From: a bacterium
Lineage (GTDB): Bacteria; Bdellovibrionota; FAC87; UBA2466
Assembly (NCBI GenBank): GCA_009927045.1
Contig: RFNT01000093.1
Span: 1 to 55,319, forward strand
Length of the DNA stretch: 55,319 bases
Direction of reading: 5' to 3'
The notes beneath the pieces are model-generated. The model had not been told where the DNA came from, did no database searches, and saw only the letters and a program-made list of their open reading frames with translations. This document shows positions 1 through 55,319 of the stretch, one piece after another; position 1 is the stretch's first letter; each line of letters opens with the position of its first letter. The position numbers and the translations under genes were made by a program.

Positions 1-69
1 TTCAGAAAAATATCGATAGCTGCTCTGCCCTTCACCAAGAACGACACTGGTATCTAACACAATTCTCAT
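1..69 (-). CDS. PIN-domain protein, N-terminal fragment (cut by window edge)
   Basis: The first 23 codons of a minus-strand gene lie here, read from an ATG at 69. The peptide begins MRIVLDTSVVLGEGQSSYRY. The pattern of a beta strand ending in L-D-T-S/N-V-L is the start of PIN-fold nucleases, where the Asp is the first metal ligand. The same start is found in the PIN part of PhoH-like ATPases (YlaK type) and in VapC-like toxins, so the full identity cannot be decided. Its ATG overlaps the TGA that ends the restored frame of the M20 gene (ATGA at 69-66), which suggests translational coupling. The rest lies outside the window. Confidence 0.5.
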   Translation of the reverse strand, partial: MRIVLDTSVVLGEGQSSYRYFSE

Positions 70-1320
70 TTGAGCAATCCTTCCACCATACTGCTCATGA
101 ACTGAATACCAAAAGCTAAAGTTTCTTCAGCGTCCGGATAGTACTCCGGGAGTGGAGGGAAGGGAGCTTCCCTTGGAGCTTAGTTTAGAAAGGCGTTTCT
201 CTGATACAGAACCTAAAAAAAGTAAAACGGCAGGAATTCCAGAATCTCCATACACACTGAAATCTTCGCTGACCGTTGCTGGTTTACTAGGTATCAGGAC
301 CTTTTTCCCAAATTGTTTCTCGAGAATATCAATTACTTTCTGAGTGAGCTGAGGATCATTGAAAGTGGCTCCTGTCCCTTCTTTAGAGAACTCGACAGTG
401 GGTTTTGGCGCCCCTGAACTCAGGGCGCTTGCCTCAGCTTTTCGACGAATCCCCTCTAAGAGCCGCTTTCGCTCTGTTTTGTCAAAACTTCTCACGGTCA
501 ATTCAAGCTGACAGGATTCAGGAGTGATATTGTGTTTAGTGCCACATTGGAACTTACCCACTGAAATTACCGAGGGCTCAGTAGGTTCACGTTCACGAGA
601 TATCAAAGTTTGGAGATCCATCACAAAACGAGAAGCAATGACAATGGGATCAATATTTTCCTGAGGAAGTGCCCCATGTCCTCCTTTGCCGCGGATGACA
701 ACGTCCACAGAATCTGCTGCAGCCATGACTGGACCCGAAACATACCCCAAAGTTCCGGTTGGCAAATGTGAATCCACATGAAAAGCAATCGCATAATCAG
801 GCTTCGGAAATTTTTTGAGAAGTCCCGCTGCAATCATATTTTTTGCTCCGCGCCCCACTTCCTCAGCAGGTTGTCCAATCGCAATTAATGTGCCTCGCCA
901 TTTCTGCTTATTCTTTATAAGAAGGCGGACCGTGCCTACTAGATTGGTCATGTGAATGTCATGGCCACAGGCATGCATGACGCCGGTTTTTTTCGAAGCA
1001 AACGCGAGCGCAGTATTCTCAGTGATTGGAAGTGCATCTAAATCCGCCCGAAGTAGCACCGTTTTGCCAGGACCATTCTGAAACACTCCAACAACTCCCG
1101 TGCCAGCGAATGGAAATGTAACTTTCATGCCTTCTTTTTCAAGAGATTGGGCGAGTAGGCTTCCGGTCTGTTCCTCTTTCAATGAAAGTTCAGGGTTTTG
1201 ATGGAACTGATGGTAAAGGGGCAGGAGTTCTTTCGAAGCGATAGCAGCTTCTGAGGACAAGCTCTGCATCTGTCCCAAGGAGTTGAACCCAAAAAAGATA
1301 AAGAAAAGAAAGATCACCAT
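66..1320 (-). CDS. M20 family amidohydrolase/peptidase, exported, interrupted by a frameshift near the 3' end
   Basis: Metal-dependent hydrolase of the M20D amidohydrolase group (hippurate hydrolase/IAA-amino acid hydrolase type), which cleaves N-acyl or peptide amide bonds. A hydrophobic N-terminus (about residues 1-17) looks like a signal peptide, so it probably acts in the periplasm. Visible motifs are the LRADLDALPI strand, the MHACGHDIHM metal site, the EE pair in GQPAEEVGRGA, and the dimerisation-domain GGHGALPQ. The open frame ends at 127 with a non-homologous tail. The +1 frame across about 146-180 instead reads PEYYPDAEETLAFGIQFM and ends at TGA 68-66, which is the expected M20 C-terminus and overlaps the next ATG. 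The start ATG at 1320 overlaps the stop of the upstream Cys-repeat gene by 7 bases, so the two are probably co-transcribed. The exact substrate is unknown. Confidence 0.85.
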
Positions 1321-1871
1321 CTAGGGCTACAACCTAATTCGTATCCATTGGGGACATATTCATTAACGCAAGTCACTCGATTACAATCAAAAACATGATT
1401 CATTGAAACATAGGCGACTTGACAATACTGAGCAGTACACCCGAGCTGATAGCCTGGTCGGACATAGTAAGCGGTACATTGATAATCCGTGCATCCGAGT
1501 TGATATCCTTTTCTTAAATAGTACTGTTGGCAGGATTCAGTAGTGCATCCCCAAACATAGCCTGCTTGATAAGATAGCGCTCGACATCCGGACTCAGTAC
1601 ATCCCAGGACCGTTCCCGGTGGTACATAGTATTGCTGGCAGCTCTGGCTGGTGCAACCGACTTGATAATTGAGCCGAAGGGGCATCACCTGGCAAGCAGC
1701 ACGATTACAAGCCAGTTGATACCCGTAAGGCACATAATACCTCGAACATGCTGAAGCAGTGCAGCCGAGCTGATAGCCATTGGGAATGTATATTTTTTCA
1801 CAAACATCACCTCGACCTAAGGATGAAATCCCCAAATAAAAAATAGATAGATAAAAGATGAAATTTCGCAT
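1314..1871 (-). CDS. Secreted protein built of 18-residue CX4C repeats, function unknown
   Basis: A 185-residue protein with an N-terminal hydrophobic segment (residues 1-19) typical of a signal peptide. The mature part is almost entirely a tandem repeat of exactly 18 residues. Eight full units follow one another without gaps, flanked by a partial unit at each end. Examples are CTTESCQQYYLRKGYQLG and CTDYQCTAYYVRPGYQLG. The pattern is C-[TN]-x3-C-x4-[YV]-x3-[GN]-[YTH]-x-[LVWF]-[GAD], so every unit has two Cys four residues apart. The regular Cys pairs and export suggest a disulfide-stapled or metal-binding solenoid on the outside of the cell; this is inference. I do not recognise the family. 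No Shine-Dalgarno lies just before the ATG at 1871; a hairpin with a T run does (separate entry). The gene overlaps the M20 gene by 7 bases. Confidence 0.85.
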   Translation of the reverse strand: MRNFIFYLSIFYLGISSLGRGDVCEKIYIPNGYQLGCTASACSRYYVPYGYQLACNRAACQVMPLRLNYQVGCTSQSCQQYYVPPGTVLGCTESGCRALSYQAGYVWGCTTESCQQYYLRKGYQLGCTDYQCTAYYVRPGYQLGCTAQYCQVAYVSMNHVFDCNRVTCVNEYVPNGYELGCSPRW

Positions 1872-1872
1872 G

Positions 1873-1921
1873 AAAAAACTGTAACAAAAGAACCTTCTAA
1901 ATCCAATCTTTCAGTTACAGT
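1873..1921 (-). terminator. Hairpin plus T run between thiamine-binding gene and Cys-repeat gene
   Basis: On the minus strand an 8-bp inverted repeat (ACTGTAAC and GTTACAGT) with an inner A/T-rich stem is followed by six T. It begins at the stop codon of the upstream gene and its T run ends one base before the ATG of the Cys-repeat gene. It has the form of an intrinsic terminator. The only SD-like string, AGAAGG, lies in the hairpin loop, so the element may also act as an attenuator or translational switch. Confidence 0.7.
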
Positions 1922-2199
1922 TGGCTTTCTACAGAACTCACCATTTCCGAGAGGGATTGAGCGGTGGTCAATCGACTGTCCAGAGTGATTGTCATGATAA
2001 CCCGGTCATGACTGTGGGCAAGTTTCTCAAAGCATTTACGCAGCGCTAAGAAGACCTGATCAGGGTGTCCTTCAATGGACGTACTCATGGGGCCCACTTG
2101 GTACTGCACCTGACATTTTTTTACTTCTGACAGTGCAGTGGCGACTGCTGAGCTCAAGTGATGTTGATTTAATGGTAAAACAGAAAATTCAGCAAGCAT
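1915..2199 (-). CDS. Thiamine-binding protein, YkoF/MTH1187 (DUF77) family
   Basis: A small cytosolic protein (94 residues) of the ferredoxin-like-fold family that includes MTH1187 and the HMP/thiamine-binding YkoF. The family signature is seen as MLAEFSVLPL at the start, then QYQVGPMSTSIEG, a helix with VFLALRKCFE, and the closing strand RVIMTITLDSR. Members bind thiamine or related pyrimidines and form tetramers; the physiological role is poorly known. A GTG at 2208 would add three residues, but it overlaps the GAGGAG Shine-Dalgarno (2208-2213), so the ATG at 2199 with an 8-base spacer is chosen. That Shine-Dalgarno is buried in a hairpin. No TPP riboswitch motif was seen upstream; the upstream DNA is the group II intron-like RNA. 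Confidence 0.75.
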   Translation of the reverse strand: MLAEFSVLPLNQHHLSSAVATALSEVKKCQVQYQVGPMSTSIEGHPDQVFLALRKCFEKLAHSHDRVIMTITLDSRLTTAQSLSEMVSSVESQL

Positions 2200-2203
2200 A
2201 TAA

Positions 2204-2228
2204 TCCACTCCTCAGGTGAGGAGGTGGA
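2204..2228 (-). promoter_or_regulatory. Hairpin that sequesters the Shine-Dalgarno of the thiamine-binding gene
   Basis: On the minus strand TCCACCTCCTCA and TGAGGAGTGGA pair over 11 bases with one bulged C and a two-base loop. The right arm holds GAGGAG, the ribosome-binding site for the ATG at 2199. Folding would hide the site, so expression may depend on an event that opens it, such as transcription read-through or splicing of the upstream RNA. Confidence 0.5.
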
Positions 2229-2246
2229 GCGTCGAAATGCTGCAAG

Positions 2247-3057
2247 ATAAACTTTTAGCACGATCGACACACCCACCGACTTACCTGCTCAACCGTACGT
2301 TGGGTTTTCCCCAGTACGGCTAGAAAGGCTGGCTCATCAAATGAAAGCATTCCTCAGTAAAGTTTCGGATTAAGCCTACTTCCGGCATGCTCCGAATCCA
2401 AACTCAGTTGGCTTTCGTTCTCACACCTCCCGTACATCAGAGGTGGTGCCACACGAACAACTTTCGTTGTTTTACCTCTGAGATCCTCGCTCAGCTCTGC
2501 TTTTTGTATTCAGAGCCTCTCAGCTTATCGATCTCATCTGCCCTACTCTTAACCATGAATGAGAAGTCTCATCCATTGCTCCTACATAAGCTCAGAGCGG
2601 TTAAAAGCAGTTCCGCGCTTTTGTAACTCCTTCTTTATTGACCTATCGCCCTCTCAGTATGAACTCGGGTTTGGGGCCCCATCCAGTTGCCATGGTTCCC
2701 AATAATAGCCTTCGTCCGGCTTGATCAGACTCGGCACCCATTCCCAAACGATGAACTTCGATCCACCCCTTGGGGAACTGTTCAAACCTCACTGAGGTTT
2801 GCTTTCGCTGCAATCGACCAACTTGCAAGTCATCTTCTCGAAGTCACTCCTCGGACAGTAACCTGTTCGAGGAGTCGATGACTTTTTCGGTCAGCTTCCG
2901 TAAGTGGCATTGCTGCCCCTTACGCTAACTATCGCTACAGCCGCATCTGGACAATTCGGCTGGTGAGATTTTCACTCACAAGAAAGTGCTACTTGCGTCG
3001 CTACCTTCAAGCACGTTTATTCAGGATTGCACTTACAATGCCAAAGTTTTTTCGCAC
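2247..3057 (-). mobile_element. Group II intron-like ribozyme without an encoded protein (ends approximate)
   Basis: About 810 bases on the minus strand have no credible reading frame but dense RNA structure. The 5' end carries GTGCG (3057-3053), the usual first bases of bacterial group II introns. Near the 3' end lies a hairpin with the domain V pattern AGCCGTAC ... GTACGGTT, in which AGC pairs with GTT, followed by a distal GGG/CCC stem with an A-rich loop and a 2-base bulge (2290-2322). In between are long perfect stems, for example ACTCCTCG/CGAGGAGT (2846-2875), TCAGAGGT/ACCTCTGA (2437-2481) enclosing a GAAA-capped hairpin (2456-2471), and a domain I-like GTGAGTGAAAATCTCAC hairpin. No maturase/reverse transcriptase ORF is present, so any mobility or splicing would need a protein in trans. 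It sits between cls and the thiamine-binding gene, in the same direction. The 3' end is estimated from an A-rich stretch and is uncertain by tens of bases. Confidence 0.72.
2290..2322 (-). ncRNA. Group II intron domain V hairpin
   Basis: Catalytic-core hairpin. The outer helix AGCCGTAC/GTACGGTT includes the catalytic triad AGC paired to GTT. A 2-base bulge (AC) on the 3' strand and a distal TGGG/CCCA stem closed by an A-rich loop match the known domain V layout of 34 or so nucleotides. This is the strongest single signal for the intron call. Confidence 0.75.
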
Positions 3058-3118
3058 TGAATGAGTGGATTACCAGTGCTGAGTATTGCTTTTTGAAGTT
3101 GTAAATTGGTTTTTGCAG

Positions 3119-4535
3119 TTAGAGGAGAGGTGCGATCAATCGAAACAGCCTTGCTTCACACGAACTAAAAAAGTCTGATCTTTGAAATTGCTGAGCAAAA
3201 TAGCTTCAGCATGATTTCGACGCTGGGAAAACATTTGTTCTAAGGAAACCACCTCTGATTTACCAAAGACAAGGTCGTACATTCAAAGTTGAGTCGGAAA
3301 CTTCGTTCATCCATGTTAGCAGATCCAATCATCGCCACCTCAGAATCAATGGTAACTTGTTTCGCATGAATAAAAGATTCAGTAGTTTCCCAGATTGAAA
3401 CACCTCCTTGCAGAAGATTCCAGTACCAGCTCTTTGAAGCGGCATCTACCAACCAGAGATCCGATTTTCTTGGGACTAAAATTTCAACCTGAACGCCGCG
3501 CCGTACTGCGGCTTCCAGCGAAATTGCTATGGATTCTGTGGGTATAAAATAGGGGCTAAGCAAAGTGATTCTATGTTGGGCAGCGTGAATCAATGCCATG
3601 AGAATCTTCTCAAAAGCATGAGAAGGCTCATCAGGTCCCGTGGGAAGAAATTGAACGACAGATTGTCCCACCTGGGAGTTAGCGATGAGAGCATCTTCCA
3701 CTGATTTCACCTTGTGCCCTGTGGTGAATTCCCAATCTTCACAAAAGACCGTGGCTAACTGCGATACACTGGGACCTTCAATCAACACTTGGTTATCAAT
3801 CCAATCTAATTTTAAAAGCCTCCAAGCTCTAAAATCAGAGCAAATATTTTGACTGCCCGTGAAGGCCTGAACGCCATCTATCAGTGCTAATTTTCTATGA
3901 TTTCTGAGCTGGAATCCCCATGGCCGTTTGAGAGTGAGTGCACCAAAAAATGCGACTTGTGCCCCGGAATCCAGCAAAGGCTGCAGAAATTTGGTATTGA
4001 GTGAGAAAGACCCCACTTGATCCACGAGTATTTTAACCTCTAATCCCTGCTGAGCTTTTTGAATCAATAAATCTCTGAAGTGAACGCCTACAGCATCAGG
4101 TCTGAAGATATAGTATTCCAAGAAGATACTTTTTTTTGCACCTTCAATAGCTTGGGAAAGGGCTTGATAAATAGTCTCCTGGCCTTCAAAAAACTGGAGT
4201 CGATTTCCTCCCACAGGGGGAAAACCCGACAAGTTTTCTGCAAGTTGAGAAACGGGTAAAAAACGGGGCTCTAATTCGCCTAATGTGGAACGCATGAGAA
4301 AACCAGTTTCCGGAAGTTTTCTTTGCGGTTCCGGTTTGGGTCTTTTTCTCCGTTTGAAATCGGAATAGCCCACTAACGAGTAGAGGAGGGGGCCAAAAAT
4401 GGGGAGGAGAAAAAAGCTCAAAATCCAGGACCAAGTAGTGGCGGGTGATCCTTTCCGACGACTCAAAACCAAAAGAGTAAACACAAGACCCAATCCAATA
4501 CTGAGTTGATTAAAAACACTCCAAAAAGAATTCAT
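3119..4535 (-). CDS. cls: Cardiolipin synthase (phospholipase D family), frameshifted near the 3' end
   Basis: Inner-membrane enzyme that joins two phosphatidylglycerol molecules into cardiolipin. Two N-terminal membrane segments (within roughly residues 1-65) precede two phospholipase D domains. The HKD motifs appear as NHRKLALIDG in the first and IHAKQVTIDSEVAMIGSANMDERS in the second. The open frame stops at 3240 after a foreign tail. From about 3262-3290 the neighbouring frame reads LVFGKSEVVSLEQMF and continues to RLIAPLL and TAA 3121-3119, the typical CLS C-terminus. Adding one base at the GG of 3273-3274 restores a full-length protein. An ATG at 4535 lies 4 bases after the metH stop, which suggests an operon with metH; a longer reading upstream to 4640 would run inside metH and is not preferred. 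Confidence 0.85.
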
Positions 4536-4539
4536 AACT

Positions 4540-7500
4540 TCAGGGATCAAGTCTTGGGTTAACGGGAACCTCATCCATCGTGACCACTCCCGTAGAAAAA
4601 TAAGAGGCTTGGGGATGATGAAAAACCAGAGCAGAGACACTTGCCTCAGGATCCATCATGAAACCATCGGTGAGTTGAACTCCTGCTTGCTCCGGCCGGA
4701 GCATTTCAAAGAGTGTTTTTTGGTCTTCCAGGCGCGGGCAAGCCGGGTATCCAAAGGAGTACCTTTTTCCATGGTATTTGGCTTGAAAACGTTCCAACAT
4801 GGTCGTCTTCAGAGGATCAGGGAAACCCCACATAGCTCTGAGCTGGGCATGGATCAGTTCGGCGTAAGCCTCCGCAGATTCCAAAGCGAGCACTTGCAGG
4901 ATGTGAGATTTAAGGTACTCCCCCTGTGATTTAAACTGTTCAGCCAGATCTCTCACACCCACTCCAACCGTGGTGACGAACGCAGCCACGTTATCACTCA
5001 AGTCCGCGGCCGTAGGCTTAGCAATGGTAGGCCTTACATAGTCCGCGATACACAAACCATCCTTCTTCGGTTGCCTTGGAAAATCAAAGTGTAACACTTT
5101 GGAGGAACCATTGGTGCCTGCTGCTACAAAGAGCCGATTACCAAAAGAACCTGCTGGAAAAAAACCATAAACAGCAGAAGGCTGCATCAGAGGGGTGTGT
5201 CGATAAGTATCACGGAGTTCCTGAACCGCTTTGAATACATTGGCTGCTCGAGGGTCTTTTTCCTCGATGAACTTCAGAAGTCTTGGATCGGTCTCCACTT
5301 TTTCTAGTTCCCGAGCTATCGGACCTCTGAGCCCTAAATGTCTTCCGTAAACCATCATGGGATTTACAAAACGCCAAATATGATCAATGGGGGTGCTTCT
5401 AAGCACTCGCAATCCAAAATGAGGTGGCAAAGGCGGAGATTCAATCATTTGAATCAGAGCGCTTCGCTCAAAAGTAGCTTGCTCCGGCGATTTGTGAACT
5501 GCAGGGGCCTGATTGAGTTTTTCTTCTTTCTGCTGAAGGTCTCGTTTAAGTTGTTCAAAGGCGGTCGGATTGACAACTTTTTTGGCGAGTTCCAGACCAT
5601 TCATGGCATCGGAAGCATAGACTGCAGTACCTGCATAGGCTGGGGCTATTTGCTTGATCACGAAGTTCTCAGAAAGTGCGGCTCCACCCACCAGCAGAGG
5701 AATCTGAATGCCTGCACGACTCAAATCTGCTGCAGTTAAAACCATTTGTTGTGCAGATTTAACCAAGAGCCCCGATAAACCAATCATGTCTGGCTGATGT
5801 TCCTTGACCGCAGCGACGAGCTGTTCAGGTGGAATTTTGATGCCTAGATTGATCACCTTGAAGCCATTGTTACTCAGAATGATATCCACTAGATTTTTTC
5901 CAATATCGTGAACATCTCCCTTCACGGTGGCTAGGATCACTTTTCCACGGGTTGAATTATCAGTTTTTTCCATGAAAGGTTCCAAATAAGAAACTGCCGC
6001 TTTCATGGCCTCAGCGGATTGGAGCACTTCCGCAACAATGAGTTGATTGGAATTAAAGAGGCGCCCCACCTCATCCATTCCTTTCATGAGGGGGCCGTTG
6101 ATAATTTCCAAAGGCTTCAAGGTTTGGAGTGCTAAGGCCAAGTCTTCCACTAAGCCGTCTTTAGAACCCTCAATAATGTAACGTGGAAGGCGTTCTAAGA
6201 GCGGGAGAGTCGTTTTATCTTTCTTGGGCAGTGCCTTACGCTTTCGGAAATAAGCTGCAAAAGCACCTACCGGATCCGCTCCACGATTGTAGAGTAAGTC
6301 TTCCGCTAATTGGCGTTCATTCTCTGGGATGCTGGCATACCTCTCGAGTTTTTCTGAATTGACTATAGCGAGATCAAGTCCCGCTTGGACGCAGAGATAG
6401 AGAAATACAGAATTCAAAACTTCTCTGCCGGCGCTGGGGAGTCCAAAACTGACATTTGAAATCCCAAGAATAGTTTTTGTCTTGGGGAAGTGTTGCTTTA
6501 GAAGGCGGACCCCTTCAATCGTTTCAACTGCTGAACCCACATACTGTGCATCTCCCGTGGCACAGGGAAACACCAAGGGATCCCAAATAATATCCTCAGG
6601 AGCTAACCCATATTTTTCAGTGAGGAGTTGATATTCTTTAGTCGCGATTTCCAATTTTCTCTGTCGAGAAACTCCCATCCCCTGTTGAGGATCGTCATCG
6701 ATAGTCCCTACCACTACAGCTGCGCCAAACTGTTTGATCAACGGAAGTACTTTTTCAAAACGTTCTTCACCATCTTCCAAATTAATGGAATTGATGATCG
6801 CTTTTCCTTGAGAGTAAGTGAGAGCCATACCGATCACTTTTTCATCGGTAGAATCGATCATGAGGGGAGCTCTTACTTTTTTTGAAGCGAGCTCTAAGAA
6901 AGAACGCATATCCGACATCTCATCTCGATCGGGATTAGCCAAACAAATATCTACGATATGGGCACCACTCTTGATCTGTGCTTTGGCAATATCAGAAGCT
7001 TCATCAAACTTATTTTGACAGATCAAATCCTTAAATTTCTTACTCCCGATGACATTAGTCCGTTCACCCACGATAAAAGGACGTTGATTCTCTGAAAGCT
7101 CTAAAAAATCTATTCCCGAAACTGCGGAAATAGATTGTCTCGAAAAAATCCTCGGGGAATGCTGTTCGGCCAGTTGAGCCAATGCTTGAATGTGATGGGC
7201 GGTAGTGCCACAGCAACCGCCTAACAAATTTACCCAACCTTGTTGGACAAAATGAGCAATCGCTCGAGATAAAATTTCTGGGGTTTCCAAATAGTTTCCA
7301 TTTTCATCGGGTAGTCCCGCATTTGGCACACAGGAAACTGGAAAGGGAGAGAGCTGTGCCAAAGACCGGATGTGATCCGTCATGAACTCAGGGCCCGTGG
7401 CGCAATTGAGGCCTAAATAAAGGAGCTCTCGATGGGCAACCGAAGTGAGGAGCGCTTCCACACTTTGTCCTGCTAACATGGTTCCCATGGGTTCAATCGT

Positions 7501-8094
7501 GGCTGAGATGGCGATTGGAATCTGAAGCGTGTTTTCAGCAAGCAAACGATCAATGCCCAACAGAGCAGCTTTGATATTTCGGGTATCCTGACAGGTTTCC
7601 AAAAGAAAATAATCCACACCGCCTTCCATCAGCGCTTTAGCTTGTTGGTAGAAGTGATCGATTAAATTTTCGAAAGTGATCCCGCCAGTAACAGAAATTG
7701 CTTTGGTTGTGGGACCGATGGAGCCCGCTACAAATCTGGGTTTTTGAGGAGTGCTAAAGGAGTCGGCAATTTTTCGGGCGATTTGAGCCGCTTCAAAGTT
7801 GATCTCGGCAGCTTTGTTTCCCAAACTGTATTCATCTAAAACAAGAGGAGTCGCTCCAAAGGTATTGGTCTCGATGATGTCGGCCCCAGCTTTCAAATAG
7901 TCCGCATAGATAGAACGAATCACATCAGGACGGGAAATGACTAAATGTTCATTGCAACCTTCGAGTTCTGCTCCTCCAAAATCTTGAGCTGTGAGCCCCA
8001 GGTTTTGAATAGCGGTTCCCATAGCCCCATCTAGGACTAAAATCCGACTCCGAACAGAATCTCTAAGTAATTGAATTCTTTCTGCTTTATTCAA
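4540..8094 (-). CDS. metH: Cobalamin-dependent methionine synthase
   Basis: Cytosolic enzyme that moves the methyl group of 5-methyl-tetrahydrofolate to homocysteine through methylcobalamin. At 1184 residues it is the usual full length. The four modules are all visible: the homocysteine domain with zinc ligands Cys231 and Cys294-Cys295 (GLNCATGP, GGCCGTT); the pterin domain starting about 340 (GERTNVIGS); the cobalamin domain with GDVHDIGKN, whose His729 is the lower axial ligand; and the C-terminal reactivation domain (about 860-1184) with the FGYPACPRLEDQ loop that binds S-adenosylmethionine. The start ATG at 8094 follows prfC by 60 bases. The gene is followed by cls after 4 bases. No SAM or cobalamin riboswitch was seen in the short leader. 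Confidence 0.97.
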   Translation of the reverse strand: MNKAERIQLLRDSVRSRILVLDGAMGTAIQNLGLTAQDFGGAELEGCNEHLVISRPDVIRSIYADYLKAGADIIETNTFGATPLVLDEYSLGNKAAEINFEAAQIARKIADSFSTPQKPRFVAGSIGPTTKAISVTGGITFENLIDHFYQQAKALMEGGVDYFLLETCQDTRNIKAALLGIDRLLAENTLQIPIAISATIEPMGTMLAGQSVEALLTSVAHRELLYLGLNCATGPEFMTDHIRSLAQLSPFPVSCVPNAGLPDENGNYLETPEILSRAIAHFVQQGWVNLLGGCCGTTAHHIQALAQLAEQHSPRIFSRQSISAVSGIDFLELSENQRPFIVGERTNVIGSKKFKDLICQNKFDEASDIAKAQIKSGAHIVDICLANPDRDEMSDMRSFLELASKKVRAPLMIDSTDEKVIGMALTYSQGKAIINSINLEDGEERFEKVLPLIKQFGAAVVVGTIDDDPQQGMGVSRQRKLEIATKEYQLLTEKYGLAPEDIIWDPLVFPCATGDAQYVGSAVETIEGVRLLKQHFPKTKTILGISNVSFGLPSAGREVLNSVFLYLCVQAGLDLAIVNSEKLERYASIPENERQLAEDLLYNRGADPVGAFAAYFRKRKALPKKDKTTLPLLERLPRYIIEGSKDGLVEDLALALQTLKPLEIINGPLMKGMDEVGRLFNSNQLIVAEVLQSAEAMKAAVSYLEPFMEKTDNSTRGKVILATVKGDVHDIGKNLVDIILSNNGFKVINLGIKIPPEQLVAAVKEHQPDMIGLSGLLVKSAQQMVLTAADLSRAGIQIPLLVGGAALSENFVIKQIAPAYAGTAVYASDAMNGLELAKKVVNPTAFEQLKRDLQQKEEKLNQAPAVHKSPEQATFERSALIQMIESPPLPPHFGLRVLRSTPIDHIWRFVNPMMVYGRHLGLRGPIARELEKVETDPRLLKFIEEKDPRAANVFKAVQELRDTYRHTPLMQPSAVYGFFPAGSFGNRLFVAAGTNGSSKVLHFDFPRQPKKDGLCIADYVRPTIAKPTAADLSDNVAAFVTTVGVGVRDLAEQFKSQGEYLKSHILQVLALESAEAYAELIHAQLRAMWGFPDPLKTTMLERFQAKYHGKRYSFGYPACPRLEDQKTLFEMLRPEQAGVQLTDGFMMDPEASVSALVFHHPQASYFSTGVVTMDEVPVNPRLDP

Positions 8095-8154
8095 AAAAAA
8101 CCTTCTAATTGAGTGCTACCAGAACTTTAACCGACAAATGGTGCCCCAGAAAGA

Positions 8155-9810
8155 TTAATTTTTAGCAGACGGTAGGAATTTGAGATGCGGATATTTGCCA
8201 ACCGCCCAGTTCATACTCCAATCAGATTTGAAGAGCACTACTGGGGATTGATCGCGATCTTTCACCACCAAACAATCTGCATAGGAGTTAAACTCATTCA
8301 CTTCCTTAGAGATGTCTTGTCCGGGTTCTACCGCTACTAACCATCGGGCTCTGGAATAGCCGAGACGTTCTAGGCGCATGTCCACTCCATATTCTGTCTT
8401 GATCCGATGTTGAAGCACATCGAACTGAAGTACTCCAACCACACCCAAAATGGGCTGACCATCGCCACGGCTTTCCGATTTGAAAATTTGAACGACGCCT
8501 TCCTCAGATAATTGGTCTAACCCTTTCTTCAGTTGTTTTCTTTTGAGAGGATCTGCAAGAGAAACCCCAGCAAAGTTCTCCGGAGAAAATCGGGGAACTC
8601 CCTCATATTCGAAACACTGATCAGTGCACAACGTATCGCCTATTCTAAAATCTCCAGAAGTGTCCAAGAATCCAACAATATCTCCAGGCCAGGCTTCTTC
8701 GATGAGGTTACGTTCCTGAGCAAAAAAATGAAACGCTTTATTTAATTTGAAGTTTTGTCGGAGACGACCATGAGTCGCATCCATTCCTCGGGAGAATTTT
8801 CCGGAGCAAACTCTAAAAAAGGAAACTCGATCTCGATGTTGAGGATCAATGTTCGCCTGAATTTTAAAAAATACACCAGAGAAAGTGGACTGCGGAGGAA
8901 TGACTCCCAGGTTAGAAAGTCTGCCAGTAGGTGCAGGGGCCATTTCCAAAAAACAATCTAAGAAGTGTTGAACACCAAAATTGTTCATAGCACTTCCAAA
9001 AAATACTGGGGTCAATTCGCCTCGAAGCACTCTAGCACTATCAAAAGGATCTCCAGCAATTTCCAAAAGCTCCAGTTGAGAGGTCACTTCCTCTTGAAGC
9101 TCTAGGAGTTCCTGTTCCTTTCCGGAACTTGCACCAATTGCATGAATGAAATCGGGGCTAGAAATATTACTTATTTTTATTGAGGGAATTTGTTTAGAGG
9201 CATGCGCTTTTTCTTCAGCTTGAAACAACAAGACTTCCTTGCGTCTTCGATCGTAAACTCCCTTAAACCGATCTCCCATCCCAATCGGCCAACTAATAGG
9301 AGTTGAGCGAATGCCCAAAACTTTTTCGAGCTCATCGATGAGTTCCAAAGGATCCCGAGCAGGCCGATCCATTTTGTTGATAAAAGTGAAAATGGGAAGA
9401 CCTCTCATGCGGCAAACTTCAAATAACTTGATAGTTTGCGGCTCTACGCCTTTAGCAGCATCTATCAACATGACTGCCGCATCGGCTGCTACCAGCGTTC
9501 GATAGGTATCTTCCGAGAAATCTTTGTGGCCCGGAGTATCGAGCAAATTGATTTGGTAATCTTGGTACTCAAATCGGAGCACTGTCGTACTGATAGAAAT
9601 TCCACGTTGTTTTTCTATTTCCATCCAATCCGATGTTGTTTTTCGTTGATTCGACTTTGCTTTCACTGCACCGGCTAAGTGAATAGCGCCTCCATATAGC
9701 AAAAGCTTTTCAGTGAGGGTTGTTTTTCCAGCATCGGGATGAGAAATAATGGCAAAAGTACGCCTTCGGTTAATTTCGCGTTCTAATTGTTTCGGAGGGG
9801 CAGAACTCAT
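8155..9810 (-). CDS. prfC: Peptide chain release factor 3
   Basis: Translational GTPase that recycles release factors RF1 and RF2 from the ribosome after termination. The 551-residue length is normal. The GTPase motifs are clear: P-loop SHPDAGKTT at about residues 23-31, the switch I region with RGISIS, DTPGHKDFSEDTYRTL (G3), and NKMDR (G4). The C-terminal part carries the RF3-specific domain with VVGVLQFDVLQHRIKTEYGVD. The ATG lies one base after the stop of the upstream serine protease (TAATATG), so translation may be coupled. metH follows 60 bases downstream. Confidence 0.97.
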   Translation of the reverse strand: MSSAPPKQLEREINRRRTFAIISHPDAGKTTLTEKLLLYGGAIHLAGAVKAKSNQRKTTSDWMEIEKQRGISISTTVLRFEYQDYQINLLDTPGHKDFSEDTYRTLVAADAAVMLIDAAKGVEPQTIKLFEVCRMRGLPIFTFINKMDRPARDPLELIDELEKVLGIRSTPISWPIGMGDRFKGVYDRRRKEVLLFQAEEKAHASKQIPSIKISNISSPDFIHAIGASSGKEQELLELQEEVTSQLELLEIAGDPFDSARVLRGELTPVFFGSAMNNFGVQHFLDCFLEMAPAPTGRLSNLGVIPPQSTFSGVFFKIQANIDPQHRDRVSFFRVCSGKFSRGMDATHGRLRQNFKLNKAFHFFAQERNLIEEAWPGDIVGFLDTSGDFRIGDTLCTDQCFEYEGVPRFSPENFAGVSLADPLKRKQLKKGLDQLSEEGVVQIFKSESRGDGQPILGVVGVLQFDVLQHRIKTEYGVDMRLERLGYSRARWLVAVEPGQDISKEVNEFNSYADCLVVKDRDQSPVVLFKSDWSMNWAVGKYPHLKFLPSAKN

Positions 9811-9811
9811 A

Positions 9812-10542
9812 TTATTTTACGTGCTGGGAGAGAAAAGCACGATTTTCTGGAAGATTCAAATCGACAAATTGAGAAATTTGTCCGGAACTCTCATTGTAAG
9901 CTCCGTGCGCCACTCCGACGATCATCCACTGATTCCCTACTTGCTTGAGGAGCGGGCCTCCAGAGTCTCCAAAACAAACACCGGCTCTATTTTCTGGGCC
10001 AGCAACAGCTCTGATTCGGATGCCAGGAGTGCTCAATTCGATAAATTCGTTCACGTCAGAAATCACATTAGTTCCTAAACGTTTTACTCCGCTCGTCCCC
10101 ATTGCATTGGAATCAGCACAACCGTAGCCGATAACGACCACGCTATCTCCTCGAGAAACTCCCGCCGCCAAGGGCATGAGGTCTCCGAGGCAGCTAAGGG
10201 GCGGGATAAGTAGAGCAGGGCAAGATCATGCGGGTCGCCCTCAACGCCGGCTCCTAAAATAAGTTTTTCAGAGACCGGGTAAACGGCTTGGGAAGTTTTT
10301 ACACTGAGTGAGTTGCTTTGAGCTACGCAATGGGCCGCCGTCAGAACGGTTTGGGATCCGACTAAGGCCCCTGTGCAAAGCTGTTGTCCAAGGACTTGAA
10401 CAATCCCGGGAAATTGAGCGGTGTCAGACGCCAAACGGGTTGAAGGACGTGGGAGCTGACTTTCTCCTAAGCGCTGACTGCACCCTACTAATCCCAGCAG
10501 TCCCCACAGAACGCACAGCCAAACCCAATTGGTTCGAATCAT
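9812..10542 (-). CDS. Trypsin-like serine protease, lipoprotein, split by a frameshift
   Basis: Chymotrypsin-fold (S1) protease. A signal peptide ends in the lipobox LVGC, so the mature protein is probably lipid-anchored in the envelope. The N-terminal frame (stop at 10084) holds LTAAHC with the catalytic His and HDLALL with the Asp. The C-terminal frame (9812-10177) holds GYGC and the GDSGGP motif with the nucleophile Ser. The two frames meet at about 10165-10190; adding one base to the GGG at 10172-10174 gives a continuous protein reading SCPLAAGVSRGDS across the joint. All three catalytic residues survive, so a single-base sequence error is plausible, but real inactivation cannot be excluded. 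The start ATG at 10542 has an AGGGG string 5 bases upstream and is preferred to a GTG at 10548. Confidence 0.82.
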
Positions 10543-10699
10543 TCCCACCCCTGGTTACCCTGAACGTTAATAAGAGAACCGTGGTGATACAGGAAAATCC
10601 ATTTTGGAACAAGGCGCAAAGTGCGGCACCAGCGGTAACTTGCTGGAATTAAATGTGAAAAAGGCAACATCTTTTCTTAACAATGGTTTGATAATCTGT

Positions 10700-10912
10700 C
10701 TCTAAGTGGTACGTAACAGGAGGTTGAACATGTCCTTTACTCCCGAATAGGGAAATTCCAAACAACAATTAGGGCCGGCTCGGAGGGTCCATGGAAGCAT
10801 ATTCCCGATGGGTGGTTTCCCGGGGGCGCTGGTAAGCCCTTTGGGGCTCGCGGGCTGGAAAGTTTTGATGCGGGGTGTGCCGCGCGATTGAGCGCGGCCC
10901 CCCGTTTTTTTT
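10700..10912 (+). ncRNA. GC-rich terminated transcript, possible small RNA or leader
   Basis: Between the serine protease and the HD-GYP gene lies about 420 bases without a clear gene. About 200 bases of it are much richer in G and C than the surroundings and end in a very strong terminator. A perfect AGGAGG (10718-10723) and an ATG at 10730 open a reading frame of only six codons (MSFTPE), ending at 10750. Several short hairpins are visible, for example TCCC/GGGA around the stop. It does not match tmRNA, SRP RNA, RNase P or the common riboswitches I know. It could be a small RNA, a leader peptide region or a frameshifted small gene. Confidence 0.35.
10871..10912 (+). terminator. Strong intrinsic terminator
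   Basis: A perfect 7-bp stem GCCGCGC/GCGCGGC (10879-10885 and 10892-10898) with a 6-base loop is extended by CGGGG/CCCCG outside a small internal loop. Eight T follow directly. It ends whatever transcript reads rightwards from about 10700 and separates it from the HD-GYP gene. Confidence 0.85.
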
Positions 10913-10964
10913 GGGAAATCTCAGGAAATCTAGGGGGTTGGCCGATAAGTGAAGAGGTGCCTCC

Positions 10965-12871
10965 ATGCAGAGTCCTCTCTTTATCTTTTATGATGTAACC
11001 CCCGCGCAAACTTTCGAAATCGCTTCGCATTGGATCTGCTTGCCCGTCACTAGTCCCGATCAGTTATTTACGGCCGTGAGTAGAGCTGAGCATGAAAATC
11101 GTCCCATAGTCATCTTTATTTCTCGTCAGGAAATTCAGCGGGTTTCAAAACTCATGGAGGCCCGAAAAGCTCAAGGGAATTTTCCGCCTTGGGTTGGGTG
11201 ATGGTGTGCGAAGAGCAATGGGCCTTTTCAGAACAAGTACACTTGCCCAATGCGCTTTTAGATGTTGTGCACTTATCCGGTCTTTCCGGAAAGCAAGACT
11301 TTTTACTGACCAAATTGAGCCATTTGGTTCGAGAGTTTAACACGAACGAACTGAGTCGTATTGGTGCTGAAACGCTTCAAAAACTCAACGATACTTTCTT
11401 GCGCCTTACTGCTGAGCGGGATCCGCACAAACTTTTGATCACTATTTTATCAAAAGCGACGGAGCTATTAGAAGCTCAAGGGGGAAGTCTTTTTGTTGTG
11501 GATGAAGTGGAAGGTGAACTCACCTTCACGCTGCGAGTGGAAGACAGGGGAGATAATAAAATCGTTCTCGATTCGCTGGGGAGTATGGTCCTGGAAAACA
11601 GTATTTGCGGTTACGTTGCACTTACAGGAAAAACAGTGAATTGCAATGATGTCGAGTCTTCCAGGGGTAATCAACCGCCGTATTTCAATAAACAATTGGA
11701 CCACCAGCAACTGCCTAAAACAGTTTCACTGATCACGATTCCTTTGAGAGATAGCCGAGGGGACTGCCGGGCCATCCTGCAACTGACCAACAAAACAGTG
11801 AGGGGTCAAATTCAGGGTTTTGATTTAGACGATGAAAGCATTCTGAGGTCCTTTGGAACTCAAGCGGCAATTTGTTTAGAGAGCAGTGATGTTTATAATG
11901 AAGTTCAAAAGCTCTTTGAGGGATTTGTTCGAGCCTCTATTACTGCGATTGAATCTCGGGATCCCAGCACCGGTGGGCATTCGGAGCGTGTCGCTTCCAT
12001 GTGTGTAGCATTAGCGAGAGCAACTACGGAAGTCACCACCGGCATTTATCGATCGGTTAAGTTCAGAGAAGAGGAAATCAAAGAATTAGAATATGCAGCT
12101 TTACTTCACGATTTTGGAAAAATTGGCATTCGCGAAGAAGTTTTAGTGAAATCAAAAAAGCTGTATTCCCATCAGCTGGAGGTGATTCAAGAGCGGCTGA
12201 AAACCTGCAAAGCCTCTGCAAAGATTCAATACCTTGAAAAATTGTTAGCTTTCGGTGAGAACAAAAAAGAAGAATCTCTGAGAGAGTATCAACACAAAGT
12301 TGATTTGCTAGATAGTTATTGGAAGATCATTTTGTCAGCAAATGAACCCGCTATTCTTCACAAAGAAAATGAGCACTTACTCGACCGGATTCGAGAGGAA
12401 AAAATACTTCTGTCGGATGGACAGGAGATATCTCTTTTGAATCAAGAAGAGTATTTAGCTTTATCAGTAACTCAAGGTTCTCTGACTGAATTAGAGCGCT
12501 TAGAAATTGAATCTCATGTGCGCCATACGTACCAGTTTTTGAAAATGATTCCTTGGACTCGAGACTTTAAAGGGCTCGCAGAAATTGCCTACTGCCATCA
12601 CGAAAAGCTGGATGGGACCGGTTATCCGAGAGGTCTCATCAGTCATGAAATTCCATTACAATCCAAGATCATGACGATTGCTGATATTTATGATGCTTTG
12701 ACAGCGGCGGACCGTTGGTACAAAGAAGCGGTCCCTGTGGAGAGCGCGTTACAGATTTTAGCTCACGAGGTCAAAGAAGGTAAGATTGATCCTGTTCTAT
12801 TCGAAATTTTTAAAGAGAAAAAAGTGTACAGTGCAGCTGTGTTAAATGCGCTGGGTAAAAAGGTTGCATAG
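10965..12871 (+). CDS. GAF/HD-GYP cyclic-di-GMP phosphodiesterase with degenerate receiver, split by a frameshift
   Basis: Cytosolic signalling protein predicted to hydrolyse c-di-GMP. The first frame (10965-11201) encodes a receiver-like fold (strands PLFIFYDV and RPIVIFIS) with no phosphorylatable Asp. It stops at TGA 11199-11201. The second frame, open from 11189, continues with WVMVCEEQWAF, the missing fourth strand, so one base added in the GGG of the run near 11195-11200 joins them into about 635 residues. A GAF domain follows, then an HD-GYP domain with LLHDFGKIGI (near 12107) and HHEKLDGTGYPRG (near 12597). A long charged insert separates the two HD-GYP motifs. The start ATG has GAGGTG 5 bases upstream. 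The HD and HHExxDGxGYP residues are intact, so activity is plausible. It is followed by a sigma-54 activator. Confidence 0.85.
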
Positions 12872-12923
12872 GCCTAAAGAGGAAAAAAACTCCTGCAATC
12901 GGCAATAACTTCCCGTCAATCCA

Positions 12924-12952
12924 TTGACAAAATTCTGAGCATTTCTTAAGAT
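12924..12952 (+). promoter_or_regulatory. Sigma-70 type promoter
   Basis: A perfect -35 box TTGACA (12924-12929) is followed after 17 bases by TAAGAT (12947-12952). Transcription would start near 12960, about 100 bases before the TTG start of the sigma-54 activator gene. Confidence 0.6.
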
Positions 12953-13060
12953 AATAAGTGTTCGGCTTCAATTCCCATTTACTCTTGCATTTCTATCTTT
13001 GATGAATTGAATCTGTACCGGACACTCTCTTTAAATTTTCGATAAAACTTGGAGCCTCGA

Positions 13061-14425
13061 TTGAGTAATCGCCGAATAGTGATTTGTGCAACTAACTCCT
13101 CGAGCACGGAGAACCTTTGTCAAACCCTGGAAAGTCGGGGATATCGAGTTGAGATTGCTTCGGATGTCGAGATTGCTTCCAAGGTCATTGAACGTCAACG
13201 GATCCCCCTTTGTCTGTGGGGGTTCACTCAAGAAGAGCACCTTCTGAAGTTGGACGAAATTCGAGCCCAATCACCATTCTGTGCCACTATCATTATCAGT
13301 CATGAAATCACTCCACGCGCAGTAGTCAAATATTTGCGTGCTGGGGCTAGCGATTTTTGGGACCAGGAAAAAACAGAAGATTTGTTCGAAATACTCGATC
13401 ACCATTTGAGCAAAGTCGCTTCTCAGAACGACGAAATAGAACCGATGGATTTTCCGGTGGAGCATTTTGTGGGACGTCACCCCAAAATTATTGAAGTATT
13501 TCATTTGATCATGAGTATCAAAGACACAGACTCAAACGTTCTCATTACGGGCGAAAGTGGAACGGGAAAAGAGGTAGTTGCTCGAGCTATTCATGATCTC
13601 AGTCCACGAAAAAAAATGCCCTGGGTCGCCGTTAATTGTGGCGCTATACCAGCTACTCTGTTGGAAAGTGAACTGTTTGGGCACGTCAAAGGCGCATTTA
13701 CTGGAGCCACACAGAACCGCGTTGGACGGTTTCAATTAGCTGGTAATGGAACCTTGTTTCTTGACGAAATTGGAGATCTTTCACTGGATTTGCAGGCGAA
13801 AATGCTTCGAGCAATTCAGCAAAAAGTATACGAACCGGTGGGAAGCGCACACAGCGTCTATTTAAATGCGAGAATTATTGCGGCTACTAATAAGAATCTC
13901 GAAGAAGCGGTCAAAGAGAAACGATTCCGGGAAGATTTGTTTTATCGGCTGAACGTGATTCCAATCAACCTTCCTCCGCTCCGTGAAAGAAAAAGTGATA
14001 TTCCACTTCTTACAAAGTCATTTATTGACAAGTTTTCCATCCAGCACAAGCGAACTATCACCGGTGTTTCGGAAGACTCCATGCGAGTTTTGATGCAGTA
14101 CCAATGGCCCGGAAATATTCGGGAGCTTGAAAATCTGATTGAGCGAATTATCATTTTAAAACGAGATCCGGGTACAATTGAAATTAAGGATCTTCCCATG
14201 CAGCACTTCAAGAGTGTTTCGTTGGATCGCTACATCAGTAGCGTTGCATTCCCTGAAGGTGGCCTGGATCTGAACGAAGCCATGAATGACTTCGAAAACG
14301 AACTCATCTTACAAGCTCTACAAAAAACTCAGGGAAATAAAAATCGAGCGGCGCATCTTCTCAATCTCAATAGAACTACTCTCGTTGAGAAGTTAAAAAG
14401 AAAAGGTCTGAAAATTGCCGTCTAA
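13061..14425 (+). CDS. Sigma-54-dependent transcription activator with a degenerate receiver domain
   Basis: NtrC-family enhancer-binding protein that remodels RNA polymerase-sigma-54 by ATP hydrolysis. The central AAA+ domain has Walker A GESGTGKE, the sigma-54 contact loop GAFTGA, Walker [10 protein letters not shown] and the R-finger region. A Fis-type helix-turn-helix closes the protein ([20 protein letters not shown]). The N-terminal 120 residues fold like a receiver, but the acidic pocket reads CATN, the phospho-Asp position falls in LCLWGF, and the conserved Lys is not evident (DFWDQEK). It is therefore probably not controlled by phosphorylation. The TTG at 13061 with GGAG six bases upstream is the best start; an in-frame TTG at 13049 lacks one. 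The stop codon overlaps the convergent mlaD stop. Confidence 0.9.
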
Positions 14426-15258
14426 TTGCTTTTCTTCAGCTTATTAGTTTTATCCAGCTCTTCTTTTTCTTTATCACTGCTCTCGATGAACTGCCTCATG
14501 AAGTACTTCAAAACACTACTGCGTTTAGCTCCGCCCAGAACGGACTTTACGTCCTCATACACAGTGGGGTCATTCACCAGTGAACCTAAAGTGCCATCCC
14601 CCCCATCAATCTTTTTCAAAATAGAGTCCAAGTGAGTGAGTGCCTCATTTAAGTTTTTCCCACTAGAACCATAAAAGAGTTCATTCAGGAGACTCTTTTC
14701 TTTTTTTACTTGGCCAGATAACTGAACTAAATTATCCGAAAGTTTAGCAAGATTTTTTACCAAGGAATCAATGTCCCCGCCCTCTCGCAGGTAACGAGAA
14801 AGCCCTTCCATCAGACTTCCACTTTTTGCAAAAATATCCGATGCTTCCTCCGTACGTAATGTGTCGCCATTTTTTAAGGGGCGCTGGCTGTTTGAACCAA
14901 TGGTCAATTCAATGTATCGATCCCCTAAGACCCCTTGTGTTCGTAGCGTGGCAGCTGAATCCGCTCGAATGCGGTCTTTGGCTGTCGATGAAATTTGAAG
15001 GTGAGCTACCATCTCCTTGGAATCATCCGTTGCTACTGTGATTTCCTTTACGATCCCCACTCTTAATCCCGAGAGCGAAACTTCAGAACCTGGATGCAGT
15101 CCTTTGACATCTTTAAAACGAGCATAAACTGTGAAAGTGGACCGAAAGACTCCAGTGCGACTCCCCATGACGAAAATTAAATAGGTAGCAATAGATACTC
15201 CAAGCACAACAAAAATACCTACCAGCAGCTGATTCATTCGTTGTCGTTCCATTACCAA
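14422..15258 (-). CDS. mlaD: MCE-domain lipid transport protein MlaD
   Basis: Membrane-anchored substrate-binding ring subunit of the Mla ABC transporter, which moves phospholipid between inner and outer membranes. One N-terminal membrane helix (about residues 10-30, LLVGIFVVLGVSIATYLIFV) is followed by the MCE domain (FKDVKGLHPGSEVSLSGLRVG, then LGDRYIELTIG). The rest is a long helical tail of about 140 residues, longer than in the enterobacterial protein, as in many MCE proteins outside that group. It overlaps mlaF by a few bases and is the last gene of an mlaE-mlaF-mlaD operon. Confidence 0.92.
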   Translation of the reverse strand: MVMERQRMNQLLVGIFVVLGVSIATYLIFVMGSRTGVFRSTFTVYARFKDVKGLHPGSEVSLSGLRVGIVKEITVATDDSKEMVAHLQISSTAKDRIRADSAATLRTQGVLGDRYIELTIGSNSQRPLKNGDTLRTEEASDIFAKSGSLMEGLSRYLREGGDIDSLVKNLAKLSDNLVQLSGQVKKEKSLLNELFYGSSGKNLNEALTHLDSILKKIDGGDGTLGSLVNDPTVYEDVKSVLGGAKRSSVLKYFMRQFIESSDKEKEELDKTNKLKKSN

Positions 15259-16004
15259 CTTTCTCCTTGTATGAACCCTTGGATCACGGGATCGTCTGTC
15301 TCATTGATCTCTTTTGAAGTTCCTAAAGCACGAATATTTCCATCCTTTAAAAATGCCACTCTATCTGCAACCGAAAAAATAGCATGCATGTCATGTGTTA
15401 CGAGCACAGAAGTTGCTCCTAAATCCCGTAATTGCAGGATTACTTTCAGAATCTGCTTGGTGTTATAGGGGTCAAGACCTGTCGTGGGTTCATCATAGAG
15501 AATTACCTCGGGTTCTAGAATGATACTCCTAGCGACTCCAACTCGGCGTTGCATGCCACCGCTGAGGTCCGAAGGATACAAATCAAGACTGTGTTCAAGA
15601 CCTACTTTGGTTAAAGTTGAAATGACTTTTTCGTGAATTTCTTTTTCAGTCATCTGTGTATGTGCGCGAAGAGGGTAAGCTAGATTCTCTTTCACAGTTA
15701 AACTATCAAAGAGCGCTCCATACTGAAATACATAAGCGACGCGCTTTCTCACTTCAACGAGCTTGCTCTCAGACAATCCAACAATATCCTGGCCGCCGAA
15801 GTAAATATGGCCCTCATCTGGTTTTTCTAAACCAATCAGGGAGCGTAAGAGAACACTTTTTCCGGTGCCGCTGCCCCCCATCAAGGTGATGATTTCACCG
15901 CGGCGAACATCTAAATCAATTCCATTGTGGACTAGTTTATCCCCAAACTTTTTCTTGATACCTCTCAGTTGCAGGATAGTTGATTGTTCAGAGCGTTTAA
16001 CCAT
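15252..16004 (-). CDS. mlaF: Mla transporter ATPase MlaF
   Basis: ABC ATPase that drives the Mla phospholipid transporter at the inner membrane. The full set of nucleotide-binding motifs is visible: Walker A GGSGTGKS, Q-loop VFQYGALFDSLTV, signature LSGGMQRRVGVAR, Walker B VILYDEPTTGLDP, and the switch His in VTHDM. The GALFDSLTV segment is typical of the MlaF/Ttg2A subgroup. The gene lies 3 bases after mlaE and overlaps mlaD. Confidence 0.95.
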   Translation of the reverse strand: MVKRSEQSTILQLRGIKKKFGDKLVHNGIDLDVRRGEIITLMGGSGTGKSVLLRSLIGLEKPDEGHIYFGGQDIVGLSESKLVEVRKRVAYVFQYGALFDSLTVKENLAYPLRAHTQMTEKEIHEKVISTLTKVGLEHSLDLYPSDLSGGMQRRVGVARSIILEPEVILYDEPTTGLDPYNTKQILKVILQLRDLGATSVLVTHDMHAIFSVADRVAFLKDGNIRALGTSKEINETDDPVIQGFIQGESW

Positions 16005-16007
16005 GAG

Positions 16008-16814
16008 TTAATGTCTTTCTAAAATCCAAAAGAGTTTTGTCAGAATAAAATCAAAAATCACTATAAGAATTGAGGAAGTAACAACCGCGTGATTTGTAGC
16101 TTTTCCTACGCCTTGGGTTCCCCCTTTTGTGTTGAGGCCATAGTAACAACCTGTGACACTGATTAATAACCCGAATAAAAAGGTTTTACTGATTCCCAGG
16201 GTAAAATCAGTTAGCTTCAGAGAAGTGATACTTTCATAAATGAAAAAATCAGCATTGATATTGAGTTCAGTCAGCGAAATGAGAAGGCCGCCGGTGATTC
16301 CAACGAGATCGGCAAACACTGTTAGCAAGGGAGCCATCAGAACCATTGATAGAATTCTTGGTATTACAATCCGTTTAATAGGGTCTGTGCCCAAAGCTCG
16401 AATCGCGTCGATTTGTTGAGTAACATTCATCGAGCCAATCTCAGCAGCTATTCCTGAGCCGACCCGTCCTGCCAGCATTAAACACGTGAGAACCGGACCT
16501 AATTCACGCATGATAGACATCCCCACTACTTTTGGAACATAGAGCTTGCCGCCAAAGCGTTCCAATCCATAGCCGAACTGAAGAGCCATCACAAAGCCTG
16601 TGGAGAGAGCGGTAATAAAAACCAGAGAGGCTGAACGAATTCCAAGAGTGTAGCACTGCTCAACGAATAGTTGAAAATGAAAAGGTCGTTGAAAAAGTGA
16701 TTTGATACTGATCAAAAGCAAAGAAAGACTTCCGCCGACAAAACCAAAGAGGTGAAGCGTTGCTCGCCACGATCTGGAAACCAAATAGGCAAAAAATGTT
16801 TTAGTCATTTCCAT
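16008..16814 (-). CDS. mlaE: Mla transporter permease MlaE
   Basis: Integral inner-membrane permease of the Mla system (MlaE/YrbE family), with about five to six membrane segments. Family hallmarks are the MALQFGYGLERFGG stretch, VPKVVGMSIMRELGPVLTCLMLAGRVGSG region, AAEIGSM..QIDAIRALG coupling helix, and the late GCYYGL..GGTQGVGKAT motif. The ATG at 16814 (or 16808) overlaps the stop of the upstream lipoprotein gene, suggesting coupling. An upstream ATG at 16856 would add 14 residues and is less likely. No mlaB or mlaC gene is present next to it. Confidence 0.93.
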   Translation of the reverse strand: MEMTKTFFAYLVSRSWRATLHLFGFVGGSLSLLLISIKSLFQRPFHFQLFVEQCYTLGIRSASLVFITALSTGFVMALQFGYGLERFGGKLYVPKVVGMSIMRELGPVLTCLMLAGRVGSGIAAEIGSMNVTQQIDAIRALGTDPIKRIVIPRILSMVLMAPLLTVFADLVGITGGLLISLTELNINADFFIYESITSLKLTDFTLGISKTFLFGLLISVTGCYYGLNTKGGTQGVGKATNHAVVTSSILIVIFDFILTKLFWILERH

Positions 16815-17301
16815 ATTGAAGTGATTTAATAAAACCCAGAAAACTGCTCTTTTCATTGGCGGTTAAGGGTTGCGAACTCACCAATGAAAAGTCGAAAACA
16901 CATCCTGACTTTTTTACAATTCCAATTCCCAAGAAAAGAGTTTTACCTTCGGCAAAAGCTTGCACATGAGTAAACAGACCAGAACCATTAGGCACTAAGA
17001 TATTTTGTTCGTCTAAAACTTTAATGTTTCGAGTTCCAATCAAAACCTGGCGCGTGAGTACTCGAAGCGTGGCATCTCGATTCCGATCACAAAATGAAGT
17101 TACAGAAACCTTATTTCCAGAGGGAAGACGATAAGTGCGGTCACTCTCTCCTCGACTTCCCAACTCCTGCCATTCCGTCGGGGAATTCAAGTGGTAGGTT
17201 TCGGCCCGCTGAATTTTTTCAGAGCCGCCCCCAAGAAGTGCGCAACTTGTCAGAAAGGGAATGCCCAGTCCCAGCCAAGTTAAAAAGATGTTCAGTTTCA
17301 T
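16801..17301 (-). CDS. Small lipoprotein upstream of mlaEFD, function unknown
   Basis: A 166-residue protein with a signal peptide and lipobox (LTSC at about residues 17-20), so it should be lipid-anchored in the periplasm. The mature part is predicted mixed alpha/beta, with two further Cys (SFCDRN and SGCVFDF) that could pair. I do not recognise the family. It is the first gene of the mlaEFD operon and its stop overlaps the mlaE start, so it may be a transport accessory, perhaps in place of MlaC or as an outer-membrane partner. That role is inferred from position only. Confidence 0.75.
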   Translation of the reverse strand: MKLNIFLTWLGLGIPFLTSCALLGGGSEKIQRAETYHLNSPTEWQELGSRGESDRTYRLPSGNKVSVTSFCDRNRDATLRVLTRQVLIGTRNIKVLDEQNILVPNGSGLFTHVQAFAEGKTLFLGIGIVKKSGCVFDFSLVSSQPLTANEKSSFLGFIKSLQYGND

Positions 17302-17509
17302 AAGTCGCTTTCAAGAGTCCAATGTCTTTTACTTATCGGTAGTTATTGCTGGGACTTACAGAAATCCCTGGGCTTCTTTTATGACTCGCCTCGATGTCAG
17401 CCAAAAGCTTGACGGGCTGCCAGATTATAAACTCTGCTTCCCCTGATTCTTGTGAAAAATGGGGATGAGACTTCGGCATAAGGTTTGCTCTTACCCAATT
17501 GATAGCCAC

Positions 17510-19819
17510 ATGAATCTTCGCGTCAAATCCATTCTGCTGTTATTGGCATGTCTCGTCATTTCTCCGTGTCTGGCCAAGCTTGCCGATTATTCAACACTCG
17601 CTCTCTTGGACTTCCCGCTTGAGTATTGCGACGTTCCAATTCGACTGGACGTGGCAGAAACTACATTTCGTGAAATAGAAAACCAACTGCCCGGAAAGCC
17701 GCTTTATAACCAACTCATCCGTTCTTACACCAGAAAGAAATGGGAAGAGCTCACAGAAGGTTTCCTTAAGTTTCGCACCCAATATGAATCTTCTCCCCTC
17801 ATAGAGGCTGTTGAATTTCTCGAGTATCAGTCTCAACTAGAACGAAGTTCACTTGAGGGGGAGAGTCTTAAAAAACTAGAAAATCGTTTCAGAGAGCTTT
17901 TGGTTCTCTATCCCCGTTCCACTCTGATCCCAACGATTCAAGGATCTCTAGCAAATGCCTATTTGAAAAGTGGAGGCTATTCAAAAGCCCTAGGTCTCTA
18001 TCAGGTTGCCTTACAAGAATATCCATTTCATGCATCCACCTGTGTACATCAATTGGGGGTGGCGGAGACCAATTATCTATTAGGTAGTTATGAAACGGCT
18101 CAAACAGCTTTTAAAATGATTCTGCAAAAGTGCCAAGCGAATAGGTTACAAGTGGCTGCACGAGTGAGGTTAATTGATATTGCCCGAGCCCAAGGTGAAA
18201 TTGCGGCCGTACTTACAAAAAAATACGAAACGGTGAACAGTGAAAACCCGACAGTGATTTCAAGGTACCATCCGGAAGTTCTATTCAATTTAGGTGAGTA
18301 TCAGTATAGAAATAAAAACTATCAAAGCGCCTCATTTTACTTCAATGATTTTCAACGCAGTCTTAATGGGGCTCATGATTGTCAGCCCAGACTCCAAAAG
18401 CGGCTAGCCGACCTGTCGGTCCACCGGAATGAAAACCCAAAGCAAATTGTGGGAAACTATCTTTCCGTTTATGAAAGGTTTCCAAAAGATGACCTTGCAA
18501 AATTTTGCAGAATTCATGGGTTGCTCATCGAGTATCCAGAAACTGCTCCCGCCGAGTCAGAGCGGAGAAAAGATATTGCGTTGGCTATGCTCTCCGAGAT
18601 GAAAAATAAGCAAATCAGAACACTCGGGGAGATTGAACTGTCCTTGGCAATGCTGGAAAAAGGGGAAGTGAGCGCCATAGATTCACTGTCTGAACAAAAG
18701 AATAAAATTGCGGACAGTGACTCCAAAAACCAGTGGCTAGCATTTGTTAGAAAGATCCTGTTGAGTCAACCTCAAGTATCCACTAGCTTACAGGTGTTGG
18801 AAAAAACCTATGTCAATTGGTTTCAAGGGAGCAGCGAAGAGGAAGCCGCAAAAAGCAAGTTTAAAGAAGTGATCAATGCAGAATTTGCTGAGGCGCTCGA
18901 AATGAATCGCCCTAAGAAGGCCCTCTCAAAAATAGACTACTTAAAGCAGTCACCCTTGTTTGATTCTCGGATGTTGGATTCCATAGAGCGCAAGCGACTC
19001 ATTAGCCTGTTTCTAGAGAAGTGGATCTTGAGTGAATCTGCACATCAAAAAAAGTATTCAGATGCAGTGACTTCGTATCAATCCGAATTGAAAGAGGCAC
19101 TACAAGAAGACTACGTGCCTCTGCTCATTCGAGTTCAATTGGATGCTGGTGACGATAAGGAGCTGCAAAAGTTGGTAGCCCAGCTCCTTCCTAATCGTCG
19201 CATTGCTTCGAAATCAAAAAAGACCGAGACCAGCATGCCTTCGGCTTATGCCTTCGTTATGGGCTCAGCACTGAGGCATCTGCGGAATTATCCAGAAAGT
19301 CAAAAGTACCTCATGCAGGTGAGTTCTGCAGACCTCCAGCCTCAAAAAAATCGAGAGTTACTTCATGTTTTCTCAGGCCTCGGAAAGCCTGAGAAGGGAT
19401 TGGAGATGGGGTTTCAGTGGCTGGGAAAAGGTAAGGAAAACCAGCCACAGGAATTTTTGAACATCATGAGGGAAACCTTGATCACAGGAAAGGTCTGGAG
19501 GCGAACTCCAAGTTTGATTGCTGAAGCAAAAAAATTAAAACTCAATGAGACTGAGATGGTCCCCTATTTGTCATTGAATGCTCGTTCCCTCATGGAGCAA
19601 GGTTCCTTCTCCAAAGCAGAGGCTGCTTATGAGCGGGTGTTGGCAGTATCTCCCGAAGGCGCCGAATCGACTGAGAATAATTTCAATCTTGCTCGAGTGT
19701 TGCTTCGATTGAGAAATATCGATGGCGCAAAAAAACGATTGCAAGTTGTTGTTGATAGAAATGATGAGTTTTGGAGTCCTCTTGCAAAAAACGAATTAAA
19801 AATGTTGGAGAGTCCATGA
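17510..19819 (+). CDS. Large exported TPR-repeat protein heading the flagellar cluster
   Basis: An approximately 769-residue protein with a signal peptide (ILLLLACLVISPCLA) and helical repeats of the TPR/Sel1 kind along most of its length, for example SLANAYLKSGGYSKALGLY, LGVAETNYLLGSYETAQTAF and the C-terminal QGSFSKAEAAYERVL. It is expected to act in the periplasm as a scaffold or assembly factor. The start at the ATG 17510 puts the signal peptide at the N-terminus; an in-frame ATG at 17459 would add 17 polar residues. Its stop overlaps the start of the sigma-54 activator (ATGA at 19816), so both genes are probably one transcript, and a flagellar role is likely by context. A divergent 157-base gap separates it from the lipoprotein gene; no convincing promoter was picked there. 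Confidence 0.8.
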   Translation: MNLRVKSILLLLACLVISPCLAKLADYSTLALLDFPLEYCDVPIRLDVAETTFREIENQLPGKPLYNQLIRSYTRKKWEELTEGFLKFRTQYESSPLIEAVEFLEYQSQLERSSLEGESLKKLENRFRELLVLYPRSTLIPTIQGSLANAYLKSGGYSKALGLYQVALQEYPFHASTCVHQLGVAETNYLLGSYETAQTAFKMILQKCQANRLQVAARVRLIDIARAQGEIAAVLTKKYETVNSENPTVISRYHPEVLFNLGEYQYRNKNYQSASFYFNDFQRSLNGAHDCQPRLQKRLADLSVHRNENPKQIVGNYLSVYERFPKDDLAKFCRIHGLLIEYPETAPAESERRKDIALAMLSEMKNKQIRTLGEIELSLAMLEKGEVSAIDSLSEQKNKIADSDSKNQWLAFVRKILLSQPQVSTSLQVLEKTYVNWFQGSSEEEAAKSKFKEVINAEFAEALEMNRPKKALSKIDYLKQSPLFDSRMLDSIERKRLISLFLEKWILSESAHQKKYSDAVTSYQSELKEALQEDYVPLLIRVQLDAGDDKELQKLVAQLLPNRRIASKSKKTETSMPSAYAFVMGSALRHLRNYPESQKYLMQVSSADLQPQKNRELLHVFSGLGKPEKGLEMGFQWLGKGKENQPQEFLNIMRETLITGKVWRRTPSLIAEAKKLKLNETEMVPYLSLNARSLMEQGSFSKAEAAYERVLAVSPEGAESTENNFNLARVLLRLRNIDGAKKRLQVVVDRNDEFWSPLAKNELKMLESP

Positions 19820-20766
19820 ACACCATAAGCTTCCATCAAAGGAGTATGTTGATTGCTGACTCAGTCATGAGCAATCTTCTACAAGTGGCCAAAAAGGCAG
19901 CACAATCGAAGGCCACAGTGCTCGTTTGTGGGGAGAGTGGAACGGGTAAGGAGCTTTTTGCTCGCTACATTCATGAAATGAGTCCCCGGCACGAACAAAG
20001 CTTTGTTACCATCAACTGCGCCGCTATCCCCGAGGGCCTGATGGAAGCAGAACTTTTCGGTTTTGAAAAAGGCGCCTTCACTGGAGCCTGGATGCAACGG
20101 ATTGGGAAATTTGAGAAAGCAAAAGAGGGCACTTTATTGCTGGATGAGGTCACTGAAATGCCAATTGCTCTTCAGGCCAAACTATTGAGAGTGATTCAAG
20201 AGGGCGAAATCGATCGCTTGGGAGGAAAAGACCCTATTGCTATTAATACGCGACTGATTGCTACTTCTAACCGAGATCCTTTGCAGTTGGTAAAAGAGGG
20301 GTGTTTTCGTGAGGATCTCTTTTATCGTCTTAATGTTCTTCGCATCGATTGTCCACCCCTACGGGAACGCCCAGAAGCAATCAAGAATTTTGCCCAGTAT
20401 TTTCTAAATCAAAATTGTGAAAAGTATCAAAAAGGGAAAAGCGGGCTATCGCGTTCTGTTTTGGAACTCCTTGAAAACTATCATTGGCCGGGGAATATCA
20501 GAGAATTGAGCAATGTGATCGAACGTGCCGTTTTGCTTTCAGACCAGGTTGAAATTCAACCAGAAGCAGTTATTCCATTACTCAATCCAGAAGTTTCCAG
20601 TGGGAATCGAATTGAAGAAACGGGTTCTCTTGCATCCATTGAGCAAAAACACATCGAAGAAACACTCAAAGTGACTAATGGGAATAAAACGGAAGCAGCA
20701 AAGCGACTGGGAATCAGTGTAAGAACGCTTCGGAATAAAGTGCGCCAATATCACGCAGTGAGCTGA
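19816..20766 (+). CDS. Sigma-54-dependent activator without receiver domain, probable flagellar regulator
   Basis: A 316-residue enhancer-binding protein that is almost only an AAA+ domain plus a DNA-binding tail. Walker [15 protein letters not shown], Walker B LLLDEVTEM and the RLNVLRIDCPPLRER sensor region are all present. The C-terminus is a Fis-type helix-turn-helix (GNKTEAAKRLGISVRTLRNKV). There is no sensory N-terminal domain, so activity may be set by its level or by a partner protein. It starts at the ATG overlapping the TPR stop. A good -24/-12 promoter and a flagellar rod operon lie directly downstream, which makes it the likely master activator of that operon, in the manner of FlrA/FleQ/FlgR; inference. 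Confidence 0.88.
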   Translation: MNTISFHQRSMLIADSVMSNLLQVAKKAAQSKATVLVCGESGTGKELFARYIHEMSPRHEQSFVTINCAAIPEGLMEAELFGFEKGAFTGAWMQRIGKFEKAKEGTLLLDEVTEMPIALQAKLLRVIQEGEIDRLGGKDPIAINTRLIATSNRDPLQLVKEGCFREDLFYRLNVLRIDCPPLRERPEAIKNFAQYFLNQNCEKYQKGKSGLSRSVLELLENYHWPGNIRELSNVIERAVLLSDQVEIQPEAVIPLLNPEVSSGNRIEETGSLASIEQKHIEETLKVTNGNKTEAAKRLGISVRTLRNKVRQYHAVS

Positions 20767-20769
20767 ACC

Positions 20770-20793
20770 TTTTTTCCGTGAGCTAGGAAAAAA
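20770..20793. promoter_or_regulatory. AT-rich palindrome, candidate activator site
   Basis: TTTTTTCC (20770-20777) and GGAAAAAA (20786-20793) form a perfect inverted repeat with an 8-base centre. It lies 46 bases upstream of the -24 element, where sigma-54 activators often bind. It might instead end the activator transcript. Confidence 0.35.
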
Positions 20794-20839
20794 ATTACCG
20801 ATTGAACTCAAATGAGCGGGAGTTTTGCGCCTGAAGGTG

Positions 20840-20856
20840 TTGGCGCACGAATTGCT
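20840..20856 (+). promoter_or_regulatory. Sigma-54 (-24/-12) promoter of the flagellar operon
   Basis: The sequence TTGGCGCACGAATTGCT has the invariant GG and GC separated by exactly ten bases, with a TTGC box at -12. Transcription would start near 20868, about 30 bases before flgB. A sigma-54 activator gene ends 74 bases upstream. Confidence 0.8.
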
Positions 20857-20898
20857 TCACTAATGTCGGCATCCTAAATAAAAACTTGAGCAAAAAAA

Positions 20899-21276
20899 AT
20901 GACACTCTTCGACAAGACGATTGATACGCTCTCAAAGTCACTGGATCTCCAATTGCTCAGGCAATCGGTGATCAGTGACAACATTGCGAATGCAGAAACA
21001 CCTCATTTTAAGGCGCGTCGTGTTGAGTTTGAATCGGAACTGCAGAAGGCGGTCGAAGCCAATGAAACCGGAGCTATGGGTCCCGAGATCACCCAGGTTC
21101 AACCCAATATCTATCAAGACCCTGTTTCAGAAATGGGTCAAGATCTCAATACCGTAGACATGGATCGCGAAATGGCTGCAATGACAAAGAACGACATTCA
21201 ATACTCTGCTGGAACTCAAATGATCAATAAGAAATTTTCTATTCTCAAGTATGCAATTGGTGAGGGGCGTAACTAA
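20899..21276 (+). CDS. flgB: Flagellar basal-body rod protein FlgB
   Basis: Proximal rod subunit, exported through the flagellar type III system. At 125 residues it has the usual size. The N-terminal rod motif is clear (ISDNIANAETPHFKARR) and the C-terminus has MAAMTKNDIQYSAGTQMINKKF, both typical of FlgB. It is the first gene after the sigma-54 promoter and overlaps flgC by one base. The leader lacks a strong Shine-Dalgarno. Confidence 0.95.
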   Translation: MTLFDKTIDTLSKSLDLQLLRQSVISDNIANAETPHFKARRVEFESELQKAVEANETGAMGPEITQVQPNIYQDPVSEMGQDLNTVDMDREMAAMTKNDIQYSAGTQMINKKFSILKYAIGEGRN

Positions 21277-21719
21277 TGGCTGATTTTTTTCAATCCATTG
21301 ATGTCAGTGCTTCTGCACTCAGCGCAGAACGCATGAGAATGAACACCACTTCCAGTAATTTGGCTAACGCTCAAACAACTCGAACACCGGAAGGTGGGCC
21401 ATATCGTAGAAAAGATGTAGTCTTTGAGGCTCAGACCACTCGAGATTTCGCTTCGGAACTTGCAGGACAAATGCAGGAGGTACCGCTCCATCAGGTGAAA
21501 GTGACTGATGTTGTTTCAGATCCAAATCCTCCAAAGTTGGTCTACCAACCAGGACATCCTGATGCCAATCCAGAGGGATTTGTTGCCTATCCGAATGTGA
21601 ATACGATGGAAGAAATGGTGAACTTAATCACAGCTAGTAGAACTTATGAGGCTAATGTGACATCCATAAATGTGGCTAAAGGGATGATGAACAAAGCTTT
21701 AGAAATCGGGAGGAAATAA
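21276..21719 (+). CDS. flgC: Flagellar basal-body rod protein FlgC
   Basis: Second proximal rod subunit (147 residues). The N-terminus has the rod motif NLANAQTTRTPEGGPYRRK and the C-terminus the usual VNLITASRTYEANVTSI helix that packs in the rod core. Start ATG overlaps the flgB stop by one base. The next gene, fliE, follows after 3 bases with the flgC end providing its GGGAGG Shine-Dalgarno. Confidence 0.95.
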   Translation: MADFFQSIDVSASALSAERMRMNTTSSNLANAQTTRTPEGGPYRRKDVVFEAQTTRDFASELAGQMQEVPLHQVKVTDVVSDPNPPKLVYQPGHPDANPEGFVAYPNVNTMEEMVNLITASRTYEANVTSINVAKGMMNKALEIGRK

Positions 21720-21722
21720 TAA

Positions 21723-22034
21723 ATGAATATCTCAAGCATTAATCCTCAACTGATTCCACAGGAAGTAGGTTTGAATCAACAAATAGCGCCAGAATCGGCG
21801 GCTTCACCTACATCGGAAACATTCTCCCAGTTTCTCAATAGATCCATCAATGAAGTGAACGATATGTTAGGTGCTGCGGATAAAAGCGCTCGGGATTTGG
21901 CGACAGGAAAAACAGAAAACCTGCACGATGCCATGATCACTATGGAAAAAGCAGAAACGGCCTTCAAACTCCTTGTACAAGTCAGGAACAAAGTAATTGA
22001 TGCATACCAAGAAGTGATGCGCATGCAAGTGTGA
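21723..22034 (+). CDS. fliE: Flagellar hook-basal body protein FliE
   Basis: Adaptor that joins the MS ring to the rod. It is 103 residues long; the diagnostic C-terminal half reads LHDAMITMEKAETAFKLL and ends QVRNKVIDAYQEVMRMQV. The N-terminal 40 residues are polar and flexible. GGGAGG before the start is a strong ribosome-binding site. Confidence 0.95.
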   Translation: MNISSINPQLIPQEVGLNQQIAPESAASPTSETFSQFLNRSINEVNDMLGAADKSARDLATGKTENLHDAMITMEKAETAFKLLVQVRNKVIDAYQEVMRMQV

Positions 22035-22055
22035 TGTTAGCTGAGAGAATAAAAC

Positions 22056-23852
22056 ATGAATGAAACACTAAAAAAATGGTGGGAGTCGGCGAGAGATTAT
22101 TTTGATGCTCTCCCCAAACAGCGAAAAATTTTAGCTGGATTGTCCACGGTTTTTGTCGTGGTTGGGCTTGCTACGGTCATCTCATTGGTAAAAAGAGACC
22201 CCCTACAAGTGCTTTATTCGGATCTTCGGCCTGAAGAAACCAAAAACGTTGCTAAAAAACTCAGTGAGCAAAACATTTCCTATCAGGTGAGCGAAGATAA
22301 CACGACTGTAATGATTCCCGAGAGTCAAGTGTACAAAGCACGAATGGAGCTCGCGAAGGAAGGCCTTCCTGGACAGGACCTGGTTGGCTTCGAAAAGTTT
22401 GATAACTCGACTATCGGAATGTCTAGTTACGTACAACGGATTCAATATATACGTGCAGTGCAAGGTGAACTCACTCGGTCAATTCAACGACTCAGTTCTG
22501 TAAAAACAGCCCGTGTTCATATCAGTGTGCCGCCCAAAAAGACGTTTTTAGAAGAAGAGGATCCTCCAAAAGCTTCTGTCGTGCTTGAACTACGATCTGG
22601 AATGACCCCTTCCAAGCAGGAAGTGGTGGGGATCGCCCATTTAGTGGCAAGCGCAGTGGAAGGCTTGAAAGTGAATCAAATCACTATCGTCGATACAAAA
22701 GGAAGCTTTCTACATCGCCCCGAGGACAATACCACTGCAACTATTCCCTCCGCACTTTTAGAAATGCAACGCTCTATCGAAGTCGAGTACGAAAGAAGAA
22801 TCGAAGAGATGCTTACTCCGGTGGTTGGGTTCGGCAAGGTTCGAGCAAAAGTCACCGCGGAAATTGATCCCTCTCGCGTGAATACGACTGAAGAAACTTT
22901 TGATCCTGATAAGGCAGTGGCCAGGACTTTAAATAAGATGGATGAAAGCAATACTGGGTCCCGCCCTAACCCCATGGGAATTCCCGGTAGTCGCTCAAAT
23001 CTTCCTGGTGCGGAGGCTAATAATCCACCTGTTCCAACTGCACAAAGCAGCAGCGAACGGAATTCAAGCAACGCGAGTTATGCCATTCCAAGAAAAGTAC
23101 AGGTCGTTGACAAACCGAGCGGCTCTATAAAAAGGCTTACGGTAGCTGTCGTAGTGGATGGTTATTACAACAAAGCTCCAAATGCACCAGCCGAAACCTT
23201 CTCCCCCAGAACCGAGGACGAACTTCGACGCATACAAGACCTTGTTGCTAATGCGGTGGGTTTCGATTCCGTAAGAAGAGACAGCATCACTGTGAGTTCA
23301 ATGCCTTTTAATAGCAATGAACTGAAAAATGTTGAACCTGAGATTCCGCCAACTTTCAGCTTTAAAAATCTCAGTTCAAACCTCATCAGAAATGGTTTGA
23401 TAGCCCTGGTGGTACTGAGTTTCCTTTTCCTCGTCTTGCGGCCATTCCTCAAGTGGATTGGTCTAGCTCCTCAGAAAAAAACCCTCGAGGAGGGACAGCT
23501 GGTGCCTCAAACTGTTGCTCAATTAGAAGCTGCTGTACAGGCTTCTTCGGGGGGAAGCGGGCGTACGCTTTCCGTTGAAGAGCTGCTACAGCAAAGTGAG
23601 GCCAATAGTAGCGGAAGCGCAATGGGCTCTGGTACCAACACCGATCTTGAGGCCCAAATGGAAAGAAATGACGATAGAGACAATATTATTCGGGATGTCT
23701 TTGCAGATAACGAAGCTAAAAAAGAGGAAAAACGTCTCCGAAGCCTGATCATCGAGCAAATATCCAAATCACCCAAAAAGGGTTTCCGAATTGTACAAGA
23801 GTGGATCGATGAAGAAGATGCTCCAATGTCTCAGGAGGAAGCAGCTGCATGA
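22056..23852 (+). CDS. fliF: Flagellar MS-ring protein FliF
   Basis: A 598-residue protein that forms the MS ring in the inner membrane. Membrane segments lie at about residues 25-45 and 447-467. Between them are the ring-building motifs, with VGFEKFDNSTIGMSSYVQ and VKTARVHISVP typical of the YscJ/FliF domain. A proline/serine-rich linker (about 300-350) and a C-terminal acidic tail that binds FliG follow (ending IVQEWIDEEDAPMSQEE). The stop overlaps the fliG start. Confidence 0.97.
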   Translation: MNETLKKWWESARDYFDALPKQRKILAGLSTVFVVVGLATVISLVKRDPLQVLYSDLRPEETKNVAKKLSEQNISYQVSEDNTTVMIPESQVYKARMELAKEGLPGQDLVGFEKFDNSTIGMSSYVQRIQYIRAVQGELTRSIQRLSSVKTARVHISVPPKKTFLEEEDPPKASVVLELRSGMTPSKQEVVGIAHLVASAVEGLKVNQITIVDTKGSFLHRPEDNTTATIPSALLEMQRSIEVEYERRIEEMLTPVVGFGKVRAKVTAEIDPSRVNTTEETFDPDKAVARTLNKMDESNTGSRPNPMGIPGSRSNLPGAEANNPPVPTAQSSSERNSSNASYAIPRKVQVVDKPSGSIKRLTVAVVVDGYYNKAPNAPAETFSPRTEDELRRIQDLVANAVGFDSVRRDSITVSSMPFNSNELKNVEPEIPPTFSFKNLSSNLIRNGLIALVVLSFLFLVLRPFLKWIGLAPQKKTLEEGQLVPQTVAQLEAAVQASSGGSGRTLSVEELLQQSEANSSGSAMGSGTNTDLEAQMERNDDRDNIIRDVFADNEAKKEEKRLRSLIIEQISKSPKKGFRIVQEWIDEEDAPMSQEEAAA

Positions 23853-24871
23853 CACCTGTAAAAACCGTACCTCTCACGGGGATTGAAAAACTAGCTATCT
23901 TGATGAATGTGCTCGGGAAGGAGCAGTCCGGCGAGATCTTGAAGCAAATGAAGGATATGGAGGTTCGTCGTCTGCTCAAGGTAATGGGCTCAATGAAAAA
24001 GGCACCCCTCCCTCTAGTGAATGAGGTGCTGCGAGAGTACCTCTACAAGCTCAGCGAATCCGAGGAGCTCATTTTTGATGAGGATCTGACTCACCCGGAA
24101 TTGCTTTCTGAAATGTTAGGACCAGAGCGTGCTAAGCAAATATACGGGAACAGTACAGCTATAAACTTTACAGAACGCAAACATCTCACTGCGTTAGATA
24201 GTATTGACATCAAAACCCTGTGTGAGTTTCTGGTCGATGAGCATCCACAGACGATAGCGCTCATCCTTGCTCATATGGACAGTGAGAAACAAATTCAAAT
24301 TATTAAGAGTTTGCCCGATAACTTACGTCCAGAAATTATTTCCCGGATGGCCACGCTTGACTACATTTCGCCTGAAAAAATTGATGAACTGAACGACGTA
24401 CTGAAGAGAGAGTTGGGAACAAAAGTAGCAGGAAGCCGAGGACAGTTTGGTGGTGTTCCTGTTATTGCAGAGCTCATCAATAATTTAGATAAGCGCACAA
24501 TGACCTCTCTGATGACGCGTTTAGAGGATAAGGATCCCATTTTAGCGGTAGAAATTCGACAGCATATTTTTAGTTTTACTGACATTGTAAAAATTGACAA
24601 CCGAGGCCTCCAGTTAATCCTTCGCGAAGTTCCCAATCAGACGCTTCTGTTGGCCCTCAAAAATGCTCCTGAAGAACTTCGTGAGAAGCTCTACGAGGCG
24701 ATGTCCGAGCGAGCCTCTGCGATGTTGAGAGATGATCTTGCCGCTTTGGGGCCCCAACGGGTCTCCGATGTTGAAAAAGCTCAACGGGATATCGTGGGTG
24801 TCGTTAAGAAACTAGAAAAAGAAGGGAAAATAATCATTGGCGTTGGTGAAGAATCAGATATGGTCCCCTGA
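23849..24871 (+). CDS. fliG: Flagellar motor switch protein FliG
   Basis: Rotor protein of the C ring that receives torque from MotA and binds FliF. It has the normal 340 residues. The middle domain carries DEHPQTIALILAHM, the EHPQ motif that contacts FliM, and the C-terminal torque helix reads FTDIVKIDNRGLQLILREV with the expected charged residues. Its ATG overlaps fliF by 4 bases, and fliH begins 35 bases before its end in another frame. Confidence 0.97.
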   Translation: MTPVKTVPLTGIEKLAILMNVLGKEQSGEILKQMKDMEVRRLLKVMGSMKKAPLPLVNEVLREYLYKLSESEELIFDEDLTHPELLSEMLGPERAKQIYGNSTAINFTERKHLTALDSIDIKTLCEFLVDEHPQTIALILAHMDSEKQIQIIKSLPDNLRPEIISRMATLDYISPEKIDELNDVLKRELGTKVAGSRGQFGGVPVIAELINNLDKRTMTSLMTRLEDKDPILAVEIRQHIFSFTDIVKIDNRGLQLILREVPNQTLLLALKNAPEELREKLYEAMSERASAMLRDDLAALGPQRVSDVEKAQRDIVGVVKKLEKEGKIIIGVGEESDMVP

Positions 24872-25625
24872 CGAAGTAGCGCAGTGGGGCGGGTTTACTG
24901 AGTTTATGAAGAGTGCTGACGGCGCTCATTCATCCGACCTGTCCTCCTCCGTATTTGCAGATCCGGATTCCACTTTTCAAGTGAGTCCGACTTATGCAAA
25001 CGCCGTTCTTGAAGATCCCGAGGTGAAAAAACGGGTGGAAGAAGCTATTGAGTCCGGTCTGAAAAAGAGATTGGCGGCGATATTAAGCCAATCATCTAGT
25101 GAATACCATGGACTTTCAGATAGCAGCATCGAAGAACTTGAGGAAAAGATTCATCAGCTCGAAACTGTTTTAACGAAGGGCCTTCAGGAAAAAATCGATT
25201 CCCTTGAAAAGCAAAGGAAGGAAAAAGAGGCTCTTTGGAGTGCCATTCTTGGGGAGTGGAAGGCTGAACGGGATCAACTTCTTCATGCTCATGAGCAAGC
25301 GTGGTGCTCGGCGATGGTTTATTTGCTCGAACGATTTCAGGCTGAGAACACACAAGAAATCAAGAGCAAAATACAATCATGGATGAAATCTTCGCTGCAA
25401 GAATTCGAAGATAAGGATCAGGTAACTGTTTACTTGAACCCAGAAGATTTCTCGAAGATTGATTCTAGCAATCCCGAGATGCCTGAATCGAAAGACTGGA
25501 AGTTTGCTAAAGACGCTGAACTGAGTAAAGGCTCTGTACGAGTCCAAGCAGGTAATGCAGGAGCGATCTTTTCCCCAGAAAAAAATATAGATTTGTTAAA
25601 GACTATTCTTCAAAAAAGCTTATGA
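24837..25625 (+). CDS. fliH: Flagellar assembly protein FliH
   Basis: Export-apparatus stator that holds the ATPase FliI. The 262-residue protein has an N-terminal W-x-P segment (IWSPDEVAQWGG) of the type that anchors FliH to the export gate, then a long coiled coil (about 90-150) and a C-terminal globular part. The sequence is poorly conserved; the call rests on this layout and on its place between fliG and fliI. The TTG start at 24837 lies inside fliG; neighbouring TTG/GTG codons are possible alternatives. Confidence 0.88.
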   Translation: MALVKNQIWSPDEVAQWGGFTEFMKSADGAHSSDLSSSVFADPDSTFQVSPTYANAVLEDPEVKKRVEEAIESGLKKRLAAILSQSSSEYHGLSDSSIEELEEKIHQLETVLTKGLQEKIDSLEKQRKEKEALWSAILGEWKAERDQLLHAHEQAWCSAMVYLLERFQAENTQEIKSKIQSWMKSSLQEFEDKDQVTVYLNPEDFSKIDSSNPEMPESKDWKFAKDAELSKGSVRVQAGNAGAIFSPEKNIDLLKTILQKSL

Positions 25626-26923
25626 ACTTCGAGAGCATGTGCCAACAAGTCATGGAACAGCCATTCACCCAGTTTTATGGGCGAGTGACCAAAGTGCGTC
25701 GGGATTCAGTACGAGTATTCATTCCTCATGCGCAAGTTGGATCTATGTGTGTTGCGCATACAAAAAATAAAAAAGTTCCTCTGGAAATAGTAAGTCTGGA
25801 TCCTCAGGGACATGTTGCTATGCCTTTGGATGATCTGATGAATGTTCAATTAGGGGATATGGTCACTCTCGAGGAAGATCAACCTGTGATTCCAGTTGGC
25901 GAAGCGCTGTTGGGTAGGGTGGTCGATTCGACATGCCAACCCATCGATCTGTTAGGTCCATTAGCCCTTCCGGATCGAATAGAGCTCTACGGGAAGTATC
26001 TCAATCCCATGAAAAGAGCAGTGATTCGTGAGCCTTTAGATTTGGGTGTTCGAAGCATCAATGCCCTTCTCAGTTGCGGGCGGGGACAACGAGCTGGGAT
26101 TTTTGCTGGCTCCGGTGTAGGAAAGAGCGTTCTTTTGGGAATGATGGCGCGGCATACAGCAGCTGATGTGGTTGTGGTAGGACTGATTGGGGAGCGGGGG
26201 AAGGAAGTCCGAGAGTTTATTGAAAATGAAATTGGAGAAGAGGGATTAAAGAAGACTGTTATTGTTGTTGAGACCGCGGATAAAGCTGCCGTCCGTCGAA
26301 CTCGCGGGGCCTATGTATGCACTGCAATAGCTGAATATTTTAGACTTCAGGGAAAACAGGTCTTATTGCTGATGGACTCACTCACTCGTTTTGCAATGGC
26401 TCAACGGGAGATTGGCATGGCAGCGGGTGAACCCCCAACGAGCAAAGGCTATACTCCCAGTGTGTTCTCGGGAATATCCAAGCTCGTTGAGCGAGCAGGA
26501 AATTTTGAAAATGAAGGAAGCATCACTGGGTTGTATACGGTCTTAGTGGAGGGGGATGATCTGGAAGATCCCATTTCTGACAGCGCTCGTTCGTTATTGG
26601 ATGGGCATATTGTTCTTTCGCGAAAACTTGCAAACAAGGGCCAATATCCAGCCATCGATATTTTACAAAGTGTGAGTCGGGTGATGGACCAAGTTACAGA
26701 AAAGCAGCATTCAGATTGCTCTCGTCGGATCAAGCAAATCTTATCCAAATATTCGGACAATGAGGATGCCATTAATTTGGGTCTCTATACTCGAGGTAGC
26801 GATCGAGCTATTGATGAAGCGATTGAGCGAGAGCCTCAGATCAGAAGTTTTCTAATTCAATCAAGAGATTCAAAATCTGATTTTTTTGAATCGCGGACTG
26901 GTCTCCAGGAGCTCTTGAAATGA
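25622..26923 (+). CDS. fliI: Flagellum-specific ATPase FliI
   Basis: Hexameric ATPase that energises flagellar protein export. At 433 residues it is full length. Walker A is FAGSGVGKS (161-169), Walker B is LLLMDSLTRFAMAQREI, and the type III ATPase signature with GEPPTSKGYTPSVFS is complete. It overlaps fliH by 4 bases and fliJ by 4 bases. Confidence 0.97.
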   Translation: MNFESMCQQVMEQPFTQFYGRVTKVRRDSVRVFIPHAQVGSMCVAHTKNKKVPLEIVSLDPQGHVAMPLDDLMNVQLGDMVTLEEDQPVIPVGEALLGRVVDSTCQPIDLLGPLALPDRIELYGKYLNPMKRAVIREPLDLGVRSINALLSCGRGQRAGIFAGSGVGKSVLLGMMARHTAADVVVVGLIGERGKEVREFIENEIGEEGLKKTVIVVETADKAAVRRTRGAYVCTAIAEYFRLQGKQVLLLMDSLTRFAMAQREIGMAAGEPPTSKGYTPSVFSGISKLVERAGNFENEGSITGLYTVLVEGDDLEDPISDSARSLLDGHIVLSRKLANKGQYPAIDILQSVSRVMDQVTEKQHSDCSRRIKQILSKYSDNEDAINLGLYTRGSDRAIDEAIEREPQIRSFLIQSRDSKSDFFESRTGLQELLK

Positions 26924-27354
26924 AATTTCAATTCCGGTTGGAAAAAGCAGCGCACTTTTATGAGCAGAAAGAAGCCCTTAAAAAGCTTGAGCTCGCTGAG
27001 TTGGTACGCCGGGTAACCGACCTCAAGGAGAAAATAGAGGCATTTACGAACGAGAACCAGCTGAATTTGATGCGAACCAACCGACACCAAGTCATCTCAC
27101 CAGCATGGTTACAATTTTCATCTGAACGATCTGGCTACAACCTGCAAAGCATCAAGGAACTGAATGAGCAAATAGAGGACCTACAACTCTATCTAGAGAA
27201 AAAAAAGCAGGAGCTAGCTGAAGTGATGAGAATTAAAAAAGCATTAGAAAAAGTTAGAGAGAAGAAATGGAACGAGTTTAAATTGATAAAGAATCGAAAA
27301 GAGCAATCTGAGCTCGACGAGGTGAGTCAGCTCCTTGGAGGAAAACCAGAATGA
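26920..27354 (+). CDS. fliJ: Flagellar export chaperone-like protein FliJ
   Basis: A 144-residue, highly charged coiled-coil protein. FliJ forms the central stalk of the export ATPase and helps load chaperones. The sequence MKFQFRLEKAAHFYEQKE followed by heptad-like repeats to about residue 130 is typical. Placement right after fliI, with overlapping ATGA codons, confirms the call; sequence alone would be weak evidence. Confidence 0.88.
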   Translation: MKFQFRLEKAAHFYEQKEALKKLELAELVRRVTDLKEKIEAFTNENQLNLMRTNRHQVISPAWLQFSSERSGYNLQSIKELNEQIEDLQLYLEKKKQELAEVMRIKKALEKVREKKWNEFKLIKNRKEQSELDEVSQLLGGKPE

Positions 27355-27992
27355 GGCTCAGCTGGCATCTTTCCGGAGTTTTATTGGGTCTGAGCCTGGG
27401 AGTGCTTTTCTGGACGGCTCAGGAGCTTGAATGGGCTCCAAGTTCAGCCGCAACTGCAGCGGACCAAGTTGAGGGGAATTCAGATAGACAGAAATTTATC
27501 CTGCAGGAGCGGGAGCGGGCCGTAAGCGAACAAGTGGCCCGGCATGAGAAAATTCTCAAGGAACGTCAGGACAAAGAAGCAATCCAAAAGAAACAGGCGG
27601 AAGAGCAAGCACAGGTTTTAGTTCAAAAGTACAAAAAACAAATTGAAGAAAAGGATAGCGAGATCAAAAAACTAAAAGCAGATTTGGATGAGCTCAAATC
27701 CAAAAACATGGAGTCCATTATTGGGATTTATGAAAAAATGGATCCGAAACAAGCAGCGAAGATCCTTGGCGAATTGGAAGTCAAGCAAGCAGCCCGAATC
27801 ACACTACAAATGAAGCCTCAGAGAGCTGCTGAAGTTTTGGGTAAAATGAGTCCTGAAAAAGCTCGATCGATCACGGAATTTAATATTCAAGGACGTGTGG
27901 TGGCCTCAAAGCCTACCGAAGAAAAGATTTCTCAGAAGGTCAATGATGTACCAGAGAATGATCCAATAGCTCCCATTGGATCGAAACAATAA
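27351..27992 (+). CDS. MotE-like flagellar accessory protein (coiled coil plus MgtE-N-like domain)
   Basis: A 213-residue protein with one N-terminal membrane segment (about 6-22), a long coiled coil (about 45-115) and a C-terminal helical region (about 125-185) with the repeat MDPKQAAKILGEL, VKQAARITLQM and MSPEKARSITE. This resembles the MgtE N-terminal domain also found in FliG and in MotE, a periplasmic chaperone for the stator protein MotC in some alpha-proteobacteria. Location between fliJ and fliK is common for this family. A stator or hook-length accessory role is likely but unproven. Confidence 0.75.
   Translation: MRLSWHLSGVLLGLSLGVLFWTAQELEWAPSSAATAADQVEGNSDRQKFILQERERAVSEQVARHEKILKERQDKEAIQKKQAEEQAQVLVQKYKKQIEEKDSEIKKLKADLDELKSKNMESIIGIYEKMDPKQAAKILGELEVKQAARITLQMKPQRAAEVLGKMSPEKARSITEFNIQGRVVASKPTEEKISQKVNDVPENDPIAPIGSKQ
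27960..27982 (+). repeat. Perfect 8-bp inverted repeat before fliK
   Basis: GATCCAAT (27960-27967) and ATTGGATC (27975-27982) flank a 7-base loop at the 3' end of the MotE-like gene. There is no T run after it, so it is not a classical terminator; it may protect or process the operon mRNA before fliK. Confidence 0.4.
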
Positions 27993-28011
27993 AAGAAAGG
28001 AGGTATAAGCC

Positions 28012-29268
28012 ATGATCAATCCTATTCAATCAGGACTTAATCCGTCGTCTACTCAGTCGATGTTGTATGGAAATTCGCTTGGAATTTCTGAGACAGGAGA
28101 GTTTGATTTTTTAAACTATCTTCTGGGCCTTCAGATCGATTCCTCAGAAGCGGATTTAGGTTTGGGTGGACTTCAGCTGAATGGTTCAGAACCTTCAGCA
28201 GAAGTGTCTGAGCCTGATAGTGCTATTCTCAAGTTGTTTGACAAAAAGCAAAATGAGCAAAATATGCCGTTGTTTTTTGGAAACGGTCTTGGAGCTTTGG
28301 ATAATGCTTCGTTGCCAAAAGATAATATCAATCTTTTAGGGTTTACGAAGTCAGCCCCCAAAGAAATGGGCACTCAGTTCTCAGATATAAAAAATGAGTC
28401 TCGAACGGTGAAAAAGGAAGAAACTTCCCTTTTCGAAGATCCTCTCATGAAGGCTTCTTTTGAAGCAGCTCTCATGAAGCAGGACTCAACCATTTCTCAG
28501 GAAATGAATGTAAAAGGGAATACGAGTCGCTTGGCGAATGGTCTGCAAAGAGAAAAGTTAGTTCAAGCCTTTAAGAGTCTGGACAAAGCTCCAGCACTCG
28601 TAGCAGAGACGTCAGGATTCGTATCGAAAGTAGATTCCCAACCACACTTCGAAACTATTGAACCTAGTGAGGTTCATGAAAAGTCCCGAAAGAAATCAGT
28701 TGATGCTTTGGAAGCTGGTATAGATGGAATCCAAGCCCCCAGTTTCGAGAAGGCCGAAAGTATAGCCACTCGAGAACAAGGGCCTCAGAAAATCCTTCAA
28801 GTTCCAGTGCCTGAAGTATTCCAAAAAGTAGAATCCGTGGCTCAGAAGGGTGGTGGGAAAATGACTTTAGTACTTTCCCCACCTGAACTGGGGCAAGTAG
28901 AAATCCACGTGAGCACCAAAGGTAAAAACGTTGAGGTGACTGTGAAGTCAGACAACGATTTTGCTAAGGCGGCCATTGAGGGCCAGATAGCGGATCTCCA
29001 GCAATCTCTGCAAAATCAAGATCTGAACTTGAGTAAAATCGAAGTTCATGTGAGCCGAGAAATGGATCCTTCCTTTTTGGAAAATCAGTTTGCTGGTTTC
29101 AATCGGCAAGGAAACCTCTTTCAGCAGTCCGACAGTTATCGCCAAGAACGGGAGTTTGGGAAAACTTTCGCTCAAGGAGACGCTCAGGTGAAGGGCTCTA
29201 GAGTAACCTCTATGAATCCAATCCATCGAGCGATTCCAGGAGATAGCCGAGTCGATATCCGTATCTAG
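28012..29268 (+). CDS. fliK: Flagellar hook-length control protein FliK
   Basis: Secreted ruler protein that sets hook length and switches export specificity. Of 418 residues, the first 250 or so are polar and low in conservation. The C-terminal Flg_hook domain (about 270-370) has GKMTLVLSPPELGQVEIHV and a following helix, the usual FliK signature. An AAAGGAGG ribosome-binding site precedes the ATG. It stops 8 bases before flgD. Confidence 0.9.
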   Translation: MINPIQSGLNPSSTQSMLYGNSLGISETGEFDFLNYLLGLQIDSSEADLGLGGLQLNGSEPSAEVSEPDSAILKLFDKKQNEQNMPLFFGNGLGALDNASLPKDNINLLGFTKSAPKEMGTQFSDIKNESRTVKKEETSLFEDPLMKASFEAALMKQDSTISQEMNVKGNTSRLANGLQREKLVQAFKSLDKAPALVAETSGFVSKVDSQPHFETIEPSEVHEKSRKKSVDALEAGIDGIQAPSFEKAESIATREQGPQKILQVPVPEVFQKVESVAQKGGGKMTLVLSPPELGQVEIHVSTKGKNVEVTVKSDNDFAKAAIEGQIADLQQSLQNQDLNLSKIEVHVSREMDPSFLENQFAGFNRQGNLFQQSDSYRQEREFGKTFAQGDAQVKGSRVTSMNPIHRAIPGDSRVDIRI

Positions 29269-29276
29269 AGGAAAAA

Positions 29277-30176
29277 ATGAACGAACTGAATGCTGCTTTG
29301 CCAAGTAAGCTCACTGAGATGCCTCAGGAGAGAGTCAAGCCTAAGAACACTTTAGGTAAAGACGATTTTCTGAAGCTACTCATGGCCCAACTCAACAATC
29401 AAGATCCGCTAAAACCAATGGAGCATCAAGAGTTTTCCGCTCAATTGGCACAATTCGGCTCTTTGGAACAGTTGCAGAATATCCACAAAGGGATCGAAAG
29501 TCTCCAAGGAGGGATGGGTAACGAATCCAAATTGTCCGCAATCGGAATGATTGGGAAGCAGGTCTCTGCTACTGGGAATGAAGTCAATCTCATGGAAGGG
29601 CAATCGGTTAACCTTTCTTATAATAAAAAAGAAGGGGTCACACCGATCAAAGCGCAAATCTATTCCGAAGCCGGAAAGCTCGTTCGTGAAATGGAACTCG
29701 GAGCGAAGATTGTGGAAGAGGGTCTCGTCTGGGATGGAAAAGATGCAGAAGGTAAAGGTCTGCCGTCAGGAAAATACACGTTTAGAGTTCAGGGTGTGAA
29801 CTCCAATGGAAGTTCGGAGGAGTTGGGAGCCACGCTCTCTGGACGTGTAACAGCGGTAGAAATGAATGGAAACAATCCAGTGCTAGTCGTTCAAACAGCA
29901 GCTGGAACCTCCAAACTGGATCTGGCAAAAGTAACTTCAGTGGCTCAGGAGTCAACATCAGTTCCTCAGACTCCGACAAAAACAGCACCTGAAAGTACTC
30001 AGCCAAACCAGAGCTCAGCCAAAGTAGAGCCTCAGCGAATTCCTGTGAAAATGGATTCGCCAAAAGGAGCTGCTCAGGATGAGGCGGAGACTTCAGCTGA
30101 GACGGATACTCTGGAACTGGAACAGCAATGGCGGGGCTTTCCCCCCTTTGCCTCCTATGAAAGTCTAAGACGATGA
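29277..30176 (+). CDS. flgD: Flagellar hook-cap protein FlgD
   Basis: Scaffold at the tip of the growing hook. The conserved N-terminal motif is LGKDDFLKLLMAQLNNQDP, and the Tudor/FnIII-like body includes VWDGKDAEGKGLPSGKYTF. A polar C-terminal tail rich in Thr, Gln and Pro (about residues 220-299) extends beyond the usual end and is probably disordered. It overlaps the next gene by 4 bases. Confidence 0.95.
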   Translation: MNELNAALPSKLTEMPQERVKPKNTLGKDDFLKLLMAQLNNQDPLKPMEHQEFSAQLAQFGSLEQLQNIHKGIESLQGGMGNESKLSAIGMIGKQVSATGNEVNLMEGQSVNLSYNKKEGVTPIKAQIYSEAGKLVREMELGAKIVEEGLVWDGKDAEGKGLPSGKYTFRVQGVNSNGSSEELGATLSGRVTAVEMNGNNPVLVVQTAAGTSKLDLAKVTSVAQESTSVPQTPTKTAPESTQPNQSSAKVEPQRIPVKMDSPKGAAQDEAETSAETDTLELEQQWRGFPPFASYESLRR

Positions 30177-30571
30177 GCATACAAGATCTCTACAGAGCTG
30201 GGAGTGCTTCGATACAACCTGCGGGTCCGGGGTCGTTAAGCGATCGTCCTGCCATTGGCAAGGCATCGTCAACACCTCATCCCGAGGAGTTTCAGAAAGT
30301 ACTTCGGCAAGAAGAAAGTAAGATCAGCATGTCGCAACACGCGGAAACACGTATTCGTTCACGTGATATTCCGTGGAGTCCGGCATTAGAAAAACGTGTG
30401 ATGAGTGGCATTGAAGCCCTAGATGCAAAGGGCAGTCGTGAGGCGCTGATCCTCGCTGATGATGTCGCTTTTATCGCCAATATCCGTTCTAAGACCATTG
30501 TAACGGCGATGGATAGAGCGCAATTAAAAGAACGAGTCTTTACCAATATCGATAGTGCCGTTTTAGTCTAA
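30173..30571 (+). CDS. Flagellar operon protein of the TIGR02530 type
   Basis: A 132-residue protein with the recognisable C-terminal block SQHAETRIRSRDI then LADDVAFIANIRSKTIVTAMDR. The family is found between flgD and flgE in many flagellar operons; its exact function is not established. Here it has the same place, overlapping flgD by 4 bases and followed by a terminator. Confidence 0.85.
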   Translation: MSIQDLYRAGSASIQPAGPGSLSDRPAIGKASSTPHPEEFQKVLRQEESKISMSQHAETRIRSRDIPWSPALEKRVMSGIEALDAKGSREALILADDVAFIANIRSKTIVTAMDRAQLKERVFTNIDSAVLV

Positions 30572-30595
30572 CCGGGGCTGCCACCTCGGTTTTTT
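30571..30595 (+). terminator. Intrinsic terminator ending the flgB-to-TIGR02530 operon
   Basis: ACCGGGG and CCTCGGT pair (one G-T) around a 6-base loop, followed by TTTTTT. It starts at the last base of the stop codon. It would lower or stop read-through into flgE. Confidence 0.75.
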
Positions 30596-30603
30596 AACCA
30601 AAC

Positions 30604-30654
30604 CCAAAGCTGGCCCATGTTTTTGGTGATTCCCACCTGAAACGGAAGCTTTGG
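30604..30654 (+). promoter_or_regulatory. Long-range hairpin in the flgE leader
   Basis: CCAAAGCT (30604-30611) and AGCTTTGG (30647-30654) are perfect inverted repeats 35 bases apart, ending 7 bases before the flgE Shine-Dalgarno. It may control flgE expression. I could not find a clear -24/-12 or sigma-28 promoter in the same gap. Confidence 0.35.
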
Positions 30655-30671
30655 ATTACCTAGGAGGAAAC

Positions 30672-31949
30672 ATGGGTGTTGTATCATCAATGAGTACTGC
30701 TATTTCTGGGCTTGAGTCGAATGGCCAAGCACTGGGAGTGATTACCGATAACATCGTAAATGCGAATACTACGGGGTTTAAAGCCTCTCGTTCCGAATTC
30801 CAAAACATTCTCGCCGAAACCAGTGGCGGTGGAATTCAGGTCGGCCGTGGTGCTACATTAGCGGGTGTTACCAATATTCTTAACCAAGGTTCAATCACAC
30901 ATACCGATCGGCCTACTGATCTTGCTATCAGTGGAAACGGCTTTTTCATCCTCAAGGGAGATGCTCTCGGACAGACTTATACCCGAGATGGCAGCTTCCG
31001 GTTTGATAAGGACGGTTGGTTGGTAAACTTAAACGGGTATCGGGTACAAGCTTATGAAGCCACTCCCTCTGGAGCGATTTCAGGTAAGCTATCAGATATT
31101 CGTATTCCTTATAATACGATTGCTGCAAAATCCACAGAGCGCGTGCAGATGCATGTGAATTTAGATGCGCGAGCTCCGATTGGTGCACCGATCGATCTGA
31201 CAAAGCCTGAAGAAACCTCAAATTTCAACACTGGAGTTCAAATTTTCGACTCCGTGGGAAATGCTCGTCCAATCACCATGTACTACAACAAAACCGGGGA
31301 AAATGTGTGGGAGTTTTATGCCATGACTGATGGTGCGAATCTCACAGATGGTGTCCCTGGTGAACAAAGTGTGGTTGCTCAGGGGTCATTGTCCTTTGAT
31401 CAGAACGGTCGATTGGAAGGAGTTCAACAAAATATCGTGAACTCTAACTTTGTTGGGGCAATTCCAGATCAAAACCTACAATTTGATTTTGGAGATCCTA
31501 TCGATCAATTAGGTTCTGGTGAAAAAGGAACCACTCAGTATGGTTCAAAAAGCGCAATGTTCCGAAATGTCCAAGATGGTTGGGCTTCGGGAACTCTCAC
31601 TGACACCAGTATCGATGCTGATGGCATGGTTAGCGGGGTGTACACCAACGGTCAAAATCGCATTTTAGGCCAATTGGGTGTTGCTCGCTTTGAAGCTACC
31701 GAGCGTCTGGCTAAAATGGGGGATAACCAATTCAGAGAAAGTGTGCTTTCGGGGCAACCTCTGGTGGGTAAGCCCAATACGAACGGCCGTGGGATCATTA
31801 TGACCAAGAGCTTAGAGCAATCAAATGTTGATTTAGCTCATGAGTTCGTTCAAATGATCAAAGCTCAACGGGGATTCCAAGCGTCAGCTAAAGGGGTCAC
31901 AACAGCCAACGAAATGTTGGATGAAGTGGTCAATCTGAAGAGTCGCTAA
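30672..31949 (+). CDS. flgE: Flagellar hook protein FlgE
   Basis: Structural subunit of the flagellar hook, 425 residues. The N-terminal motif MSTAISGLESNGQALGV and DNIVNANTTGFKASRSEFQ and the C-terminal VDLAHEFVQMIKAQRGFQA are the standard rod/hook core helices. AGGAGG lies 4 bases before the ATG at 30672, which fixes the start. It is separated from the upstream operon by a terminator and closed by a strong terminator of its own, so it is probably a monocistronic unit, which suits the high copy number of hook subunits. Confidence 0.96.
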   Translation: MGVVSSMSTAISGLESNGQALGVITDNIVNANTTGFKASRSEFQNILAETSGGGIQVGRGATLAGVTNILNQGSITHTDRPTDLAISGNGFFILKGDALGQTYTRDGSFRFDKDGWLVNLNGYRVQAYEATPSGAISGKLSDIRIPYNTIAAKSTERVQMHVNLDARAPIGAPIDLTKPEETSNFNTGVQIFDSVGNARPITMYYNKTGENVWEFYAMTDGANLTDGVPGEQSVVAQGSLSFDQNGRLEGVQQNIVNSNFVGAIPDQNLQFDFGDPIDQLGSGEKGTTQYGSKSAMFRNVQDGWASGTLTDTSIDADGMVSGVYTNGQNRILGQLGVARFEATERLAKMGDNQFRESVLSGQPLVGKPNTNGRGIIMTKSLEQSNVDLAHEFVQMIKAQRGFQASAKGVTTANEMLDEVVNLKSR

Positions 31950-31976
31950 TCCTAGTTAACCTGTTGTAAAATACTG

Positions 31977-32020
31977 GCAGGCGGTCTTCTCTTATGAGTA
32001 GGCCGCCTGCTCATTTTTTT
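31977..32020 (+). terminator. Strong intrinsic terminator after flgE
   Basis: GCAGGCGG (31977-31984) and CCGCCTGC (32003-32010) form an 8-bp perfect stem, followed by TCATTTTTTT. It ends the flagellar gene block. Confidence 0.85.
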
Positions 32021-32033
32021 AAAGGAGATGAAA

Positions 32034-32408
32034 ATGAAGTCATTAGGTTTGGTACTTGCACTTTTAACAACAGTCACCCTGGCTGCTCCCCGAGAGATTG
32101 TTATCAGTACTGAGAAAATTGGAGAATCAGTTCATTGGGTACCTCAACGGGTGGAGGTTTTTCCAGGTGAGGAAATTAAGTTTGTGATCAAACATGAGCT
32201 TCAGGGGGGATTTGATTTTCATGGTTTTTTTGTTCCGCAGCTTAAGATTCAGAAACAAGTGAACAGAAATAAAGCAGAAGAACTGACGGTGAAAATACCT
32301 AAGAAAATGAAGCTCGGAGAATATCCGATGGGATGTCATTTCCATCCAAAACACGTGCCTGCTACTTTGGTGGTAAAGACTCCAGCACCTGATTCAAAAG
32401 CTAACTGA
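32034..32408 (+). CDS. Exported cupredoxin-like copper protein
   Basis: A 124-residue protein with a signal peptide (LGLVLALLTTVTLAAP). The mature part reads as a plastocyanin/azurin-like beta sandwich. Candidate copper ligands are the His of FDFHGFF and the Cys and His residues of MGCHFHPKH near the C-terminus, which is the usual C-x(n)-H ligand loop of blue copper proteins. It may carry electrons or buffer copper in the periplasm. AAGGAG six bases before the ATG at 32034 fixes the start over the earlier ATG at 32028. Its 3' end overlaps convergent hpt by 8 bases. Confidence 0.75.
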   Translation: MKSLGLVLALLTTVTLAAPREIVISTEKIGESVHWVPQRVEVFPGEEIKFVIKHELQGGFDFHGFFVPQLKIQKQVNRNKAEELTVKIPKKMKLGEYPMGCHFHPKHVPATLVVKTPAPDSKAN

Positions 32409-32931
32409 GCACACAAATATCTTGTAGGTTACGGTACTTCTCTCCAAAGTCGAGGCCGTAACCTACTACGAATTTATCTTCAATTTCAGTTCCTAAATAA
32501 TCAAGCTTCACTTCCACTTCTCTTCGACTGGGCTTGGAGAGCAGCGAGCAAAGGCGTACCGATTTAGGGGCGAATGCTTTTAAGTGTTCATTCAGAAAAG
32601 CAAGAGTTCTACCTGAGTCAACAATTTCATCCAGCACTAAAATATGACGGTTCTCGGGAGAGGATTCCATGTCCTTTAAAAATCGGACAGCTCCACTGCT
32701 CTTGGTTCCGGCGCCGTAACTGGCTAACCGGACGAAGTCGAGCTCCATCGGGACCGTGAGTTCTCGAATGAGATCACTCCCAAACAACATAGCTCCTTTC
32801 AAAGTCACTACGACCAGAAGGCTTTCCTCAGGTTTCAGTATGGCTTGATAGTCTTTAGAAATCTGAAGCCCCAGTTTTTTATTCATTTCAGCTATTTTTT
32901 CTTTTGAAATAAACGGAGTGAGTTGAGCCAT
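32401..32931 (-). CDS. hpt: Hypoxanthine phosphoribosyltransferase
   Basis: Purine-salvage enzyme that makes IMP or GMP from hypoxanthine or guanine and PRPP. The 176-residue protein has the PRPP loop ILVLDEIVDSGRT at 97-109, the early VTLKGAMLFGSDL flap region and the late KFVVGYGLDFGEKYRNL substrate motif. It overlaps by 40 bases the 3' end of the upstream gene on the same strand. Confidence 0.95.
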   Translation of the reverse strand: MAQLTPFISKEKIAEMNKKLGLQISKDYQAILKPEESLLVVVTLKGAMLFGSDLIRELTVPMELDFVRLASYGAGTKSSGAVRFLKDMESSPENRHILVLDEIVDSGRTLAFLNEHLKAFAPKSVRLCSLLSKPSRREVEVKLDYLGTEIEDKFVVGYGLDFGEKYRNLQDICVLS

Positions 32932-33350
32932 GATTTATTTCCTTTCTGTGAAAGATATTGCATGAAGGGGCTGCCGCCTCTCATAAGTATTGAAAAGTAA
33001 CCGCGCGTGAACAAAGCGGTAGGCCCGAGATGAACTGATGCCTTGAGTTGCGAGTGCGGGTGCTGATTGAACATCCAGCTCAGTAGAGTCATTCCTAATT
33101 CTGAAACATCATTGGTTGTAAGCTCGTGGAGCTGTCGCGGAAGGTTATCTCCTAGGCAAAACGTAATGTCTGGAGAGTTGGCAGCGCGGGGAAGCAGTTG
33201 AATCCCTGTTGAAGATTTAACGAGAGCATACGAATCAGCTCCCACTTGGATGGCAAGCTCAGCGCCATTTTTGAGTGCAGAGGCTACTTCCTGACAGATG
33301 GGGCGCTCAAAAAACTGACGCAGGTAAGAAAAGTCGCTATCCAAAGTCAT
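32892..33350 (-). CDS. Hypothetical protein upstream of hpt, possibly SCP2-like
   Basis: A 152-residue protein without signal peptide or membrane segment. A central stretch (AELAIQVGADSYALVKSSTGIQLLP, then DITFCLGDNLPRQL) has the strand-turn pattern of SCP2-type lipid-carrier folds, but the match is weak and I cannot name the family with confidence. The gene overlaps the hpt start by 40 bases, which suggests co-translation. The C-terminus is Lys-rich. Confidence 0.6.
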   Translation of the reverse strand: MTLDSDFSYLRQFFERPICQEVASALKNGAELAIQVGADSYALVKSSTGIQLLPRAANSPDITFCLGDNLPRQLHELTTNDVSELGMTLLSWMFNQHPHSQLKASVHLGPTALFTRGYFSILMRGGSPFMQYLSQKGNKSWLNSLRLFQKKK

Positions 33351-33388
33351 AGGGGGTTCGTATACACGAAAACCAGTGAGTTTGTCAT

Positions 33389-34891
33389 CTATTGGGCACT
33401 ATCCCCGCTTTGTTCTTGAAGGAGTTCGGAATAGTTTTCTGCGGCTTTGGGAGTATTCGATTGTCCCCCCAGTTCTTCCATCATTTGCTCAGGTACTTTA
33501 TTGATCTCTAAGATATTTTTTTGACCCGCTTGAATTTTCTTCGCTTGGATTTCTTTTTCATCAAACTGAAAGTCCGGCAACGTCTTTTGGACTGCCTTCA
33601 TACTTTCAATCGATTCGTCCAAAGCTTTATTATAGCTATCTAACTGTTCCGCATTGGTCATTTTAACGGTGCTGACATTGCCTTCGTCATCCGTTTCAGA
33701 AAGCACTTCATTTTTAAATTCTTCTTCATCATATTTCCAATTGCTTTTTAAGCCATCGGGTCCGACACCGACTTTATCCATCACTTCCAATTGGTTTCGG
33801 AGATCTCTCGAATATTTATCTTCATAATTCGGCCCTTTTTCTTTCAATTGAGGACCTGAGTTGCCGCTATTGCCTTGATTGCCATCGGGCTCTTCAAATT
33901 TGGGGTTGACCATTCTCCAAGAGACTTGGGACATTTGCTTGCATTGTTGGACTCGTTTTTGTAATCGTTCCTGCTGGTCCTTTTTTTCAGCTGCATCCGT
34001 AAGCTTTTCAATTTCAGCGCTTTCATTCTGAGCCCAGCTCTCACAAGAAGCCACACCTTCAGAAAGGGAGCCCTCTCCTTCCTTAAAAACACGTCGTTGA
34101 GAGAGATTGGCTAAGGTTGAATCCCACATTGCTTTTGAGGCACGAGCAACCGCTTCTCGGTAAAAAGTGAGGTTCCCCATCAGCTTGGGATCGTTTTCCG
34201 CTCCTGGATCTTTAGCGCTTCTTTCCACCGTTTGAAAGGCTTCGGCCCCCACTTGTTCGATCACTTCTTTCACTTCAGGTCTTAAAGTGACTCGAGAAAC
34301 ACTCTCTGGTTGGTCCGGATTTTTAGGATTAGGCTCCAGCTCGCGCGTTTCTTCTTTGAAAATAGAATAATATTTGATTCCTTTTTCTTTTTCGCGTTTC
34401 TTTTGAGCCTCGGGATCTTCATCTTGTTTAGAATATTCTGTATGTTTTTCATAAACGGTACGTTCTAATTGGGAAGAACCGCCACCTGCTGCAATCCCTC
34501 CGTGAGAGGATATAAATGCATAAAGGCGACGACTTTGTGCTTTGGGATCGTTGGGATTTTGTTTTTTTGCTTCCTCATCGGCAGTTGAATAGGAAGCATC
34601 GTGATAAGTCAGCAAGCTTTCGAAGGAGTTCCCATCGTCTTTGTTGAATCTGGATTTTTGATTGTTTTGAACCACTTTGCCGTTAGGGTCTTTGGCTTTT
34701 CCAGAAACGTTTTGATCTTGAGTGAACTTAATAAAGCGTTCGATATAGTTTTTTCTGGCCTTTTCGGCTTCTGTTTCAGCGTCGTATTGAACCACGCCAC
34801 CTTCACCCCAAAGTGGGGCAGTGGAGAACGCTAAAGCTAAAAGGCTGAGAAGCCTCAAGCTGCGGTTGGTTTTTAAGGACCGCTGGATCAT
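33389..34891 (-). CDS. Large exported hydrophilic protein, function unknown
   Basis: A 500-residue protein with a signal peptide (LRLLSLLALAFSTAPLWG). The rest is strongly charged, rich in Glu, Lys, Gln and Asn, with predicted helices and Gly/Asn-rich linkers, for example GNQGNSGNSGPQ. Two Cys, in VASCESW and VQQCKQMSQ, may form a disulfide. No domain is recognised. The composition suggests a soluble periplasmic or secreted protein. It is flanked by gaps on both sides and looks like a single-gene unit. Nothing in its context points to a role. Confidence 0.75.
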   Translation of the reverse strand: MIQRSLKTNRSLRLLSLLALAFSTAPLWGEGGVVQYDAETEAEKARKNYIERFIKFTQDQNVSGKAKDPNGKVVQNNQKSRFNKDDGNSFESLLTYHDASYSTADEEAKKQNPNDPKAQSRRLYAFISSHGGIAAGGGSSQLERTVYEKHTEYSKQDEDPEAQKKREKEKGIKYYSIFKEETRELEPNPKNPDQPESVSRVTLRPEVKEVIEQVGAEAFQTVERSAKDPGAENDPKLMGNLTFYREAVARASKAMWDSTLANLSQRRVFKEGEGSLSEGVASCESWAQNESAEIEKLTDAAEKKDQQERLQKRVQQCKQMSQVSWRMVNPKFEEPDGNQGNSGNSGPQLKEKGPNYEDKYSRDLRNQLEVMDKVGVGPDGLKSNWKYDEEEFKNEVLSETDDEGNVSTVKMTNAEQLDSYNKALDESIESMKAVQKTLPDFQFDEKEIQAKKIQAGQKNILEINKVPEQMMEELGGQSNTPKAAENYSELLQEQSGDSAQ

Positions 34892-35043
34892 GGAATCATA
34901 CCCCTCTGTCTTTTAGTAATAGCAATCTCGGTGCCTTAAAAAATCGGAAATTATTCAATGATTTCAAGCAACAATAAGTGTCACCTTGCTCAGGTTTTGG
35001 CGTGTTCTTTCCGTGTACAGGCAGGTGTCCAAAGTATCGACAG

Positions 35044-36243
35044 TTAAATCCCAGATTCGGCTTGAACAATTTTCCCTAAAACATCGATATCCAGCGGAAT
35101 GGATACGGCCTTCCCATTTATGAACGTTGCAGGCGTTCCTTGAATGCCTGTCCGAAGGCCCAGCTCTGTATCTGCTCTCACTTTTTGAAGCGATTCGTCT
35201 GAACGTAAACAAGCTTCTATTTCAGATTCAGAAAAAAGTGGTTGTAAAGCTAAGCGAATGTTTTCCCAGCCCTCTTGAAAAACTGATTCGGGGATTTTAA
35301 AAAAAACCGTGTCATGAAAATCCCAAAATTTACCTTTCTTTTGTGCGCAGACGGCAAGCCGAGCTAAAGAACAGGCGTAGGGATGCATGGCTTGAGTAAC
35401 CGCTGGGTTGCAGGCCGAGTCTAAAGGAAAGTGTTTAAAGGTGACCCGAACCGTGTCTTTGAAAGAAGGTAATAAAGTGTGCAGTGTAAACGCAGATTTT
35501 CTACAAAAAGGACATTGAAAATCGCTAAAAACGACGATCTGTATTTTTGCTCCGTCTTCACCCCAGACCCCATCGGATGAGTCTGCTGGAAAATCGATAG
35601 AGGGCAGAGTTTTCCACTTCTGGAGGAGTTCAGAGAGGGCTTTTTGTTTTTGTTCCCAGCCTCCGGACTGACTTTGAATCCAGCTTGGGAAAAAAGTGAG
35701 AGAAGCTCCAAAAAAAGCTAAGCACAACACTGCAAATCCAATCTTGGCGTTCGAGAGTTCCTTCAAAACTTTCGTCGAGGCGAGCGGAGCGGTATGAACA
35801 GCTCCGGCGATGAGATAACCCAAGTTGGCACCATACGTAAGGATGCACAACAAACAGAAGCTTCCCAGCTGAAGCCACTGAATCCCAATCAGAAGGATTA
35901 AGTCCACCATCAGAGCAAGAGTGCTCAGCCCGACCAGTACTTTTCGAGCGACTTCATAGTTGGGATGCCGAGGCGGGAACAAAAATCCCATCACCAGTAA
36001 GAAGAAGAAGTAGAACGCTCCAATAGAAGCTAAGGGCACTCCCGCCACTTCAGAAAAGCGAGAAACATTGACAATATCGCAATCCGCTAATTTTCCAAAC
36101 GAACAGAAACTTGAGGCATCTTGGATTCCGAGTTTGACTCGGGTATGATGCAATAACAAATAGAGGCTGATAGCTATTCCCAACCCTGAACAGCCCAGTT
36201 GAATCAAATACAATCTGTGAATTCGAAGCTGTGGAAGTTTCAC
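35044..36243 (-). CDS. VKOR-DsbA fusion: thiol oxidase for periplasmic disulfides
   Basis: An approximately 400-residue protein joining a vitamin K epoxide reductase membrane domain (about residues 1-165, four to five helices) to a DsbA-like thioredoxin domain (about 235-399). The VKOR part has the paired Cys loop SFCSFGKLADCDIV and the quinone-side motif SFCLLCILTYG. The thioredoxin part has the active site DFQCPFCRKS and the cis-Pro loop IQGTPATFIN. Such fusions make disulfides and pass electrons to quinone in one chain, replacing DsbA plus DsbB. The start is uncertain: GTG at 36243 is preferred, TTG at 36279 would overlap the divergent promoter region more deeply. Targets may include the Cys-repeat protein and other Cys-rich exported proteins here; inference. 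Confidence 0.88.
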   Translation of the reverse strand: MKLPQLRIHRLYLIQLGCSGLGIAISLYLLLHHTRVKLGIQDASSFCSFGKLADCDIVNVSRFSEVAGVPLASIGAFYFFFLLVMGFLFPPRHPNYEVARKVLVGLSTLALMVDLILLIGIQWLQLGSFCLLCILTYGANLGYLIAGAVHTAPLASTKVLKELSNAKIGFAVLCLAFFGASLTFFPSWIQSQSGGWEQKQKALSELLQKWKTLPSIDFPADSSDGVWGEDGAKIQIVVFSDFQCPFCRKSAFTLHTLLPSFKDTVRVTFKHFPLDSACNPAVTQAMHPYACSLARLAVCAQKKGKFWDFHDTVFFKIPESVFQEGWENIRLALQPLFSESEIEACLRSDESLQKVRADTELGLRTGIQGTPATFINGKAVSIPLDIDVLGKIVQAESGI

Positions 36244-36285
36244 GTTCCAGATTATCCTTGAATCCCGGAAGGCAGGCAAACTGAA

Positions 36286-37332
36286 TTGAGTACTTCAAAA
36301 AAAGGTGAAAAAGAAAAACTTCTGGATTGGACTGAAATAGAAACCCAGTTCAAGGCGCTTTCGGCGGCCCATAGCCCCGGAAAGCAACGCATTTTGGCAG
36401 ATATTTTCAAGTCGGCGCTCAAATTGACTCAAGACAGTCCAGGTACCCTCAATTTAAAAATATCTTCCTCGGTGCTGAAAGAGCTTCGTTATTCATTCAA
36501 AAAATTCGCACCCTATAAAAGTCATCCCAAAATCACTATTTTTGGCTCGGCTCGTGTGCCCGCAGATAAACCGCTCTACCGCATGGCCAAGGATTTTGCG
36601 ACTCAAGCCGTGAAAAGAAACTACATGATTATCACGGGCGGTGGCCCAGGAATCATGGCCGCAGGGAATGAGGGGGCTGAGAAATATGGCTTTGGGTTGA
36701 ATATTCGCTTGCCTGTTGAACAATCTGCGAACCAATTCATCGATGCTGAAAAGCTATTGATCAACTACAAGTACTTCTTTACCCGAAAGCTATTTTTGGT
36801 GAAGGAAGCAGCGGCCTTTGCTTTTTTTCCGGGTGGATTTGGAACCTTTGATGAAGCTTTTGAGGTACTCACGCTTCTACAAACGGGTAAAAGCAATTTG
36901 ATCCCTGTAGTATTCATGGAACCCAAAGGGTTTGGTTACTGGGCTCCTCTCGTCAAGTTTTTAGAGAATGTGATGTTGAAAAAAGGCTTTATCTCTAAAA
37001 GTGATAAAGCTCTGTACAAAGTCTTTCAATCCGAGGAAAAAGCTTTGGATTATATCGGGCATTTTTATAGAAATTATCATTCGATGCGTTTTGTTGGGGA
37101 CCAATTGGTGATCCGCATCAAAAAGCAATTAGATCCTCAGCATCTCAAAAAAGCCAATCAGTTGTTTCCAACACTCACCCATCTTGGAAAAATCGTGGCA
37201 AGCCCCGCCCTTCCTGAGGAGGAGAACGAGCCGGAGCTGAGTAGCTTACCTCGACTGGTGCTTCCCTTTGATCGCAAGGATTTTGGAAGTCTCCGGTCCT
37301 TTATCGACTTCATCAATGACTGCGAGGTATAA
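36286..37332 (+). CDS. LOG family (lysine decarboxylase-like) Rossmann protein
   Basis: A 348-residue cytosolic protein with the two LOG motifs, GGGPGIMAAGNEGA and PGGFGTFDEAFE. LOG enzymes cleave nucleoside 5'-monophosphates at the N-glycosidic bond (cytokinin-activating type) or act on related nucleotides. This member is longer than the usual 190 residues, with about 80 extra residues before the Rossmann fold and about 100 after it. It starts with TTG at 36286; no strong Shine-Dalgarno is seen. It lies 8 bases upstream of the glycosyltransferase gene and then ftsQ. Confidence 0.85.
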   Translation: MSTSKKGEKEKLLDWTEIETQFKALSAAHSPGKQRILADIFKSALKLTQDSPGTLNLKISSSVLKELRYSFKKFAPYKSHPKITIFGSARVPADKPLYRMAKDFATQAVKRNYMIITGGGPGIMAAGNEGAEKYGFGLNIRLPVEQSANQFIDAEKLLINYKYFFTRKLFLVKEAAAFAFFPGGFGTFDEAFEVLTLLQTGKSNLIPVVFMEPKGFGYWAPLVKFLENVMLKKGFISKSDKALYKVFQSEEKALDYIGHFYRNYHSMRFVGDQLVIRIKKQLDPQHLKKANQLFPTLTHLGKIVASPALPEEENEPELSSLPRLVLPFDRKDFGSLRSFIDFINDCEV

Positions 37333-37340
37333 TTTCCGTC

Positions 37341-38348
37341 ATGGCGGATTTGACGATATTGCGGTTTTCGGATCTCTTTCCACAAGAAAAAGCCTGTGTA
37401 GATGCTTGTGTTGAAGAAATTAAAAAGGGGATTGATACGAACGAAGTTCAGGTGGATCCCAGCTACCGCGGATTTTTCAATAGAAAATCAGGCTCAGAAA
37501 TTTTTTGGATCGTTGCTCGAGACTGGCAGAAAGCCCTTCGGTTTTTAGAAGCTCAGAAGGGGCATGAAAAAATATTTGTTTCGGTTTTTGCAACCGCCTC
37601 TGAGCGATTAACTCCCTGGGAAACCTGGCTGAGGTCTTTAAGTGGCCCTTGGGGTAGCCATATCCAATGGATCACGCATAGCCCACTCAGTCTTAAATTC
37701 ATGAAGGACCTCGTAGGGGTGCCAGAAATCCAGTTGGAGTATCTTCCGCTGCCCATGCCCCGAATGCAATCATCAGAAAAAAGTGGAGCTTTCAGGGTCG
37801 GGCTTTTTGGGGCGTTTACTCCCGAGAGTAATTTACATTTCTTGCTCACTGTTGCGCATTATCTTCAGCAGAGGGACCCGTCGATTGAGACCCGCGTGAT
37901 GGGTACAGGGCCTCTCTATGCACATTTGAAGTGTCTAGCAGAAGATATGAATTTAGGACCTCAAATGATCCTAGAGGAAACTAAAGATTGGCATCAAGCG
38001 GCACTTCTCGACTGCGCAGTTTTTTTTCCGAATCGTAATGATCATTTTTCAGATCTTTTGGTAGCAGGAGCAAGCGAAGTTGTCCCTATTAGTAGAAATG
38101 TTCAGGGGATAGATGAATATATCAAAGATGCTTATAGTGGTTTTGTTTTTGATTCTGATGATATTAAATCCACCGCCGAGGCCCTCATTACTTTAAAAAA
38201 CAACCCGCTTTTAAAGTCTGAAATGGCGAAGCGGTTTAAAACAGCACTCACAGAACGCTATTCGCCGCTTCGGATTGCAGATCAGTATCTCAATTTATGG
38301 AAAGGTCAGGAGTATCGGACCCAGAACTTCAGAAGGCGAGCACTATGA
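37341..38348 (+). CDS. Glycosyltransferase, GT-B fold (GT4-like)
   Basis: A 335-residue protein with the architecture of a GT4-type glycosyltransferase. The C-terminal half shows FRVGLFGAFTPESN, a nucleotide-side strand, VMGTGPLYAHL, and an acidic motif region with SDLLVAGASEVVPISRNVQGIDEYI, matching the E/D-x7-E loop of the family. The donor and acceptor cannot be told. The stop overlaps the ftsQ start (ATGA at 38345), so it is co-translated with a division gene, and a cell-envelope role is likely. Confidence 0.78.
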   Translation: MADLTILRFSDLFPQEKACVDACVEEIKKGIDTNEVQVDPSYRGFFNRKSGSEIFWIVARDWQKALRFLEAQKGHEKIFVSVFATASERLTPWETWLRSLSGPWGSHIQWITHSPLSLKFMKDLVGVPEIQLEYLPLPMPRMQSSEKSGAFRVGLFGAFTPESNLHFLLTVAHYLQQRDPSIETRVMGTGPLYAHLKCLAEDMNLGPQMILEETKDWHQAALLDCAVFFPNRNDHFSDLLVAGASEVVPISRNVQGIDEYIKDAYSGFVFDSDDIKSTAEALITLKNNPLLKSEMAKRFKTALTERYSPLRIADQYLNLWKGQEYRTQNFRRRAL

Positions 38349-39124
38349 GCTATTCTCAAGCAGAAACGATCAAAGTAGGGGCAGGAATCCGTGGTATTCA
38401 TTTGTTTTTTGGTCTCATACTCTTTCTAGTTGGGATCTTTTTTGCCAAATGGGCGAGTGATACCACTCGAGTGCGTCAGTTTTTGTCGAGCTTTGAAAGC
38501 TTTAAGGTTCAGTCAGTAGATATAAAAGCGGAGTGGCCATTAGAAGTACAAACTGTGACCAGTTGGCTTTCTGGAGTGAAGGGGCAAACTCTATTTTTAA
38601 TTGATTCCAAACAACTAGCGACCGGAATTCAATCGAAGCCCTGGGTGGAATCGGTGGCTATCAAGAAAAGTTATCCCAATCGGTTACAAATTTCCCTGAT
38701 CACAAAAAAGCCTCAGGCCCTGATCATTCATAAAGGGCAACCTTGGTTTGTGGATCCTCAAGGAGTTCTGATTGAGCGAGCAACACCTGCGCTACTCCGA
38801 GGATTAGAACTTCCTTTTTTATCTTACGAGGCTTCTCAACCCAAGTGGCAAGTAGGACAAGTGCTGCATCAATATGAAAAAATGAAGTCTGCCTCAAAAA
38901 ATAAGTTTGTAGTGTCTCAGATTGTTCTGGGCAGTTATCCCTACTTCAAAACTTTCCTCTCTCAACCAAAAATTGAGGTGTGGTGGAGTTTGGAAAATTG
39001 GGAATCTCAGCTCCAAAACTTGATCGCTCTGATCGATAACCCACCAAGTCAAATCGGCCAACTTCGGAGAATCAATTTAGTTTTTCCAAAAAAAGCTATT
39101 GTCAGTTCGTCAATTTCGCACTAA
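38345..39124 (+). CDS. ftsQ: Cell division protein FtsQ
   Basis: Bitopic inner-membrane division protein, 259 residues. A single membrane helix at about 18-40 (IHLFFGLILFLVGIFFAKWA) is followed by the POTRA domain with the typical PWVESVAIKKSYPNRLQISL and the beta domain with PWFVDPQGVLIE. The start is set by the ATGA overlap with the upstream gene. The longer frame upstream to 38297 is ignored. Confidence 0.9.
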   Translation: MSYSQAETIKVGAGIRGIHLFFGLILFLVGIFFAKWASDTTRVRQFLSSFESFKVQSVDIKAEWPLEVQTVTSWLSGVKGQTLFLIDSKQLATGIQSKPWVESVAIKKSYPNRLQISLITKKPQALIIHKGQPWFVDPQGVLIERATPALLRGLELPFLSYEASQPKWQVGQVLHQYEKMKSASKNKFVVSQIVLGSYPYFKTFLSQPKIEVWWSLENWESQLQNLIALIDNPPSQIGQLRRINLVFPKKAIVSSSISH

Positions 39125-39224
39125 AGTTTGCAGTAGAACTCCTGTGATCTCAGTGCGTCGCACTCAGCACAAGAGCCCTTTCGAGATTTAAGAAAAAAGA
39201 AGTTTTAAAACCGCTGTAGTTTAT

Positions 39225-39253
39225 CCCGTTTTCTTTCTCAGGAAAGAGCGGGG
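39225..39253 (+). promoter_or_regulatory. Hairpin directly before ftsA
   Basis: CCCG...CTTTC and GAAAG...CGGG pair around a TCAG loop and end just before the ATG at 39254. It would block initiation there while leaving the GGAGAAGG before ATG 39269 free. This favours the second start and may tune FtsA level. Confidence 0.4.
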
Positions 39254-39268
39254 ATGGAGAAGGCAACT

Positions 39269-40516
39269 ATGTCAGGCTTCCTCAAAGCTCCAAAGCAAGC
39301 GGAGACTGTTGTAGGCATTGATTTTGGCACCACCAAAATCTGCGTGGTGATTGCTAAGCAGAAGCCTGAGGGCTTGGAAATTGTCGGGGTAGGAAAGCAT
39401 CCTTCTCACGGAATCAGAAAAGGCGTCGTTGTTAATATCCCCGCCACAGTAGAAGCACTCAAAAAATCAATTGAAATTGCAGAGCTCATGTCGGGGTGTT
39501 CCGTTCGTGAAGCGGTGTGTGGAATTGCCGGTAGCCATATTAAGGGCTTTAACAGCACTGGAGTGGTTGCGATCCGAAATAAGGAAGTCACCGCACTCGA
39601 TGTTGAACGGGCAGTTGATGCGGCTCGGGCAGTGGCTATCCCATTGGATAGAGAAGTACTCCATGTCATTCCGCAAGAATTCACTGTGGACGATCAAGAA
39701 GGTGTTCATGATCCGATCGGGATGAACGGGGTGCGTCTAGAATCAAAAGTTCATATCGTGACGGGTGCAGTTTCTTCAGCGCAAAATATTATCAAGTGTG
39801 CGAATCTCGCTGGGGTGCAAGTAACAGATATCGTATTGGAGCCTCTTGCTTCTGCGGAAGCCTGTTTAACCCCCGATGAAAAAGAACTGGGCGTTGCCCT
39901 GGTAGATATCGGTGGCGGCACCACGGATGTTGCTTTGTTCTCTAAAGGGAGTGTGGTTCATACCGGTGTGATTTCAATGGGCGGAAGCCACATCACCAAT
40001 GATGTTGCGGTGGGATTGCGGTGCTCGATCCAAGATGCGGAGCAAATCAAGATCACTTCGGGGTGTGCGATGAGTTCCTTGTTGCCCTTAGATCAAACGA
40101 TTGAAGTCCCTCTTATGGGCGGGAGAAAATCGCGAGAAATTTCACGAGCTGTTCTTACCAAGATTATCGAGCCGCGCATTGAGGAAATTCTCGCATTAGT
40201 GGGACAAGAAATTGCCAACAGCGGCTACAAACACCTCTTATCCTCTGGAGTGGTGATTACCGGCGGTCCTTCGCTGATGGAAGGTATGACTGAATTAGCA
40301 GAATTTACTTTTGAACTTCCAGTGAGAAGAGGAGCCCCACAACATCTCAGCGGTTTAGTAGATGTCGTGAGTTCACCCACTTACTCAACTGCAGTTGGAC
40401 TTCTCATGTATGGTACAAAAAACCACGTGGGAGTTCCAGTAAGACAGCATGATTGGACTTCTCTTTATGAGAAAGCTGTTCATCGGATGAAGGGTTGGTT
40501 AGGCGAAGTTTTTTAA
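39269..40516 (+). CDS. ftsA: Cell division actin-like protein FtsA
   Basis: Actin-like ATPase that tethers FtsZ to the membrane. About 415 residues. Actin-fold motifs are GIDFGTTKICVV (phosphate 1), VALVDIGGGTTDVALFSKG (phosphate 2) and SSGVVITGGPSLMEGM (adenosine). The C-terminus ends in an amphipathic helix (VHRMKGWLGEVF) for membrane binding. AGAAGG five bases before the ATG at 39269 suggests this start; the earlier ATG at 39254 would add MEKAT. ftsZ follows after 34 bases. Confidence 0.96.
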   Translation: MSGFLKAPKQAETVVGIDFGTTKICVVIAKQKPEGLEIVGVGKHPSHGIRKGVVVNIPATVEALKKSIEIAELMSGCSVREAVCGIAGSHIKGFNSTGVVAIRNKEVTALDVERAVDAARAVAIPLDREVLHVIPQEFTVDDQEGVHDPIGMNGVRLESKVHIVTGAVSSAQNIIKCANLAGVQVTDIVLEPLASAEACLTPDEKELGVALVDIGGGTTDVALFSKGSVVHTGVISMGGSHITNDVAVGLRCSIQDAEQIKITSGCAMSSLLPLDQTIEVPLMGGRKSREISRAVLTKIIEPRIEEILALVGQEIANSGYKHLLSSGVVITGGPSLMEGMTELAEFTFELPVRRGAPQHLSGLVDVVSSPTYSTAVGLLMYGTKNHVGVPVRQHDWTSLYEKAVHRMKGWLGEVF

Positions 40517-40550
40517 TACAGGTTTTATCAAACAAACATAAGGAGAAGCC

Positions 40551-41753
40551 ATGTTTGAAATCGTAGAAAAGCAGTCACCTCTCGGCGCAAAAATTAAAGT
40601 AGTTGGAGTGGGTGGGGGAGGAACTAATGCCATCGCTACGATGATTAATTTGGGCTTGAATGGTGTCGATTTCATTGCAGCTAACACCGATAACCAAGCC
40701 TTGTTGCACAACCCAGCTCCTGTGCACATTCAGCTGGGCAATGAACTGACCAAGGGATTAGGTGCCGGAGCCAATCCGGATGTTGGAAAGAAAGCAGCAT
40801 TGGAAGATTGCTCTAAAATTGCTGAGCTTCTCCAAGGAGCTGATATGGTTTTTATCGCTGCAGGAATGGGCGGAGGGACTGGAACGGGCGCAGCCCCCGT
40901 CATTGCAAATATTGCAAAAGAAGCTGGCGCCCTTACTGTCGGCGTCGTTACCAAGCCTTTCAACTTTGAAGGAAAAAAGAGAAAAAAGAACGCGGAAATT
41001 GGGATTGAGGAATTAAAAAGTTCTGTGGACACCTTGATTTGCATCCCTAATCAGCGCTTGCTCTATATCGCCAACGAAACAACAACGATGTTGGATTGCT
41101 TCAAAAAAGCCGATGAAGTTTTATATCAAGCAGTCAAAGGAATCTCTGATCTCATCAACATTAGAGGCTTAGTAAACTTGGATTTTGCAGACGTCCGAAC
41201 CGTGATGTCCAACCAAGGCCTTGCTCTGATGGGGACAGGAATTGCTAGTGGTGAAAGTCGCGCAATTGAAGCAGCTCGCAAAGCGATTTCTTCTCCGCTT
41301 TTGGAAGATGTTGCTATCAATGGAGCTACCGGGATCATTATCAATATCACGGGTGGATCGAATTTGACGCTCTTCGAAGTCAATGAAGCTTCCTCTTTGA
41401 TCACCGAAGAAGCGCATGAAGATGCTGAAATCATCTTCGGCTCAGTGATTGATGAAACCCTTAAAGATGAAGTGCGGGTCACTGTGATTGCAACTGGTTT
41501 CAATCCTCCTGCAAAACAAGAGGTCTCTTTACCTGAGACACGCTCACAGGAAGTTGCTCAGCCGGCATCAGTTCAGGTGGCCGAGGGGCCTGTTTCGAAA
41601 AATATCGTACCACCTCCAGTGCAAAAACAAGAGGGGACGACCCCAACTCCTTCGTTGAGCTCAGCTCAGCAACTCGCACGAGAAATTGGGAAACGGTATT
41701 TTCAATCCGAGGAATACGATATTCCCACTTTCCTGAGACGTCAGCACGACTGA
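40551..41753 (+). CDS. ftsZ: Cell division protein FtsZ
   Basis: Tubulin-like GTPase that forms the division ring. 400 residues. The GTP signature GGGTGTG is at 107-113 and the synergy loop reads [12 protein letters not shown] flexible linker leads to the conserved C-terminal peptide DIPTFLRRQ that binds FtsA and other partners. A strong AAGGAG precedes the ATG. Stop overlaps closely with the next small gene (2 bases apart). Confidence 0.98.
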
Positions 41754-41755
41754 TC

Positions 41756-42010
41756 ATGCTTCAGTTCTTGCTGATAGGTTTCGTATTTTTAGGCGGAGCT
41801 GCTAGTAGCTTAGCAGCTCCGCGTTCCCATCAACCCGCTAGCCATTCTGAAGTCGATCGCTCTCCCAAAAAGAGGCCCCTGGAAAACACGAGTTTCGTTC
41901 AAGTGTTGAGCCCAGAAGAGCAGCAGGAAATCGTTCAGGCACTTAACATGCTCTTTGAAGAAATTGGGGAGATCAATCACGGGCGTCGAGCAATCCAGCC
42001 TACCAATTGA
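41756..42010 (+). CDS. Small exported protein after ftsZ
   Basis: An 84-residue protein with a signal peptide (LLIGFVFLGGAASSLAA) and a mature part of about 60 residues ending in a predicted helix with SPEEQQEIVQALNMLFEEIGEI. No known family. The ATG lies 2 bases after the ftsZ stop, so it is co-transcribed with division genes. Its 3' end overlaps convergent motB by 11 bases. Confidence 0.6.
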   Translation: MLQFLLIGFVFLGGAASSLAAPRSHQPASHSEVDRSPKKRPLENTSFVQVLSPEEQQEIVQALNMLFEEIGEINHGRRAIQPTN

Positions 42011-42791
42011 GATAGGGGATTTCTCGGTCGGGAGTCGCTACGCTGATTTCTACGCGACGATTTTTGGCTTGAGCTTCAGGGGTGTTTTCATCCGCTAGAG
42101 GAACCGTATTTCCGAAAACTCCCATTGAGATTTTGTCCCTTGGAAATTGAGAACCATCCAACAGAAAACGGACAATATTGTAGGAACGTTCGGATGCTAA
42201 ATCCCAGGCTTCTTTTTCTCCCGCTGGTCCTTGGTTAATCAACTCACCGCTATCCGCATGTCCTTCCACTTGAATAGGGAGTTCCATCGCTGCCAAACGT
42301 TTTCCTAGTTCAAAGAGAAAGGGTACCTGAGATCGCTTGAGCTTAGTGCTTCGTGGAGCAAACAACATGGCTTCACCCAGTCGGATTTTAAATCCAAGGG
42401 GAGATTTAAGAACTTCAACATCTGCATCGGCTGGGGCTACCCCAGTAGCGCGTTCAAAAACCCCGCGTACTTGCTCCGCAATTTTTTGGAGCATAGCTGC
42501 TTCATCTTTTGAGAATTTACCATTGTCAGCCGGAGAAGTGGGGTTTTTGGAACCTAAATCTGCCGGTTTCTCAAAGGGGGAAAATGGGGAGCCCTTCAAA
42601 GGAAAAATAGAACCTGCAGAAGTAAATGATTTTTGGATACTTTCCACAGCATTCTTGTATTTTTCCTTGTCAGTCGTGCTCAGCGCGTACATCACTGTAA
42701 AAAACGCGAAGAGAAGTGTTATGAAATCGGCGTATGAAACCAGCCACCGTTCTAAATTCTCGTGCTCTTCATGATGTTTCTTCTTGGCCAT
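42000..42791 (-). CDS. motB: Flagellar stator protein MotB
   Basis: Peptidoglycan-anchored stator subunit, 263 residues. The membrane helix with the proton-channel Asp is seen in WLVSYADFITLLFAFFTVMY. The C-terminal OmpA-like domain has VEGHADSGEL, RSYNIVRFLL and NRRVEISVATP, which bind peptidoglycan. It follows motA after 5 bases. Confidence 0.96.
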   Translation of the reverse strand: MAKKKHHEEHENLERWLVSYADFITLLFAFFTVMYALSTTDKEKYKNAVESIQKSFTSAGSIFPLKGSPFSPFEKPADLGSKNPTSPADNGKFSKDEAAMLQKIAEQVRGVFERATGVAPADADVEVLKSPLGFKIRLGEAMLFAPRSTKLKRSQVPFLFELGKRLAAMELPIQVEGHADSGELINQGPAGEKEAWDLASERSYNIVRFLLDGSQFPRDKISMGVFGNTVPLADENTPEAQAKNRRVEISVATPDREIPYLNW

Positions 42792-42796
42792 AGTGA

Positions 42797-43600
42797 TTAT
42801 GCCGCTTTACTTTCCGGAGCAGCGGATTGTCCACCGGCTTCTGCCTTAGCATGTTTCCCGTGATCAGCATGGAGATTGTTCAAACGGTCTTCAATCAACC
42901 GCGGATTGAGCCCCGCCTGGATCGCCAACAAACCCGTGCAAATGATTTCCATTTCTTCAGCTTCGTATTTACCAATTTTTTTAGCTTTATTTCCCATGGG
43001 AATCAGAATCAAGTTAGCTAAGCCCACTCCGTAGACCGTCGCAACGAAGGCGACCGCAATGCCGGATCCTAACTTACTGGAATCCGATAAATTGCCCATC
43101 ACGTGAATCAGACCTAAAACGGCTCCGATGATACCCACAGTAGGCGAAAAACCACCGCCGGTCTCAAATACTTTTCCTACCGCATTGGCGTGTTCTTCAG
43201 TTTTAAAAATCTTCTCTTCCATCATTTCTCTCAAAATGACTGGATCATAGCCGTCTACAATTTTTCGCAGGTTTTGAGACAGAAAAGGATGTTTGATGGT
43301 GGCTACTGATTTTTCTAAAGCAAGAAGCCCATCTTTTCTGGCCAGATTTGCAAGCTCGACAATTTCTTTGATTAAGCCTGAAAAATCAGGAGCCTTACCC
43401 AAGAAAATTTTAGGAGTTAACTTGAGAGCACCACTGAATTCCTCACCCGTGCAGGCAAGCATTGTCGCTCCTAACGTGCCTCCAAAAACAATCAACGCCG
43501 CCGTAGGCTGGGTGAGCGCACTCAAGTGAAGGCCCTCGATTACGGCCCCACCGATCACTGCAAACATTCCTAAGAAAAGACCAATACATGAAACAATCAT
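42797..43600 (-). CDS. motA: Flagellar stator protein MotA
   Basis: Inner-membrane stator subunit with four membrane segments, 267 residues. Family features are IGLFLGMFAVIGGAVIEG at the N-terminus, the cytoplasmic loop with LARKDGLLALEKS and VDGYDP, and SPTVGIIGAVLGLIHVM, then VATVYGVGLANLILIP. The ATG at 43600 overlaps the flbD stop (ATGA) and fits the family start better than the ATG at 43621. Confidence 0.96.
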   Translation of the reverse strand: MIVSCIGLFLGMFAVIGGAVIEGLHLSALTQPTAALIVFGGTLGATMLACTGEEFSGALKLTPKIFLGKAPDFSGLIKEIVELANLARKDGLLALEKSVATIKHPFLSQNLRKIVDGYDPVILREMMEEKIFKTEEHANAVGKVFETGGGFSPTVGIIGAVLGLIHVMGNLSDSSKLGSGIAVAFVATVYGVGLANLILIPMGNKAKKIGKYEAEEMEIICTGLLAIQAGLNPRLIEDRLNNLHADHGKHAKAEAGGQSAAPESKAA

Positions 43601-43806
43601 GACTGTTTTTGCGCCTCCCACCGCTCGGAAAGAATGCTTTTTTTGTAATTTTTGAAAGCATTCACGAGTTCATCCACTTTATCTTTCACCACCAGTTGAT
43701 AGCCTGTTGTTAAAGTGATCACTGTATCGGGTGTTGATTCTATAGTTTGAATTTGCTCTGGATTGAGCATGACAGACGAACCATCAAATTTGGTAATCCG
43801 GATCAC
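43597..43806 (-). CDS. flbD: Flagellar protein FlbD
   Basis: A 69-residue protein of the short FlbD family found next to motA in many bacteria, with IRITKFDGSSVMLNPEQIQ and the family-typical TIESTPDTVITLTTGYQLVVKD. Function is not settled; it is distinct from the Caulobacter regulator of the same name. GTG at 43806 has a perfect AGGAGG six bases upstream and is chosen over the longer frame to 43896. Confidence 0.85.
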   Translation of the reverse strand: MIRITKFDGSSVMLNPEQIQTIESTPDTVITLTTGYQLVVKDKVDELVNAFKNYKKSILSERWEAQKQS

Positions 43807-43940
43807 AGCTTGCCTCCTCTGGGGGTGACAACCACTCTTCGGAAAAACGGGTAAGAAACCTAATGGAAAGGTTCTGCCCTGGAAACCCCGCATCAAAAAA
43901 GCCTTGCCTTGGGAGCTCTATTCCTTTTCAATGTGAGCTC

Positions 43941-44492
43941 ATGAAAATTTACACAAAAGCAGGGGACGACGGCACTACTGGGCTTTTCGGTGGTACACGC
44001 ATTTCCAAAAGTGCGCCACGCATTATGGCTTATGGTGAAATTGATGAACTGAATGCCTGTTTAGGAGTGATTCGTGCAGAAACGCCCCATTTACCGCTCA
44101 AGAATGCCTTGGGTGAAGTGCAAAACCACCTATTCACTGTGGGGGCGCAATTAGCTTCTCCCAATGCGGATCCTAAAATTGAACGCATGACCGCAGCTCA
44201 CACTGAGAGCCTTGAGCGTCAGATAGACGCAATGCAACAGACTTTGTCGCCCCTGAAGAACTTTATATTGCCTGGAGGTTCTAAAACCGCCGCCTTTCTT
44301 CATTTAGCTCGAACCGTTTGCCGCAGAGCAGAAAGAAGCATGGTCCTTTTAAGTCACATGCCCGATGAAACGGTGGATGCTTGGGTGCTTTCCTACATCA
44401 ATCGGCTTTCTGATTATTTGTTTGTCATGTCCCGTGTGGCCAATCAGCTAGAACATCTCTCCGATATTCCCTGGATTCCTCATCGGTCTTAA
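43941..44492 (+). CDS. PduO-type cob(I)alamin adenosyltransferase
   Basis: Enzyme that transfers the adenosyl group of ATP to cob(I)alamin, making coenzyme B12. 183 residues. The ATP site reads MKIYTKAGDDGTTGLFGG and the active-site helix has LHLARTVCRRAERSMV, followed by YINRLSDYLFVMSR, all diagnostic for the PduO family. It does not directly serve MetH, which uses methylcobalamin, so another B12-dependent enzyme is expected elsewhere in the genome. Confidence 0.95.
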   Translation: MKIYTKAGDDGTTGLFGGTRISKSAPRIMAYGEIDELNACLGVIRAETPHLPLKNALGEVQNHLFTVGAQLASPNADPKIERMTAAHTESLERQIDAMQQTLSPLKNFILPGGSKTAAFLHLARTVCRRAERSMVLLSHMPDETVDAWVLSYINRLSDYLFVMSRVANQLEHLSDIPWIPHRS

Positions 44493-44528
44493 GAAAACCC
44501 TTGGGCCTTCCTCGCTTGACGGTCTTGG

Positions 44529-44560
44529 TTTCTCATTTTAATACATACTCAGATGAGAAA
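44529..44560. promoter_or_regulatory. Palindrome before the arsR-type gene, candidate operator
   Basis: TTTCTCAT (44529-44536) and ATGAGAAA (44553-44560) are perfect 8-bp arms with a 16-base A/T-rich centre. The right arm ends just before the ATG at 44563. This is where an ArsR/SmtB regulator would bind to repress its own operon. Confidence 0.5.
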
Positions 44561-44562
44561 AT

Positions 44563-44907
44563 ATGAAAGTCACTGAAGTTTATTCCACCGTTGCCACGCA
44601 CTTGAAAACCCATGCTGCTTCTCCGCAGCTGTTTCATTTGCTGGCGGATACCTTTAAGGCTTTGGGAGATCCCACTCGAGTTCAAATTGTATGGGCGCTT
44701 TCTCATGGAGAACTGTGCGTGACGGATATTGCTGAACTCTTGGCGGTGACCCCCTCCGCAATCAGTCATCACTTGAGAACCTTACGAAATTTACGTTTGG
44801 TAAAAATTCGAAGAGATCACAGAACGCTTTTTTACTCTTTAGATGATGAACATATCGAACATCTCTTGGAAGAAGGGATGGAGCATGTGAGGGACTTGCT
44901 GCCATGA
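44563..44907 (+). CDS. ArsR/SmtB family metal-responsive repressor
   Basis: A 114-residue winged-helix regulator. The core reads FKALGDPTRVQIVWALSHGELCVTDIAELL and recognition helix TPSAISHHLRTLRNLRLV. The C-terminal helix contains the alpha-5 metal site D-x-H-x10-H-x2-D (Asp95, His97, His108, Asp111), as in the Zn/Co/Ni sensors SmtB and CzrA. The alpha-3 Cys pair of arsenic or cadmium sensors is absent; only Cys52 remains. It overlaps the permease gene start by 4 bases, so it probably represses that operon and releases with metal. Confidence 0.9.
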   Translation: MKVTEVYSTVATHLKTHAASPQLFHLLADTFKALGDPTRVQIVWALSHGELCVTDIAELLAVTPSAISHHLRTLRNLRLVKIRRDHRTLFYSLDDEHIEHLLEEGMEHVRDLLP

Positions 44908-46652
44908 AAAAATTATTATTCATCAGCATGCTTTGTTGGGTGTCCTTTGCTGGAAGCGAACCGGCCCAGTTAGTGGTTCATTTATTGAATTATATTGCTT
45001 CTGATTACTCTGGAGCCGTTTCCAGCTCGGGACAGGTACTGAGTGACTTTGAATACCAAGAGCAAATGGAGTTTGTTCAAAGATTAGTGGAAGAGAGCCA
45101 AAGAAACGCTCAATTGGGAGAAGCAGAATTTCAAAACCAGCTTCGCAGACTTCAAGCGGGAATTGAAAATAAACAACCTCCCGACCAAATCCAAACTCAA
45201 GCAGCCCAACTTTCTCAATGGGTGATTGCTCGAACCGGGATTTCTACTGAGCCCCAACATCAGATAGATCTCGTTTCCGGAAAAAATCTGTATGGACAAA
45301 ACTGTTCTCAATGTCATGGGGTCACTGGGCTAGGCGATGGTCCTTCCAGTGGAAATTTCAACCCTCCGCCCACGCAGTTCACGGATCCTAAGTTGAGCCA
45401 AACCTCTCTCTTTCAGTTATTCAATACGATCCAACTAGGTGTACCAGGAACTGCCATGGCAGCGTTTGACCATTTAGCTCCTGAAGAAATTTGGGATATT
45501 GTGTTCTATGTAGCCAGACTGCGCAGAGGTATCACGACCAGTGAGGTGAGTAATTCCCAAGTGCTTCTAATGAAAGCTGTGAAGGCTATTGAGGAGAGCG
45601 CCTTGGCTTACCAAAAGAAGCAGTTTCTTCAGGCAAAAAATCTCGCCATCACCGCCTATTTAGAAGGTGTAGAGCCCCTGGAACCAAAACTCCGAATGAA
45701 AAATGCAGAATTCCTATTCCAATTAGAAAAACATCTGACCGATCTCCGTCATTTGATTGAACAGCAAGCATCTGTCGAAAAAGTCCTCCAGAAGGCTCAG
45801 GAGTCCTCCCGCTTGTTAGAACAAGCTGATTTGTACTTGGTTGAGAATCCGCCAGATACATGGTTTATTTTTTCCGTCGCATTTGGAATATTCTTACGAG
45901 AGGCTTTTGAAGCTGCTCTCATATTGATCACATTAATTGGGGTAGTCCGTAATTTCGGAAGTAAGAAGGCGGTTTGGGCAGTACACGCAGGATGGGGAAG
46001 TGCTCTCCTGTTGGGAATTGGAGCGTGGTTTTTTTCCGGAGTGCTCTTGAAAATGACAGGTGCTCAGCGAGAATTGATCGAGGGGGGCGTGGCGCTCTTT
46101 GCGGTTCTGGTTTTATTATACTTTGGTCTCTGGATGCACAGAAAAACAGAAATTGGTCGCTGGAGAGATTTTATCAAGCAAATGGTGGGGCTGGCCAAAG
46201 AGCGAAAAAATATTTTCATTTTGGGCGGGGTTGCCTTCATGGGGGTGTTTCGGGAAACCTTTGAGACCGTAATATTTTTACGAGCTTTATTGTTGGAGAC
46301 CACATCTCAGTCTCATCAAATGGCACTCGCATTGGGAGTATTGTGTGCCTTTGTGCTAGTTGGATCATTGAGCTGGTGGAGTGTGAAGTGGAGTGCCCGA
46401 CTTCCCATTCGGAATCTATTTCAGATCTCCTCCTGGATGATGTTTTTCCTCAGCTTCATCCTCGTTGGCAAAGGAATTCATGCTTTGCAGGAAAGCGGTC
46501 TAGTGCCAGTCACTGCAGTAGGGGTTCAGTTTCAATCTGATTTATTAGGAGTATATCCCTTTTACCAAACGCTGCTCGCTCAATTGGTTTTGGCGGTTGT
46601 TATTTCCCTCTACTTGGTTTTTGAAAAACGAGGACTGCGAGCCACTTCTTAA
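44904..46652 (+). CDS. Cytochrome c-FTR1 fusion metal permease
   Basis: A 582-residue membrane protein. A signal peptide is followed by a helical region, a c-type heme domain with CSQCHG (Cys134-His138) and a distal Met within GVPGTAMAAF, a helical spacer, then an FTR1-type permease of about seven membrane segments. The permease has both REXXE iron motifs, LREAFEAA (near 332) and FRETFETVIF (near 449). FTR1 proteins move Fe3+ coupled to oxidation of Fe2+; the related PbrT moves lead. A fused cytochrome may take the electrons from the oxidation step. Control by an ArsR regulator with a Zn-type site leaves the metal open. Confidence 0.88.
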   Translation: MKKLLFISMLCWVSFAGSEPAQLVVHLLNYIASDYSGAVSSSGQVLSDFEYQEQMEFVQRLVEESQRNAQLGEAEFQNQLRRLQAGIENKQPPDQIQTQAAQLSQWVIARTGISTEPQHQIDLVSGKNLYGQNCSQCHGVTGLGDGPSSGNFNPPPTQFTDPKLSQTSLFQLFNTIQLGVPGTAMAAFDHLAPEEIWDIVFYVARLRRGITTSEVSNSQVLLMKAVKAIEESALAYQKKQFLQAKNLAITAYLEGVEPLEPKLRMKNAEFLFQLEKHLTDLRHLIEQQASVEKVLQKAQESSRLLEQADLYLVENPPDTWFIFSVAFGIFLREAFEAALILITLIGVVRNFGSKKAVWAVHAGWGSALLLGIGAWFFSGVLLKMTGAQRELIEGGVALFAVLVLLYFGLWMHRKTEIGRWRDFIKQMVGLAKERKNIFILGGVAFMGVFRETFETVIFLRALLLETTSQSHQMALALGVLCAFVLVGSLSWWSVKWSARLPIRNLFQISSWMMFFLSFILVGKGIHALQESGLVPVTAVGVQFQSDLLGVYPFYQTLLAQLVLAVVISLYLVFEKRGLRATS

Positions 46653-47479
46653 GAGCGTTGTAATTGGCGATTGAGCCAAAAAATAATCGATTGAAAATAA
46701 TCACTGCTTTCAATGTCATGATGGGGTTCGTGATAAGCTCCCGGCAAAATATGGAGAGATTTATCTTGGCTTTTAAAAGATTGAAGCAGTTCAAAGCTCC
46801 CCTCGAGTCTCACGATTTTATCGTGGGACCCATGAAGGATTAAAATGGGCAATGTGAGTTGCTGAGCGATTCCTGGAAGTTTCGGCAGTTGATCCAGAAC
46901 TGCTTTTCCCTGACTGAGCGTATTCGTGTGGCAACAGAGTGGATCTTCTAGAAAAGCTTTCACAATCTGTGGGTCCTTGGAAATTGCGCTTTTATCGCTA
47001 TTGCCAGAAACACGAAGCGTGGGAAACAGCTTCACCACTTGTTTTCCAATTGCGACAGTCAGGGGATTGATGGCTCCACCCAGTGAAAATGCAGGAGCAC
47101 TGAGAATGCATCCTGAAAACGCTTTTTGATAGTGCTGGAGAAAACTGATCGCGATAGCTCCTCCCAAGCTATGACCTAATAAAAATAAAGGGCGGGGCTC
47201 AAGCTCACGACAAATCCAGCGATACACGGCACCGACATCATCGACATAATCATCAAAACGTTCAATCCATTGACGACGGCCGCCACTGTGTCCAGCGCCG
47301 CGAAGATCAAAACGAACGACTGAAAAGCCTGCCTGCAGGAGTGCTTGTTCAGTTTCAATGTGCCGCCCAGAATGTTCGCTCATGCCATGGATAAGAAGTA
47401 TTCGAGCGCCAGGAGTTGATGAGCCGACTAATGGATCAGTCGACCAAACTGCCAGTTTATCAACCAGGCGTGGCTGCAT
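46649..47479 (-). CDS. Alpha/beta hydrolase, monoacylglycerol lipase-like
   Basis: A 276-residue serine hydrolase. The oxyanion region reads LLIHGMSEHSGRH, the nucleophile elbow LLGHSLGGAIA, the acid falls in LPILILHGSHDKIV, and the His in YHEPHHDIE. The HGMSEHSGR form is typical of monoacylglycerol lipases and related lysophospholipases (PldB group). It has no signal peptide. The 3' end overlaps the convergent FTR1 gene by 4 bases, and rodZ lies 4 bases upstream. Confidence 0.88.
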   Translation of the reverse strand: MQPRLVDKLAVWSTDPLVGSSTPGARILLIHGMSEHSGRHIETEQALLQAGFSVVRFDLRGAGHSGGRRQWIERFDDYVDDVGAVYRWICRELEPRPLFLLGHSLGGAIAISFLQHYQKAFSGCILSAPAFSLGGAINPLTVAIGKQVVKLFPTLRVSGNSDKSAISKDPQIVKAFLEDPLCCHTNTLSQGKAVLDQLPKLPGIAQQLTLPILILHGSHDKIVRLEGSFELLQSFKSQDKSLHILPGAYHEPHHDIESSDYFQSIIFWLNRQLQRS

Positions 47480-47483
47480 TTAT

Positions 47484-48470
47484 TCACTCATTGGGCAAAT
47501 CAGGCAGTTTTTCACTGGGAAAAGAGTTTTCCGAAATAGTTTCTCCTCCAGCAGGTTGCCGAGGTTTGTCTTGCGGAAAACGGGAGCCTTTAGGAAAAAT
47601 GTAATAACGAATAGTGCCCTGATATTTTGCTCCATCCTCTACGGTTCCATTATGGATGACTTCCGCACCTGAAGCGTTTCCTAAAACCAACTTGATCTTG
47701 TTCTTGGCGGTATATTCCGATTTCTCATCAGGTTTGAGGTAGTACTCCACGGGGGGGGCATCATCGATCACAATTTTGACCCAAGTTCTTTCTTTGGCAG
47801 TGACTTTGAGTGCATGTCCCTCACCAGATTCCACAGCGGCTATCGGGGCAGCAGGGGCTACTGGAGCTACTGGAGCCGTCGCAGCGGGAGCTGGTTCACT
47901 GGCAACTGCACGCTCAGGTTCTGGCGCAGCAGTGGGCGCTGGGTTTGCAACTTCGACTTCAGGGCTTGCTACTTCAGGGGCAGGAACCACCGGCACTTGA
48001 GCTTCCACGGTTCCAGTTGCAGTCGCGGTCGCATTCGCATTCGCATTCTCCGCCAAGGTGGGTGCACTGACTTCTTTTCCCAGGCGAATAATCCAAAAAG
48101 CCATAAAAACAACAAACAGGCCAAGCGCTGTGAATACTAAGGGTTTCAGTTGAAGGACCTTGGATTCTGGGCGAATGGGCGTCGGGGCAATTTCTTCAAC
48201 GGGCGTTTCGCCCGTTTCTGTGGAAACAGGTTCTTGGGCTTTCAGTTCAGAAAGATACAGTTGATAAATTTCTTGAGGGTTCAAACCCACGTAACGGGCA
48301 TAGGCCGAAAGGAAGCCCTTTACAAATGGCTTCGCAGGAAGCGCTTTCCAATTCCCCTCTTCAATTTCTCGGAGGTGGTGGATTTGGATTTTGGTGACGG
48401 AAGCGATGTCCGCAAGCCGGATTCCCCGCTTTTCCCGCTCAGTTTTTAACAGAGCCCCCAACTGTTGCAT
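47484..48470 (-). CDS. rodZ: RodZ-like cytoskeletal membrane protein
   Basis: A 328-residue protein in the RodZ layout. The N-terminal helix-turn-helix of the Xre type (residues 1-85; RGIRLADIASVTKIQIHHL) binds MreB. A membrane helix follows at about 110-130, then a low-complexity Ala/Pro/Val/Glu periplasmic linker (about 140-215), and a C-terminal DUF4115 beta domain with TAKERTWVKIVIDD. It guides cell elongation with MreB. The linker is coded by near-repeated GC-rich codons that also open false frames on the other strand. Confidence 0.88.
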   Translation of the reverse strand: MQQLGALLKTEREKRGIRLADIASVTKIQIHHLREIEEGNWKALPAKPFVKGFLSAYARYVGLNPQEIYQLYLSELKAQEPVSTETGETPVEEIAPTPIRPESKVLQLKPLVFTALGLFVVFMAFWIIRLGKEVSAPTLAENANANATATATGTVEAQVPVVPAPEVASPEVEVANPAPTAAPEPERAVASEPAPAATAPVAPVAPAAPIAAVESGEGHALKVTAKERTWVKIVIDDAPPVEYYLKPDEKSEYTAKNKIKLVLGNASGAEVIHNGTVEDGAKYQGTIRYYIFPKGSRFPQDKPRQPAGGETISENSFPSEKLPDLPNE

Positions 48471-48510
48471 GGTCTAGGTTTTACAGTATCCAAGGGGGTT
48501 ACGCTAGGTT

Positions 48511-49269
48511 TTAGTGCAGAAATTTAAGGACTTCTTGGGAGCGATCGACGTAGGGACCTTCTTTATGTCTTTGAACTAATTTCTCTAATTCCGCTTTGGC
48601 CATATTTTTCTGGCCCATCTTTATGAGGGCAAGCCCCAGTTTATAATGGCTTTCTTCGTAAAGTGGGCAGGTGGCCAGCGCTTTTGAATAGAAATCAACG
48701 GCTTTGGGGTATTTTTTTTCCTTTGCGTAGACATCGCCCAGATTTTTATTTGCAAGACAGAAATCAGGAACCATGTCGAGGGCTCTTTGGTGATGGGCCT
48801 TGGCTTTGGCGAAATTTCCCAGACGGAAGTAAGAATATCCCAAGTTAGTGAGGGCATTTTCTGGCGTCACATAAACATCCATTTTAAGGGCCTGATCAAA
48901 GTAGCCTACGGCTTCGTTGAATCGGTCTTGTCGATTCATCAAAACGCCCAGATTATTATAAACTTCAGGATACTGAGGTTGGAGTTTGAGGGCTTGTTGG
49001 AAGGCTTCAGCGGATTTACTGAAGCGCTTGGTTTCCATATAAATGATACCTAAGTGATTATAACTAGGGGCAAAATCGGGATCCTTTTCAATGCTCTGTA
49101 GGCAGAACTCTAAGGCCTTTGAAAAATTTCTCTGAGCAAACATATCCGCAGACAACTGCAAATAAAGTTTGGCCTTATCTGTTTTATCAGTGGAAGGGGT
49201 TAAATGACTGCACGCGTCTAAAAAGGGGAGGAGGACAAGAACTAAAAAGAGAGTGAAGTGCCTCAACAT
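48511..49269 (-). CDS. TPR lipoprotein, PilF/PilW-like
   Basis: A 252-residue protein with a lipobox (LDAC near residue 16-19) and five to six clean tetratricopeptide repeats, for example SYNHLGIIYMETKRFSKSAEAF and YNNLGVLMNRQDRFNEAVGYF. PilF (PilW) is the outer-membrane pilotin that helps assemble the type IV pilus secretin, and it has this size and layout. No pilus gene is adjacent, so the match is by architecture only. The ATG at 49269 is chosen because it gives a signal peptide; the frame extends to 49326. Confidence 0.75.
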   Translation of the reverse strand: MLRHFTLFLVLVLLPFLDACSHLTPSTDKTDKAKLYLQLSADMFAQRNFSKALEFCLQSIEKDPDFAPSYNHLGIIYMETKRFSKSAEAFQQALKLQPQYPEVYNNLGVLMNRQDRFNEAVGYFDQALKMDVYVTPENALTNLGYSYFRLGNFAKAKAHHQRALDMVPDFCLANKNLGDVYAKEKKYPKAVDFYSKALATCPLYEESHYKLGLALIKMGQKNMAKAELEKLVQRHKEGPYVDRSQEVLKFLH

Positions 49270-49365
49270 AACTTCAGTATAACCGAGCCGAACGGGAGTT
49301 ACCATGGCGTTTTGGATGCAAACCAAGATGATGCGACGTGTTTATGGAGTCCCCGAATTCAGGGC

Positions 49366-50775
49366 TCAACAGGCATCTTTGAGAGTGAATTTGAGTGAGA
49401 GTCCGGGAAGCTCTATGGTGTCTCCATCGACTAGCTCAATGGGTCCTAAAATCTTTCTGCGGTTCAATAAAGTAGTTTCTGAGTCCTTTGACACAGATTC
49501 CAGCCATAACGAGGTTTTTCTCCGGAAAATCCGCACGTGTCGGCCTTGAATTTGATCATTGTTGGACAAAGTAAAATGGCTTTGAGGAGAGCTTCCAATC
49601 ACAGTTTCATCGGAGTAGAGAAAAAATTCTTTGGGAGATTTTTCATCGAGGAGTTGAACCCTACCCACTCGGAGCGGGATCCTGCAGTTTTTACAATAGC
49701 CCAACTGTGACTGGGGCTCAGCATAACCGCAATAATCGCAAAAAGTGCATGCAGGTGGGTACAAAGTTTTGGGCAGAACGGAGAGTTCAACAGGAGCAAT
49801 CGCTTTTGAATTACGAAATGGCCAGAATCCTTTTTTTGTGAGCTTAATGAGTTCGTCTCTGACTTGCCGAGCTCTTTGGAATCGTTTCAGAGGATCCGGA
49901 TCGAGGCATTTTTTGATGATAGCAATGAGACGCGGATCTAAGCCAGTCGCATCCAAAATGGAGGTTTGTCCTAATTTGGGGGTTTCTCCAACCACAATTT
50001 CAAAGAGCAGAGCCCCTAAGCTGTAAACATCTCCAGCTGGAGTGAACTTTACATTTTTCTGTAGAAAATCAGGAGGGGTATAGCCTTCAGACTCAAAGAG
50101 TAAGGGTTCTTTATCAGAGATATGGTAGAGCGTTCCGAAATCTATCAGTTTCACTCGAGAGCTGATCCCATCGAGCATGACATTTTGAGGTTTGAGATCT
50201 CGGTAAATATAACCTTGCTGGTGGATGACTTCGAGGGCATCGGCAATTTCACGACCTAAATAAATCAACAGTCCATCTTCTACGACACCACTGTTTTGCT
50301 TTTTGTAATCTTCCACTGCTTTGGTGAGTTCTTTTCCGTTGATAAACTCCATGACCAGGTAGAAAGATTTGTTGCGTTCAAAATATTCAAACCCTCGAGG
50401 AAAAGCAGGGTGTTTGATTTTTCTGAGAAATTTAGCTTCGCGTTTAAAAGCCTTGAGGAGCTGTGTTTTGAATTGATCGTAAGACGCTTGATCTAGCATT
50501 TGCTTGATCAGCACGGGTTTTTCATTGTCTTTTCTTTGGGCTCTGAAAGTAGCCCCAAAGCCACTGCGAGCAATCGCTTCTTCAATCAAATAAGAATATT
50601 TAGCTTTTAATCGTTCACCGGGAGCCAGGAGTCCTTGACCGGCATCTTTGACAGAATCAAAAGAGGTTTGTCTGAGTTTCCGTGCAACTTGCACTTGGCT
50701 GAGTGATTCCCCACAGGATTCACAAAAGAGGGAGCCCGCCACGTTGGTAGTTTGACAGGACGGACACTTTTGCAC
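49366..50775 (-). CDS. Ser/Thr protein kinase with zinc ribbons and C-terminal FHA domain
   Basis: A 469-residue cytosolic signalling protein. It starts with a zinc ribbon (Cys4, Cys7, Cys18, Cys21), followed by a Hanks-type kinase domain at about 60-310 with Lys91, YRDLKPQN (191-198) and DFG (212-214). The Gly-rich loop is poor and the activation segment short, yet the catalytic residues are present. A second Cys4 cluster follows (Cys346, Cys349, Cys361, Cys364), then an FHA domain at about 385-465 with the GRHVRIF motif, which would read phospho-Thr. Upstream gene (VWA) is 39 bases away, so the two probably form one module. Confidence 0.9.
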   Translation of the reverse strand: MQKCPSCQTTNVAGSLFCESCGESLSQVQVARKLRQTSFDSVKDAGQGLLAPGERLKAKYSYLIEEAIARSGFGATFRAQRKDNEKPVLIKQMLDQASYDQFKTQLLKAFKREAKFLRKIKHPAFPRGFEYFERNKSFYLVMEFINGKELTKAVEDYKKQNSGVVEDGLLIYLGREIADALEVIHQQGYIYRDLKPQNVMLDGISSRVKLIDFGTLYHISDKEPLLFESEGYTPPDFLQKNVKFTPAGDVYSLGALLFEIVVGETPKLGQTSILDATGLDPRLIAIIKKCLDPDPLKRFQRARQVRDELIKLTKKGFWPFRNSKAIAPVELSVLPKTLYPPACTFCDYCGYAEPQSQLGYCKNCRIPLRVGRVQLLDEKSPKEFFLYSDETVIGSSPQSHFTLSNNDQIQGRHVRIFRRKTSLWLESVSKDSETTLLNRRKILGPIELVDGDTIELPGLSLKFTLKDAC

Positions 50776-50814
50776 AGAACCAACCCCTCTTTCACAGCCC
50801 CGAAAAAATCAGCT

Positions 50815-52053
50815 CTAAACTAAGAGACGCGTTTTCTTGGCTTCGTCCTTAATCGTCGCTAAGTTGTCTGAAACCGATTTACCTTGTTCCAGATCCTTAG
50901 AAAGTTGTCCTAACGCTTTGGTCACTTTAGCCTGACCTAAATTGCTAGCGATTTTGGTCGTGTTCTCAATCAACCGAGTCGCTTTAGCTTTATCTCCGCT
51001 ATTGATGCTGGCTTGAATTTGTTCACCATTCAGGTGAACTTGAAGCATCTGGATCCCTCTAAATACGTCAGGGTCTACTTGTCCTAAATCAGCTTCACGG
51101 TCCGTTGTTTTCACTTTAATACTTGAAAGTTCTGAATCCTTACCGTCGGAACTAGCGATGAGATCGAACAATTTAATTTCGCTACCGATTTGACCGTCTC
51201 CTTGATGGCTCGTCTGGATGATAAAAGTGGTCATGTCTTTCGTCATGGAACCTGTCGCAATTTCGAAACTGTTTTTATTTCCGGAAATATCGTAGATCAC
51301 AATTTCTGGAGCTACTTTAGCAATTCTCATCATTTTACAATTGATAGCTGAGAATTTGAGAGTCAGATTTCCAACAACAGAGGATTGAAGTTTCTGAACT
51401 TCTTCTTGGAGTCCTTGTTTGAATTTGGTCAGATCATTTGCGTGATAATAAGAACCACGGCCTAATTCAGAGAGCTTACTAATAAAACTGGAATCGTAGT
51501 CATCAGCAGAACCAATACCCACACCTGTGAGTGTGATGTGTTCATGTTTTCGAACGATCTCTTCATAGCGTTGGGATTCTTCGATGCGGTATCCTTGGTT
51601 ATCGGTTGGGAATCCGTCAGTGAGCAAGATGATATGATTGACTCGTTTTACTTTGTCAGCACTGGAACGAGCATCAAAAGAGCCATAAGCCTGTTTGAGC
51701 CCTGCTTCCAAATTCGTCACGCCTGATGGTGACGCCAAATTGAGAATGGCATCTCGCATGACTTGTCGATTTTGAGAAAGTGAAGCAAGAGGAAAAAGTT
51801 CTTTGGATCCGGAATCAAAAAGTACCACTCCAACGCGGTCATCATCTTTAAGTGAGTCAATAATTTCAGCAACGGCTTGCTTGACCGTGGACCATTTATC
51901 GCCCCCCATGGAGCTTGAACCATCAATCAGAAACAAAACATTGGAAGGAATCCTTCCCAATCCGGAATCGGGGGTGAGTTCGACTAAGGTGGTTGTGCTG
52001 TAGTCGCCACTTATGGGTCTTAAATCTGAACCATTTTTAACTGTGATTTTCAC
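50815..52053 (-). CDS. VWA domain protein
   Basis: A 412-residue protein with a von Willebrand factor A domain at about 37-215. The metal-ion-dependent adhesion site is complete: FLIDGSSSM (Asp44), a Thr in SPSGVTNLEAG and ILLTDGFPTD. The C-terminal half is beta-rich, then helical. No signal peptide is seen, so it is probably cytosolic. It lies directly upstream of the kinase-FHA gene. VWA proteins of the TerY type work with kinases of this kind, but the usual PP2C phosphatase is not in the window. Confidence 0.85.
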   Translation of the reverse strand: MKITVKNGSDLRPISGDYSTTTLVELTPDSGLGRIPSNVLFLIDGSSSMGGDKWSTVKQAVAEIIDSLKDDDRVGVVLFDSGSKELFPLASLSQNRQVMRDAILNLASPSGVTNLEAGLKQAYGSFDARSSADKVKRVNHIILLTDGFPTDNQGYRIEESQRYEEIVRKHEHITLTGVGIGSADDYDSSFISKLSELGRGSYYHANDLTKFKQGLQEEVQKLQSSVVGNLTLKFSAINCKMMRIAKVAPEIVIYDISGNKNSFEIATGSMTKDMTTFIIQTSHQGDGQIGSEIKLFDLIASSDGKDSELSSIKVKTTDREADLGQVDPDVFRGIQMLQVHLNGEQIQASINSGDKAKATRLIENTTKIASNLGQAKVTKALGQLSKDLEQGKSVSDNLATIKDEAKKTRLLV

Positions 52054-52247
52054 GCTCTCTCCTTAAAAAAAACTCGAAGTCGCTCATGCTGCCGACGTGG
52101 TGCCGGTCAGTACAGCGTGTAAGCGTTTGCAAGCTGTATGCCTTGGGTGGACGACTCAAATCCTATGCGTAAATAGGGAGTACGGGTTGAAAGTGAATTG
52201 GGTGGGGTGCCCTTTTAGGGCGGCACGTGAGCCAGGTTCGGCACTTT

Positions 52248-53887
52248 TTAGGGACTCGTGAGAAGAGCTTCAATGGTAGCCGGTTTTTCTTCTTCGTGGA
52301 GGCGGCGGTACCAATAATAGTTTCTCAAAACCGATGCGACATACTCCCGAGTTTCTTTAAAGGGAATCAAATCAATGAACAAAACGGGATCGGTAGTAGC
52401 ATAACGAGCGACCCAAAGATCGACTCGATTAGGGCCTGCATTATAACCTGCCAAAGCTAAATGGATGAAGCCATTCGATTTTTTAATGAGATCGGCTAAA
52501 TAACGGGATCCTACCGAAATATTCGCTTCCGGATCAAAAATATTTTTGGTGCTGCTGAGGCGCCGATGGGTGCCAGGAGATATCTGCATGAGTCCTTTGG
52601 CTCGGGCTCGGGAAACTGCTTTAGGATTGAAGGCACTCTCCCTGCGGGCAATCGACATCAGAAGGTAGGGATCTAAACCCTGAGAGTGTTTCTCAAAAAC
52701 AGGGAAGTACAATTTAGGAAAATAGCGTTCCATGATGGCTTTGTTGGTGAGCTGCGGATTGGCGTACAAAATATTCGTTAAGATTTTTAGCTGACCTAAA
52801 GTATTGCCGTGGGAGTGTTTAAAATCCGAGACATACAACATGAATTCAGGCTCGGCTCGTTCAGAATCAGAAATGATCCAGCTGAGCACTTTATCCGCAG
52901 ATTGTTGGAACCCCTGATCATGCAGAATTTCGACTTGTTCAATGAGATTGTTCAGTTGAGGGGCTTGTTCAGACCGGCTTCTGGGTGCTGTTGCAGAGGT
53001 TTTTAAAATAGATCCCGGATCTTCTTTTACACCGTGAAGTGCCATGAGGGTATGAAATGAGAACGGATACTGTGTTTTAAGTTCATTGAGAGTTTCTTTG
53101 AAACGAGAACTTTGCCCGCTCTCTTGATAAATTCTTGATAACCAATAAAGAGCGCGAGACCGAAAGGCATCTTTGTCTTTAGCCGAAGTTTGGAAACAAG
53201 ATTCGGCTCGAGATTTTTCTCCTCCCGCCCAATACATGAGTCCTGCACGAGTCATCAAAGTTTCAGAGTCACCTGGATTTTCAGAGGGACAAGCGCCGCC
53301 TTTTTCATAGAGCTGTCCTAAGAGGGAATAACTGACTTGACTGGGAAGCTGATCTTCCAGAAAAGCCGCCAAGGATACGGCGATGTTATTGGGGCACGCC
53401 GTTTCTGCAAGTGCTTTGGTTTTTAGCAGCTCAATATCGGTCGGTTTGACTCTGTTCAAACCACGAAGAGTTGCTACGACCGGTGAGAAGCGCAGTTCTA
53501 TCCAGTTGGTTATCGAATCTTTTTTAATTTTGGGAGAGATACTTTTGGAGGTGGTTTTTCTTTTGGGCAGATCCTGTTGGATTAAGCGTCGTGCCTCCAA
53601 TTGGAAGAAGTTCAAAACAGAAAAACAAAAAGGACTGTGTTGAAGATTGTCTTGGCAACCTTGGTGGTACTGTTGTGCACTTTCCTGGGAAAGATGGCCT
53701 TTCAGCCACTGATCGAATTGATAGGCAGCTTCGTAATCTCCGGCAGCAACGGGGCGTTGTGAAAGGCAGGGGCTACCGATTCCACAGAAGGGTTTGGGCG
53801 TTGACTGATACAAGCTGAGATCAGCGCTAAAGAGACTCCCAACAGGAGTGCCAGACTCAAATATCGATTTTTATGAATAAACTCCAT
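52248..53887 (-). CDS. Soluble lytic transglycosylase, lipoprotein, frameshifted near the N-terminus
   Basis: Murein hydrolase of the Slt/MltE type. The C-terminal SLT domain is intact, with the catalytic Glu in SIARRESAFNP, then ARAKGLMQISPGT and LALAGYNAGPNRV. The N-terminal part is a long helical superstructure as in Slt70. The main open frame begins at 53813 without a signal peptide. The neighbouring frame from the ATG at 53887 supplies one with a lipobox, ending LISAC. The frames join around 53751-53754: one base added to the GGGG there (CCCC in the coding strand) gives NAPVAAGDYEAAYQF. A 194-base gap separates its end from the VWA gene. Confidence 0.85.
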
Positions 53888-54091
53888 AAACCCCAAAAAG
53901 CCCCAAACCTTAATTATATCGGTCTTTTTCAAAAAAAAGAGACGTAAATCGGCGCCGAGAGAGCTCAAAAAAGGCGCTTTTGGGGACGGCAAATTTGGGG
54001 ATTAGCCGAGAACTTCAGATGGCCCTCTTCTTGCTGTATACATTCCTGCGAGTTGCCGCAAGGGAACTTGAGGACGTTTAATGTTAGTCAG

Positions 54092-54107
54092 CGCGTTTTT
54101 GAACGCG
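54092..54107 (+). promoter_or_regulatory. Small hairpin before the Tyr/Gly-rich lipoprotein gene
   Basis: CGCGTT and AACGCG form a 6-bp stem with a 4-base loop, ending 5 bases before an AGAGGGG ribosome-binding site. It may stabilise the mRNA or hide nothing at all; its role is open. Confidence 0.3.
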
Positions 54108-54120
54108 AGAAGAGGGGATC

Positions 54121-54465
54121 ATGAAGAAATCTTTATTTTTTGTAGCAGGGGTCCTGTTACTAGCCGCTTGTGGTAACGATAATAATAATTCGGCTCAGTT
54201 GCCTCAACAGCCAATCCAGCAACCCTATCAACAGCCTTATCAGCAGCCTTATCAACAACCACCGAATCAACAACAGCCTTATGGTCAGTACCCTTATGGG
54301 AATTATGGGCAGAATCCTTACGGGGGCTATGGCCAGTATCCTTATGGAAACAATGGTTATAATCGTCCATGGGGTGGATATGGGCAATATCCCTATGGCG
54401 GCGGTGGATACGGACAAAATCCGTATGGTGGCGGGTATGGACAGTATCCCTACGGCTGGCGCTAA
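54121..54465 (+). CDS. Tyr/Gly/Gln/Pro-rich repeat lipoprotein
   Basis: A 114-residue protein. A signal peptide ends in the lipobox LLAACG. The mature part has two repeat zones: a QQPYQQPYQQP region (about residues 28-50), then repeats of G-Y-G-Q-Y/N-P-Y-G to the end. The composition is that of low-complexity, prion-like or adhesive proteins. It should be tethered to the membrane as a flexible surface or periplasmic layer. A strong shared terminator follows. No family assignment is made. Confidence 0.75.
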   Translation: MKKSLFFVAGVLLLAACGNDNNNSAQLPQQPIQQPYQQPYQQPYQQPPNQQQPYGQYPYGNYGQNPYGGYGQYPYGNNGYNRPWGGYGQYPYGGGGYGQNPYGGGYGQYPYGWR

Positions 54466-54497
54466 TCGCTAGAACCTGTTGGGAGATCCCTTGAATG

Positions 54498-54528
54498 AAG
54501 GGCGGTAGCTAGTTAGCTATCGCCCTTT
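54498..54528. terminator. Bidirectional terminator between convergent genes
   Basis: AAGGGCG and CGCCCTT with an inner TAGCTA/TAGCTA-like arm form a long stem with a short loop. T-rich sequence follows on the plus strand (TTTAATTGTTTTT). The stop codon of the minus-strand coiled-coil gene lies inside it. Confidence 0.75.
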
Positions 54529-55112
54529 AATTGTTTTTCGGCTTCATTCTTTTTAGCCGTCAAGGTTTCCAGTAAAGTTTGATGGTGTTTTTCTCTCTCG
54601 ATCCAGTGAGCTTTTTGAGCGGCTAAGTCCCGCTTTCGGGTCTGAAGCATTGCCCAATCGGCTTTGAGTTTTCTTAAGAGTTCAGAAACTTCAGTGATCT
54701 TTTTTTGCGTGTCCTGATTCCATTTTTCGCGATCTGTTTTTTCCGTTTGAGCTAATTTTCTATTTGGAGCTTTAACCAACTGATTCAAGGCTTCTTGATT
54801 CTTGGTCTTCTCCTGCCGAGCTTTCTCTAGAAAATTTTCATACTGTTCTTTAAGTACTCCGTATTGAGTTTCTATTTTTTCCAAGGCTTCAATTTGTGAG
54901 GAGACCGTTCCGATATTTTTATTGGAATTACTGATGTTTGATTCCGTAGTTTCGATGCTCTTCAGTAGGATTTGCACATTCTCTTGCATTCTGCGTTTGC
55001 CAGAGGCACTCAACTGAGGAGAGGGAGCTGCCGCCGCTTCTTCTGCCCATAACCGTGGCATCCATCCCAATGCAATGAGGACTATGAAAGAAAGATTGAA
55101 TAGTGTTTTCAT
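54513..55112 (-). CDS. Exported coiled-coil protein, function unknown
   Basis: A 199-residue protein with a signal peptide (FIVLIALGWMPRLWA) and then almost continuous heptad-like, highly charged helix from about residue 45 to 195. This is expected to form a long periplasmic coiled coil, as in Skp-like or EnvC-type adaptors, but no catalytic or binding domain is recognised. Gene order with a TlpA-like protein upstream does not suggest a role. Confidence 0.7.
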   Translation of the reverse strand: MKTLFNLSFIVLIALGWMPRLWAEEAAAAPSPQLSASGKRRMQENVQILLKSIETTESNISNSNKNIGTVSSQIEALEKIETQYGVLKEQYENFLEKARQEKTKNQEALNQLVKAPNRKLAQTEKTDREKWNQDTQKKITEVSELLRKLKADWAMLQTRKRDLAAQKAHWIEREKHHQTLLETLTAKKNEAEKQLKGDS

Positions 55113-55145
55113 ACCTTGAGTTTACTCTGACAGGGGCGTTCGGTG

Positions 55146-55319
55146 TTAGCCCTCGGCGCAAGTCTTGAAATATTGGAGCATTTCCTGTGAAAGCCAGTCC
55201 TGGGGTCCAATCCATTTTCTCAGCACGCGTCCTTCTTTTTGGATGAGGAAGGTTTCAGGAAAGCGGGTAATTCCAAACTTGCGAGCGTATTGACCCTCCG
55301 GATCCAATAAAACTGGAAA
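55146..55319 (-). CDS. TlpA/ResA-type thioredoxin-like protein, C-terminal fragment
   Basis: The last 57 residues of a minus-strand gene cut by the window edge. The segment FPVLLDPEGQYARKFGITRF then PETFLIQKEGRV is the cis-Pro loop and following strand of the TlpA/DsbE/AhpC-type thioredoxin fold. The CXXC region would be outside the window. Such proteins reduce periplasmic cytochrome or disulfide substrates, or act as antioxidants. It ends at TAA 55148-55146. Confidence 0.75.
   Translation of the reverse strand, partial: FPVLLDPEGQYARKFGITRFPETFLIQKEGRVLRKWIGPQDWLSQEMLQYFKTCAEG

Follow-up and report, generated by a model that had tools for sequence, protein, structure and literature searches.

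A protein-less group II intron-derived RNA behind a sigma-54-type promoter box in the Bdellovibrionota

The Bdellovibrionota are relatives of predatory bacteria. In a 55,319-nucleotide stretch of DNA from one of them—the whole of which we call the window—a group II intron-like RNA without a protein gene lies between a cardiolipin synthase-like gene (cls) and a gene for a thiamine-binding protein. The spliceosomal RNAs are believed to descend from group II introns, and the question raised by this locus is what such an RNA is when it carries no protein of its own. The preliminary description offered two answers: that its own protein was lost and one encoded elsewhere is needed instead, or that it is a domesticated structured RNA.

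The RNA was found to be of group II type, on the minus strand, by an Rfam match together with a domain V hairpin. RF02003 (group-II-D1D4-4) matches at 2981-2803, inside domain I (D1), with 58.9 bits (cut-off 49; E = 1.9e-10 in the window), so the RNA belongs to this family by score; the model spans only a 138-position segment and also matches true introns with a reverse transcriptase. No other Rfam family reaches its cut-off within the window. The proposed check with covariance models thus succeeded for RF02003 and failed for the domain V/VI model RF00029, which has no match in the genome, nor on a 1.5-kb stretch even at E = 10. The domain V (D5) hairpin, previously placed at 2290-2322, was recovered at 2321-2291 (AGCCGUACUGGGGAAAACCCAACGUACGGUU). 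The absence of a protein gene was also borne out: the longest sense open reading frame (ORF) is 61 aa in the window and 37 aa in the nearest relative, and the longest sense ORFs differ from relative to relative. When other copies were looked for, the element proved to be single-copy within its genome.

The extent first given, 2247-3057, required correction. Including its promoter box, the group II intron-derived RNA occupies 3044-2213 of the minus strand, the promoter lying at 3044-3028 and the predicted RNA at about 3017-2213; the predicted transcription start is 12 nt past the -12 element, and position 2213 is the 3' end of domain VI (D6). The features of the locus are as follows.

3240-4640, minus strand: upstream gene, cardiolipin synthase-like, with a PLD/HKD motif (HAKQVTIDSEVAMIGSANMD) read from the sequence; orthologous in G002 and G001.
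3028-3044, minus strand: putative sigma-54 (RpoN) -24/-12 promoter, TTGGCATTGTAAGTGCA, GG-N10-GC, by consensus match.
2213-3017, minus strand: group II intron-derived noncoding RNA, a block kept in genus relatives with covariation in the family; ends predicted.
2614-3004, minus strand: domain I, approximate, by homology to the fold of eight relatives and from the fold of f1 members.
2541-2612, minus strand: domain II, approximate, by homology to the eight-relative fold.
2480-2535, minus strand: domain III, GAGAUC...GAUCUC, by homology to the relatives' fold.
2323-2479, minus strand: domain IV, without any ORF, from the ORF list and the relatives' fold.
2291-2321, minus strand: domain V, with an AGC triad and a GGGGAAAACCC tip, by pattern search and by our covariance model R1 (115.5 bits over 2289-2414).
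2213-2287, minus strand: domain VI-like hairpin with no recognisable branch site or intron 3' end, by alignment, fold and motif search.
2208-2223, minus strand: alternative hairpin CUCCUC-ACCU-GAGGAG, read from the sequence.
1915-2199, minus strand: downstream gene, MTH1187/YqgV-type thiamine-binding protein (PF01910, E = 2.9e-19); its orthologue adjoins the RNA in G002 and G001.

In an alignment fold of eight members of one family the six-domain wheel is present in canonical order (alignment columns: D1 23-380, D2 381-513, D3 518-595, D4 597-777, D5 779-811, D6 823-878). Two-sided covariation is seen at 121 of its 245 pairs compared with 50 in shuffles—none of 500 shuffles reaches 121—and the signal is destroyed by sliding the pair partners. 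The window copy and its own family share the same six-domain plan by homology with these eight relatives, whose D5 is near textbook form (GAGCUGUUCUGGGGAAAUCCCAAUGGGCAGUUC). The D5 triad is AGC in the window copy and UGC, CGC or AAC in some members; in the family f9 the catalytic AGC is partly replaced by CGC or AAC, and G304 has lost D5 while D1-D4 are kept, together with a terminator hairpin with nine U (locus L145, RNA at 6110-5270, minus strand).

The wider family was assembled by searches with RF02003, a D5 pattern and R1 (built on the end of domain IV plus D5), which yielded 48 loci in 35 Bdellovibrionota genomes, leaving aside the G001 copy, which is divided by a contig break. R1 alone has matches in 38 of 369 genomes and 21 of 182 genera of the phylum, with two to five matches in some genomes; the data are mostly MAGs, and presence within the phylum is patchy. 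Both other species of the genus (G002 and G001) carry the element at the same site between cls and the thiamine-binding gene. Alignments with them (75% and 69% identity) start at window position 3044-3045, and the spacer upstream, unlike this conserved block, is not alignable between species. Every member with inspected surroundings lies between genes; a plasmid blastn search gave no match to the element, and viral contigs gave none to the D5 pattern. A tree of RNA members and introns, built on too few columns, gave a p-AU of 0.25 for the grouping of all the RNAs in a single clade, which it neither established nor rejected.

Two features that define group II introns, a 5' GUGYG and a D6 branch-site A with an AY 3' end, are not conserved in this family, and it is for this reason that we file the RNA as a group II derivative rather than an intron. 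The GTGCG at 3058-3054, originally taken as the 5' end, is conserved in none of the relatives, the two other species of the genus included, and was rejected as a 5' splice site on this ground. It lies 10 nt upstream of the sigma-54 promoter and outside the predicted transcript. Elsewhere in the family GTGYG is scattered, with no fixed position. The intron 3'-end/branch-site motif is present in 2 of 48 members, both times outside the D6 stem, whereas in other phyla 28 of 35 related RNAs have it. In another phylum, all eight readable matches have the intron 3'-end motif and none has a sigma-54 box. An intrinsic terminator (hairpin plus U-run) follows D5 in 28 of the 48 members versus 2.7 in shuffles. 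As a universal feature of the family the terminator was rejected, given this count and the window copy, which has no U-run terminator and whose RNA extends as far as the ribosome-binding site of the gene that follows; the terminator is also missing in G002 and in the g6 copies. Another candidate, a conserved hairpin at the 5' end that would shut off the splice site, seems convincing in some clades and is unsupported by the family-wide alignment.

A maturase elsewhere in the genome, on which the first of the two answers depends, did not materialise: no reverse transcriptase (RVT_1) was found in the 95%-complete genome (G000) or in four further carriers (G001, G002, G009 and G027). The reverse transcriptase or maturase of a mobile retroelement was found neither in cis, D4 being without an ORF, nor elsewhere in these genomes. 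Because no reverse transcriptase was found, because the splice ends are unconserved and because a promoter and often a terminator stand in their place, the protein-dependent intron is disfavoured, and domestication is the better of the two answers.

The conserved 5' block of the family is TTGGCAYN5TGCW, of the sigma-54 -24/-12 type, and its distance to D1 is nearly fixed in most members. The window box agrees with YTGGCACG-N4-TTGCW at 11 of 12 positions, a match equalled in none of 200 shuffles. Outside f9 the box is present at 29 of 31 loci (the two without it are G292 and G304) versus none of the 17 loci within f9. Paralogues at different loci of one genome also carry it, so that the box is a property of the RNA rather than of the locus. 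The gene rpoN is present in the window genome and single-copy in all 16 genomes tested; with -24 GG, -12 GC and 10-nt spacing, the locus can be classed as a predicted sigma-54-dependent unit. Both the sigma-54 and the terminator counts take related loci as separate and so overstate the number of independent events, and it is the contrast between families and between phyla, not the raw counts, that carries the argument. No conserved dyads that might form an activator site were found upstream of the box. The motif TTGTCNC or its complement occurs in 11 of 28 upstream regions of sigma-54-type members (200 nt before the -24 box; 2.7 expected), mostly 45-77 nt upstream; picked post hoc, it is suggestive of an activator site.

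The genes just downstream, assigned by Pfam, appear to be mostly stress genes. Hsp20 is immediately downstream in G183a, G209, G208 and G325 and is the second gene in G324; a CBS-domain gene occupies this position in G182, G183b, G093a, G093c and G109. FtsH follows in G327b, a sigma-54 activator in G308, and archease and then RtcB in G094b and, by sequence similarity, in G093b. Other downstream genes encode PEP carboxylase (G128), SDR (G292, G324) and carboxyl transferase (G056). Typical stress genes are not seen beside the window copy, whose neighbours are cls, the thiamine-binding gene and a peptidase gene. G210, G027b and G056b show no clear gene on the same strand immediately downstream, and there the RNA must therefore act on its own. 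The archease-RtcB loci (L155:6358-8440 in G094; L157:3500-6220 in G093) have an RNA member directly before these two genes, with CBS and DnaK-like genes divergent, and these sites may connect a group II-derived RNA with an RNA ligase.

Taken together, the sequences support group II ancestry, the fold, the family, the promoter box, the terminators, the lost splice motifs, the lack of reverse transcriptase in five carriers and the neighbours. The RNA is probably a domesticated stand-alone noncoding RNA of group II descent, driven by sigma-54, non-splicing and acting mainly as RNA in stress. As we propose it, sigma-54 RNA polymerase, activated by an enhancer-binding activator, would start about 12 nt past the -12 element (near 3017), and the transcript would fold into the group II core of domains I-V. 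Domain VI would have no branch site and in most relatives would have been turned into, or replaced by, an intrinsic terminator; with the branch site lost, the RNA should neither splice nor move. It would be made together with stress genes, usually just before them (Hsp20, CBS, FtsH, archease-RtcB and others), and its main action would be that of an independent RNA in a stress response under sigma-54 control; read-through would also contribute to expression of the gene that follows. Transcription from the promoter, the loss of splicing and the stress role are the parts of this scheme that we infer. Against domestication stand the AGC triad kept in the window D5 though dispensable for a purely structural RNA, the 17 f9 loci plus G292 and G304 without a sigma-54 box, the patchy distribution, the window copy without a terminator, and the neighbours of that copy. 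If the proposal is true, nature has here made a cellular RNA out of a group II RNA, with the core fold kept through many genera, a promoter in place of the splice sites and, in many members, a terminator as well. It would also open a way into the control of stress by RNA in a phylum that has been little studied, and such RNAs are missed by searches keyed to reverse transcriptase or to RF00029.

Whether the RNA acts in its own right or on the gene that follows it is the closest of the choices to be made. A cis-acting leader or very large attenuator, whose fold and terminator respond to stress (from heat, ions, a ligand or stalled transcription) and set the level of read-through, would account for the position of the RNA, at most loci 40-330 nt ahead of a gene on the same strand, for a terminator placed between RNA and gene, and for paralogues that precede different stress genes within a single genome (in G183, Hsp20 and CBS in tandem). 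The window hairpin CUCCUC/GAGGAG overlaps the Shine-Dalgarno sequence of the thiamine-binding gene and could mask it; this hairpin is intact in the window genome, but in G002 it is altered and in G001 disrupted. Such a leader is a reading that we take seriously and yet hold to be doubtful: the three members without a clear downstream gene do not fit it, the whole 800-nt fold is kept while the downstream gene changes among genera, and the terminator is absent in the window copy, G002 and the g6 copies. We lean, by a little, towards an RNA acting in its own right, as a trans-acting ribonucleoprotein, over a pure leader. A more specific version, a catalytic RNA that is induced by sigma-54 under stress and cleaves or remodels target RNAs through the D1 exon-binding loops and D5 without splicing itself, seems unlikely. 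It would have kept those loops and, in part of the family range, a working D5 (AGC triad, G-U wobble), and such a role is conceivable because a group II intron that has been excised can act on mRNA via its exon-binding loops (PMC6003770). If this version is true, the RNA would have met a spliceosomal-RNA-like fate within bacteria.

The presence of a six-domain core with D5 and its AGC triad would also suit an ORF-less group II intron, inherited vertically, that still splices by RNA catalysis alone or with a host factor, perhaps at shifted sites. ORF-less introns with intact ends occur in other phyla, and the literature records both shifted splice sites (C. tetani C.te.I1) and one ORF-less bacterial intron that is independent (PMC4424553). 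We nevertheless consider continued splicing quite improbable, given the unconserved GUGYG, the missing branch site and AY end, and the intergenic position of the members; moreover, the predicted transcript of sigma-54 members starts about 12-15 nt before D1 and often terminates at D6, so that there is hardly an exon to ligate. The loss of splice sites and protein and of D5 in G304, and the altered triad (AAC) of some f9 members, could instead mark a dead, decaying intron copy without function. That reading we regard as very improbable in view of the extensive compensatory change, the 75% identity across species beside an unalignable upstream spacer, the gain of promoter and terminators, and genus-wide synteny.

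Among known systems, ORF-less bacterial group II introns are described in a review as rare, short-lived and almost always found in genomes with a related maturase (PMC4424553). The RNA resembles C.te.I1 and the cyanobacterial and archaeal ORF-less introns in having a D1-D6 core without an intron-encoded protein; it differs from them in its unconserved GUGYG and branch site/AY end, in being bounded by a sigma-54 promoter and often a terminator, and in the lack of reverse transcriptase. Circularly permuted group II RNAs are likewise large ORF-less bacterial noncoding RNAs made from group II domains, but have the order D5-D6-D1-D4, self-splice and make RNA circles (PMC8637638), whereas here the order is D1-D2-D3-D4-D5-D6 and the splice sites are missing, which places the RNA outside that class. 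With the sigma-54/RtcR-controlled rtcBA RNA-repair operon (PMC7790460, PMC9879122) there is sigma-54 and RtcB in common, and archease-rtcB directly follows the RNA in G093 and G094; however, those copies belong to f9 and have no sigma-54 box, and most members precede other genes. OLE and similar large ornate bacterial RNAs are alike in being long, highly structured and noncoding. The B. bacteriovorus transcriptome paper names no group II-related RNA (PMC3627812), and a sigma-54-driven, terminator-ended group II RNA was not found described in the literature searched, which lay largely outside subscription journals.

Several further observations were made. In a set of carriers apart from G000, G001, G002, G009 and G027, all eight tested have reverse transcriptases elsewhere in the genome. 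At L053:2529-4171 (minus strand) two ORF-less group II copies are arranged head to tail, so that one copy's 3' end (CTCTACCCGAC) directly abuts the 5' end of the next (GTGCAGCGAG). The f9 copies L153, L203, L204, L206, L207, L209 and L212 have no sigma-54 box and a D5 triad of AAC, and several of them have upstream a GGCGATAC-like sequence reminiscent of FliA/sigma-28 promoters, which are known in Bdellovibrio (PMC3627812). Finally, window positions 1314-1871 (minus strand) encode a 185-aa protein with Cys-containing repeats GYQLGCT..C..YYVP.GY, which is 67% conserved in both genus relatives.
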